Shown here piece after piece: positions 1 to 37,594 of a stretch of 37,594 nt of DNA. Positions within the stretch are counted from its first letter, which is position 1, and the number at the start of each line of letters is the position of its first letter. The stretch lies in assembly GCF_000763055.1 (NCBI RefSeq), contig NZ_KN214134.1:595678-633271 (forward strand), written 5' to 3'. A program made the translations under genes and the position numbers. The DNA is from Collinsella sp. 4_8_47FAA (GTDB taxonomy: Bacteria; Actinomycetota; Coriobacteriia; Coriobacteriales; Coriobacteriaceae). The notes below the pieces were generated by a model that worked only from the letters and a program-made list of their open reading frames with translations, made no database searches and was not told the origin of the DNA.

Positions 1-357
1 TTCGAGCAGGCCGAGGACTCCGCGCTGGCGTTCACGGCCTTCCCCAGGGCGCACTGGGCCAAGCTCCGCACCAACAACGTCCAGGAGCGCGCCAACCGCG
101 AGATCAAGCGCCGCTACAGGGTCGTGCAGTCCTTCCCCTCGAGGGAGTCGATGCTGCGCCTGACGTGCGCGAGCCTCATGGAGACCGAGGGGCAGTGGTC
201 CCAGCAGCGCGTGTTCTCCGAGGCCTCGGCCGCCGAGGGCTTCGCCGAGCCCGCGGACAGGCCGGCCCCGACAGAGGGGAGGCGCCGCGCGCTCGGGCGG
301 CGCGCCAGGGAGATAGTGGACGAGATAGTCGAGAGGCGCGGTCTCAAGAAGGAGTAA
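1..357 (+). CDS. IS256-family (mutator) transposase, C-terminal part
   Basis: The reading frame is open from the first base of the window to a TAA at 355-357, so only the last 118 residues are visible. The segment around residues 20-40 reads WAKLRTNNVQERANREIKRR, the typical C-terminal signature of IS256/mutator DDE transposases, where the Asn-Glu-Arg stretch precedes EIKRR. The enzyme would cut and join the ends of its own insertion sequence. The upstream part is outside the window, so it cannot be told whether the gene is intact. A right inverted repeat would be expected within about 60 bases after the stop. Family assignment is firm; the exact IS name is unknown. Confidence 0.85.
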   Translation, partial: FEQAEDSALAFTAFPRAHWAKLRTNNVQERANREIKRRYRVVQSFPSRESMLRLTCASLMETEGQWSQQRVFSEASAAEGFAEPADRPAPTEGRRRALGRRAREIVDEIVERRGLKKE

Positions 358-384
358 CATCGGGACTTGCAGCGACGGACCTCA

Positions 385-446
385 GGACGCTCTTACACCA
401 CGTCTGCGCGCGCCACCCCAAAGATGTCGAAAAATGTCGACTTTGG
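385..446. repeat. Probable IS256 right-end region with a small hairpin
   Basis: After the transposase stop comes the string ACGCTCTTACACCACGTC, a type of sequence often found in the terminal inverted repeat of IS256 elements. Just beyond, CCAAAG and CTTTGG pair around two TCGA blocks (418-446) with a 3-base bulge. The matching left end lies outside the window, so the IS boundary and target duplication cannot be fixed. The hairpin has no T-tract. Confidence 0.3.
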
Positions 447-506
447 ATGCTGGTGTACATGTTTGGGTCGTATGGGTTGGGGCCCTGGACGGACAGAGCG
501 TGCGTA

Positions 507-752
507 CTAGAGCAGGTTTTCCTGCACCCACGCGATGATGTCGCTCGACTCGTAGAGTGGCTTGCCGTCGATGAACAGGCAGGGAACCTGGCGTTTTCCG
601 CCGACGGCGATAAGCGTTTGCTCGGCATCGGAATCGGTCGAGATATTGCGCTCAGGAATGGTCGCGCCGTTATCGGCCAAAAAGCGCTTGACCTTTATGC
701 AGTACGGGCAGCCGGTCATAACGTAGAGCACGAGCTCGTGATCAGTAGCCAT
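507..752 (-). CDS. Glutaredoxin-like thiol-disulfide oxidoreductase
   Basis: An 81-residue protein with one glutaredoxin fold. The active-site motif CPYC sits near residues 15-18 (YVMTGCPYCIKVKRFL), followed by QVPCLFIDG carrying the cis-proline of the thioredoxin superfamily, and a C-terminal helix typical of small glutaredoxins. It should reduce disulfides or mixed thiols in the cytoplasm. The ATG at 752 is chosen because GGAGA lies just upstream; the longer frame to 791 adds residues with no family match. It follows the TipAS-type regulator on the same strand after 51 bases, so the two may be co-transcribed, which would fit a stress response. The physiological electron donor cannot be read from the sequence. 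Confidence 0.85.
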   Translation of the reverse strand: MATDHELVLYVMTGCPYCIKVKRFLADNGATIPERNISTDSDAEQTLIAVGGKRQVPCLFIDGKPLYESSDIIAWVQENLL

Positions 753-803
753 AGGTCTCCAATCGGTTGAGGTTTCGATTGAAATACCCAAAGCAGCCGC
801 GGT

Positions 804-1631
804 CTATGCACGCGTCAACGACGACTCGATGGCCTGGATCAGAAACGCCGTGGCTCCGGTGCCGCAGGGCTTGTCGTAGTAGTCAACAAAGCGCCGGTCG
901 GCAAGATAGCCGTGGGCGAGGCTCAGGTACGCCTCGTTCTGGGGCTCGTGTCCCCAATTAAGGCCAATCCATCGACGGTGCATTGCGACAAGTTTGCGGG
1001 CCTCGTTACTCTCTGGGTCGCCAATGCCCATGGCAATCGAGAGCTGGCCCAAAATGGCGCGTTCAAGTTCCTTCATGTCGTTCCATGTCTGAGGATCCAT
1101 ATCCAGTAACGTTTCGTTTGCTGCATCGATAGCCTCATTGCCATAGCGAGCCCGAGCCTCGGCGCCGTAGCGTTCCTCGTTTTCCTGCACGGTGCGCCAG
1201 CGCTCCAGTTGCGGCAGGACGGCGCCCATGAGCGAGACGGCTTCGTCGAGCGACATACCTGTGTTTTGTGCTAGCCGTGGGGCACAGTCCTCGATCATTG
1301 CCTCCATCGTGGTGTCGTAGGTGTACTGGCCGTGGTCGTAGCACCACTTGCAGTAATGTTCGGTCGTGGCGCCCGTGGCATCGGTGCCGCAGTCGCCGGG
1401 CGTGAGTATCATGCCGCAGCTCTGGCAATAGTGCTCGGGCATTTCGAGCAGGTGAGACAGGGGCTCGCCGGTCACAGCGGCAATGAGCTTCATCATGTCG
1501 ATGCCCGGTGTGACCTCGCCGCGTTCCCAACGGCTGACGGCTTGGCGCGTGACGAAGAGCTTGGCGGCGAGCTGCTCCTGGGTAAGGTGATGGACGCGAC
1601 GGACAGCGATGAGCTTTTCTGCAAAGGCCAT
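804..1631 (-). CDS. XRE-type HTH regulator with zinc ribbon and TipAS-like domain
   Basis: A 275-residue protein with three modules. Residues 1-60 form a Cro/C1-type helix-turn-helix (LTQEQLAAKLFVTRQAVSRW). Residues 67-105 carry Cys69, Cys72, Cys81, Cys94 and Cys97, resembling the putative zinc ribbon found in many small regulators. Residues of roughly 150-275 (HRRWIGLNWG, then ADRRFVDYYDK) match the TipAS drug-recognition fold, which in MerR-type TipA captures thiopeptide antibiotics. Inference: a repressor or activator that senses a small molecule or antibiotic. The ATG at 1631 has AGAAAGGAG upstream and a good sigma-70-like promoter. The ligand is unknown. Confidence 0.8.
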   Translation of the reverse strand: MAFAEKLIAVRRVHHLTQEQLAAKLFVTRQAVSRWERGEVTPGIDMMKLIAAVTGEPLSHLLEMPEHYCQSCGMILTPGDCGTDATGATTEHYCKWCYDHGQYTYDTTMEAMIEDCAPRLAQNTGMSLDEAVSLMGAVLPQLERWRTVQENEERYGAEARARYGNEAIDAANETLLDMDPQTWNDMKELERAILGQLSIAMGIGDPESNEARKLVAMHRRWIGLNWGHEPQNEAYLSLAHGYLADRRFVDYYDKPCGTGATAFLIQAIESSLTRA

Positions 1632-1661
1632 AGCGGCTCCTTTCTGCTGGTTGATGGCTTA

Positions 1662-1690
1662 AGCATACGCGGCGGCAGGCACCCTTCCAA
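1662..1690 (-). promoter_or_regulatory. Promoter of the TipAS-type regulator
   Basis: On the minus strand, TTGGAA (-35, 1685-1690) and TATGCT (-10, 1662-1667) are separated by exactly 17 bases, about 30 bases ahead of the start codon at 1631. Both hexamers are close to the sigma-70 consensus. Confidence 0.55.
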
Positions 1691-1759
1691 GCAACCGTTG
1701 GTTGCACGACGGGGGACCGTGGCGAAGAATTGCGCGCAATGCCCCACGCCTCCATGCCG

Positions 1760-1765
1760 TACAAT
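1760..1765 (+). promoter_or_regulatory. -10 hexamer TACAAT ahead of trmO
   Basis: TACAAT ends 7 bases before the ATG at 1773. If transcription starts at the usual distance, the mRNA would begin at or next to that ATG, meaning a leaderless transcript. No Shine-Dalgarno sequence is visible before either possible ATG (1764 or 1773), which supports this. Confidence 0.4.
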
Positions 1766-1772
1766 GACCGGC

Positions 1773-2510
1773 ATGGAACCTATCGCACACATACATACCG
1801 ACCTGCCGCAGAAGTTCGGCATTCCGCGCAACAGCTTTTTGGCGCCCCATCTGCAGGGACGCATCGTTTTTGAGCCGGAATTTGCCTCCAATGCAGCGGT
1901 TGAGGGTCTGGACTCCTTCTCTTACCTATGGCTGCTGTGGCGCTTCGAAAACGGAACGCCCGGCGGCACGGCTGAGGACATTGCTGCCGATGCCAAGTCG
2001 CAGGACAGGTCCGGCACCAACGCAAAATGGTCGAAAACCGTGCGTCCGCCGCGTCTGGGTGGAGCCGAACGTGTGGGCGTGTTTGCCACGCGCAGTCCGT
2101 TTCGCCCTAATCCCATTGGGCTTACCTGCGTCAAGCTCGATCGCGTCGAGCTTACCGACGACGGCCCCATCATCCATGTGCTGGGGGCCGATCTGCGCGA
2201 CGGCACGCCCATCTACGACATCAAGCCCTACATTCCGTTTGCGGACTGCCACCCGGATGCGACCGGAGGCTGGATCGAGGATGCTCCGTGGCAAGAGCTC
2301 GATGTTGAGTTTCCGCAAGCGCTACAGGATATGGTCCCGCCCGCAAAGCTCCCCGGCTTGGTCGAAGTCCTTCGCCAAGACCCACGCCGCGCAGGCAGCA
2401 AGCACGAGCCAAACCGCATTTACCACTTGGCTTACGCCGGGCTCGACATATCGTTTACGGTCGATGAAACCCAGCTAACCGTAGTCGCCGTCAACGACGC
2501 GCGAGACTAA
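1773..2510 (+). CDS. trmO: tRNA (N6-threonylcarbamoyladenosine37-N6)-methyltransferase TrmO
   Basis: A 245-residue protein of the TrmO/YaeB/TsaA family, near the usual length of about 235. It methylates t6A37 in threonine tRNAs, using SAM. Family features visible are the N-terminal beta-barrel region (PIAHIHTDLPQKFGIPRNS), a GLDSFSYLWLLWRF stretch, GVFATRSPFRPNPIGL (the most conserved block, here starting near residue 105) and DIKPYIPFADC. The start is ATG 1773, or ATG 1764 three codons earlier; neither has a ribosome-binding site. It is divergent from the TipAS-type regulator and is not obviously in an operon. No terminator is visible before the next gene. Confidence 0.9.
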   Translation: MEPIAHIHTDLPQKFGIPRNSFLAPHLQGRIVFEPEFASNAAVEGLDSFSYLWLLWRFENGTPGGTAEDIAADAKSQDRSGTNAKWSKTVRPPRLGGAERVGVFATRSPFRPNPIGLTCVKLDRVELTDDGPIIHVLGADLRDGTPIYDIKPYIPFADCHPDATGGWIEDAPWQELDVEFPQALQDMVPPAKLPGLVEVLRQDPRRAGSKHEPNRIYHLAYAGLDISFTVDETQLTVVAVNDARD

Positions 2511-2576
2511 CCAGCCATTCGCCCGCACCCGTCAAATTAAGCGCCAAACCCCGCGCCAAAACCGCCCGTGCTGGTG

Positions 2577-2582
2577 GACAAT
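2577..2582 (+). promoter_or_regulatory. -10-like GACAAT ahead of the PatB gene
   Basis: GACAAT inside the string GGTGGACAATAGCGCC, 40 bases ahead of the ATG at 2623. The same hexamer recurs ahead of several other genes here. No convincing -35 is visible. Confidence 0.35.
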
Positions 2583-2622
2583 AGCGCCTATCGAAACAGT
2601 CTACTTTGCACGGGGGTCCAGC

Positions 2623-3837
2623 ATGAAATACGACTTCACTTCAATCATCGACCGCCACGGCATGGACTCCATCGCCGTTGACTCTTGGGGCGAGATCCCC
2701 GGTATGGCTCCGAACGCACCCGACGAGGGCTTCGACCGCATCCCCATGTGGGTGGCCGACATGAATTTTGCCACGGTGCCCACGGTCCAGGAACACATCA
2801 TTCAGCGTGCCCAGCACCCCATGTTTGGCTACTTTAACCCGCGCGCTGAGTACTTCGATCGCATCATCGAATGGCAGAATCGCCGCAATGGCGTCGAAGG
2901 TTTGAGCCCTGAACATATCGGCTACGAAAATGGCGTGCTGGGCGGCGTCGTGTCGACGTTGCGCGCGTATGTCCAGCCGGGCGATGCGGTGCTGGTTCAC
3001 AGCCCCACCTACATTGGCTTTACCAAGTCCATTGAGGCCGCGGGCTATCGTATTGTCCACAGCCCGCTTAAGCTCGACGACCAGGGCGTGTGGCGTATGG
3101 ACTTTGAGGACATGGAGCACAAGCTCGCCCAAAACCACATCCATGCCGCGGTGTTCTGCTCGCCGCACAATCCCTGCGGCCGCGTATGGGAGCGTGACGA
3201 GATCGAGCGCGCCATGGACATCTATCGCCAGCAAGATTGCGTGGTGATCTCGGACGAGATTTGGTCCGATATCATCCTGCCGGGGCACAAGCACATCCCG
3301 ACGCAGTCGATGAGCGAGGATGCCCGCATGCGCACGGTTGCCCTCTACGCGCCCAGCAAGACGTTCAACCTGGCGGGCCTGGTCGGCAGCTACCACATCA
3401 TCTATAACGAGACGCTGCGCGACCGCGTGTGCGCCGTGTCCAACAAGACCCACTACAACGAAATGAATGTCCTCTCCATGCATGCGCTTATCGGTGCCTA
3501 CCAGCCGCAAGGCTACGAGTGGGCGGACGAGCTCAACCAGGTGCTTGCCGGTAATATCGAGTACTTCTGCAATTACGTGGACGAGCATTTTGAGGGCGTG
3601 TCCTATTCGCGTCCGCAGGGCACGTACATGGTGTTTCTGGACTGCACCGAGTGGTGCCGCGAACACGGCCGCGATATTCAGTGGCTGCTCGACGAGGGGG
3701 CGCGCGTGGGCGTGGGATATCAGGACGGCCGCCCGTTCCACGGGCCCTGCCACATTCGCGTGAATCTGGCGCTGCCGCTTTCGCGCGTAAAGGAAGCGTG
3801 CGACCGCCTGGACCGCTACGTTTTTAATGCACGGTAA
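2623..3837 (+). CDS. MalY/PatB-family PLP aminotransferase / C-S beta-lyase
   Basis: A 404-residue fold-type I PLP enzyme. Its N-terminus has the PMWVADMNF block characteristic of MalY/PatB proteins, then GYF (the YGY equivalent), FCSPHNPCGRVW and the lysine that binds PLP, Lys246 in YAPSKTFNLAGL. The C-terminus ends with RVNLALPLSRVKEACDRL. Family members cleave cystathionine or cysteine to thiol, ammonia and pyruvate; MalY in E. coli also modulates the maltose regulator. Here the likely role is methionine or cysteine metabolism. It appears monocistronic, with a strong hairpin after the stop. The substrate is inferred from the family only. Confidence 0.9.
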   Translation: MKYDFTSIIDRHGMDSIAVDSWGEIPGMAPNAPDEGFDRIPMWVADMNFATVPTVQEHIIQRAQHPMFGYFNPRAEYFDRIIEWQNRRNGVEGLSPEHIGYENGVLGGVVSTLRAYVQPGDAVLVHSPTYIGFTKSIEAAGYRIVHSPLKLDDQGVWRMDFEDMEHKLAQNHIHAAVFCSPHNPCGRVWERDEIERAMDIYRQQDCVVISDEIWSDIILPGHKHIPTQSMSEDARMRTVALYAPSKTFNLAGLVGSYHIIYNETLRDRVCAVSNKTHYNEMNVLSMHALIGAYQPQGYEWADELNQVLAGNIEYFCNYVDEHFEGVSYSRPQGTYMVFLDCTEWCREHGRDIQWLLDEGARVGVGYQDGRPFHGPCHIRVNLALPLSRVKEACDRLDRYVFNAR

Positions 3838-3847
3838 GTGAGCACTG

Positions 3848-3889
3848 CATGCGGGGCCTTCTGCCAAGTTGGCTGGAAGGCCCCGCATG
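3848..3889. terminator. Perfect 14-bp hairpin after the PatB gene
   Basis: CATGCGGGGCCTTC (3848-3861) pairs perfectly with 3876-3889 around a 14-base loop, 10 bases after the stop codon. There is no T-tract, so it may be a terminator, a 3' stabiliser, or both. Confidence 0.6.
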
Positions 3890-3930
3890 GTAAAGCATCT
3901 GTAACAATTGGGTGCTCGTGTGGTTTTGTT

Positions 3931-3939
3931 TGCTATTAT
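3931..3939 (+). promoter_or_regulatory. Extended -10 TGCTATTAT ahead of the binding-protein/kinase pair
   Basis: TGCTATTAT lies about 42 bases before the ATG at 3982. A TTGGGT at 3908-3913 could be a -35 but with a 20-base spacer, so the extended -10 probably dominates. Confidence 0.45.
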
Positions 3940-3981
3940 CTTTAGCCATTTCAGTCTGTAAACAGGATCGTATGGAGCTCG

Positions 3982-4851
3982 ATGAAAAGACCTCGCCGCT
4001 CGGTTGCCATATCGTTGCTTGTTGTGCTTGCAGTAGCGAGCGCCCTTGTCGTAGCGATAGCTGGCTGCTCCGGGTCGAATGACGGAGCCTCGACGTCTGC
4101 ATTAGAAGGTCTGGACGCCTCGCAAGTCAAAGACGACGACCTTAAGACGCTCAACGTCGGAAGCGACCTCTATCCACCGTTTGTGTATACCGACGAGTAC
4201 GGCGATATCGTTGGCCTGGATGTCGAGATATTGACCGAGGCTTTGGCTCGCATTGGTTACAAGCCAAAATACCAGCTGATCGACTGGGGAAAGAAGAAGG
4301 AGCTGCTGGCGAGCGGCGAACTCGATTGTGTCATGGGCAGCTTTAGTATGACGGGTCGCGAAAACGAATATCGTTGGGCCGGCCCGTACCTTGCGAGCCG
4401 CCAGGTGGTCGCGGTCGATCCCCAGAGCGATATCTACACGCTTGCCGATCTTGAGGATAAGATCGTGGCGTTTCAGTCCACCACCAAGCCCGAGGGCATT
4501 TTGCTCAATCGCACAAATGAAAGCGTTCCGCAGATCAAGGAACTCTACTGCTTTTCGGACCGTTCATACCTGAACCCGGCGCTCGTCGAGGGCCTGGTCG
4601 ACGCTATCGCCGCGCATGAGTCCTCGTTCCTCACCTACGAAAAAGACTATGGTGTGACATATCGCATTTTGGATGAGCCGCTGCTAGAGGTCGGTTTGGG
4701 CACCGCTTTCGATATCAACGATACGCGTGGCATCGACGTCAAGCTCACTCATGCCTACCAAGAAATGCTTGCCGATGGCACCATGGAACGCCTGGTGTCA
4801 AAGTACTTCGATGACCCTTCGCCATTTTTGAATATGGAGGGCCTGTCATGA
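3982..4851 (+). CDS. Family 3 extracellular solute-binding lipoprotein
   Basis: A 289-residue protein. It begins with a basic, hydrophobic signal peptide and lipobox ending in AIAGC, with Cys29 as the lipidated residue. The mature part is a bacterial family 3 solute-binding domain: LNVGSDLYPPFVYTDEYGDIVGLDVEI, then LASGELDCVMGSFSMTGRE and a second lobe with LADLEDKIVAFQS. Such proteins bind polar amino acids or related compounds outside the membrane. No ABC permease or ATPase gene follows; instead its stop overlaps the start of a hybrid histidine kinase by four bases (ATGA). This suggests it serves as the sensor subunit of that kinase. GGAG lies upstream of the ATG. The ligand is unknown. Confidence 0.88.
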   Translation: MKRPRRSVAISLLVVLAVASALVVAIAGCSGSNDGASTSALEGLDASQVKDDDLKTLNVGSDLYPPFVYTDEYGDIVGLDVEILTEALARIGYKPKYQLIDWGKKKELLASGELDCVMGSFSMTGRENEYRWAGPYLASRQVVAVDPQSDIYTLADLEDKIVAFQSTTKPEGILLNRTNESVPQIKELYCFSDRSYLNPALVEGLVDAIAAHESSFLTYEKDYGVTYRILDEPLLEVGLGTAFDINDTRGIDVKLTHAYQEMLADGTMERLVSKYFDDPSPFLNMEGLS

Positions 4852-7040
4852 TCGATGCGCCCGACCACGCTGCTCAGGAGCGGGGCAATCGTTCGGCAGG
4901 GGCATGGCTCCTTGTCGCTCTGCTGGGGATAGCGCTCTCGGTTGCTGCCGGCATGATGAGCTACGGTTACATGACGGCCCAAGCCGAGCAGCGCTTTGCC
5001 GACGTTGTCGATTACGTGGCGACGCAGAGCCTTTCCTACGATGCATTCAACAGCGCCTATACGACCAAAAACCTGATTCGCGTTATGGAGATTGCCGGAG
5101 AGGCGGCTCGCGATATGGAGCGCGACGGTTCGGTGGATAACGCCATTCTGGAGCAATATGCCGACCAGTTCAACGTGAGCGCGCTGATCGTGACGGACGC
5201 ATCGGGCAATTTGGTGTCCGAGTCCTCGACGGGCGATGTGGACTACGGGTCGCTCGCTACGTATCTCAAAGAATCACCCGTGCTTGAGGTGGCAACTCAT
5301 CCGCTTAAGTCCTATACCGCCCGCATCACGCTTGCGGATGATTCGGTCGCAGACATTGGCTGCGTGACTCGGCAGGATGGCGAGGGCATCGTTATCGCGG
5401 TAAGGCATCAGAGCGCGAAGGCGGTTGCAAGCAATACACTCAAACTGCAGAGTTTGCTCGAAGGCTATGAAACCATCGATAGCGGCAATATCGTGATCGA
5501 AAGCGACGGCAAGGTCGTTGCGACCAATGCCGTTGAACCCACTGTATTGGGCGTATTCGATCTGCCTGCGACGGACGTCTTCATTGTCGACGGTATTAAG
5601 GATCGATGCCTGGCTGGTAAGGTCAGATTGGTTAACGCCGACGGCGAGTGGTATTTGGGCACATTTGGAAAAGCGCACAAATTCTATGTGTACACCTATG
5701 CCTCGGCGCAGCGCTACTTTGAGGTCGCCGCGGCTGTTGCCGCCGGCGTGCTGGTGCTCTACAGCGGTGTTGTAGCCACTGTTGTGATGGTGCGTCGCCG
5801 CGCCGATCGTCGACGTTTGACGGACTTGCTGCAGCAGGAACGCGACTATGGCGACAAGCTGGCAAAGGCAGCGCGTGAGGCCTCGTCTGCCAACTCGGCA
5901 AAGACGGAGTTTTTGCGCCGCATGAGCCACGACCTGCGCACGCCCATCAACGGCATTCGCGGCATGGTCGAGGTCGGCGATGCCAATGCGGACGATCTGC
6001 AAAAGCAGACCGAGTGCCGCTCAAAGATCTGGACGGCATCGGGACTGCTGCTCGACCTTGCCAACGAGGCCCTGGATATGAGTCGCTTGGAGAGCGGGCA
6101 GGTCGATCTGGAGCTTGTTCCCACAAACTTGGCGACCCTCAACCACGAGGTGCGCGATATTCTGGAGCGCCAGGCCGAGGAGCGTCTGGTGACAATTATC
6201 TGCGACCAGCAGACGCTTGATCATCCCTATGCACGGGTGAGCGTGACGCACCTTAAGCGCTTGTTGCTCAATATTGCCGGCAATGCCGTCAAGTACAACC
6301 GCCAGGGCGGCTATGTTCGCCTGGTGTGCCGCGAGGTGGAGCCAGCGGATGGCGTCCCCGTCTATGAATACACGGTCGCCGACAACGGTATTGGCATGAG
6401 CGAGGAGTTCCAACAGCACCTCTACGAGCCTTTTTGCCGCGAGGAACAACAGGTGGAAGGCGCTTCATCGGGAACTGGCCTGGGCGCGCCTATCGCAAAA
6501 CAGTTGGTCGAGCTTATGGGCGGAACCATGAGCTTTACGAGTGTCTTGGGGCAGGGGACGACGTTTACCATCCGCCTGCCGTTCGAGAAGTGCGACCGCT
6601 CCGAGATTCCTCAGGCAGTTCGCGTAGATGCGGGCGACGGCGATGCGCTCCAGGGCCTGCGCGTTTTGCTCGTAGAGGATAACGATCTGAATGCCGAGAT
6701 CGCGCAGTTTACGCTCAGCCGTGCCGGTGCCGTCGTGACGCATGCTAAGGATGGCGAGTCTGCCGTCGAGATGTTTGCCGCGAGCGCGCCGTACGAGTAC
6801 GACGTGGTGTTGATGGACATCATGATGCCCGGTATCGATGGCCTTGAGGCCACGCGTCGAATTCGAGCACTCGATCGCGAGGATGCCGCGACTACGCCGA
6901 TTATCGCTGTGAGTGCCAACGCCTTTGCCGACGACCGCAGGCTTTCGCGTGAGGCGGGCATGGACGCGCACCTGAGTAAACCCGTGAGCTCGCAGGAACT
7001 TGTTGAGGCGCTTGCACACATAGCTGCCGACGCTTTATAA
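4848..7040 (+). CDS. Hybrid sensor histidine kinase / receiver
   Basis: A 730-residue membrane kinase. TM1 spans about residues 17-42, an extracytoplasmic domain runs from 43 to 290, and TM2 spans 291-315. The HisKA domain has His361 in FLRRMSHDLRTPINGIRGM. The ATPase domain has NAVKYNRQGG, DNGIGMS and GTGLGAPI. A C-terminal receiver has acidic residues in LLVEDNDLNAE, phospho-acceptor Asp657 in LMDIMMPGIDG and the lysine in LSKPV. There is no Hpt domain and no output domain. It is translationally coupled to the binding lipoprotein upstream, so a ligand-loaded lipoprotein probably signals through the extracellular domain. The phosphorelay partner is not in the window. Confidence 0.92.
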   Translation: MIDAPDHAAQERGNRSAGAWLLVALLGIALSVAAGMMSYGYMTAQAEQRFADVVDYVATQSLSYDAFNSAYTTKNLIRVMEIAGEAARDMERDGSVDNAILEQYADQFNVSALIVTDASGNLVSESSTGDVDYGSLATYLKESPVLEVATHPLKSYTARITLADDSVADIGCVTRQDGEGIVIAVRHQSAKAVASNTLKLQSLLEGYETIDSGNIVIESDGKVVATNAVEPTVLGVFDLPATDVFIVDGIKDRCLAGKVRLVNADGEWYLGTFGKAHKFYVYTYASAQRYFEVAAAVAAGVLVLYSGVVATVVMVRRRADRRRLTDLLQQERDYGDKLAKAAREASSANSAKTEFLRRMSHDLRTPINGIRGMVEVGDANADDLQKQTECRSKIWTASGLLLDLANEALDMSRLESGQVDLELVPTNLATLNHEVRDILERQAEERLVTIICDQQTLDHPYARVSVTHLKRLLLNIAGNAVKYNRQGGYVRLVCREVEPADGVPVYEYTVADNGIGMSEEFQQHLYEPFCREEQQVEGASSGTGLGAPIAKQLVELMGGTMSFTSVLGQGTTFTIRLPFEKCDRSEIPQAVRVDAGDGDALQGLRVLLVEDNDLNAEIAQFTLSRAGAVVTHAKDGESAVEMFAASAPYEYDVVLMDIMMPGIDGLEATRRIRALDREDAATTPIIAVSANAFADDRRLSREAGMDAHLSKPVSSQELVEALAHIAADAL

Positions 7041-7042
7041 GC

Positions 7043-7082
7043 ATATGGCCCGGTTCCAATGTTGGTTGGACCCGGGCCATAT
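7043..7082. terminator. Bidirectional hairpin between convergent genes
   Basis: ATATGGCCCGG (7043-7053) pairs with CCGGGCCATAT (7072-7082), and TTCCAA pairs further with TTGGA across a bulge. It sits between the kinase stop and the convergent PNPOx-fold gene. No clear T-tract. Confidence 0.6.
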
Positions 7083-7109
7083 TGCTATTGATGAGGCCTG
7101 CTGAGGGAC

Positions 7110-7589
7110 TTACTTTTCCTGAATCTGCTTACCGCAGAGATGCTCGATCGTAATCTCGTAGAGCTGGACGCCCTTGATGTCTTTGGCGATTTCCTCTTCG
7201 ACTTCCTCGGCGGAAGGGTAGTACTTAAGGGCGAGCTGGCGGACTTTGTCTTCGATAAACGCGGGGGTGTCATTCGCCAGGCGACAGCGGCCAAAGACCA
7301 CGGTACTCATAACGTAGGGAGCCCAGTCACCGTCCTGGTACCACTCGTTGCCGTAAACGGTAAAGCAGACCTTGTCATCGCGCTTGAGTGCGTCGACCTT
7401 GTGGCCAGCTTTGGCGCCATGGAAATAAATCTTGTCGTGCTCGGTGTCAAAGAAGTAGTTGACGGGAATGGCGTACGGGTAGCCGTCGTCGCCGTTGACG
7501 GCAAAGACGCCGCGCTTGCAGGTAGCGAGCAGTTCGCGCGCTTCCTCGTCGGTGATGGCGCGTTTCTTTCGACGTAAGGGCCTAAACAT
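7110..7589 (-). CDS. Pyridoxamine 5'-phosphate oxidase-fold (NimA-like) flavoprotein
   Basis: A 159-residue protein of the split-barrel flavin-binding family. Visible features are ITDEEARELLATCKRGVFAV at the N-terminus, then DGYPYAIPVNYFFD and IYFHGAKAGHKVDALKRDDKVCFTVYG, a pattern shared with NimA-type and PNPOx-related reductases. Members bind FMN or related cofactors and reduce small molecules; the substrate cannot be read here. The ATG at 7589 has AAAGGAAG upstream; the longer frame to 7628 lacks one. It follows the frameshifted sensor kinase on the same strand after 42 bases and may be transcribed with it. Confidence 0.82.
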   Translation of the reverse strand: MFRPLRRKKRAITDEEARELLATCKRGVFAVNGDDGYPYAIPVNYFFDTEHDKIYFHGAKAGHKVDALKRDDKVCFTVYGNEWYQDGDWAPYVMSTVVFGRCRLANDTPAFIEDKVRQLALKYYPSAEEVEEEIAKDIKGVQLYEITIEHLCGKQIQEK

Positions 7590-7631
7590 CGTTGGCTTCC
7601 TTTCTGGTCGTGCGTGGTGGTTGAGCACAAA

Positions 7632-10437
7632 CTATAGCGAAACGGATCCGTTTTTCTTGATGCGGGCGAGTATGTTTTTGAGCTTGTTAAAGTCGAGCGG
7701 TTTGGACAGATGAGCGTTCATGCCGGCATCGTGTGCCGCCTGGGCGTCTTCGGCAAAGGCGTTGGCGGTGAGCGCGATGATGGGGATATCGGCTGCATCG
7801 ACCTTCTCGCTCAGACGAATCGCGCGGGTTGCCTCGTAGCCGTCCATGTCCGGCATCATAATGTCCATCAGGATCGCGTCGAAGCTGCCGGCGGGATGCG
7901 ATAGGTACAGATCGACGACTTCGTTGCCGTTGGCGGCGCGGGTGACCACGACGCCCTCGGATTCTAACAGCGCCTGGGCAATCTCGGCATTCAATTCGTT
8001 GTCTTCGGCGAGCAGCACGTTCATGTTGGCAAGCGAGCAGTCGAGCGCCTTCTCGACCGTATCCGTCCGCGCCTGGGGGTTCTTGTCGATATCGAGCGGA
8101 ATTTCCACGTAGAACGTGGTGCCCACATGGAGCTCGCTGGTGACTTCGATGGTGCCGCCCATCAGTTCAATAAGCGACTTGACGATTGGCATGCCCATGC
8201 CGGTTCCTTGGAACTTGCTGCGCGCATCGTCACCTTCTTGGGCAAACGGCTCATAGATATGCTTTAATAACTTGGGAGTCATACCAATGCCGGTGTCCGA
8301 AACGCTAAAGCAAAAGAGAGCGCGCCCGTTATCGAGTGGCTTGGCCTTTGAGCTAAAGGTGACGGAGCCGCCGCGCTTGTTGTACTTAATGCTGTTGTCT
8401 AACAGGTTGATCATGATCTGTCGGATATGGGTGGGACTGCCGATCATGTATGGCCCCGTGGCGTACGGCAGACTATTGTCCTGCATTGTGATGCCGTTAC
8501 TGGACGCGCGGAGCTTGCACAGCACCAGTGTGTCGTCGCAGAGCTCTTTGAGGTTAAAAGGCGCATGCTCCAGTGTTAGCTTGCGGTCTTCGATTTTGCC
8601 CATCTCGAGGATGTCGTTGATCAGCGAGAGCAGGTGATTGGCGGCAACGCGCGCCTTGGCACGGCTCTCGCGGGCGACTTGCATGTCGCCTTCCTTCAAT
8701 TCCTCGATCTCGATAAGGCCCAGGATACCGTTGAGCGGCGTACGGATGTCGTGGCTCATGCGCGTGAGGAATGCCGTCTTAGCGGCGTTGGCAGCATCGG
8801 CTTTTTTGCGCTCGGTTCGAGCGCGCACGAGCGCCCAGATGAGCAGGACGATGCCGACCGACAACATACCGATGAGGGTAGCTGCAATGGCGGTGCGGTT
8901 GCGATAAAGGAATTGAAGCGTGTTGGATTCCTGGGCCGTGTACGACGTGGAGGAGAAATTGCTTGCGGAGAGCGATTCTCCGGCATTGATGATGCCCTTG
9001 TTGATGATTCCCAACAGCTCGGGTTTTCCGCGCGAAATCCAGCACGGAGAGCTCACAGGTGTCAGGAAGCTCGGTCGTCTCGCAGTCCTCGAGATCGTAA
9101 CGGTCACCGATGGTTTTTACGCGTGAACTAGGAGCGACGATGCAGTGCGCCGTTCCCTTCCTGAGGGCGTCGAACGCTTCATCGTCGGATTGGTATTCGG
9201 TTACGGTCGCTGCGGGGAACAGACTTTCAAGTGCATTTTTGTTGACAAACGATGATTTGGTACAGGCGATGTTCTGAAGGTCTTTGTTTAGGTTGCTGCC
9301 GGTGTGGATGGCGGTGAGGGATATGGTCCCCAACGATATCGACTGCACAACGCCTGTTTGCTCGGCAAACCAGTAATCTCGGTATACCGGCAGCGCAACG
9401 TCTATGCTTTCCTTTGACAGGGCCTTTGACATCATCTTGTAGCTATCAAAGGCGACGGTTTTGACCGTAATGCCAAATTTATCGTGCAGCGTCGTCGCAA
9501 GCGATGCGAGCGAGCCTTCTATTTTGCTGCCTTCGTCTTCGTTGCAGTAGGGGAGTTTGCCCGTAATGTAGCCGAGCGTGATGGTGTTGTTGTTCGCCTT
9601 GAGCCAGGAACGTTCGGGGCCGTTGAGCGATGATGAACCGCTGTTTTGGGCCGAGTAGTTAGATTTGACTTCGTCGATATAGCGTGGGTTGACGCGGGCG
9701 ATTGACGTCATGGCGGCATTGATGTCGTTCATCAGGTCGGGGCGGCTTTTGGGGACGGCAAAATAGTAGTCACTCGAGCCAACGTAGAACATGGGGGAGG
9801 CATCGGGCGAGGAAATGGTGTCGTTCATGATGACGGCATCGACTTCGTCGTTTGCGAGCGCGTCAAAGAGAACGGAGCCTCCGTCATACTCCCTGTATGT
9901 GCAGGTGATTCCTTCGTTGGTGAGCCACTGCTGGCCAACGAAGGTTTGCATAACGTCGGGGTTGTAGCCGATGGTGAGGCCTTGGAGCGCTTGGGGGTCA
10001 CCCTTGGCCAGATCGTCGCGATCGGGCTTGGCGTAGATGTAGTAGCGCTCGGTGCCCTCGGGGTTCGAGGAAAAGAGCAGCTTTTGGGCGCGTTCCTCGG
10101 AGTAGGAGATGTTGGGCATGAGGTCGATCTCGCCTGCCTCGAGCATGTCCATAAGCTCGGTGAAGGTGCCGGAGACGTATTCGTACCGCCAGCCGGGCGT
10201 GTAGTACGATAGGGTCTGGAGGTACTCGTAACCCCATCCCGAGAGACGCTCGCCGGGGGTGCCGTCCTGGAAGCCCTCGTTGTTGACGAGCCAACCAACG
10301 CGGACCGTCTTGACTGACTGATCGGAGTCGGCGGCAAAGGCGGGGGCGGGCATGATGGTGCTCAGTACGGCAAGCGCGGCAAGCGCGACGGCCAGGGTGC
10401 GATATATAACTGAACGAAGGACAACGGCAGCTCTCAC
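7632..10437 (-). pseudogene. BvgS-like hybrid kinase with two fused solute-binding domains, frameshifted
   Basis: Two frames join into one 934-residue protein if one base is removed from a run of four A (T at 9024-9027 on the plus strand); the second frame resumes as KPELLGIINKGIINAG. Order: signal peptide or TM (about 10-35), a first family 3 binding domain (about 45-250), a second (about 282-480), TM near 513-535, HisKA with the His near 562 (FLTRMSHDIRTPLNGILGL), HATPase (DNSIKYNKRGG, GTGMGMPI), and a receiver with Asp near 858 (LMDIMMPDMDG). The start is GTG 10437, with AGGA upstream. The shift falls in the second binding domain, separating sensor from kinase. It could be a sequencing error, a true mutation or programmed slippage; all downstream motifs are intact. 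Confidence 0.82.
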
Positions 10438-10554
10438 ATGCAATCCTAACGAATCGAGACATTACCGCATAAGGATACCAGCTCAGCCTGCCCAGTCGGC
10501 AGCTGTACCGCTAAACGCTCCCGCCCGGCAGTCATCGGGGACGTTCTTAAACGA

Positions 10555-10612
10555 CTAGTCATTGGGGACGTTCTTGTTTGACTAGTCATTTAAGAACGTC
10601 CCCAATGACTAG
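10555..10612. repeat. Dispersed palindromic repeat, copy 1
   Basis: A 21-bp perfect inverted repeat: the arm at 10555-10575 includes CATTGGGGACGTTCTT, the complementary arm is 10592-10612, and the loop is 16 bases. Partial extra copies of the arm flank it on both sides (from about 10531 and to 10626). A second copy is at 22871-22925. Confidence 0.85.
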
Positions 10613-10636
10613 TTCCCAATGACTAGTTTCGTTTGC

Positions 10637-10655
10637 GGGGGAGGCGTGGGACAAT
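10637..10655 (+). promoter_or_regulatory. Conserved GGCGTGGGACAAT promoter-like tail
   Basis: GGGGAGGCGTGGGACAAT precedes the K+ channel gene. A near-identical string follows the other palindromic repeat at 22929-22947. TGGGACAAT fits an extended -10; no -35 is evident. Confidence 0.4.
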
Positions 10656-10696
10656 ACCGAGCGAACGTGATTGGGCGTCTGGGAAAAGGGGTCGCG

Positions 10697-11122
10697 ATGA
10701 ACAAGTTGAGGACGCTTGCCGACGTGTTGCGCCAGGCTGGCTTTGCGCGCATCACGGGCCTGTTTCTTATCTTCTATCTGCTGTGCTCGACGGCCGTTTG
10801 GCTGTCCGAGCCCACGACCCTCACGTTTGGCGATGGCCTGTGGTTTAGCTTTGAGACGGTCTCGACCATCGGCTTTGGCGACATTCCGGCCGAGACACCG
10901 GTTGCCCGTGCCATTACCGTCGTCCTGAGCGTTATCAGCATCTTCTACATCGCCATGCTCACGGGCGTGGCGGTGAACTACTGCAATACGCTAATCAAGA
11001 TGCGTCAAAAGGACACCATGGCGCGCTTTATGGATGATCTGGAGCATTTGGAAGAGCTCGATCGCGACGAGCTCGCCGATCTTTCGCGCCGCGTGCGCGA
11101 GTATCGTCGACGCCAACGCTAA
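10697..11122 (+). CDS. Two-TM potassium channel
   Basis: A 141-residue protein with TM1 at about residues 18-37, a pore loop with the selectivity filter TIGFGD at 57-62, and TM2 at about 72-97, followed by a short charged cytoplasmic tail rich in Glu and Arg. This is the minimal KcsA-like layout; the filter has GFGD rather than GYGD, a variant seen in other K+ channels. It would form a tetramer conducting K+. There is no RCK/TrkA domain. The ATG at 10697 has AAAAGGGG upstream; an in-frame extension to 10619 would include the repeat-derived sequence and is unlikely. The LOG-family gene begins 34 bases downstream and may be co-transcribed. Confidence 0.85.
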   Translation: MNKLRTLADVLRQAGFARITGLFLIFYLLCSTAVWLSEPTTLTFGDGLWFSFETVSTIGFGDIPAETPVARAITVVLSVISIFYIAMLTGVAVNYCNTLIKMRQKDTMARFMDDLEHLEELDRDELADLSRRVREYRRRQR

Positions 11123-11156
11123 GACGAACGTCGTGCGCCACAACAGGGAGACAAAT

Positions 11157-11690
11157 ATGAACATCACCGTGTACCTGGGTGCCAACACTGGCAATGACCC
11201 GGCATTTCTGCCCGCGGTGCAGGAGCTGGGCAACTGGATTGGCGCCAATGGACACGCGCTGGTATACGGCGGGTCCAAATCGGGCCTGATGGGCGCGCTC
11301 GCCGATAGCGTGCTCGATGCTGGCGGTCATGTGACGGGTGTGGAGCCGAGCTTTTTTATCGAGGCCGAGTTTCAACATGACGGTATCGACGACCTCATCG
11401 TGACGAGTGATATGGCCGAGCGCAAAGCCAAGATGATTGAGCTCGGCGATGCGTTCATCGCATTTCCGGGCGGCACGGGCACGCTCGAGGAGATTGCCGA
11501 GGTCATGTCCGCCGTGTCGTTGGGGCATCTGAGTGCGCCGTGCATTCTGTACAACCTGGACGGTTACTACAACGACCTCAAAGCGCTGCTCGGGCACATG
11601 ATTGATAAAGGGCTATCGAGCCCACGGCGTCAGCAGGGCATCTACTTTGCCGACGATTTGCGCGAGATTGCCTCGATTATCAACGGATAA
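11157..11690 (+). CDS. LOG-family (TIGR00730-like) phosphoribohydrolase
   Basis: A 177-residue Rossmann-like protein. Family motifs are YGGSKSGLMG (37-46), AERKAKM (87-93) and PGGTGTLEE (104-112). Members, once called lysine decarboxylases, hydrolyse nucleoside 5'-monophosphates (cytokinin riboside phosphates and probably AMP-like substrates) to the base and ribose 5-phosphate. The length is typical. CAGGGAG precedes the ATG. It lies just downstream of the K+ channel on the same strand, but no functional link is evident. The physiological substrate in this organism is unknown. Confidence 0.88.
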   Translation: MNITVYLGANTGNDPAFLPAVQELGNWIGANGHALVYGGSKSGLMGALADSVLDAGGHVTGVEPSFFIEAEFQHDGIDDLIVTSDMAERKAKMIELGDAFIAFPGGTGTLEEIAEVMSAVSLGHLSAPCILYNLDGYYNDLKALLGHMIDKGLSSPRRQQGIYFADDLREIASIING

Positions 11691-11770
11691 GTCTTGAGCC
11701 TGCCCCACCATGACTCCCAATGGTGCCGTTTGCGGCGCAGATGGTTGGCTCGTTCGAGCAACGCTCGCTC

Positions 11771-11776
11771 TACAAT
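11771..11776 (+). promoter_or_regulatory. -10 hexamer TACAAT ahead of the CLC gene
   Basis: TACAAT lies 39 bases before the ATG at 11816. A TTGGCT at 11745-11750 is a possible -35, though the spacer would be 20 bases. Confidence 0.35.
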
Positions 11777-11815
11777 AAAACGTATCTATGTCGACTTTAA
11801 CCGCGGGAGGACCCG

Positions 11816-13120
11816 ATGGATAACCTTGCCAAACCCACAAACCGCGCGCTGTTTTTGGTCAGCGTTGCCGTGACCGGTGCACTCGCGGGTGCCGCAGTCT
11901 GGCTATTCTTCTTTGCGATGGAGCACGGCATTGATTATTTGTGGACCGAGGTCCCGCATAAGCTGGGTGTCTCTTCGCCCGAACTCGCCAGCGGCCCGTT
12001 TGGCTTTTTGCCGTACCCGTTTTTCGTTTGCCTGTTGGGCGGCTTGGTGATTGGCCTGTACGAAAAGATGACGGGCACCAAGACCGATGACCTCAACCAG
12101 GTGATGGCTAAGGTTAAGCAAGACGGGCGCTATCCGTACGACAACCTGGGCAAGCTTTCGCTCGCGGCATTGCTGCCGCTGCTGTTTGGCGGAAGCATTG
12201 GACCGGAGGCCGGCCTGACCGGCGTTATCGCTGGTCTGTGCAGCTGGGTCGGCGACCGCATGCGTCGCTTTGGCGCCGAGTTTAGGGAGCTTACGCTGCT
12301 GGGCACCCAGGCTGCCCTGACGGCGCTCTTTACCGCGCCCGTCTTTGGTTTTGTGGCACCGCTCGCTGGTAGCGCCGACGGACAGGGCGAAGACGCCGAC
12401 GATGAGTCCGTGTCCGACGAGGTCACCATCAAGCTGCCCAAGGCGCAAAAGACCGTGGTCTACGGCATTGCGATTGCCGGCGGTCTGGGCACCTACCTGC
12501 TGCTTGGCCAGCTTGTGGGCGGCGGCATGGGTATGCCGAGGTTCGAGTCCGCCGAGGTGGGCAACCTGGAGCTTACCTGGCTCATTCCTCTGTCGCTGAT
12601 CGGAACAATCTGCGGCTGGCTGTACTTTGTCTCTGAGCACGCGAGTGAAGTGCTTGCCCACGCAATAGGGGAGCACCCCATCGCTAAGGCCATGCTGGCC
12701 GGTCTGGTACTTGCCGCCTGCGGTACGGCTCTGCCCTTCACCATGTTTGCCGGCGAGACGCAGGCCGACGTGCTCATGGAAACCTATCTGACCATTCCCG
12801 CCGGCGTGCTTATTGTGACCGGTCTTGTTAAGGCCATGCTGACGCCCGCCCTCATCAACCTTGGTTGGCGTGGCGGCCACTTCTTCCCGGTTATCTTCTC
12901 GGGTGTGAGCCTGGGCTATGGCCTTGCCATCCTCACCGGCGCCGATCCGGTCTTTTGCGTCGCTGTCTGCACGGCATCGACGATGGGCGCCGTCATGCGC
13001 CAGCCCGTCATGGTCGTGGGCCTGCTGCTCATGTGCTTCTCACTCAAGGGTATCGTCTGCATGATCATCGCCGCAGCCATTGCCGCCGGTATCCCACTGC
13101 CCAAGCCGCTGCGCAAGTAG
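11816..13120 (+). CDS. CLC-family ion channel/transporter
   Basis: A 434-residue multi-pass membrane protein of the CLC superfamily. The clearest motif is GGSIGPEAGLTGVIAG around residue 125, equivalent to the GxEGP selectivity and gating loop of chloride channels, and a later WRGGHFFPVIFSGVSLGYG resembles the GxFxP loop. In the first motif the position of the gating glutamate is Ile (GSIGP), as in YfeO-like members, so it may work as a channel rather than a Cl-/H+ exchanger; this is inference. A soluble acidic loop (EDADDESVSDEV) sits near residues 190-205. AGGAGG-like GGGAGGA precedes the ATG. It appears to be transcribed alone. Confidence 0.85.
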   Translation: MDNLAKPTNRALFLVSVAVTGALAGAAVWLFFFAMEHGIDYLWTEVPHKLGVSSPELASGPFGFLPYPFFVCLLGGLVIGLYEKMTGTKTDDLNQVMAKVKQDGRYPYDNLGKLSLAALLPLLFGGSIGPEAGLTGVIAGLCSWVGDRMRRFGAEFRELTLLGTQAALTALFTAPVFGFVAPLAGSADGQGEDADDESVSDEVTIKLPKAQKTVVYGIAIAGGLGTYLLLGQLVGGGMGMPRFESAEVGNLELTWLIPLSLIGTICGWLYFVSEHASEVLAHAIGEHPIAKAMLAGLVLAACGTALPFTMFAGETQADVLMETYLTIPAGVLIVTGLVKAMLTPALINLGWRGGHFFPVIFSGVSLGYGLAILTGADPVFCVAVCTASTMGAVMRQPVMVVGLLLMCFSLKGIVCMIIAAAIAAGIPLPKPLRK

Positions 13121-13204
13121 TACGGTGGCGTACGCCGGGGATATGCCATTTGTCACGGATTTGCGGGGGGCGATCGCGTCCTTCGTGGATTGAGGCTCGC
13201 GTGG

Positions 13205-13903
13205 CTACAGATCGCGTACTCGATAAACCTTGGTGCTGACGGTGCAGCTGATTACACATAGCGCGAGGGCCAGCACGGCAATTCCTGCGCACAGACAGCC
13301 CAGAACGGCAGGATCGGGATTCGCTCCGGCAATCGACATGAGCCAGTTGCTGATGGGGTTGGAGGAACTCAGCATTGCCATGGTGCCGCAGCCAAACAGG
13401 GCAAACAGGCCAAGGGATAGGCGCAGCGCCTCCATGTGTCCAAATCGGAAGAACAGCGGCTGTGTCAAGAATACCATCATGAGGGAGATGAGCATCGATG
13501 CTGCCGGGGCTATTGCGATCTCAAAGACGATCTGTCCCGTCAACGGGACACCTACGCTGTTGAAGAGCGGGAAGGAGACGATGTTCAGAAGCGTAGCCGC
13601 GCATGCCATGACGACCGAGAAGACAACGATGCACAGGTAGCGTGCGCAAATAATGTCTTTGCGCGAGAAGGGCAACGTTGCTCGATAACGTTCCCAGCCG
13701 TTTTGGTTATCGTAGCCAGCTAGCGAGTTCATGATTATGATGGGCGACATTGCGCTGACCGCACAGGCGCCGGCGCTCATGCCGGAATCGCCGTCTGTCG
13801 CGTTGGCAAGGGTCAATACGACGAATATGAACAGGCCGACGCCCGCGATGCTCGGGGCGAGCGTGCGAACGATGGCGGTCTCGGACATAAAGGCGCGTTT
13901 CAT
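13205..13903 (-). CDS. ABC-2-type permease subunit
   Basis: A 232-residue protein with about six predicted membrane segments, for example IAGVGLFIFVVLTLA near the start and LCAGIAVLALALCVISCTV near the end. A conserved GWERYRATLPFSRKDIICARY stretch of 20-odd residues resembles ABC-2 permeases of the YtrC/BcrB or PmtB type, in which the Arg/Lys-rich loop follows TM2. Its start overlaps the stop of the ATPase gene by four bases, so the two form one exporter. The exported compound is unknown; GntR/YtrA-controlled exporters of this layout often act against cell-wall antibiotics or in peptide export. Confidence 0.82.
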   Translation of the reverse strand: MKRAFMSETAIVRTLAPSIAGVGLFIFVVLTLANATDGDSGMSAGACAVSAMSPIIIMNSLAGYDNQNGWERYRATLPFSRKDIICARYLCIVVFSVVMACAATLLNIVSFPLFNSVGVPLTGQIVFEIAIAPAASMLISLMMVFLTQPLFFRFGHMEALRLSLGLFALFGCGTMAMLSSSNPISNWLMSIAGANPDPAVLGCLCAGIAVLALALCVISCTVSTKVYRVRDL

Positions 13904-14781
13904 TTCGAAGCCCCTTTCAGCGTGAGGCGTAGATAGTCGTCAATGGTTGCCCGATCGCAGGGAATCTCGGGGAAGGCCTCGAGCGTTTCGCGACGGTTGG
14001 GCACGAGCACGTCCACGCTATAGGCGTGGTGGGCGGCACGGGCGCCTTCGACGCAAGCCATAAGCTCGGCGGCCTGCACTTGGGTGCAGTGGGCGATGCC
14101 AGCGCGGTCGGTAATGTCCTCGCGCGGCAGGTCAAACACAATCGAGCCGTTATCGATGCAGATGACGCGGTCGGCAGCGCGATCGAGGTCAGACGTAATG
14201 TGGCTCGAGAGCAGCACGCTGCGCTGACCGTCGGAAACAAAGGCAAGCAGCTCATCGAGCAGTTCCTCGCGTGCCATGGGATCGAGGCCCGCGGTGGCTT
14301 CGTCCAAAACGAGCAGCTTGGCATTGTGGCTGAGCGCGCAGGCGAGCTGCAGCTTCATACCCATGCCGCGGGAGAGGTCCTTGACCTTTGTCTTGGGATC
14401 GAGGCCAAATCGGTTGATGAATCCGGCGAACGTTTCGCGGTCCCACGTGGGGTACGCCGGGCCTACGAGCGCCTCGATCTGGCCCACCTTGAGCGTGGAG
14501 GGGAAAGGGCACGTGTCCAGGACAAGACCGACGCGGGAGCGTAGATGGCGTTGCGACCCATCGGGCGCGTCGGTGCCACAGCGCTGCCCAAACAGGTACA
14601 CCTCGCCGGCATCGAGTTTGATAAGCCCGAGCGCGGCTCGAATCGTCGTAGTTTTGCCGGCACCGTTGGCACCAACAAAGCCGACGATCTGGCCGGGTTC
14701 CACGGCAAGCGTGACGCCGCGCAGCGAAAAGCGGTCGCTTACAGTGCGTGAGATGCCTTTGAGTTCTAGCAAGTTTTGCAT
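13900..14781 (-). CDS. ABC transporter ATP-binding subunit
   Basis: A 293-residue ATPase. Walker A is GANGAGKT (37-44), the signature is LSRGM (136-140) in place of LSGGQ, and Walker B is LLVLDEATAGLDP with Asp160 and Glu161. The LSRGM signature and about 60 residues of C-terminal extension are typical of the BcrA/YtrB group that pairs with ABC-2 permeases. It powers export by the permease encoded next. It lies 23 bases downstream of the GntR gene, so the order is regulator, ATPase, permease in one operon. The start ATG at 14781 has AGAAAGG upstream. Confidence 0.9.
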   Translation of the reverse strand: MQNLLELKGISRTVSDRFSLRGVTLAVEPGQIVGFVGANGAGKTTTIRAALGLIKLDAGEVYLFGQRCGTDAPDGSQRHLRSRVGLVLDTCPFPSTLKVGQIEALVGPAYPTWDRETFAGFINRFGLDPKTKVKDLSRGMGMKLQLACALSHNAKLLVLDEATAGLDPMAREELLDELLAFVSDGQRSVLLSSHITSDLDRAADRVICIDNGSIVFDLPREDITDRAGIAHCTQVQAAELMACVEGARAAHHAYSVDVLVPNRRETLEAFPEIPCDRATIDDYLRLTLKGASK

Positions 14782-14804
14782 GGTATAGCCTTTCTTGCAG
14801 ATGG

Positions 14805-15185
14805 CTACTGCATGGTTTCGGGGGCTACGAGATCGAGCATCCCGTGCAGCTTGTCGCGCGTGACGCCCAGGGTTTCGGCTTGGCTTGCCGCTTTCGCAAG
14901 CAGCTCTTCGATATGGCAGAGCTGGTTTTCACGCAAGAGCTCCTGGTTGCCCTCGGCGACAAAACAGCCCTTGCCCTGCACGGTGCAGATAAACCCGAGC
15001 TGCTCCAGGTCGGCGTAGGCGCGCTTGGTGGTGATGACGCTCACGCCAAGATCGCTCGCGAGCGCACGGATGCTGGGGAGTTTGGCTCCCGCAGCGAGCG
15101 TGCCCGAAAGGATCTGAGCTTTGACCTGCGAGGATATCTGTTCGTAGATGGGCTTGTCGCTCGAATTGGATAGGATGATGTCCAC
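14805..15185 (-). CDS. GntR-family (YtrA-type) repressor
   Basis: A 126-residue protein: winged helix at about residues 10-75 (PIYEQISSQVKAQILSG, then LPSIRALASDLGVSVITTKR) and a short C-terminal helical part of about 50 residues instead of a large ligand domain. This is the YtrA subgroup, which autoregulates operons encoding ABC exporters. The start is GTG at 15185 with AAGGAG eight bases upstream. A perfect dyad overlapping the promoter at 15213-15246 is the likely operator. The inducer is unknown. Confidence 0.88.
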   Translation of the reverse strand: MDIILSNSSDKPIYEQISSQVKAQILSGTLAAGAKLPSIRALASDLGVSVITTKRAYADLEQLGFICTVQGKGCFVAEGNQELLRENQLCHIEELLAKAASQAETLGVTRDKLHGMLDLVAPETMQ

Positions 15186-15212
15186 AGCGGCTCCTTAGCT
15201 GTTGGGCTACAC

Positions 15213-15263
15213 GTGTATATAACCGGTAAGCACAGTATATATACACTATGCACAGTTATGCAA
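15213..15263 (-). promoter_or_regulatory. Promoter and dyad operator of the GntR-ABC operon
   Basis: Minus-strand -35 TTGCAT (15258-15263) and -10 TATATA (15236-15241) are 16 bases apart. A perfect inverted repeat, GTGTATATA at 15213-15221 and TATATACAC at 15238-15246, covers the -10 and the start site. YtrA-like proteins bind GTGTA/TACAC dyads, so autorepression is likely. Confidence 0.6.
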
Positions 15264-15347
15264 GAGGTAAATACGGATTGGGCCGGTTGCCCAGGCCCCA
15301 ACTGATGAATTTGTCCTGATAGGCGCTCTAAAACGGAATTTCGCGGC

Positions 15348-15353
15348 TACAAT
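15348..15353 (+). promoter_or_regulatory. -10 hexamer TACAAT ahead of prfC
   Basis: TACAAT 47 bases before the ATG at 15401. No consensus -35 at 16-18 bases. Confidence 0.35.
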
Positions 15354-15400
15354 AGTGCGGTTACAACGACGTAATGCACTCAATGCAAGAAAGGATCCGC

Positions 15401-17014
15401 ATGGCAAGCCTGTCGGATGAAATCTCGTCGCGCCGCACATTCGCGATCATCAGCCACCCGGACGCCGGTAAGACCACACTTACCGAGAAGCTGCTGCTCT
15501 ATACCGGCAGCATTCAGACCGCCGGCTCGGTCAAGGGCAAGAGCTCGGCCAAGCATGCCGTCTCGGACTGGATGGACATCGAGAAGGAGCGCGGTATCTC
15601 CGTTACCTCCTCGGTGCTGCAGTTCACCTACAACGGCGCCTGCGTCAACATCCTCGATACACCCGGTCACCAGGATTTCTCGGAGGATACCTACCGTACC
15701 CTTATGGCCGCTGACGCCGCGGTCATGGTCATCGACGGCGCTAAGGGCGTCGAGGCCCAGACCAAAAAGCTCTTTAAGGTCTGTACGCTGCGCCACATTC
15801 CCATCTTCACCTTTGTGAACAAGCTCGACCACGAGGCTCGCGATCCGTTTGAGCTCATGGAAGAGATCGAGAACGTCCTGGGTATCAATACGTATCCCAT
15901 GAACTGGCCGATCGGCAGCGGCCGCAATTTCCGCGGCGTGTTCGATCGTCAGACCCGTCGCGTTATCGCCTTTGAGGGCGACGGCCACGCCAACGCCACC
16001 AAGAAGGTCGCCGAGGTCGAGGCCGAGCTGGGCGATCCTTCCATGGACGAGCTTATCGGCGAGGAAAACCATAAGAACCTAATGGACGATATCGAGCTGC
16101 TCGATGGTGCCGGCGACGAGCTCGACTTGGATGCCGTGGCCTGCGGCAAGCTGAGCCCGGCGTTCTTTGGCTCGGCGCTCACCAACTTTGGCGTGGAGCC
16201 CTTCCTCAAGGAGTTCCTGCGCCTGGCCCCGACGCCGCGTGCCTATACCGATACGCTCACCGGCGAGCCGGTCGATCCCTGCCGCGACGACTTTAGCGGC
16301 TTTGTGTTTAAGATCCAGGCCAACATGGACAAGAACCACCGTGACCGCATCGCCTTTGTGCGCATTTGCTCGGGTAAGTTCGAGCGCGGCATGGATGCCT
16401 TCCACGTGCAGGGCAACCGCAAACTCAAGCTTGCCACGGGCACGTCGATGATGGCCGATGACCGCGCCATCGTGGACGAGGCGTATGCGGGCGATATCGT
16501 GGGCCTGTTCGACCCGGGTATCTTTAGTATCGGCGACACCGTGTGCTCCGGCAAGCGCCACGTGCAGTATCCGCAGATCCCGACGTTTGCCCCCGAGATG
16601 TTCGCTCGCATTACGCAGGTCGACACGCTCAAGCGCAAGCAGTTCGTCAAGGGTATGGAGGAGCTTGCCCAAGAGGGTGCCATCCAGATTTTCCGCGAGC
16701 TGGGTGCCGGCATGGAGAGCGTCATCGTGGGCGTGGTCGGCGTGCTGCAGTTTGAGGTACTCGAGCGCCGCCTCAAGGCCGAGTACCGTGTTGAGGTTCG
16801 TCGCCAGCCGCTGCCCTATACGGACATCCGCTGGATCCAGAACGACCCCGATACCATCGATATCCCGGGCCTTTCGCTCACGCGCGACACGCTGCGCGTC
16901 GAGGACATGCGCGGCGGCAAGCTGCTGCTGTTCACGAGCCCGTGGAACGTGGATTGGGCAACCGACCACAACCCCGACCTTATCCTGTCGGAGTTTGGCA
17001 ACGTGGCCTTTTAA
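15401..17014 (+). CDS. prfC: Peptide chain release factor 3
   Basis: A 537-residue translational GTPase, the normal RF3 length. G1 is HPDAGKTTLTEK (about residues 20-31), G2 lies in ERGISVTSSV, G3 is DTPGHQDFSEDTYR and G4 is NKLDHEARDP; this RF3-specific G3 continuation separates it from EF-G. It uses GTP to remove RF1 and RF2 from the ribosome after termination. The ATG at 15401 has AAGAAAGGA upstream; the in-frame ATG at 15374 lacks one. It is the first gene on this strand after the divergent GntR operon, and a hairpin follows it. Confidence 0.95.
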   Translation: MASLSDEISSRRTFAIISHPDAGKTTLTEKLLLYTGSIQTAGSVKGKSSAKHAVSDWMDIEKERGISVTSSVLQFTYNGACVNILDTPGHQDFSEDTYRTLMAADAAVMVIDGAKGVEAQTKKLFKVCTLRHIPIFTFVNKLDHEARDPFELMEEIENVLGINTYPMNWPIGSGRNFRGVFDRQTRRVIAFEGDGHANATKKVAEVEAELGDPSMDELIGEENHKNLMDDIELLDGAGDELDLDAVACGKLSPAFFGSALTNFGVEPFLKEFLRLAPTPRAYTDTLTGEPVDPCRDDFSGFVFKIQANMDKNHRDRIAFVRICSGKFERGMDAFHVQGNRKLKLATGTSMMADDRAIVDEAYAGDIVGLFDPGIFSIGDTVCSGKRHVQYPQIPTFAPEMFARITQVDTLKRKQFVKGMEELAQEGAIQIFRELGAGMESVIVGVVGVLQFEVLERRLKAEYRVEVRRQPLPYTDIRWIQNDPDTIDIPGLSLTRDTLRVEDMRGGKLLLFTSPWNVDWATDHNPDLILSEFGNVAF

Positions 17015-17020
17015 CGCATC

Positions 17021-17054
17021 GGCGCGGTGGCCCTGCGGGGCTGCCGCGCCGTTT
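17021..17054 (+). terminator. Terminator-like hairpin after prfC
   Basis: GGCGCGG (17021-17027) pairs with CCGCGCC (17044-17050), with an inner GCCC/GGGC stem, followed by GTTT. It lies six bases after the stop. Confidence 0.55.
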
Positions 17055-17056
17055 GC

Positions 17057-17085
17057 TTGCCTGATGCCGTGTGAGCGGCTATCAT
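17057..17085 (+). promoter_or_regulatory. Promoter of the VUT-family gene
   Basis: TTGCCT (-35, 17057-17062) and TATCAT (-10, 17080-17085) are 17 bases apart, giving a leader of about 80 bases. I checked the leader for a preQ1 riboswitch and saw no match to the class I core. Confidence 0.55.
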
Positions 17086-17170
17086 ACCCACCGTCGTCTC
17101 AAGACCGAGACGTCCGAGCAGTTCGGGTCCGATATCCTGCTCGTTAAACCTAAAACCAAAGGAGTACATA

Positions 17171-17893
17171 ATGATCAAGAAGGTCATGGAGGACTACAAG
17201 GTCCTGTTGCGGAGCATTCCCGCGGCAACGGTTTCGCTGTTTTTCGTGAGCGTCATCATGATGAACCTGCTGGCCAACAAAGAGCTCATTAGCCTGCCGT
17301 ATCTGGCACTCGATTGCGGCTTTGTGGTGAGCTGGGTTTCGTTTTTGTGCCAGGACATGATCTGCAAGCGCTTTGGTGCCAAGGCATCCATCAAAATCTC
17401 TATCCTCGCGCTGCTGGTCAACCTTGCCGTGAGCCTGTGCTTTTGGGCATGCTCGCTCACGCCCGGCATGTGGGGCGCCTACTACGACACGGGTATGATC
17501 GAGGTCAACACCGCCCTTAACGCCACCATCGGCGGCACCTGGTACGTGGTGCTGGGCTCTTCGCTGGCAATGCTCGTCTCTGCCGTGGTTAACTCCACGC
17601 TCAACCAGTCGCTCGGTCGTATGCTCAAAAAGAATAACTTTGCGAGCTTTGCCTTTCGCTCCTATGTGTCCACGGGTGTTGGCCAGTTTATCGACAACCT
17701 GGTCTTTGCCATTGTGGTGAGCCATACGTTCTTTGGTTGGACCTGGGTGCAGGTCCTTATGTGCTCGCTGACCGGCGCTGTCGCCGAGCTGCTGTGCGAG
17801 GTCTTCCTGAGCCCCGTGGGCTACAAGGTCGTGCGCGGTTGGGAGCGTGAGAATGTGGGCTCCGAGTACCTCGAGCGCCACGCAACCGCCTAA
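17171..17893 (+). CDS. VUT-family (YhhQ-like) queuosine-precursor transporter
   Basis: A 240-residue membrane protein of the Vut_1/YhhQ family, with about six membrane segments. Conserved features include SVIMMNLLANKEL near residue 27, CGFVVSWVSFLCQDMICKRFGAK and FRSYVSTGVGQFIDNLVFAI; the last, with its Gln and Asp inside a helix, is the most family-specific. YhhQ in E. coli imports preQ0 and preQ1 for queuosine synthesis, and the same role is inferred. AAAGGAG precedes the ATG. The SDR gene starts nine bases after its stop, in what looks like a two-gene operon ending in a strong terminator. Confidence 0.82.
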   Translation: MIKKVMEDYKVLLRSIPAATVSLFFVSVIMMNLLANKELISLPYLALDCGFVVSWVSFLCQDMICKRFGAKASIKISILALLVNLAVSLCFWACSLTPGMWGAYYDTGMIEVNTALNATIGGTWYVVLGSSLAMLVSAVVNSTLNQSLGRMLKKNNFASFAFRSYVSTGVGQFIDNLVFAIVVSHTFFGWTWVQVLMCSLTGAVAELLCEVFLSPVGYKVVRGWERENVGSEYLERHATA

Positions 17894-17902
17894 GGAGCAA
17901 GT

Positions 17903-18583
17903 ATGCGGGTTTTGATCACGGGCGCTTCGGGCGGTATCGGAACCGCGTGCGTGCAGCGATTTTTGGACGAGGGTCACGAGGTCGTAGGCTTTGATTTGCT
18001 GTCGCCGGCGATCGAACACGAGCGCTACCGCCATCTGGTCGTTGACGTCCGCGAGCCGGGCTCGTTTCCAGGCGACCTTGAACCCCAGGTAATCGTGAAC
18101 GTTGCCGGTACGCAGGATTCCGCCGACGACATCGCCGCCAACCTGTGCGGCACCATCAACGTGACCGAGCGCTATGCCTTTGTGGGGGAGGGGCTTGCCG
18201 CCAAGCCGGCGCCGGCTATCAAATCCGTGGTCAATGTGGGGTCGGCGAGTGGGCATACGGGATCGGAGTTTCCCGCCTATGCCGCCAGCAAGGGCGGCGT
18301 TATCGCCTACACCAAGAACCTTGCAAACCGTCTAGCGCCGCAGGCCATCGCCAACAGTGTGGACCCGGGTGGCGTTATCACGCCGCTCAACCGTTGCGTG
18401 ATGGAAGACGAACACCTGTGGAACCAGATTATGGAGCTCACGCCGCTTAAACGCTGGGCCACCGCCCAAGAGATCGCCGAGTGGATTTACTTTGTGGGCG
18501 TGACCAACCGGTTTATGACCGGACAGAGCCTGTTGATCGATGGCGGCGAGGCCGGCCGCACGCAATTTATTTGGCCCGAGTAG
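17903..18583 (+). CDS. SDR-family NAD(P)-dependent oxidoreductase
   Basis: A 226-residue short-chain dehydrogenase. The cofactor motif TGASGGIG is at residues 7-14, the NVAG motif is present as VNVAGTQD, a serine in VGSASGHTG and YAASKGG give the catalytic Ser-Tyr-Lys, and the C-terminus has DPGGVITPLN and GQSLLIDGGEA. It probably oxidises or reduces a hydroxyl or keto group; the substrate cannot be inferred. The Asp in GFDLL after the second strand favours NAD. GGAGCAAGT precedes the ATG. It is close behind the VUT transporter. Confidence 0.88.
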   Translation: MRVLITGASGGIGTACVQRFLDEGHEVVGFDLLSPAIEHERYRHLVVDVREPGSFPGDLEPQVIVNVAGTQDSADDIAANLCGTINVTERYAFVGEGLAAKPAPAIKSVVNVGSASGHTGSEFPAYAASKGGVIAYTKNLANRLAPQAIANSVDPGGVITPLNRCVMEDEHLWNQIMELTPLKRWATAQEIAEWIYFVGVTNRFMTGQSLLIDGGEAGRTQFIWPE

Positions 18584-18585
18584 GA

Positions 18586-18620
18586 AACGCGCCCGATGGA
18601 AAGCCGTCGGGCGCGTTTTT
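18586..18620 (+). terminator. Rho-independent terminator after the SDR gene
   Basis: AACGCGCCCGA pairs with TCGGGCGCGTT around a 10-base loop, followed by TTTTT. It also lies just downstream of the convergent ung gene and may serve both. Confidence 0.9.
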
Positions 18621-18633
18621 GATGTATCGATTT

Positions 18634-19359
18634 TTAGCCGAGGCAAGTCCAGTTGACGGGGGTCGAGCCGTGCTGTTCGAGTAGCCGATTGGCTGCCGAG
18701 AAGGGGCGTGATCCCATAAAGGCGGGGAGTTCTGCCGTGGCACGGTTGGCCGAAAGCGGCGAGGGGTGCGTGGAGGCCAGACAGAACTTGTCGGTTGCCT
18801 TGCCCGCGCCAGTTGCGACGAGCTTACCTTCGACCATCTGCTGGGCAAAGCGGCCCCATGCCAAAAAGACTACCGACTGGGGCAGCTGGCAACAGCGTTC
18901 GATAACGTAGTCGGTGAGCGTGCTCCAGCCCAGTTTGGCGTGCGAGTTGGCGGCATGCTCGCGCACGGTGAGCGTAGTGTTAAGGAGTAGGATGCCCTGT
19001 TGTGCCCATGGGGTTAGGTCTCCCGTGGCGGGAATGGGGCAGCCCAGATCGGCATTGAGTTCCTTGTAGATGTTGCGCAGGCTCGGCGGCAACTTGGTTT
19101 GCGTCGCGGGGACCGAGAACGACAGCCCCATTGCCTGGTTGGGCCCGTGATAAGGGTCTTGACCCAAGATGACAACTTTGACCTGGTCGGCCGGCGTGTA
19201 AGCGAGGGCATTGAGGATGTCGTCTTGTGCCGGGTAGATGGTCTGCTCGGTACGCAAAAGGGCGATGCGCTCGAGCAGCTGGTTCGTAGTGTCACGTACC
19301 GGCTGCGGCGCATCGCCCAGCCAAGTTGTTATGTTGCGGTCGCGAGTTGCGGTGTCCAT
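18634..19359 (-). CDS. ung: Uracil-DNA glycosylase
   Basis: A 241-residue family 1 uracil-DNA glycosylase, which removes uracil from DNA as the first step of base excision repair. The catalytic water-activating motif GQDPYHG is at residues 66-72 (Asp68), the uracil-binding Asn is in LLLNTTLTV, and HPSPLSANR carries the active-site His that intercalates. The length matches the family. AAAGGAG lies a few bases ahead of the ATG at 19359. It converges on the SDR gene, with a shared hairpin. Confidence 0.95.
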   Translation of the reverse strand: MDTATRDRNITTWLGDAPQPVRDTTNQLLERIALLRTEQTIYPAQDDILNALAYTPADQVKVVILGQDPYHGPNQAMGLSFSVPATQTKLPPSLRNIYKELNADLGCPIPATGDLTPWAQQGILLLNTTLTVREHAANSHAKLGWSTLTDYVIERCCQLPQSVVFLAWGRFAQQMVEGKLVATGAGKATDKFCLASTHPSPLSANRATAELPAFMGSRPFSAANRLLEQHGSTPVNWTCLG

Positions 19360-19446
19360 GGGACTCCTTTATGGCAGATGCTCTGTTGGCATCTATTGTA
19401 AAGGCGTCCGGAGACCTTTGTGTCGCGGCTGCATAAGGAGTGGGAT

Positions 19447-20349
19447 CTATGAGACGTGCTCGGGCGCTCCTGCCATGCGAGCTTGTCCATGTGCGCGGAG
19501 GCGCGGAAGCTCGACGGTTGCCACCATGACGCCGGTGAGGATGAGGGCGGCGCCAAAGAAGGCGATGGGGCTCAGGACCTCGCCGACCAGGAAGAACGAA
19601 AAGACAGCGGAGCAGACCGGCTCAAGCGAGAAGGCGAAGCCGGTGGTCTCGGCGGGTACGTGGGGCTGCACGAGCGTCTGGGTGATAAAGCCGTAGGCAG
19701 AGCAGATGAGTGCGAGGGCAACGACAACGACGATCTCGCTGGGCGTGCTGGGAAGCGTGAAGCCGCCAAAGACGCAAGCGGCAATGCCCGAGAACAGGCC
19801 GCCAAAGCCCAGCTGCCAAACGCCCAGAGCAAGCGGATCGACTTCTTCGACAAAGCGCTTGGCGACAATGATGTGCCCGGCATAGACAAAGGCGGAGAGC
19901 AGCATGATGAGTGCGCCCGGGTTCAGGCTGGTGAAGTCGGCGCCCGAGAGCAGCAACATACCGCAGGTGACGATGGCGGTGCCGACGAGCACTTTGCGCT
20001 CGGGGGCGCGGCGCAGCAGGGCGGCATTGGCAAACGGCACGATCACGACCGTCAGGCTCTGCAAAAAGCCGGCGGTGGAGGCGGAGGTGAGGCTAGAGCC
20101 TAAGCACATGCAGGTGAGCTCGATTGCCATGATGGCGCCGATGATGGCGGCGCGGACCATAAGGTCGCGGTTGATACGGAACGCGCGCTTGTGGAAGAGC
20201 AGCAGGCAGGCCACAAAGGCGATGATGCAGCGTAGCGCGACGATGCTCGTGGCGTTCATGCTGTCCATGCCGATCTTCATAAGGGGGTACGAAAAGCCCC
20301 ATGCGACGGGAACGGAAAATGAGAGCGCGATTGCTTTTTTGCGATCCAT
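19447..20349 (-). CDS. EamA/DMT-family transporter
   Basis: A 300-residue drug/metabolite transporter with about ten membrane segments in two EamA repeats. The first repeat has PVAWGFSYPLMKIG and ATSIVALRCIIAFVACLLL, and the second begins near GALIMLLSAFVYAGHIIVAKR and ends with VCSAVFSFFLVGEVLSPIAF, each with the conserved Glu-containing helix. Members export amino acids, nucleobases or drugs. AAAAGGAG precedes the ATG. It is divergent from a LysR regulator 158 bases away, the usual layout of a controlled exporter. The substrate is unknown. Confidence 0.88.
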   Translation of the reverse strand: MDRKKAIALSFSVPVAWGFSYPLMKIGMDSMNATSIVALRCIIAFVACLLLFHKRAFRINRDLMVRAAIIGAIMAIELTCMCLGSSLTSASTAGFLQSLTVVIVPFANAALLRRAPERKVLVGTAIVTCGMLLLSGADFTSLNPGALIMLLSAFVYAGHIIVAKRFVEEVDPLALGVWQLGFGGLFSGIAACVFGGFTLPSTPSEIVVVVALALICSAYGFITQTLVQPHVPAETTGFAFSLEPVCSAVFSFFLVGEVLSPIAFFGAALILTGVMVATVELPRLRAHGQARMAGAPEHVS

Positions 20350-20425
20350 GGGGCTCCTTTTGTTACAGAACGGTTTCGTAAAAAGGATTCTGCTCCCAGA
20401 TTTGGATGTAGTAAAGCGAATGTAT

Positions 20426-20443
20426 CTTCAGTATGATTAAGAA
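20426..20443. promoter_or_regulatory. Possible LysR dyad TCTT-N10-AAGA
   Basis: A short dyad between the divergent EamA and LysR genes, overlapping a TATGAT that could be a -10. LysR regulators often bind T-N11-A dyads in such spacers. The dyad is short, so chance is possible. Confidence 0.3.
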
Positions 20444-20507
20444 ACGCTAAAGTAGATGCGAAAAGCCCTGGCAAAACGTTTTACGTCTACATCGATGTGG
20501 AGGCACG

Positions 20508-21374
20508 ATGGCATCGCGGTATCAGATTGTTTGTATGGTGGTCGATTGCGGCAGTCTTAAGGGTGCGGCGGACGAGCTGGGCTATACGCAAAGTGCGGTG
20601 AGCCAGGCCGTCAAGGCGCTCGAGCGCGAGCTGGGCACCACACTTATCGAGCGCGGTAAGCAGGGCGTTTCGCTTACGCGCGACGGTAAACAATATCTGC
20701 CGTACCTGCGCCAGATTGTGACCGCCGAGGCCGAGCTCGAGGGCAAGCGCCAGGAGCTGCTGGGGCTTTCGTCGACAGATATTCGCATCGCGACGTTTAC
20801 CAACGTGAGTCGTACCGTGCTGCCGCGTGTAATCCGCGACTTTGGAGCGCTGCATCCGGGTGTGCACTTTACCCTCAAGCAGGGCGATTACACGCGCAAC
20901 GCCCAGTGGGTGCACGATGGCGTGGTTGACTTTTGCTTTACGGCGCGCGGATTTACCGCTGGGCTCGAGAAGCGCGTGGTCTATCACGACGAGTTGGTGG
21001 CATTGTTGCCGGCCGCGCATTCGCTGGCGGCAAAGGAAAAGGTGACGCTCGCCGACCTGGCGTCCGAGCCGTTTGTGCTGCTGGATGAGGGCGAACAGAG
21101 TCTGGTGCTCGATGCATTCGCGGCGCATGGACTGTCGCCGCACGTGACGAGTGAGGTGACCGACGACTACACCATCATGGCGATGGTGGAGGAGGGCCTA
21201 GGCGTGAGCATGCTATATCGCCGTACCGTTGAGGGCGTGCGGGCCGATATTCGCGTGCGGCCCATCGTGCACGCTCCTTCGCGCGACGTGGTGGCAGCCT
21301 GGCGCAGCTGGGACACCATGCCCATCGCCACCAGGCGCTTTATCGACTATATGAGCTCGCATATTGTCAATTAA
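20508..21374 (+). CDS. LysR-family transcriptional regulator
   Basis: A 288-residue protein with an N-terminal winged helix-turn-helix (residues 1-60: GSLKGAADELGYTQSAVSQAVKALE) and a periplasmic-binding-type effector domain from about residue 88 to the end. The N-terminus reaches the conserved LysR form with only two residues before it. GGAGG precedes the ATG. Placed back to back with the EamA exporter, it probably controls that gene in response to the exported metabolite; this is inferred from position. No terminator is visible before the convergent MATE gene 27 bases away. Confidence 0.92.
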   Translation: MASRYQIVCMVVDCGSLKGAADELGYTQSAVSQAVKALERELGTTLIERGKQGVSLTRDGKQYLPYLRQIVTAEAELEGKRQELLGLSSTDIRIATFTNVSRTVLPRVIRDFGALHPGVHFTLKQGDYTRNAQWVHDGVVDFCFTARGFTAGLEKRVVYHDELVALLPAAHSLAAKEKVTLADLASEPFVLLDEGEQSLVLDAFAAHGLSPHVTSEVTDDYTIMAMVEEGLGVSMLYRRTVEGVRADIRVRPIVHAPSRDVVAAWRSWDTMPIATRRFIDYMSSHIVN

Positions 21375-21401
21375 TGACTGGCGTGGCGTTGAGTGCGGTG
21401 T

Positions 21402-22784
21402 TTAGCGGGCTGTCGCTTTGGCTTTGGTGGCGCGATAGGTGCGTGCCGGGTGGCAGAGTAGCACCGCCACGACCATAAAGAACGCCGTGGTGCCCAGGCT
21501 GATGGGGTAGACCATCATGATGTTCGCAAAGGTGCGGAAGTGCGGGAACACGCAGAAAACCCAATAGAAGCGGATGCCGCAGACGCAGATCATGGTGATG
21601 AGGGCGGGCGTGAGCGAGATACCAAAGCCGCGCAGGTAGCCTGACATGTTTTCGTAGAACATGCTAAAGGCGTACGCCGGGAAGATCGAACATACGCGGA
21701 TATAGCCGATCGAGACGATGTTGGGATCGCTGTTGAACAGCGACAAGATCTCGCGCCCCAGGCCAACAATAACGATAATTGTGGTGAGCGCGACGATACC
21801 GCCTTCGACTAGGCAGACCTTGAGCGTCTTGGTGCAACGGTCGATCTGGCGGGCACCGTGGTTTTGTCCCACAAAGGTGGTGCAAGCCTGGCTAAAGCTG
21901 TTGAGCAGGTTGTAGCATACGTACTCCAAGCTCATAGCGGCGCTCGATGCCGCCATGACCTCGGTGCCCAGGCTGTTGATGGCAGACTGGATGATGATGT
22001 TGGCGACGGCAAAGACGGCGCTTTGGATGCCGGCGGGCAGGCCGATCTTGACGATGCGCTTGAGGGCGACGGGGTCGATAGCCAAATCGCGCGGGGTGAC
22101 GCGGACGACGGAGTCGGTCTTGAGCAGGCGGATAAAAAGCGTAGCGGCGCTGACGGTGTAGGCGATGGCGGTGGCGATGGCGACGCCCGCGACGCCCCAG
22201 TGGAGCACGGGGACAAAGATGAGGTCCAGGCCAATGTTGAGGACGGTGGACACGGCAAGCGCCTGCAGCGGCATGCGGGTGATGCCGACGGAGCGGAAGA
22301 TCGCGGCCTCAAAGTTGTAGAGCAAAATCGAGGGCAGGCTGAGCAAAAAGACGCGCAGGTAGAGCGAGGCGAGCGGCATGGTTTCGGCGGGAACGTTGAG
22401 CGCAGCGAGCATGGGTTCGGCAAAGATCTCGCCCAGTGCGATGACGACAAAGCCCACGAGCGCCATTAAAATCGAGGTATGGACGGCGCGTTTGACCATG
22501 TTCTGATCGTTGCGGCCGATAGCGTTGGCGATGACCACGTTGGAGCCAAGCGACATGCCAATAAACAGGTTGAGCATAAGACTGGTAAGCGGAACATTGG
22601 AGCCAACCGCCGCCATGGCGAGGGTTCCCTGGTCGCCCGAGAAGTTACCGATGATGACCGTGGCGATGAGGTTCGACAGCTGCTCCAAGATGCTCGTGGC
22701 GGCCACGGGGAAGGCGAACAGGGGAATATTGCGCCACAACGAGCCGGTGGTCATGTCAATGTGCTTAGATACGGTGTCAGCCAT
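21402..22784 (-). CDS. MATE-family efflux transporter
   Basis: A 460-residue protein with about twelve membrane segments. Features of the NorM/DinF-like MATE group are FPVAATSILEQLSNLIATVIIG near the N-terminus, a second-half repeat (GLPAGIQSAVFAVANIIIQS) and VGQNHGARQ in the linker, where the Gly-Gln-Asn turn is conserved. It would export organic cations or drugs by Na+ or H+ antiport. The Shine-Dalgarno is weak (GAGAG). A TATAAT -10 is visible on the minus strand, next to a palindromic repeat. The substrate is unknown. Confidence 0.92.
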   Translation of the reverse strand: MADTVSKHIDMTTGSLWRNIPLFAFPVAATSILEQLSNLIATVIIGNFSGDQGTLAMAAVGSNVPLTSLMLNLFIGMSLGSNVVIANAIGRNDQNMVKRAVHTSILMALVGFVVIALGEIFAEPMLAALNVPAETMPLASLYLRVFLLSLPSILLYNFEAAIFRSVGITRMPLQALAVSTVLNIGLDLIFVPVLHWGVAGVAIATAIAYTVSAATLFIRLLKTDSVVRVTPRDLAIDPVALKRIVKIGLPAGIQSAVFAVANIIIQSAINSLGTEVMAASSAAMSLEYVCYNLLNSFSQACTTFVGQNHGARQIDRCTKTLKVCLVEGGIVALTTIIVIVGLGREILSLFNSDPNIVSIGYIRVCSIFPAYAFSMFYENMSGYLRGFGISLTPALITMICVCGIRFYWVFCVFPHFRTFANIMMVYPISLGTTAFFMVVAVLLCHPARTYRATKAKATAR

Positions 22785-22831
22785 GCGCTCTCAATCTCTA
22801 ATATGCTCTTTCGTGCTTATTTGCGCAGATG

Positions 22832-22837
22832 ATTATA
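22832..22837 (-). promoter_or_regulatory. -10 hexamer TATAAT of the MATE gene
   Basis: Consensus TATAAT on the minus strand, 48 bases ahead of the ATG. The region where a -35 would lie is at the edge of the palindromic repeat and has no clear match. Confidence 0.5.
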
Positions 22838-22870
22838 CTCCTAATCGACTAGTCGTTGGGGACGTTCTTA

Positions 22871-22925
22871 TAGTCATTGGGGACGTTCTTAAACGACTAG
22901 TCATTAAGAACGTCCCCAATGACTA
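22871..22925. repeat. Dispersed palindromic repeat, copy 2
   Basis: A 20-bp perfect inverted repeat (arms 22871-22890 and 22906-22925) with the same arm as copy 1 at 10555-10612, and a 15-base loop. A further partial arm with one change starts near 22850. It lies between the divergent MATE and rlmA genes. Confidence 0.85.
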
Positions 22926-22928
22926 GGT

Positions 22929-22947
22929 GGGGAAGGCGTGCGACAAT
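22929..22947 (+). promoter_or_regulatory. Conserved GGCGTGCGACAAT promoter-like tail
   Basis: GGGGAAGGCGTGCGACAAT, 35 bases ahead of the rlmA start, nearly identical to 10637-10655. TGCGACAAT fits an extended -10. Confidence 0.4.
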
Positions 22948-22982
22948 GGTGGGTGTTGTGTTGTTCGCGCTAAGGAGTTGCC

Positions 22983-23798
22983 ATGTTGTTGTGTCCCGTT
23001 TGCCATGAACCGTTGGTGGATGACGAACGCGGTGCTGCATGCGCGGGCGGACACCGGTTTGACCGTGCTCGCGAGGGCTATCTATATCTGCTGCGCTCGT
23101 CCAAGAGCGGCGACTCCATGGGCGATCCCAAGTCGCAGGCACGCAGCCGTCGCGACTTTCTGAACCGCGGTTACTATGCGCCGTTGCGTGATGCGATGGT
23201 CGAGCTGGTGCGCGAACGAGCTCAGCGGTGCGCGGCTACGTCGGACAAGCCGCTGGCCTTGCTCGATATTTGCTGCGGCGAGGGCTACTACACCAGTGCC
23301 ATGGGCGCGGTGCCGGGCGTGGATGCTTACGGTTTCGACTTGGGCAAGGAGATGGTACGCCTTGCCGCCAAGCGCGGCGATGCGACCTACTTCGTGGCCA
23401 ACATGAAGGATATCCCCGTGGCCGATGGCGCCTTCAATATGGTGACCGAGCTCTTCGCTCCCTTTAACGAGCGTGAGTTTGCCCGCGTGCTGGCGCCCGA
23501 GGGCTCGCTCTACACCGTGGTGCCGGGTGCCCGTCATCTCTTTGGGCTTAAAGAGGTGCTCTACGACATACCGTACCTTAACGATGAGAAGCTGCCGAAG
23601 ACCACCGAGCTCGAGTTGGTCGGAACGCAGCGGGTGTCTTCAAATATTACGCTTCAGACCCAGGCCGACATCGAGGCGGTGTTTCAGATGACGCCGTACT
23701 ACTACCGCACGCGCCCTGCCGACAAAGAACGCCTGGCAAACCTCGACACCCTTCAAACCGACATCGACTTCATCATCGCCGAGTACCGCCACGGCTAA
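22983..23798 (+). CDS. rlmA: 23S rRNA (guanine-N1)-methyltransferase, RlmA type
   Basis: A 271-residue protein like E. coli RlmA (269 residues). Zinc ligands Cys4, Cys7, Cys20 and His24 form the N-terminal ribbon, then REGYLYLL, FLNRGYYAPLRDAM, the SAM-binding motif LDICCGEGYYTSAM, and the late motif PGARHLFGLKEVLYD and QMTPYYYRTRP. It methylates N1 of a guanine in helix 35 of 23S rRNA (G745 or G748), inside the exit tunnel; in Gram-positives the TlrB homologue confers tylosin resistance, so the exact target is uncertain. AAGGAG precedes the ATG. Confidence 0.9.
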   Translation: MLLCPVCHEPLVDDERGAACAGGHRFDRAREGYLYLLRSSKSGDSMGDPKSQARSRRDFLNRGYYAPLRDAMVELVRERAQRCAATSDKPLALLDICCGEGYYTSAMGAVPGVDAYGFDLGKEMVRLAAKRGDATYFVANMKDIPVADGAFNMVTELFAPFNEREFARVLAPEGSLYTVVPGARHLFGLKEVLYDIPYLNDEKLPKTTELELVGTQRVSSNITLQTQADIEAVFQMTPYYYRTRPADKERLANLDTLQTDIDFIIAEYRHG

Positions 23799-23809
23799 CA
23801 GCCTACCAA

Positions 23810-23836
23810 AAAGGGACAGGTTTGTTTTGGCAGGTT
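23810..23836. repeat. Fragment of a dispersed AAAGGGACAG intergenic repeat
   Basis: AAAAAGGGACAGGTTTG and neighbouring TTTTGG/CCAAAA pairs, sharing AAGGGACAG with the hairpins at 28711, 32428 and 36408. It follows the rlmA stop. Confidence 0.4.
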
Positions 23837-23852
23837 TTATCTGGGCAAACGT

Positions 23853-23890
23853 AAAGGGCCGACCGCGTTGCTACGCGATCGGCCCTTTTT
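23853..23890. terminator. Bidirectional terminator
   Basis: AAAGGGCCGA-C-CGCG pairs with CGCG-A-TCGGCCCTTT around TTGCTA, followed by TT. It lies between rlmA and the convergent membrane protein gene and works in either direction. Confidence 0.85.
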
Positions 23891-23926
23891 ATCTGCTTGA
23901 TAGTAGGGATTATGGGAGACGGGTGC

Positions 23927-24328
23927 CTACAGGCGGTCCTTGTTCTCGGCCTTAACTTCGTGTGCCTGCTGAACAAAGAACAGGTCGTAGACCACGATGA
24001 CAAAGGCGCCATAGTTGATGACGTCGCCGCCAAACGCGGGAAGCGTGAGCACGGCCTGCGCAATCGTGGCGATTGCGGCAACGATGCCGAGCTTAAACGC
24101 GCCATCCACCTGCGAAGGCTTGTTGGCGCCCTTGATGCCCGCAACGCCCGCGGCAAGATCGATGAGGCCCTTGGCGATAACCACGGCTGCGGCGAGCATG
24201 GCATTCGATCCGTAGGTGGACTCGAGCTTGCCGGTCGCGATGCCGGCGATTCCAATGACGAGGCTGGCGATGCCCAGAACAAAATAAATCAGGGCAAGGA
24301 TTTTGAGTGTCTTGCGAGCAGCGCTCAT
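23927..24328 (-). CDS. Four-TM membrane protein of unknown function
   Basis: A 133-residue hydrophobic protein with four predicted membrane segments, at about residues 9-33, 43-65, 78-100 and 102-122, and a charged C-terminus (HEVKAENKDRL). The small residues and glycines in TM1 (GIASLVIGIAGIATG) suggest tight packing. I do not recognise a family with confidence; it resembles small four-helix DUF proteins of actinobacteria and firmicutes. AAAGGA precedes the ATG at 24328. It is a single gene with a strong terminator. Confidence 0.7.
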   Translation of the reverse strand: MSAARKTLKILALIYFVLGIASLVIGIAGIATGKLESTYGSNAMLAAAVVIAKGLIDLAAGVAGIKGANKPSQVDGAFKLGIVAAIATIAQAVLTLPAFGGDVINYGAFVIVVYDLFFVQQAHEVKAENKDRL

Positions 24329-24449
24329 AGCTGGTCCTTTCGATGCGGGCGCGGAGAATCTGTCGCGCCCAGGTTACGGCACATATCGTGAAGCACATTG
24401 TAGTTCAACGGGACGATGCATGCGTTTGAAAGCGTCTCTTGCCTGTACG

Positions 24450-24478
24450 GTCCAACCTTTCAAAAAGGAAAGCTGGAC
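24450..24478. other. Intergenic hairpin
   Basis: GTCCA and CTTTC pair with GAAAG and TGGAC around AAAAAG, with a small internal loop, between two divergent membrane protein genes. It has no T-tract; its role is unknown. Confidence 0.35.
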
Positions 24479-24557
24479 GTAAGCCAAATCGATGGCAGCT
24501 CATGTGCGGCGCTGCGATGATGAGGCCGTAACAAGGAGCTGGTCTCAAGGAGGAGCC

Positions 24558-24701
24558 ATGATGTACGGAGCAGGGCAAGTGCGTGAGCCGCGGTCGTTAG
24601 GAAGGCGCATGGGCGATTCCGTGATCGCAGCCGTGTGCACGGGATTGATGGCGGTACTTTGCATTGCGATGCTGTGGGCCATGTCGCATGTGGGACAATA
24701 G
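24558..24701 (+). CDS. Small single-TM protein
   Basis: A 47-residue protein with a basic N-terminus (REPRSLGRRMG) and one membrane helix at about residues 21-42 (SVIAAVCTGLMAVLCIAMLW). AAGGAGGAG directly before the ATG at 24558 is one of the best ribosome-binding sites in the window, which argues that it is really translated despite its size. Function unknown. The rsmJ gene starts 63 bases later; the last codons of this gene contain the GACAAT that is the candidate rsmJ -10. Confidence 0.65.
   Translation: MMYGAGQVREPRSLGRRMGDSVIAAVCTGLMAVLCIAMLWAMSHVGQ
24694..24699 (+). promoter_or_regulatory. -10-like GACAAT ahead of rsmJ
   Basis: TGTGGGACAATAG resembles the TGnGACAAT strings at 10647 and 22939, and lies 65 bases before the rsmJ start, within the end of the small upstream gene. 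Confidence 0.3.
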
Positions 24702-24764
24702 CGGACGGTTGGGTGCCGACATAAACGGCACTTACGTATTTGTTTTGCTTGTTAAGGAGTGTCC

Positions 24765-25469
24765 ATGGGCGTCGTCGATCCCTTTTCTGTTGCTCGGGCC
24801 GCGGGGCTTGAGCTGACCGGGAAGTCCGAGGGACTCACGCTCACCGACGGCACGATGGAGCTGCGTGCCGATTTTACCCGCATGCTTCCGCGGCTCAAGC
24901 AGGGCCGTCTGCAGCAAGAGCTGCTGGTGAAGGCTGCGCGCGTAAAAGGCATCGAGCGCCCATGGGCGATTGATGCCACGGCAGGCTTTGGCGAGGATTC
25001 GCTGCTGTTGGCGGCCGCGGGCTTTACCGTCGATCTGTATGAGCAGGATTGCGTGATCGCGGCGCTCCTCAAGGATGCCTTGGACCGCGCGGCAGATGAT
25101 CCGGCGCTTGCGGTTGCCGTGTCGCGCATGCGCCTTCATGCGGGCGAGGACAGCATTGCCGGTCTTCGCCATGTGGCTGAGTTGATCGGGCGGGGCGAGT
25201 TTGCCGCCCCCGACGTGGTGTATCTGGACCCCATGTTTCCCGAGCGCACCAAAAGCGCGGCGGTGAAAAAGAAGTTCCAACTCTTGCATCATCTGGAACA
25301 GCCGTGCGCCGATGAAGAGGCGCTGGTCGAAGCCGCGCTTGCGGTGCACCCGCGCAAGGTCGTTATCAAGCGACCGGTGAAGGGGCCTCTGCTTGCCGGC
25401 GTTAAGCCGAGCTATCAACTTGCGGGCAAGGCCGTTCGTTACGATGTTTTGGTGCCGCCGCGTCCGTAG
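24765..25469 (+). CDS. rsmJ: 16S rRNA methyltransferase of the RsmJ family
   Basis: A 234-residue class I methyltransferase. Motif I is IDATAGFGEDSLLLAAAG, with an acidic residue after the second strand (DLYEQD), and motif IV is VVYLDPMFPERTKSAAVKK, the hallmark of RsmJ/YhiQ, where DPMFP carries the base-binding Asp-Pro. RsmJ makes m2G at position 1516 of 16S rRNA in E. coli. The ATG at 24765 has AAGGAG five bases upstream; a GTG at 24759 overlaps that site and is rejected. The length is slightly shorter than in E. coli (250). Confidence 0.85.
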   Translation: MGVVDPFSVARAAGLELTGKSEGLTLTDGTMELRADFTRMLPRLKQGRLQQELLVKAARVKGIERPWAIDATAGFGEDSLLLAAAGFTVDLYEQDCVIAALLKDALDRAADDPALAVAVSRMRLHAGEDSIAGLRHVAELIGRGEFAAPDVVYLDPMFPERTKSAAVKKKFQLLHHLEQPCADEEALVEAALAVHPRKVVIKRPVKGPLLAGVKPSYQLAGKAVRYDVLVPPRP

Positions 25470-25517
25470 CTTGCGTACGATGGCTGGCACTCCGTCAGTG
25501 CCGTGCCGATGCGGCGC

Positions 25518-25742
25518 CTATTTCCAAGGGTGCGACGTCAGGTGCCATCCGCCGCAGTATTCGCATTTGTAGCAGGCCAAACCGCGCCGCCCGCGGTTTT
25601 CGCAGTCGGCCATAACGGCCTCGGCCTCGGCGCGCGTGTCGTAACGGTTTTTGCGTTCGCACGACTTGTAGCGCCAGGCCTCATCGCGCTCGGCGTCCAG
25701 GGCGTCGCGGCGCTCGTCTTCGCGCGCAAACAGGTCGCTCAT
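25518..25742 (-). CDS. Small zinc-ribbon-like protein
   Basis: A 74-residue protein: a charged helical part (LFAREDERRDALDAERDEAW), a KNRYDTRAEAEAVMADC segment and a C-terminal knuckle CYKCEYCGGWHLTSHPW with Cys, Cys, Cys and His that likely bind zinc. Similar CGGWHLT tails occur in small phage and actinobacterial proteins of unknown role. The ATG at 25742 has only a weak GGGCGG ahead. The frame before it may be continued by a better start at 25815 if a run of six A (25765-25770, plus strand) has one base too many, giving a 98-residue protein starting MGSKKRAAW. Function unknown. Confidence 0.55.
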   Translation of the reverse strand: MSDLFAREDERRDALDAERDEAWRYKSCERKNRYDTRAEAEAVMADCENRGRRGLACYKCEYCGGWHLTSHPWK

Positions 25743-25840
25743 ATCGCCGCCCGTGGCAGCGCCCAAAAAACTCGCTTTTGGCCTTTGACCAGGCGGCTCG
25801 CTTTTTGCTCCCCATCTGCTTCGTGTCCCTCTCCAAACGC

Positions 25841-25870
25841 TGGTATCATTGCCCAATCAAAGTGATACCA
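25841..25870. promoter_or_regulatory. Perfect dyad TGGTATCA-N14-TGATACCA
   Basis: An 8-bp perfect inverted repeat between the divergent zinc-protein gene and the GNAT gene. Half-sites are 22 bases apart centre to centre, two helical turns, which suits a dimeric regulator. Each arm contains a -10-like hexamer, so it may control both genes. Confidence 0.5.
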
Positions 25871-25892
25871 ATAAACGTGAGGTCGCCGCGTG

Positions 25893-26381
25893 ATGATCAG
25901 AAAAACCCTCGATACCGACATTCCCGCCGTCATGGCTATCTATGACGCGGCCCGCGCCTTTATGCGCGCGCATGGCAACGCCACGCAGTGGCCCGAGGGC
26001 ACGCCTTCGGCCGAGCAGCTGGCTGCCGATATCGTTGCCGGTGGCAGCTATGTGTGCGAAGTCGACGGCCGCGTGGTGGCGACGTTTGCCTTTTTGCCGG
26101 GCCCGGACGAGTGCTATGACGTAATTGAGGACGGCCAATGGCGCAGCGACACTCCGTACGCCGTGCTGCACCGTGTGGCGTCCGACGGCACCGTGCACGG
26201 TATCGCGGCTGCGATGTTTGCCTTTGCCAAGGAGCGCGCCGATCACCTGCGTATCGACACGCATCAAGACAACCTGCCCATGCAGGGCGCCATCTTAAAG
26301 GCTGGCTTTGAGCGCGCCGGTATCGTCTATGTGTCCGACGGCACGGCGCGCGTCGCGTTCGATTGGCTGCGCGAGGTGTAA
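25893..26381 (+). CDS. GNAT-family N-acetyltransferase
   Basis: A 162-residue acetyltransferase. It starts with IRKTLDTDIPAVMAIYDAARAFMRAHGN, has the beta strand YVCEVDGRVVATFAFLPGPDE and the acceptor-side VLHRVASDGTVHGIAAAMFAFAKERADHLRIDTHQDN, which corresponds to the acetyl-CoA binding loop and helix, though the usual QxxGxG/A is replaced by SDGTVHGIA. The C-terminus GAILKAGFERAGIVYV is typical. The substrate is not predictable. The ATG at 25893 follows GTGAGG; an in-frame GTG at 25890 adjoins it. Confidence 0.85.
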   Translation: MIRKTLDTDIPAVMAIYDAARAFMRAHGNATQWPEGTPSAEQLAADIVAGGSYVCEVDGRVVATFAFLPGPDECYDVIEDGQWRSDTPYAVLHRVASDGTVHGIAAAMFAFAKERADHLRIDTHQDNLPMQGAILKAGFERAGIVYVSDGTARVAFDWLREV

Positions 26382-26408
26382 GAGCGACGCCTCATATCAA
26401 TAATTCGT

Positions 26409-26448
26409 GCGAACGAAAATGGTCCCACCCGGGGCCATTTTCGTTCGC
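26409..26448. terminator. 14-bp hairpin after the GNAT gene
   Basis: GCGAACGAAAATGG (26409-26422) pairs perfectly with 26435-26448 around TCCCACCCGGGG. The 3' arm holds TTTT inside the stem, so release could occur as it forms. The rest of the spacer to 26635 holds only the candidate promoter. Confidence 0.65.
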
Positions 26449-26546
26449 TGCGCTGTTTTGAAAGCCGGCTTTCGCAAGGCGCGAACCTACGAAAATCGCC
26501 GCGCGGCAACGCAGGGCGATGAGCTCGGTCGGGGGATAGGGCCCGC

Positions 26547-26575
26547 TTCGCCCGCCGGTCCGTAAATTGTATCAT
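26547..26575 (+). promoter_or_regulatory. Candidate promoter of the TetM-like gene
   Basis: TTCGCC (26547-26552) and TATCAT (26570-26575) are 17 bases apart, 60 bases before the ATG at 26636. The -35 is a weak match. Confidence 0.35.
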
Positions 26576-26635
26576 CCAGTGTGGAGCGTGAGTGCCCGTT
26601 GCCGCGTGCGATGGGCTTGTAATAAGAGGAGAGCC

Positions 26636-28636
26636 ATGTCGAAGCAAGCGGTCGTTGGAATCTTGGCGCATGTCGATGCCGGCAAGACCACGCTGGCCGA
26701 GGCCATGCTGTTCAACGCGGGTCGCATTCGCAAGCGCGGTCGCGTGGACGATGGCGATTCGCATCTGGATACGAACGAGATTGAGCGCGAGCGTGGCATT
26801 ACGATCTTCTCGTCGCAGGCCGTGCTCGACCATGGCGATACCCACGTCATGCTCGTGGATGCACCGGGGCATGTCGATTTTTCTGCCGAGGCCGAGCGCA
26901 CATTGCGCGCGCTCGACTATGCGATTTTGGTTGTGGGTGCCAACGATGGCGTGCAAGGGCACACCGAAACCCTGTGGCGCCTGCTTGCGCGCTATGACAT
27001 CCCGACGTTCATCTTCATCAACAAAATCGATTTGGAGAATCCCGGCCGCGACGTTTTGCTGGCACAGCTTGGGCAGCGTCTTTCCGAAGGCTGCCTGGAT
27101 GCCAACGAACTGTTGGCGGGCGGTGCCGTTCAGGAGGACGCTGCTGCGTTGGACGAGGCGGCGCTCGAGGAGTTTCTTGAGGTGGGTGAGCTTTCCGTCG
27201 CAACGCTGTCGCGCATGGTTGCCAAGCGCAAGCTCTTTCCCTGCTTTGCCGGCTCGGCGCTCAAGGACCAAGGCGTGGACGAGCTGCTGGATGGCATATG
27301 CGCGCTGATGCGTGAACAGACGTGGCTCCCGGAGTTTGCCGCGCGCGTCTATCGTGTCAGCCGCGGGGATCGCGGCGAGCGCTTGGCTTGGGTTAAAGTG
27401 ACCGGCGGCACGCTGCATGCCAAGCAGATGATTGACGGACGTTCCGGTGCCGAGACATGGGAGCAGAAGGTCGATCAGGTCCGCATCTATAACGGCGAGA
27501 AGTATGAGCTTGCCCAAGAAGTTGCTGCTGGCGGTATTTGTGCCGTGACGGGTCTTACGCACGTTCGTCCGGGGGATGCCCTGGGCGCGGAGCCCGTGGG
27601 CGATGCGCCCGTCATTGCGCCAGTTCTCACCTATACGGTGCTTCCGGGCGAACACGATGTCCATGCGGTGTTCAAAGCGTTGACTGAGCTGGCGGACGAA
27701 GATCCCATGCTCGGCGTAAGCTGGAATACGCATCTGGAGCAGATTCACCTGCAGTTGATGGGCGCCGTGCAGCTCGAGGTCGTGCAGCGGGTGCTGGCCG
27801 ATCGCTTCGGTCTTTCGATTGCGTTTGAGCCCGGCGGCATTCTCTATAAGGAGACTATTTCGCAGCCGGTCGAGGGCGTGGGCCACTTTGAGCCACTGCG
27901 CCACTATGCCGAGGTGCATCTGTGCCTGGAGCCGTTGCCAGCGGGTTCGGGCGTGCAGTTTGGCACCGTGACCTCGACCGACGAGCTCGATCTTAACTGG
28001 CAGCGTCTGGCACTCACGAACGCCATGGAGCGCGATCACCTGGGCGTGCTGACCGGCTCGCCCATCACCGATGTGCGCATTACGCTCACGGGTGGCCGTG
28101 CACATGCCAAACACACCGAGGGCGGCGATTTTCGCCAGGCCACGTACCGCGCGATTCGCCAGGGGCTCATGCAGGCGCGTGAGGCCGGCGCGGCGGTGCT
28201 GTTGGAGCCGTGGTATCGCTTTGAGCTCGAGGTGCCGGGGGAGTGCGTGGGCCGGGCGCTCTCGGATGCCACGCGCATGGGTGCCGAATACGAGCCGCCG
28301 GTGATGGCGGGAGACCGGGCGAAGCTTGTGGGTCGCGTGCCGGCATCCGAGGTGCAGGATTACGCGCTGGAGGTGGCTGCCTACACGAGTGGTCGTGGGC
28401 ATCTGTACCTGGAGTTCGCCGGCTATGCGCCTTGCCATGATGCCGAGTGCGTAATCGAGACGGCCGCCTATGAGCCCGAGGCCGATCTGCCCAACACGCC
28501 CGACTCGGTCTTTTGCTCTCACGGCGCTGGCTACACCGTCAAGTGGTACGACGTCCCCGCCGCAGCGCACGTCAAGGTCGATCCCGCCACCTTCCGCCCC
28601 TATCGCCCCGCCGACCCCACCTTCTTCTGCCATTAG
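26636..28636 (+). CDS. TetM/TetO-like translational GTPase
   Basis: A 666-residue EF-G-like GTPase. G1 is AHVDAGKTTLAEA, the switch region is ERERGITIFSS, G3 is DAPGHVDFSAEAERTL and G4 is NKIDLENPG. It has the domain order of ribosomal protection proteins (GTPase, domains II-V) and is close to their length of about 640. These free the ribosome from tetracycline, but many gut bacteria carry chromosomal relatives not shown to give resistance; which applies here cannot be decided. The ATG at 26636 has AGAGGAGAG upstream. The last codons, TTC TGC CAT TAG, lie inside a 71-bp repeat that supplies the stop. Confidence 0.85.
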   Translation: MSKQAVVGILAHVDAGKTTLAEAMLFNAGRIRKRGRVDDGDSHLDTNEIERERGITIFSSQAVLDHGDTHVMLVDAPGHVDFSAEAERTLRALDYAILVVGANDGVQGHTETLWRLLARYDIPTFIFINKIDLENPGRDVLLAQLGQRLSEGCLDANELLAGGAVQEDAAALDEAALEEFLEVGELSVATLSRMVAKRKLFPCFAGSALKDQGVDELLDGICALMREQTWLPEFAARVYRVSRGDRGERLAWVKVTGGTLHAKQMIDGRSGAETWEQKVDQVRIYNGEKYELAQEVAAGGICAVTGLTHVRPGDALGAEPVGDAPVIAPVLTYTVLPGEHDVHAVFKALTELADEDPMLGVSWNTHLEQIHLQLMGAVQLEVVQRVLADRFGLSIAFEPGGILYKETISQPVEGVGHFEPLRHYAEVHLCLEPLPAGSGVQFGTVTSTDELDLNWQRLALTNAMERDHLGVLTGSPITDVRITLTGGRAHAKHTEGGDFRQATYRAIRQGLMQAREAGAAVLLEPWYRFELEVPGECVGRALSDATRMGAEYEPPVMAGDRAKLVGRVPASEVQDYALEVAAYTSGRGHLYLEFAGYAPCHDAECVIETAAYEPEADLPNTPDSVFCSHGAGYTVKWYDVPAAAHVKVDPATFRPYRPADPTFFCH

Positions 28637-28696
28637 GGGACGGGGTAGAAATGGTAGATTTTTGAACCCTCTGATCCTTGACTAATTGATTTTGGC
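28626..28696 (+). repeat. 71-bp composite repeat, left copy
   Basis: The first 29 bases are identical, as reverse complement, to 36485-36513; the remaining 42 match 36443-36484 with about ten changes. It begins inside the last codons of the TetM-like gene. A degenerate copy of the GGGACAGTCCC hairpin follows (about 28708-28732), as also on the right. Confidence 0.85.
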
Positions 28697-28707
28697 GCCG
28701 ACGCTGC

Positions 28708-28732
28708 AAGAGGGACAGTCCCTTTGTCACCT
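28708..28732. repeat. GGGACAGTCCC hairpin, degenerate copy
   Basis: AGAGGGACAGTCCCTTTGTCACC. The core GGGA-CAG-TCCC pairs, and the right arm matches the hairpins at 32428 and 36408, but the left arm has diverged. Confidence 0.6.
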
Positions 28733-28738
28733 GCTGAT

Positions 28739-28768
28739 GGTATAATTCGGTATAAGTTGGTATAACTA
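28739..28768 (+). promoter_or_regulatory. Three 10-bp tandem GGTATAA repeats
   Basis: GGTATAATTC, GGTATAAGTT and GGTATAACTA follow each other without gaps, one helical turn per unit, ending 32 bases before the AAA ATPase start. The first unit contains TATAAT, a consensus -10. The array could be an operator covering the promoter of the AAA-UvrA pair. Confidence 0.6.
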
Positions 28769-28800
28769 TTACCAGGGTTTGCCAATCCGAGGAGGCCGAC

Positions 28801-29919
28801 ATGAATCCAAATCCCTTTAAGCCAACGGCAGGCAAGCGGCCTCCGATGCTCATCGGTCGAGAGTCGGTCATCGAAGATTTTGAGGAAGGACTCGACAACG
28901 GCGCCGGAGCGCCGGGTAGGCTCATGCTCATTACGGGAAACCGCGGCTGCGGCAAAACGGTTCTCCTGCGGGAGCTGCAACGTCTAGCCAGCGAGCGCGG
29001 ATGGGCGGTTATCTCTGATTCCGCTTCGCTTGGCTTATGCGACCGCTTAGCCGACGCGCTTCGCTCGAATAAACCCGTTGTGACGTCAATGGAGTTCGGG
29101 CCGTCGTTTGGCCGGATGTCGGTCGAGGCGGCGCGAGCAAAGGGCGAGACGTTACGAGGGCTGGTCAACGAGCGCCTCAAGAAGCTCGGTCCAGGCAAGG
29201 GCATACTGTTTGCGATTGACGAGGCGCAATCGGCGTCTATCGAGGAGCTGGCGGCTCTTGCCGTTCTCTATCAGCAAGTGCTCGGAGATCAGGATGCTAC
29301 GGGATTGCCCGATAGCGACCAGCGCGGTCTTGCGCTGGTGTTCGCTGGATTGCCCAGTATGGTTGATGACTTGCTCGAAGAGCCGAGCGTGACGTTTTTG
29401 CGCCGTGCCCAGCAGCGTACGCTGGGGGCGATTTCTTTGCCCAAGGTGCGCGATTCATATATCCAGACGGTCAAAGACGCTGGTCTTTACGTTGACGCGG
29501 AGACGGCGGACCTTGCGGCACGTAAGAGCATGGGGCATCCCTATATGGTTCAGCTGGTGGGCTATTACATGTGGCGCTCTGCTGTCCGGCGTGGCTCTCA
29601 GATCATTGAAAGGTGCGATGTCGAGGATGGCCATGCGGATGCCGTCTCCGAGTTCTACGAAGCGGTTGACGCGCCTCTGTATTACGGGCTGCGCAGTCCA
29701 CAGCGCCTCTTTATCGAGGCCATGGCGGTTGACGAGGGTAAACCGACGCGCATGGCGGACATCATTGAGCGTTGCGACCGCACCCAGAGCTGGGCGAGTA
29801 AATATCGCGCAAGCCTGATTCGCGAGCGCGTCATCGAGGCTGCCGGATACGGCCTCGTCCGGTTTACCGTGCCCATGCTGGGTGAGTATATTCGCGACCG
29901 CATCTTATGGCATGAGTAG
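28801..29919 (+). CDS. AAA-family ATP-binding protein
   Basis: A 372-residue P-loop ATPase. Walker A is GNRGCGKT (46-53, Lys52) and Walker B is LFAIDEAQ with Asp140 and Glu141, followed by a sensor-like LVFAGLPSM. The N-terminus LIGRESVIEDFEEGL and the DEAQ/AGLP pattern are those of Orc/Cdc6-like or STAND-related bacterial ATPases with a C-terminal winged-helix part (from about residue 290, LRSPQRLFIEAMAVDEGK onward), suggesting DNA binding. AGGAGG precedes the ATG. Its last codons overlap possible starts of the UvrA gene. Function unknown; a role in DNA transactions, perhaps autoregulation through the 10-bp repeats upstream, is inferred. Confidence 0.8.
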   Translation: MNPNPFKPTAGKRPPMLIGRESVIEDFEEGLDNGAGAPGRLMLITGNRGCGKTVLLRELQRLASERGWAVISDSASLGLCDRLADALRSNKPVVTSMEFGPSFGRMSVEAARAKGETLRGLVNERLKKLGPGKGILFAIDEAQSASIEELAALAVLYQQVLGDQDATGLPDSDQRGLALVFAGLPSMVDDLLEEPSVTFLRRAQQRTLGAISLPKVRDSYIQTVKDAGLYVDAETADLAARKSMGHPYMVQLVGYYMWRSAVRRGSQIIERCDVEDGHADAVSEFYEAVDAPLYYGLRSPQRLFIEAMAVDEGKPTRMADIIERCDRTQSWASKYRASLIRERVIEAAGYGLVRFTVPMLGEYIRDRILWHE

Positions 29920-29929
29920 GGTGATAAAG

Positions 29930-32425
29930 GTGACGGAACAGAAGATGAGCCCGCAGGCTATCGAGGTGCGTGGCGCACGTGTCCATAACCTCAAGGACGT
30001 CGATATCGATATTCCGCTGGGAAAGCTCGTGGGTGTTGCCGGCGTATCGGGTTCGGGCAAGAGTTCGCTGGCGCTGGGAGTTCTTTATGCCGAGGGCTCG
30101 CGTCGCTACTTGGAAGCACTCAGCACCTATACTCGCCGTCGCCTGACGCAGGCCGAACACGCCCAGGTGGACGAGGTACTGCACGTGCCGGCGGCGCTCG
30201 CATTGCATCAGCGCCCCAGCGTGCCGGGCGTGCGTTCCACCTTTGGCACCATGACCGAGCTCAACAATAGCCTGCGTCTGCTCTTTAGCCGCTGCGCCCA
30301 TCACGTGTGCCCGCATTGCGGGACGCGTGTGGAGCCGAGCCTTAACGTGGCTGCGGGCCTGTCGCTCACGTGCCCCGCATGCGGCCGCGAGTTCTACGCG
30401 CCGAGTGCCGAGGATTTGGCTTTCAATAGCGGCGGTGCGTGCCCTACCTGCGGCGGTACCGGTGTCATGCGCGAGGTGGACGAAGCGAGTCTGGTGCCCG
30501 ACGAGTCAAAGACTATCAACGAGGGTGCGGTGCTTCCCTGGGGCACGCTCATGTGGGACCTGATGAAACAGGTGGCCGGCGAGATGGATGTACGCACCGA
30601 CGTGCCGTTTAACCAGCTCACGCCTCAAGAGCGCGACATCGTGTTCCATGGTCCGGCGGTTAAGAAGCACATTCTCTACGTTCCTAAAAACGGCGAGGGT
30701 GCCACGCCGCTCGATTTCACCTATTACAACGCCGTCTATACCGTCGAAAATGCGCTCGCCAAGGTCAAGGACGATAAGGGCTTAAAACGCGTTGCGCGCT
30801 TTTTGCGCGAGGGAGCATGCCGTGATTGCGGCGGCACGCGTCTCTCCGAGGCTGCGCGCCAGCCCCAGGTGCGCGGTATCAATCTGGCACAGGCGGCGGC
30901 CATGACGCTGGGCGAGGCGATTGAGTGGGTGCGCGGGGTGCCCGCATCCTTGCCGCCCGAGATGCGGCCCATGGCGACGGATATCTGCGATTCGTTTTTG
31001 AGCGCGGCTCGCCGTCTGGTCGACCTGGGTCTCGATTACCTTTCACTCGACCGCGCCGGTGCCACGCTTTCCACGGGTGAGCGCCAGCGTGTGCAGCTCG
31101 CCCGCGTGGTGCGCAACCGATCGACAGGCGTGCTTTATGTGCTGGACGAGCCCTCGATCGGCTTGCATCCGGCAAATGTCGACGGCCTGGTGGGTGTGAT
31201 GCGCGACCTGGTGAGCGACGGCAACACCGTGGTTGTTGTCGACCACGACACGCGCGTGCTGGCGGAAGCCGACTATCTGGTCGAGATGGGCCCCGTTGCC
31301 GGAGCAGGCGGCGGCAATGTGATCGCCGCTGGTACGGTAGACGAGGTCGAGCAATCGCAGGGCAGCCGTATCGCGCCGTTTTTGCGCGCAGAGCCCAAGC
31401 GCTTGCGCCCACAGGTGACTGACGACGAAATGTTCGATCAGGGCCATATCCGCATGGCGACCGATGCCATCCATACCGTCAAACCGCTCGAAGTTGATAT
31501 CCCGCGCGGCCGCTTGGTTGCGGTTACGGGTGTTTCGGGTTCGGGTAAGACGACGTTGGTACTCGAGACGCTCATTCCGGCGCTTAAGGCGCAGGCAGCT
31601 GGTGAGCGCCTGCCGGGGCACGTGCGCTGGGTCGATGCCGAGGGCATTGCGCGTGCCAACCTGATTGACGCTACGCCCATTGGCGCCAATGTTCGCTCGA
31701 CGGTGGCAACCTATGCCGACATCCATGATGAGCTGCGCCGCGCCTTCGCCCGTACGCCCGAGGCCAAGGCGGCCGGTTACAAGGCGGGTGCCTTTAGCTA
31801 CAACACCGGCGCCTTGCGCTGCCCTACGTGCGATGGCACGGGCTCGATATCGCTCGACGTGCAGTTTTTGCCCGATGTCGAGATCGTCTGCCCGGCATGT
31901 CGCGGTTCGCGTTATGCAGACGCGGCTTCGCATATCCATCGCGAGGGCAAGGACGGGAGTCTGCTTACGTTGCCGCAGCTCATGGACATGAGTGTGGACG
32001 AGGCCATCGACGCCACACTGGGACTCAAGAAGGTTCAGACGCGCTTGCAGACCTTGCATGACCTGGGCCTGGGTTATCTCACGCTTGGCGAGCCCACGCC
32101 GGCGCTCTCGGGCGGCGAGGCACAGCGTCTTAAGCTTGCGAGCGAGATGGGCCGCGTGCAGGACGATGCCGTATTTGTGTTCGACGAGCCCACGATCGGC
32201 CTGCATCCGCTCGATGTTCAGGTGTTGCTGAGTGTGTTCGACGGCCTTGTTGCCAAGGGCGCCACGGTTATCGTGATCGAACACGATCTCGACCTTATCC
32301 GCAACGCCGATTACGTGATCGACATGGGCCCGGGCGGTGGTGACGCGGGCGGGCAAATCGTCTGCGCCGGTACGCCGGGTGACATCGCGGCCTGCTCTAC
32401 AAGCATCACCGGTCGCTACCTATAA
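29930..32425 (+). CDS. UvrA-like ATPase (class III type)
   Basis: A protein of about 831 residues with two ABC cassettes and zinc modules, shorter than canonical UvrA (about 940). The first Walker A is GVSGSGKSS near residue 38, and the second near 534. The first signature is LSTGERQRVQLA (about 381), not LSGGE; the second is LSGGEAQRLKLA (about 726). Zinc Cys pairs occur as CPHCG, CPACG, CPTCGG and CPTCDG, CPACRG. Paralogues with LSTGE occur beside resistance loci and may not take part in nucleotide excision. The start is uncertain: GTG 29930 has AGGGTGA upstream, while ATG 29912 and ATG 29945 are alternatives. It follows the AAA ATPase closely. Confidence 0.85.
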   Translation: MTEQKMSPQAIEVRGARVHNLKDVDIDIPLGKLVGVAGVSGSGKSSLALGVLYAEGSRRYLEALSTYTRRRLTQAEHAQVDEVLHVPAALALHQRPSVPGVRSTFGTMTELNNSLRLLFSRCAHHVCPHCGTRVEPSLNVAAGLSLTCPACGREFYAPSAEDLAFNSGGACPTCGGTGVMREVDEASLVPDESKTINEGAVLPWGTLMWDLMKQVAGEMDVRTDVPFNQLTPQERDIVFHGPAVKKHILYVPKNGEGATPLDFTYYNAVYTVENALAKVKDDKGLKRVARFLREGACRDCGGTRLSEAARQPQVRGINLAQAAAMTLGEAIEWVRGVPASLPPEMRPMATDICDSFLSAARRLVDLGLDYLSLDRAGATLSTGERQRVQLARVVRNRSTGVLYVLDEPSIGLHPANVDGLVGVMRDLVSDGNTVVVVDHDTRVLAEADYLVEMGPVAGAGGGNVIAAGTVDEVEQSQGSRIAPFLRAEPKRLRPQVTDDEMFDQGHIRMATDAIHTVKPLEVDIPRGRLVAVTGVSGSGKTTLVLETLIPALKAQAAGERLPGHVRWVDAEGIARANLIDATPIGANVRSTVATYADIHDELRRAFARTPEAKAAGYKAGAFSYNTGALRCPTCDGTGSISLDVQFLPDVEIVCPACRGSRYADAASHIHREGKDGSLLTLPQLMDMSVDEAIDATLGLKKVQTRLQTLHDLGLGYLTLGEPTPALSGGEAQRLKLASEMGRVQDDAVFVFDEPTIGLHPLDVQVLLSVFDGLVAKGATVIVIEHDLDLIRNADYVIDMGPGGGDAGGQIVCAGTPGDIAACSTSITGRYL

Positions 32426-32427
32426 CC

Positions 32428-32462
32428 GAATGTGACAAAGGGACAGTTCCTTTGTCACATTC
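32428..32462. repeat. GTGACAAAGGGA hairpin repeat after uvrA-like gene
   Basis: GAATGTGACAAAGGGA (32428-32443) pairs with 32447-32462 around CAG, with one mismatch, starting just after the stop. The family recurs at 36408-36438 and in part at 28708. It may act as a terminator, though no T-tract follows. Confidence 0.75.
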
Positions 32463-32502
32463 CCGGAAAACCTGTCAGCATCACGCTTTTCTTTTCTAGC
32501 CA

Positions 32503-32537
32503 ATTCTAGTTAAAAGCAGTTAATTACCGTTAAAAGC
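32503..32537. repeat. Left AT-rich decamer array
   Basis: ATTCT followed by AGTTAAAAGC, AGTTAATTAC and CGTTAAAAGC, each exactly 10 bp with TTAA at the same place. The first 15 bases, ATTCTAGTTAAAAGC (32503-32517), recur in direct orientation at 36352-36366. Confidence 0.7.
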
Positions 32538-32678
32538 TAGCATGTTGTCGACGTAGCGCTTGAACAGCTTGCGTCTGAGGGCCAAAATGACCTCATCCCA
32601 TTCGCGAAATTTGCACGCCCTATAGTGAGTGGGCTCTCGCTTGAGCTGATGCTGCCAAGAGGCGGCCGATAGGGGCAA
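32520..32678 (-). pseudogene. Possible 52-codon gene remnant antisense of the resolvase leader
   Basis: A minus-strand frame without ATG or Shine-Dalgarno reads HQLKREPTHYRACKFREWDE and continues to LRRKLFKRYVDNMLAFNGN before a TAA inside the decamer array. Its composition, with Trp, Cys, Tyr and many charged residues, looks coding. The upstream end is a stop at the resolvase start. It might be the C-terminal relic of a gene cut by insertion of the module. I recognise no family, and chance cannot be excluded. Confidence 0.25.
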
Positions 32679-32680
32679 TT

Positions 32681-33316
32681 ATGGACAATCGAATCTTTGG
32701 GTATGCGCGTGTCTCTTCCGCGGACCAGAACTTGGATCGCCAGTTAGACGCACTGGGAAGGTTTCCCGTTCAACGGGGTCAGATTTACGCTGACAAGGCA
32801 AGTGGTAAGAACTTTAGACGTCCCCAGTATCAGCGTCTTCTTCGCAGGTTGCGCGAGGGTGACGTTCTCGTGATCAAAAGTATCGACCGTTTGGGTCGCG
32901 ATTATCGTGAAGTCCTCGATGAATGGCGACGCATCACGGTGGATAGACACGCTGCCATCGTAGTGCTTGATATGCCGTTACTCGATACACGCGAGCAGCC
33001 CGATGGCATCACGGGAACGTTCATGGCGGATCTGGTCCTTCAGATCTTGAGCTACGTGGCGCAGCTGGAGCGCGAAAACATCAAGCAACGCCAGGCGGAG
33101 GGTATCGCGTCGGCGCGCCTGCGTGGCGTGAGATTTGGAAGGCCGGCGCTCGAGCGTCCGGATAGCTATAACGATGTCATCAAATCATTCGAAGGAGGTG
33201 AAGTTACGAGGCGAGAGGCCGCAACGCTCCTGAACGTCAGCGCATCGACGTTCGATCGTTGGAGACGGGCGGACACGAACGGATATGACCGTTCGCCGTC
33301 TGTCCGTCCTCTTTAA
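32681..33316 (+). CDS. Serine recombinase (resolvase/invertase family)
   Basis: A 211-residue small serine recombinase. The N-terminal catalytic domain has the nucleophile Ser12 in FGYARVSSADQN, then YADKASGKNFRRPQYQRLL, VLVIKSIDRLGRDYREV with the conserved Arg pair, and a long E-helix (MADLVLQILSYVAQLERENIKQRQAEG). The C-terminal helix-turn-helix spans about residues 150-195 (GRPALERP and VTRREAATLLNVSASTFDRWRR). Such enzymes resolve, invert or, less often, transpose DNA at short sites. AGGGG precedes the ATG. It is at the left end of a low-GC module framed by decamer arrays, which suggests it acts on the module. Confidence 0.92.
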   Translation: MDNRIFGYARVSSADQNLDRQLDALGRFPVQRGQIYADKASGKNFRRPQYQRLLRRLREGDVLVIKSIDRLGRDYREVLDEWRRITVDRHAAIVVLDMPLLDTREQPDGITGTFMADLVLQILSYVAQLERENIKQRQAEGIASARLRGVRFGRPALERPDSYNDVIKSFEGGEVTRREAATLLNVSASTFDRWRRADTNGYDRSPSVRPL

Positions 33317-33323
33317 CTAGACA

Positions 33324-33442
33324 TTTTGACGAGGGGAGTTTATTGCACAGAGCCCACTCCTTCCCTCGATGTTTATCCAGTTCACGCCCTGGAACCAAAT
33401 AGTGCCACCGCGTTGCCAATTCGTCTGCTTTTTGACGAGGGG
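33324..33442. repeat. Direct repeat TTTTGACGAGGGG
   Basis: Two exact 13-bp copies, 33324-33336 and 33430-33442, between the resolvase and the lipoprotein genes. Each holds TTGACG, a good -35, so one or both may be promoter parts; they might also be recombinase sites. Confidence 0.5.
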
Positions 33443-33477
33443 TTATGAGCCGTAACGTCAATCGAAGGGAAATAGTC

Positions 33478-34293
33478 GTGAAACGAAATGCTACTAAAAA
33501 GCAGCCCGTGATGGGCTTGCTTGTTCTACTAATCTGTTCTCTGGGATTTATCTCGGCCTGTTCTCAGAATGCTACAAACTTAGATAAACCGAAATATGTC
33601 GATGACAAGGCGATGAATGTTATCGCCGCCGGGTTTGAGAAAAGGTCCGACGTCATTGAGTCTAATGCAAACGATGACGATCCTCATTCAACCGAGAATA
33701 TCCAGGAAGCGATTAAAGCAGAGATCGAGAACGACAAGGAGCTCGAGAACGCCAGGTTCAAGGATTCCAGGATGCAACAGGACGTAATCACGTATCTGAA
33801 TCTGCTTGATGACCAGCTTAAGGTGACCGAGGACTACTCGCAATCGTCTGCGGATTATTACGAAGAGTGGAATAAGGTCTACGATAAACGGTCTGCGCAG
33901 CTCAAGAAGCTTGTTGATAATTACGGGCTGGAAGTAGGGGAAAAATATAAGGATGATTTCAACGACTTAATTAAGAATGGAAAGTCCGTAGCAGAGAAGA
34001 CCCGCTATGAGGATGCCATCAACAGTTTGATTCAGGGAGCAAATTTCGAAAAATCGGATGACAGTTACGGTCTGTATACGTATACGGCGGTAGTTGAGAA
34101 CACTTCTGGTATATCGTTCTCTAACGTCAGCCTGACACTTGCTCTCTATGATGCAGATGACATCAAAGCGGAGGAGACCTATGCGGACACTTCTTCGTGG
34201 GCGCCGGGCGAGAAAGTCAAGTTCGAGGCAATGTCCGATGTGGACGCTGCACGCGTTGTCGCATCTGTTTCCAGCTACGATGTAAATAAATAA
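33478..34293 (+). CDS. Lipoprotein with FxLyD-like C-terminal domain
   Basis: A 271-residue protein. A basic start (VKRNATKKQ), a hydrophobic stretch and lipobox ISAC with Cys28 mark a lipoprotein. Residues 40-185 are highly charged and probably helical (KELENARFKDSRMQQDVITY). The C-terminal 70 residues (YTYTAVVENTSGISFSNVSL, then LALYDADD and WAPGEKVKFEA) match the FxLyD beta-sandwich pattern of surface proteins. The GTG at 33478 has GAAGGGA seven bases upstream; an ATG at 33445 has GAGGGG only two bases away. Lower GC than the core genes. It probably sits on the outer face of the membrane. Function unknown. Confidence 0.8.
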   Translation: MKRNATKKQPVMGLLVLLICSLGFISACSQNATNLDKPKYVDDKAMNVIAAGFEKRSDVIESNANDDDPHSTENIQEAIKAEIENDKELENARFKDSRMQQDVITYLNLLDDQLKVTEDYSQSSADYYEEWNKVYDKRSAQLKKLVDNYGLEVGEKYKDDFNDLIKNGKSVAEKTRYEDAINSLIQGANFEKSDDSYGLYTYTAVVENTSGISFSNVSLTLALYDADDIKAEETYADTSSWAPGEKVKFEAMSDVDAARVVASVSSYDVNK

Positions 34294-34302
34294 GTATTGC
34301 AC

Positions 34303-34348
34303 GAAAGGGGCGGGTTGATCGGTATTGAATGGTTGGCCCGCCCGTTTC
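34303..34348 (+). terminator. Terminator-like hairpin after the lipoprotein gene
   Basis: GAAAGGGGCGGG (34303-34314) pairs with CCCGCCCGTTTC (34337-34348) with one mismatch. The bases to 34506 hold a possible promoter for the next gene but nothing I could define. Confidence 0.6.
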
Positions 34349-34506
34349 ATATCATTTATTGAGCAACATGTGCTACGACGAATATGTATTATTTCGGATT
34401 GCAAACAACCGACCTCGTCTAAAGACGCGCTGAAAACGACAATCTGGGCATGAGACGTAACCTTTGTTAATTTCTTAAATAACAGGGAGTTTGAAAGGGA
34501 TAGGGA

Positions 34507-35178
34507 ATGGATGAGATGAAGAAGGGCATGGGGTCACTGAAAGCGAGACTCGGGAGAATTCTGACGAAACCCAAGGTATTCATCGCGGGCTTGGCGCTTG
34601 GCGGGCTGATTGTAGCTGTACTTTTTATTAGCATCTTTAATAACGGCAAAGCTGCGGGTGCAAAAGAAGCGGCCCCCAATACGCTCTCCCCGTCGGTCGT
34701 GTTTGAACGTATTGCTTCCCAGAATGAGATGGTTTCTGCATCGCAGAACTATACGATTGTCGATAAGGTGACAGATACCAATAGGTTCTTCGATTGGTTT
34801 GATATCCCGTTTACAGAAAACAGTTTTTGGTATCGCTATGTTGGAACCATTAAGGCGGGCGTGAATCTCGAGACGGCAGAGATACATACAAACAAGAAGA
34901 AGGTGACCATTACGATGGATGAGCCTTATGTAATCTCAAACACGCCGGATATGAAGAAATCGGGTGCTCTCGAGGAACGCAACAACATTCTCAATCCCAT
35001 TGAGGTCAAAGACGTCACGGCGTTTGAAGCGCAGTGCAAGGAGCGGAGTGAAAGCGAGGCCATCAAGGATGGCAACCTGCTCGAAGAGGCTCAGGCGAAC
35101 GCCGAAGCAAATATCCGTGCGATGTTCAACTCGGCATTTGGCGATGAATATACGGTTGATTTCGACTATCGGAAATAG
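34507..35178 (+). CDS. DUF4230-family membrane-anchored protein
   Basis: A 223-residue protein with a basic N-terminus, one membrane helix at about residues 24-46 (VFIAGLALGGLIVAVLFISIF) and an external domain. The domain has the DUF4230 layout: a helix (LSPSVVFERIASQNEMVSAS), strands with YRYVGTIKAGVNLETAEI and KVTITMDEPYVISN, then a helical end rich in Glu and Ala (LLEEAQANAEANIRAMF). The family has no established function. AAAGGGATAGGG lies ahead of the ATG. The next gene starts nine bases after the stop and has AGGAGG in between, so the two are one operon. Confidence 0.82.
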   Translation: MDEMKKGMGSLKARLGRILTKPKVFIAGLALGGLIVAVLFISIFNNGKAAGAKEAAPNTLSPSVVFERIASQNEMVSASQNYTIVDKVTDTNRFFDWFDIPFTENSFWYRYVGTIKAGVNLETAEIHTNKKKVTITMDEPYVISNTPDMKKSGALEERNNILNPIEVKDVTAFEAQCKERSESEAIKDGNLLEEAQANAEANIRAMFNSAFGDEYTVDFDYRK

Positions 35179-35187
35179 GAGGTCACT

Positions 35188-36249
35188 ATGGAGGATAAAG
35201 ACGATCTAGCTGTTGTCGAAAGGGAGGAGCTGTCGCGACATAAGCAGAGTTTTGATATCCGTAAGGCCGCTGCTGGGTTGGTTGATGGCGCCGGAAGCGC
35301 GATGGCGGGCGCGGTTGCAACCGTACAGAAAGTTGCCGATGGTGCAATGCGTGCTGCAACCCCGATGGTCGATGACGCCTTGGCAGCTATTGCTGATGCG
35401 GCCGATGGTGCGGCAGGTGCTGCTGCGGATATCGGTGACGCCGTCAACGATTGGGCGTACCAGCAGCAGCTTAATAGATACAGGCCGGTAACCAAGGAGA
35501 CCTATCAGAGTCCTTCATTTTATTTGCCGAATATGATTCGAATTGTTGACGGAAATGAGCGTCGGGGCATCGACGCCTGTAGGGATGCTATTGGTTGGCT
35601 GGATACCGTTAAGGGTACGCAGATTTTCAATCTGTACCGCGAGGCAATCGGGGATAGCGAATTGTCTTTCTATCCTAAACCATCTCTTTATTCCACATAT
35701 TACATAGATGCTTTTGATCGGTCTCGCTTTGTTGACCTTGACTCTTATTTCGCAACCATGCAACAAGACAAGATGGCCGAGTTGAGGCGGATTGCATTCA
35801 TGCTTGGCGCGAAGCGCTGCAAGCTGGAGGTGACGGAGTACGAGGAAACTCGGCGAGGCCGCCAGGTTAAGGGAAATGCCAAGGCGGGAAAGAGGGGCTC
35901 GGTTCGAATCGACGGTTCCTTGAGCGATTCAACGAGAAATGAGAAGAAAATTCTGTTTACACAGGAATTCGAGGGTGACATGGTTCCGCAGCGCCCTGAG
36001 CTCCACTGGTATGCCCATGACTCAGATATTCTCTTGTTAATTGAGACGAGATGTGGTGGAGAGGATAAAAACAAGGCGAAGAGCTATCGGGTCGAATTGA
36101 AAAGTGAAACGACCATGACCATGTCTGTATCACTTGCTATGGCTATCGACGAGGCATGCAGCAAACTGAACATAAGGGCGAATTCGAGCCTGACAAGCCA
36201 AGCTAAGCGAGAACTCCGGCAGTCGTTTGTATTTGAAGTTGAATTCTGA
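35188..36249 (+). CDS. Unrecognised 353-residue protein with Ala/Gly-rich N-terminus
   Basis: I do not recognise this protein. Residues 24-92 are rich in Ala, Gly and Asp (VDGAGSAMAGAVATVQKVAD), likely amphipathic helix able to lie on or span a membrane. After a linker, residues 105-353 look folded: an ordered mixed region, RRIAFMLGAKRCKLEVTEYE, a basic loop (RRGRQVKGNAKAGKRG) that breaks it near 235, FEGDMVPQRPELHWYAHDS, and a C-terminal SLAMAIDEACSKLN. There is no signal peptide. AGGAGG precedes the ATG. It follows the DUF4230 gene by nine bases, so the two products likely act together at the membrane. Confidence 0.8.
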   Translation: MEDKDDLAVVEREELSRHKQSFDIRKAAAGLVDGAGSAMAGAVATVQKVADGAMRAATPMVDDALAAIADAADGAAGAAADIGDAVNDWAYQQQLNRYRPVTKETYQSPSFYLPNMIRIVDGNERRGIDACRDAIGWLDTVKGTQIFNLYREAIGDSELSFYPKPSLYSTYYIDAFDRSRFVDLDSYFATMQQDKMAELRRIAFMLGAKRCKLEVTEYEETRRGRQVKGNAKAGKRGSVRIDGSLSDSTRNEKKILFTQEFEGDMVPQRPELHWYAHDSDILLLIETRCGGEDKNKAKSYRVELKSETTMTMSVSLAMAIDEACSKLNIRANSSLTSQAKRELRQSFVFEVEF

Positions 36250-36351
36250 TGTGTGGGGACCTTTTGCTGCGGGGTTCCTGTCCTTTACGGGATGGAAGCG
36301 TATAAACCCATACGGTGCAACTCAGTAAAAGTTACTAATATACTGGCATCT

Positions 36352-36396
36352 ATTCTAGTTAAAAGCGTTTAAAAACGGTTAATTCCATTTAAATCG
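36352..36396. repeat. Right AT-rich decamer array
   Basis: ATTCT, then AGTTAAAAGC, GTTTAAAAAC, GGTTAATTCC and ATTTAAATCG, four 10-bp units with TTAA in phase. The first 15 bases are identical to those of the left array at 32503. Confidence 0.7.
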
Positions 36397-36407
36397 GTAG
36401 TTGCAAT

Positions 36408-36438
36408 AGGTGGCAAAGGGACAGTCCCTTTGCCACCT
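36408..36438. repeat. AGGTGGCAAAGGGA hairpin repeat
   Basis: A perfect 14-bp stem with loop CAG, of the same family as 32428-32462. It adjoins the right copy of the 71-bp repeat. Confidence 0.75.
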
Positions 36439-36442
36439 TAAT

Positions 36443-36513
36443 GCCAAAACCAATTTGTCAAGAGCTAGAGGGTTTGAAAATCTGCCATTTCTACCCCGTC
36501 CCCTAATGGCAGA
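36443..36513 (-). repeat. 71-bp composite repeat, right copy
   Basis: Inverted relative to 28626-28696. It lies five bases beyond the trmL stop, in the same orientation to that gene as the left copy has to the TetM-like gene. Confidence 0.85.
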
Positions 36514-36517
36514 TTTG

Positions 36518-37117
36518 CTACATGCCGGCAAAGCCTGTTTGGCGCAGAGCTTCGTAGAGGACGATGGCAGCGCTGTTGGATAGGTTGAGGGCGCTGATGC
36601 GGTAGTCGTCCGGGTTGACGAAGTTGCCGCAGATATCCTGCCGAAGGATGGTTTCGTGGCCGTGCTCGGTATGCCCGAGCGATTCCTCGTGGGCTTCCCA
36701 GGCTTCGGCGTTGTCGAGTGAGTCACAATCGCGCAGCATCGGGATGCGCTCGCAGCACGTGGGCGCTGCGGCGAGTAGCTTCTCGGGAATGCCCGAGCTC
36801 TCGCTGCCAAAGACCAAATAGTCACCGTCGCGGTAGGTGCTTTGCGCATAGGTTCTGCGCGCCTTTTTGGTCAGCAGATGCAGATGCTCGTCGGTAGGGG
36901 AGAGGCCGTTGCGCGCAAGGAAATCCTCCCAGCTGGCATAGGTCGTCACGTCCAAGTTTTGCCAGTAGCCCAGTCCGGCGCGACGCACCGTCTTGTCGTC
37001 GAGCGAAAACCCCAGCGGCTCCACCAGATGCAGGCGGGCGCCGGTAACCACGCAGGTGCGGCCGATATTGCCCGTATTGGCCGGAATCTCGGGCGCATAC
37101 AGCACAATGTTGAACAT
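36518..37117 (-). CDS. trmL: tRNA (cytidine/uridine-34-2'-O)-methyltransferase TrmL
   Basis: A 199-residue SPOUT methyltransferase that methylates the wobble ribose in leucine tRNAs. Motif 1 is NTGNIGRTC (about residues 14-22), motif 2 is FGSESSGIPEKLL and motif 3 is ALNLSNSAAIVLYEALRQ, which form the trefoil-knot SAM pocket. E. coli TrmL has 157 residues; here about 40 extra are inserted between motifs 2 and 3 (IPMLRDCDSLDNAEAWEAHE and on). The ATG at 37117 has AAGGAG upstream; the longer frame to 37210 runs into IS-derived sequence and is rejected. Confidence 0.9.
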   Translation of the reverse strand: MFNIVLYAPEIPANTGNIGRTCVVTGARLHLVEPLGFSLDDKTVRRAGLGYWQNLDVTTYASWEDFLARNGLSPTDEHLHLLTKKARRTYAQSTYRDGDYLVFGSESSGIPEKLLAAAPTCCERIPMLRDCDSLDNAEAWEAHEESLGHTEHGHETILRQDICGNFVNPDDYRISALNLSNSAAIVLYEALRQTGFAGM

Positions 37118-37161
37118 GAATCTCCTTGGCTCAGAACGAAAAACCACCACGAAGGGGACAG

Positions 37162-37185
37162 TGAACTGCGCCCCGAAACTTGGAC
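37162..37185. repeat. Possible IS3-family terminal end
   Basis: TGAACTGCGCCCCGAAACTT lies 38 bases beyond the transposase stop and starts with TG, as IS3-family ends do. The other end is outside the window. Confidence 0.35.
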
Positions 37186-37199
37186 TGAACAAATAGCGA

Positions 37200-37594
37200 C
37201 TACGCCGCAAGGGCCCGGTTCCGGAACTCCTCCGGCGTCAGGCCCTTCAATCTTACCTGCCTGCGCCGCGTGTTCCAATGGTCTATGTACTCCTCCAGGT
37301 CGCGCTTGAAGTCCCCGAAGCTGCCCCACTCCCTGCCGCGGTAGAACTCGTCCTTCACGTGGCCGAAGAGCTGCTCGGTGGCGGCGTTGTCGATGCAGTT
37401 CCCCTTGCGCGACATGCTCTGGGTGATGCCCGCCCCCTCCAGCCTGGAGGCGTAGGACTCGTGCTGGTACTGCCAGCCCATGTCCGAGTGCATGGTCGGC
37501 GCCGCCCCGTCGGGCAGGGCCTCGAGGAGCCGGTCGAGCATCCTGTGCTGCGTGGGGCGAGGTCCGGCGGAGGTCGATATGTCGCTCGCCACGA
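37200..37594 (-). CDS. IS3-family transposase (OrfB), C-terminal part
   Basis: Open from the window edge to a TAG at 37200-37202, about 131 residues. It has the rve_3 core of IS3/IS150 OrfB: HSDMGWQYQHESYASRLEG, SMSRKGNCIDNAATEQLFGH with the last acidic residue of the DDE triad, and NTRRRQVRLKGLTPEEFRNR. It catalyses IS transposition. The first part and any OrfA lie outside. Its base composition is higher in GC than that of the low-GC module. Confidence 0.88.
   Translation of the reverse strand, partial: VASDISTSAGPRPTQHRMLDRLLEALPDGAAPTMHSDMGWQYQHESYASRLEGAGITQSMSRKGNCIDNAATEQLFGHVKDEFYRGREWGSFGDFKRDLEEYIDHWNTRRRQVRLKGLTPEEFRNRALAA

Follow-up and report, generated by a model that had tools for sequence, protein, structure and literature searches.

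A run of four genes of lowered GC content, set between two AT-rich phased arrays, raises the question of whether it is a mobile unit and, if so, where that unit ends, what exchanges it, and what its genes provide. In the window, by which we mean the whole stretch of 37,594 nucleotides of Collinsella DNA that was analyzed, the open reading frame (ORF) list places four ORFs, all on the plus strand, between the two arrays. Their GC contents are 0.56 for the resolvase gene, 0.46 for the lipoprotein gene, 0.48 for the DUF4230 gene, and 0.51 for the gene of a 353-aa protein, whereas the window as a whole stands at 0.587 and the flanking genes at 0.63 and 0.61, values that agree with the initial annotation of four same-strand genes of lower GC than the core. 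The conserved left flank is a UvrA-like gene (29912 to 32425, plus strand), which scores under the UvrA cut-offs and for which the start at 29912 was chosen over the 29882 of the ORF list; the conserved right flank is a gene (36518 to 37117, minus strand) that we take to encode a TrmL-like methyltransferase.

Strain variation between the conserved flanks

The spot between these flanks was compared across 21 genomes, including the genome that supplied the window, in each of which both flanks were required to be adjacent on one contig. Six genomes were empty at the spot, 11 carried one ATPase gene, and 4 carried the resolvase plus cargo. These results demonstrate that the chromosomal spot is strain variable and that it occurs in an empty, an ATPase-only, and a resolvase-plus-cargo form. 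In five of the empty genomes the two flanks are 29 bp apart, and in the sixth 111 bp; these clean empty sites bear out the insertion polymorphism for which the initial annotation proposed to look. The variable segment has one palindrome at its left edge (32428 to 32462) and another near its right edge (36408 to 36438), and the 29-bp empty sites contain the core of one of them. As judged by genome comparison, the boundary of the variable unit is at or near these palindromes and not at the arrays. Eight state changes were counted on a tree of the flanks, with sister genomes in different states; the tree leaves out G006, since in this genome the spot is divided between two contigs, with the resolvase and DUF4230 genes on separate contigs.

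The recombinase and the cargo breakpoint

The first of the four genes (32681 to 33316, plus strand) encodes a 211-aa small serine recombinase of the resolvase/invertase type, which matched Pfam Resolvase with an E value of 7.5e-32 (110.9 bits versus a gathering score of 23.3) and had a C-terminal HTH_23 match at residues 175 to 201 that was below the cut-off (22.2 versus 24.6 bits). Its best family match was to DNA invertases (PHROG 125, E value of 8.9e-55), with a weaker match to Mpi. In the surrounding DNA, between 31000 and 37594, no convincing inverted crossover pair around an invertible segment was found by a tool that misses short or poorly matched sites. The resolvase was present, at a threshold of at least 80%, in 5 of 43 genomes (that of the window included), and its reading frame was intact in all five. 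The co-occurrence of resolvase and cargo implied by the initial annotation held in one direction, with the DUF4230 gene at the spot in 5/5 resolvase genomes, but not in the other, with 10 of the 15 Collinsella genomes that have DUF4230 lacking the resolvase at that threshold.

Behind the resolvase gene are two plus-strand copies of a 13-bp direct repeat, TTTTGACGAGGGG, at 33324 to 33336 and 33430 to 33442. The cargo changes abruptly approximately 126 bp past the resolvase stop, where three cargo types diverge within approximately 3 bp of the right end of the second copy. Pairs of genomes with different cargo had identities of 0.80 to 0.98 to the left and 0.30 to 0.52 to the right of this copy, compared to 0.84 to 0.95 and 0.86 to 0.98, respectively, for pairs that share a cargo. 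The breakpoint common to the three cargo types may reflect no more than two events. No comparable break was found behind the gene of a core resolvase paralogue that is 60 to 62% identical: of 13 other genomes, 12 have DNA there that stays alike for 688 to 1,500 bp, and six of these 12 lose the match at approximately 690 bp.

In none of the five module genomes is the cargo followed by an exact copy of the 12-base core of the repeat, and 21 further copies were present in the 43 genomes, versus 9 for the reversed pattern. A copy with three mismatches lies at 36262 to 36274, 13 bases past the 353-aa gene, and may be due to chance because 18 such matches occur in the window when approximately 10 are expected. 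The right-hand junction of G004 falls inside coding sequence and looks like the product of illegitimate or homologous recombination.

These junctions bear on a rival explanation, that the spot is passively hypervariable. Homologous recombination between the palindromes and the conserved genes would import and delete DNA, the resolvase would be a passenger, and the breakpoint would mark the edge of the resolvase's conserved region. Such a history would account for the position of the palindromes close to the two edges, for the presence of a palindrome core within the empty site, for the scar within coding sequence in G004, for the missing exact partner site behind the cargo, and for an apparent decayed second copy of the array, ATPase, and UvrA unit on the right in G063 and L081. 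Against it are the breaks of the three cargo types, which fall within approximately 3 bp of one another where an exact 13-bp direct repeat ends, and the resolvase frame, which is intact in all five genomes carrying the gene at the 80% threshold, and we regard passive variation as a serious possibility that falls short of being probable.

For recombinase-linked exchange, a comparison is offered by the integron platform, in which a recombinase gene stands beside a fixed point and the cargo behind that point varies by strain. Here too a recombinase gene stands beside a fixed point with cargo behind it that differs between strains, and sequence comparison places a sharp break at the 13-bp repeat. 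Unlike in integrons, the recombinase is of the serine and not the tyrosine class, one to three genes would be exchanged with no cassette array, and no exact repeat provides a matching site behind each cargo.

The cargo genes

The first cargo gene (33478 to 34293, plus strand; a GTG start at 33478 was chosen over the 33445 of the ORF list) encodes a 271-aa lipoprotein that matched the NCBIfam FxLYD model NF038353 (E value of 5.1e-17, 61.5 bits versus a curated cut-off of 23) and has at residues 25 to 28 the motif ISAC, which we take to be lipobox-like. The second (34507 to 35178, plus strand) encodes a 223-aa protein with an N-terminal hydrophobic stretch and a DUF4230 domain (PF14014, E value of 1.3e-23, 84.2 bits versus a gathering score of 27). 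The third (35188 to 36249, plus strand) encodes the 353-aa protein, which had no domain match better than an E value of 0.1 in four libraries and whose single-sequence model was useless (mean pLDDT of 39). In the filled alleles seen, DUF4230 was accompanied by either the FxLYD lipoprotein or a DUF6591 protein and usually by a third gene, for either the 353-aa protein or an EcsC protein that replaces it. The initial annotation held that the cargo genes should keep together and the arrays be rare, and the outcome was mixed: TTAA arrays were rare, but of 24 genomes with the lipoprotein family, 18 lacked a DUF4230 match within 2 kb of it, and the two were adjacent in only 6.

At other loci the cargo partners include SPFH, EcsC, SHOCT, DUF6591, and GTPase proteins. 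DUF4230 neighbors were collected from 20 loci; 15 neighbor proteins from 9 loci were scanned with Pfam, and the remainder were compared only by BLAST to the module proteins. Some Coriobacterial cargo relatives adjoin SPFH, SHOCT, and zinc-ribbon genes, with SPFH in L077 and L191 only. In this they resemble the pspA-ydjGHI operon of Bacillus subtilis, a membrane-stress operon whose membrane proteins anchor an SPFH partner (PMC8581546). The four genes here differ in having neither PspA nor the SPFH protein YdjI, with the 353-aa protein or EcsC instead. Deletion of DUF4230 reportedly did not significantly impair biofilm formation (PMC13041782). The literature searched gave no mention of DUF6591, and among the records listed there was nothing relevant to EcsC with SPFH and defense or to Collinsella cassettes.

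Viral carriage was set aside, as viral contigs gave no confirmed relative of any of the three cargo proteins or of the ATPase. Plasmids yielded no relatives of the 353-aa protein or the lipoprotein, and annotated phages none of the 353-aa protein or DUF4230; the lipoprotein had three phage records. One of these matters for a second rival explanation, in which the cargo is an anti-phage superinfection-exclusion set whose lipoprotein, in the manner of Ltp, prevents DNA from entering. A 29% identical lipoprotein lies between the repressor and the integrase of Streptococcus phage Javan263 and adjoins a DUF3644/restriction-like gene, and cargo presence varies between strains. In phage TP-J34, ltp likewise adjoins the integrase gene and belongs to the lysogeny module (PMC3952083). 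Ltp and the cargo protein are both surface lipoproteins, and a distant homologue of the latter lies in the matching prophage region; the cargo protein differs in carrying an FxLYD domain and in its length, 271 aa versus the 142 given there. However, PADLOC gave no convincing match (only AbiEi for DUF4230, E value of 0.018), another phage homologue (L078) lies among genes that appear by eye to be structural, and the SPFH, EcsC, and SHOCT partners suggest membrane upkeep. We consider an anti-phage exclusion set somewhat unlikely.

The phased arrays and the ATPase family

The left array (32493 to 32543) and the right array (36348 to 36396) both lie on the minus strand, are 84% alike across 31 bp, and have in common a 15-bp direct repeat, ATTCTAGTTAAAAGC, at 32503 and 36352, as had been described with correct coordinates. 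In the 2.28-Mb genome of the window, the pattern TTAA-N6-TTAA-N6-TTAA occurs at the two array sites only (reversed control, 0); across the genus, 7 of 43 genomes have it, versus 2 of 43 for the reversed control; G025 has one TTAA array that does not adjoin an ATPase gene. The left array, which reads leftward, has the position of the promoter of the intact ATPase gene in G013, and a 43-bp stretch of the right array matches the ATPase promoter array at 81%. Both look like the promoter region of an AAA+ ATPase gene, one that is retained at this spot in relatives and has been lost in this genome, the left being a putative orphan promoter/operator array and the right a second orphan. The pattern's rarity in this genome and the upstream-array counts given below ruled out generic AT-rich spacers. 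That the arrays frame the module as the ends or attachment sites of a mobile element, as first proposed from the arrays on both sides and their common 15 bp, is very improbable and largely refuted by genome comparison, with no array in any of the six empty sites, the two arrays not bounding the segment that these sites lack, a single array inside the variable segment in G013 and G063, the right array only in G004, and such arrays preceding ATPase genes elsewhere.

The ATPase family was present in 166 of 297 Coriobacteriales genomes. Just upstream of 34 of its 38 clusters in this order was a 9- or 10-bp phased array with clade-specific units (4 of 38 missed the array threshold), compared to 0 of 38 downstream regions, 11 of 455 control upstream regions (1 of 58 of low GC), and 13 of 1,900 shuffles; one of the 11 control matches was the ATPase itself and ten were GC-rich lag-9 matches. 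Array similarity tracked protein identity in a Mantel test of 35 clusters (r of 0.318, 0 of 2,000 permutations; flank r of -0.06), from which L182, L183, and L215 were omitted because they have no lag-10 array. This correlation may be plain shared descent. Within the window, an AAA+/winged-helix paralogue (28801 to 29919, plus strand) that overlaps the UvrA-like gene is 33% identical to the lost ATPase and is preceded by a GGTATAA-type 10-bp array (28739 to 28768, plus strand, found by TRF), which also precedes its homologues in clusters L184, L220, and L221. In addition to 113 plasmid records, the family had a single phage record. Distant homologues on 10 plasmids, taken from the 20 listed of the 113, and on one phage fragment showed no lag-10 excess over shuffles; a few had 9- or 19-base spacings only.

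The family was compared with the Orc1/Cdc6 initiators. The lost ATPase scored 15.7 bits against TIGR02928 (Orc1/Cdc6), versus a cut-off of 181.3. Its model was poor (pLDDT of 50.5), and we take the ranking of Cdc6/Orc1 folds first by Foldseek (E value of 1e-5, TM of approximately 0.3) as a hint. No useful match came from searching solved structures by sequence, and among the literature records listed, none dealt with AAA+ ATPases preceded by phased or tandem repeats. Haloarchaeal initiators are paralogues with gene-adjacent origin recognition boxes (PMC3528665). The two groups are alike in combining AAA+ with a winged helix, in having several paralogues per genome, in adjoining repeat elements that differ between paralogues, and in being gained with new genomic content. 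In contrast, the present family is bacterial, its sequence match is far below the model cut-off, its arrays are short direct units in 9- or 10-bp steps near the start codon, and nothing noted in it points to origin function.

Discussion

We favor, at barely better than even confidence, a combined explanation in which this strain-variable spot houses an ATPase with its own array, recombinase-linked cargo exchange, and a membrane-surveillance or exclusion cargo. The ATPase would control its own gene by binding the phased array that precedes it, probably with its subunits lined up head to tail. The resolvase would swap cargo via the repeat-bounded element behind its gene, and whole alleles would be lost between the flanking palindromes. 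The cargo would form a membrane-surveillance or exclusion module in which the lipoprotein (or the DUF6591 protein) and DUF4230 face outside and the 353-aa protein or EcsC is membrane associated on the inside.

For the Coriobacteria more widely, we put forward only tentatively that genomes carry up to six Orc1/Cdc6-like AAA+/winged-helix ATPases, each with its own coevolved 9- or 10-bp array, that paralogues read different arrays, and that the units are gained and lost by strain, one of them lying at a spot that also houses a serine-recombinase platform for the exchange of envelope modules. The pairing of ATPase and array offers dozens of paralogue and site pairs for studying how AAA+ winged-helix proteins read phased repeats, and these pairs could show how paralogues avoid one another's sites. 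If exchange at the point next to the resolvase is enzymatic, a gut bacterium would have a serine-recombinase equivalent of the integron platform. The cargo at this point ties FxLYD, DUF4230, DUF6591, and the 353-aa protein to one testable candidate envelope function.

Strain variation between the UvrA-like and TrmL-like genes

The four same-strand genes and two arrays reported in the initial annotation were found at its positions in the window. On the plus strand, these are genes for a resolvase (32681-33316) and for three proteins that we call the cargo: an FxLYD lipoprotein (33478-34293, with GTG at 33478 taken as the start), a DUF4230 protein (34507-35178), and a 353-residue protein (35188-36249). 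The arrays, TTAA words phased at 10 bp, lie on the minus strand at 32493-32543 and 36348-36396. The module genes are lower in GC content (46 to 56%) than the window as a whole (58.7%) and the two flanking genes (63% and 61%). A triplet of TTAA words repeating every 10 bp was matched three times in the own genome (G000) in two places, both of them the arrays, and a reversed-pattern control was not matched there at all, so the phased motif is more than AT richness. Among 43 Collinsella genomes (G numbers), the triplet was present in 7 and the control pattern in 2. At the window edge (37200-37594, minus strand) is a partial transposase gene, presumably of the IS3-like family.

The left flank of the module is a UvrA-like gene, found at E 1e-150 in 30 of the 43 genomes, and the right flank (36518-37117, minus strand) is a gene that we take to be TrmL-like, found at E 1e-60 in 32. 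The gap between them was measured in the 21 genomes, own included, in which both flanks are neighbors on one contig. The spot was empty in six, with gaps of 29 bp (G058, G017, G010, G018, and G026), containing one palindrome's core, or 111 bp (G011); it held a single minus-strand ATPase gene within 1.26 to 1.34 kb in 11, and it was full in 4 (the own genome, G013, G004, and G063). The spot of G006 is also filled but divided over two contigs (L022 and L075), and the C. aerofaciens record L081 provides an additional full allele. These three states at one spot confirm the strain variation proposed for this segment. The ATPase-only allele of G023 (locus L166) has an in-frame stop within the ATPase gene.

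The flanks are short and may themselves undergo recombination. A tree built from them (21 rows and 1180 columns), with good support for 5 of its 17 inner branches, showed eight changes of state. Sister pairs combined full G063 with ATPase-only G030 (support 100/99), full G004 with empty G018 (100/98), and empty G010 with ATPase-only G002 (97/97). In G063 and L081, a piece of 182 to 221 bp to the right of the cargo is 85 to 86% like the UvrA-like 3' end and is preceded by what we read by eye as remnants of a second array and ATPase; therefore, duplication and deletion also appear to shape the spot. Such 3'-end pieces lie at about 9030-9330 in L081 and about 5900-6200 in locus L201. In two other Collinsella (loci L141 and L142), a related resolvase gene (55 to 56%) likewise comes after the UvrA-like gene and ahead of a gene encoding a very large protein of VWA or SpaA type, with the TrmL-like gene on a separate contig.

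Possible cargo exchange behind the resolvase

A conserved stretch 3' of the resolvase stop holds TTTTGACGAGGGG at 33324 and again at 33430, and the window has no other exact copy of it. In the 11 pairs of alleles with different cargo, identity was 0.80 to 0.98 up to the second copy and 0.30 to 0.52 beyond it; in the four pairs with the same cargo, it was 0.84 to 0.95 before and 0.86 to 0.98 after that copy. L081 and G006 are 98% alike before this point and 30% alike after it. Three cargo types follow the second copy: lipoprotein type A (own genome and G013), lipoprotein type B (G004, G063, and also L081), which is 58 to 59% identical to type A in protein sequence, and a G006 protein that matches DUF6591 in part (E 1.9e-9, over 72 of 228 positions). 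The break at the repeat end resembles an attachment point for the adjoining recombinase. An exact repeat core behind the cargo was sought in the five module genomes and none was found. A copy with three mismatches directly 3' of the 353-residue gene (36262-36274) may be due to chance, because the window contains 18 such matches versus about 10 expected. Across the 43 genomes, 28 cores occurred in 22, with 7 behind a module resolvase and 21 elsewhere, and the reversed pattern occurred 9 times.

The third gene also varies, encoding the 353-residue protein in the own genome, G013, and G004 and EcsC in G063 and L081, and no third gene follows DUF4230 in G006. The G004 allele is a recombinant in which lipoprotein and DUF4230 genes of type B are followed by approximately 40 bp like an EcsC start, a 53-bp end of DUF4230 type A, and the 353-residue gene. 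Behind the core resolvase paralogue (L113 to L125), the match to the own genome ends at approximately 690 bp in 6 of 13 genomes.

Phased arrays upstream of an ATPase family

The ATPase missing from the window spot matches a winged helix-turn-helix and, with a score at the cut-off, AAA_16. At E 1e-10, its family was present in 34 of the 43 Collinsella genomes and, at E 1e-20, in 166 of 297 Coriobacteriales genomes, with up to six copies counted per genome and five in the own genome. Sixty-four ATPase loci, made up of those returned by the ATPase searches, 20 hand-picked regions, and locus L023, were clustered at 80% identity into 38 clusters, and their upstream DNA was scored for self-match at fixed lags. 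At lag 10, the best score over 40 bp in the 250 bp upstream averaged 24.0, compared to 15.9 (sd 2.2) for the upstream regions of 415 control genes. Scores at lags 9, 19, and 20 were likewise raised, and those at the remaining lags slightly at most. A threshold of 24 of 40 at lags 9, 10, 19, or 20 within 160 bp upstream was reached by 34 of the 38 clusters. In DNA downstream of these genes, none of the 38 reached it; control upstreams did so in 11 of 455 cases (1 of the 58 with GC under 0.5) and first-order shuffles in 13 of 1900. The 11 control hits were the ATPase itself, once, and ten GC-rich lag-9 matches. At lags 7, 13, 16, or 23, no cluster reached the threshold.

The array unit is clade specific: the clade of the module has TTAA or TTTAG/CTTAG, and others have CTTGCAAAA, TCAA, GTATAA, or GCTATA. 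Array similarity tracked protein identity across 35 clusters (Mantel r 0.318, 0 of 2000 permutations), whereas DNA 300 to 450 bp upstream did not (r -0.06, 1511 of 2000); part of this correlation could come from shared descent alone. A second example in the window is the ATPase at 28801-29919, which overlaps the UvrA-like gene and has a GGTATAA phased array at 28739-28768. In G031, a TTAA array immediately precedes an ATPase gene 47% identical to the lost one, and G025 has one TTAA array (L021, about 7720-7760) away from any ATPase of this family. No lag-10 signal was found when looked for in distant plasmid homologues.

The order in G013 is UvrA-like gene, minus-strand ATPase gene, array, resolvase, and cargo. 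In the window, the left array occupies the position of this ATPase array, beside the same resolvase leader, and over 43 bp the right array shares 81% identity with the promoter array of the ATPase gene in G013 and G006 (E 2.75e-5). Both are therefore read as orphan ATPase promoter arrays, putative relics of an ATPase-array unit. The initial annotation of a mobile surface-facing module held for its sequence observation and its strain variation, and the role that it gave the arrays, as the frame of the element, was not borne out.

Possible function of the cargo

Of 58 relatives, counting the own genome, 3 have the 353-residue protein, in each case within the spot. Among the 297 Coriobacteriales, the lipoprotein family occurred in 24, DUF4230 in 107, and EcsC in 33 (26 above the cut-off), and the lipoprotein and DUF4230 adjoin in 6 of the 24. 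This pair follows an SPFH/SHOCT protein in L077, a human fecal, phage-labeled fragment, and accompanies a MerR-like regulator and a GTPase (weak DUF697 match) in G033. Partners of this kind were seen in at least five of 20 more DUF4230 loci, a set that takes in own-type G063 and in which a minority of the other loci's neighbors was scanned: DUF6591, zinc-ribbon, SPFH, and SHOCT genes in L191, DUF6591 and zinc-ribbon in L192, and EcsC in L185, L186, and L201. DUF4230 genes are frequently in adjacent pairs across Coriobacteriales (for example, L187 and L188).

Such partners recall membrane-stress modules like pspA-ydjGHI, whose membrane proteins serve as anchors for an SPFH protein and PspA (PMC8581546). 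Streptococcus phage Javan263, in turn, encodes a 29% identical lipoprotein between its repressor and integrase genes, adjoining a DUF3644/restriction-like gene; in TP-J34, the neighbor of the integrase is ltp, which excludes superinfecting phage (PMC3952083). We favor membrane surveillance as the putative role of the cargo, with a possible role against phage.

Taken together, an explanation in which cargo would be exchanged by a linked recombinase at a strain-variable spot, arrays would be read by the ATPase, and the cargo would serve membrane surveillance or exclusion has, in our estimation, barely better than an even chance of being right as a whole. Of the local results, the putative exchange point beyond the resolvase gene is the most interesting and also the least certain, and the pairing of ATPase and array is the most general result of this analysis.
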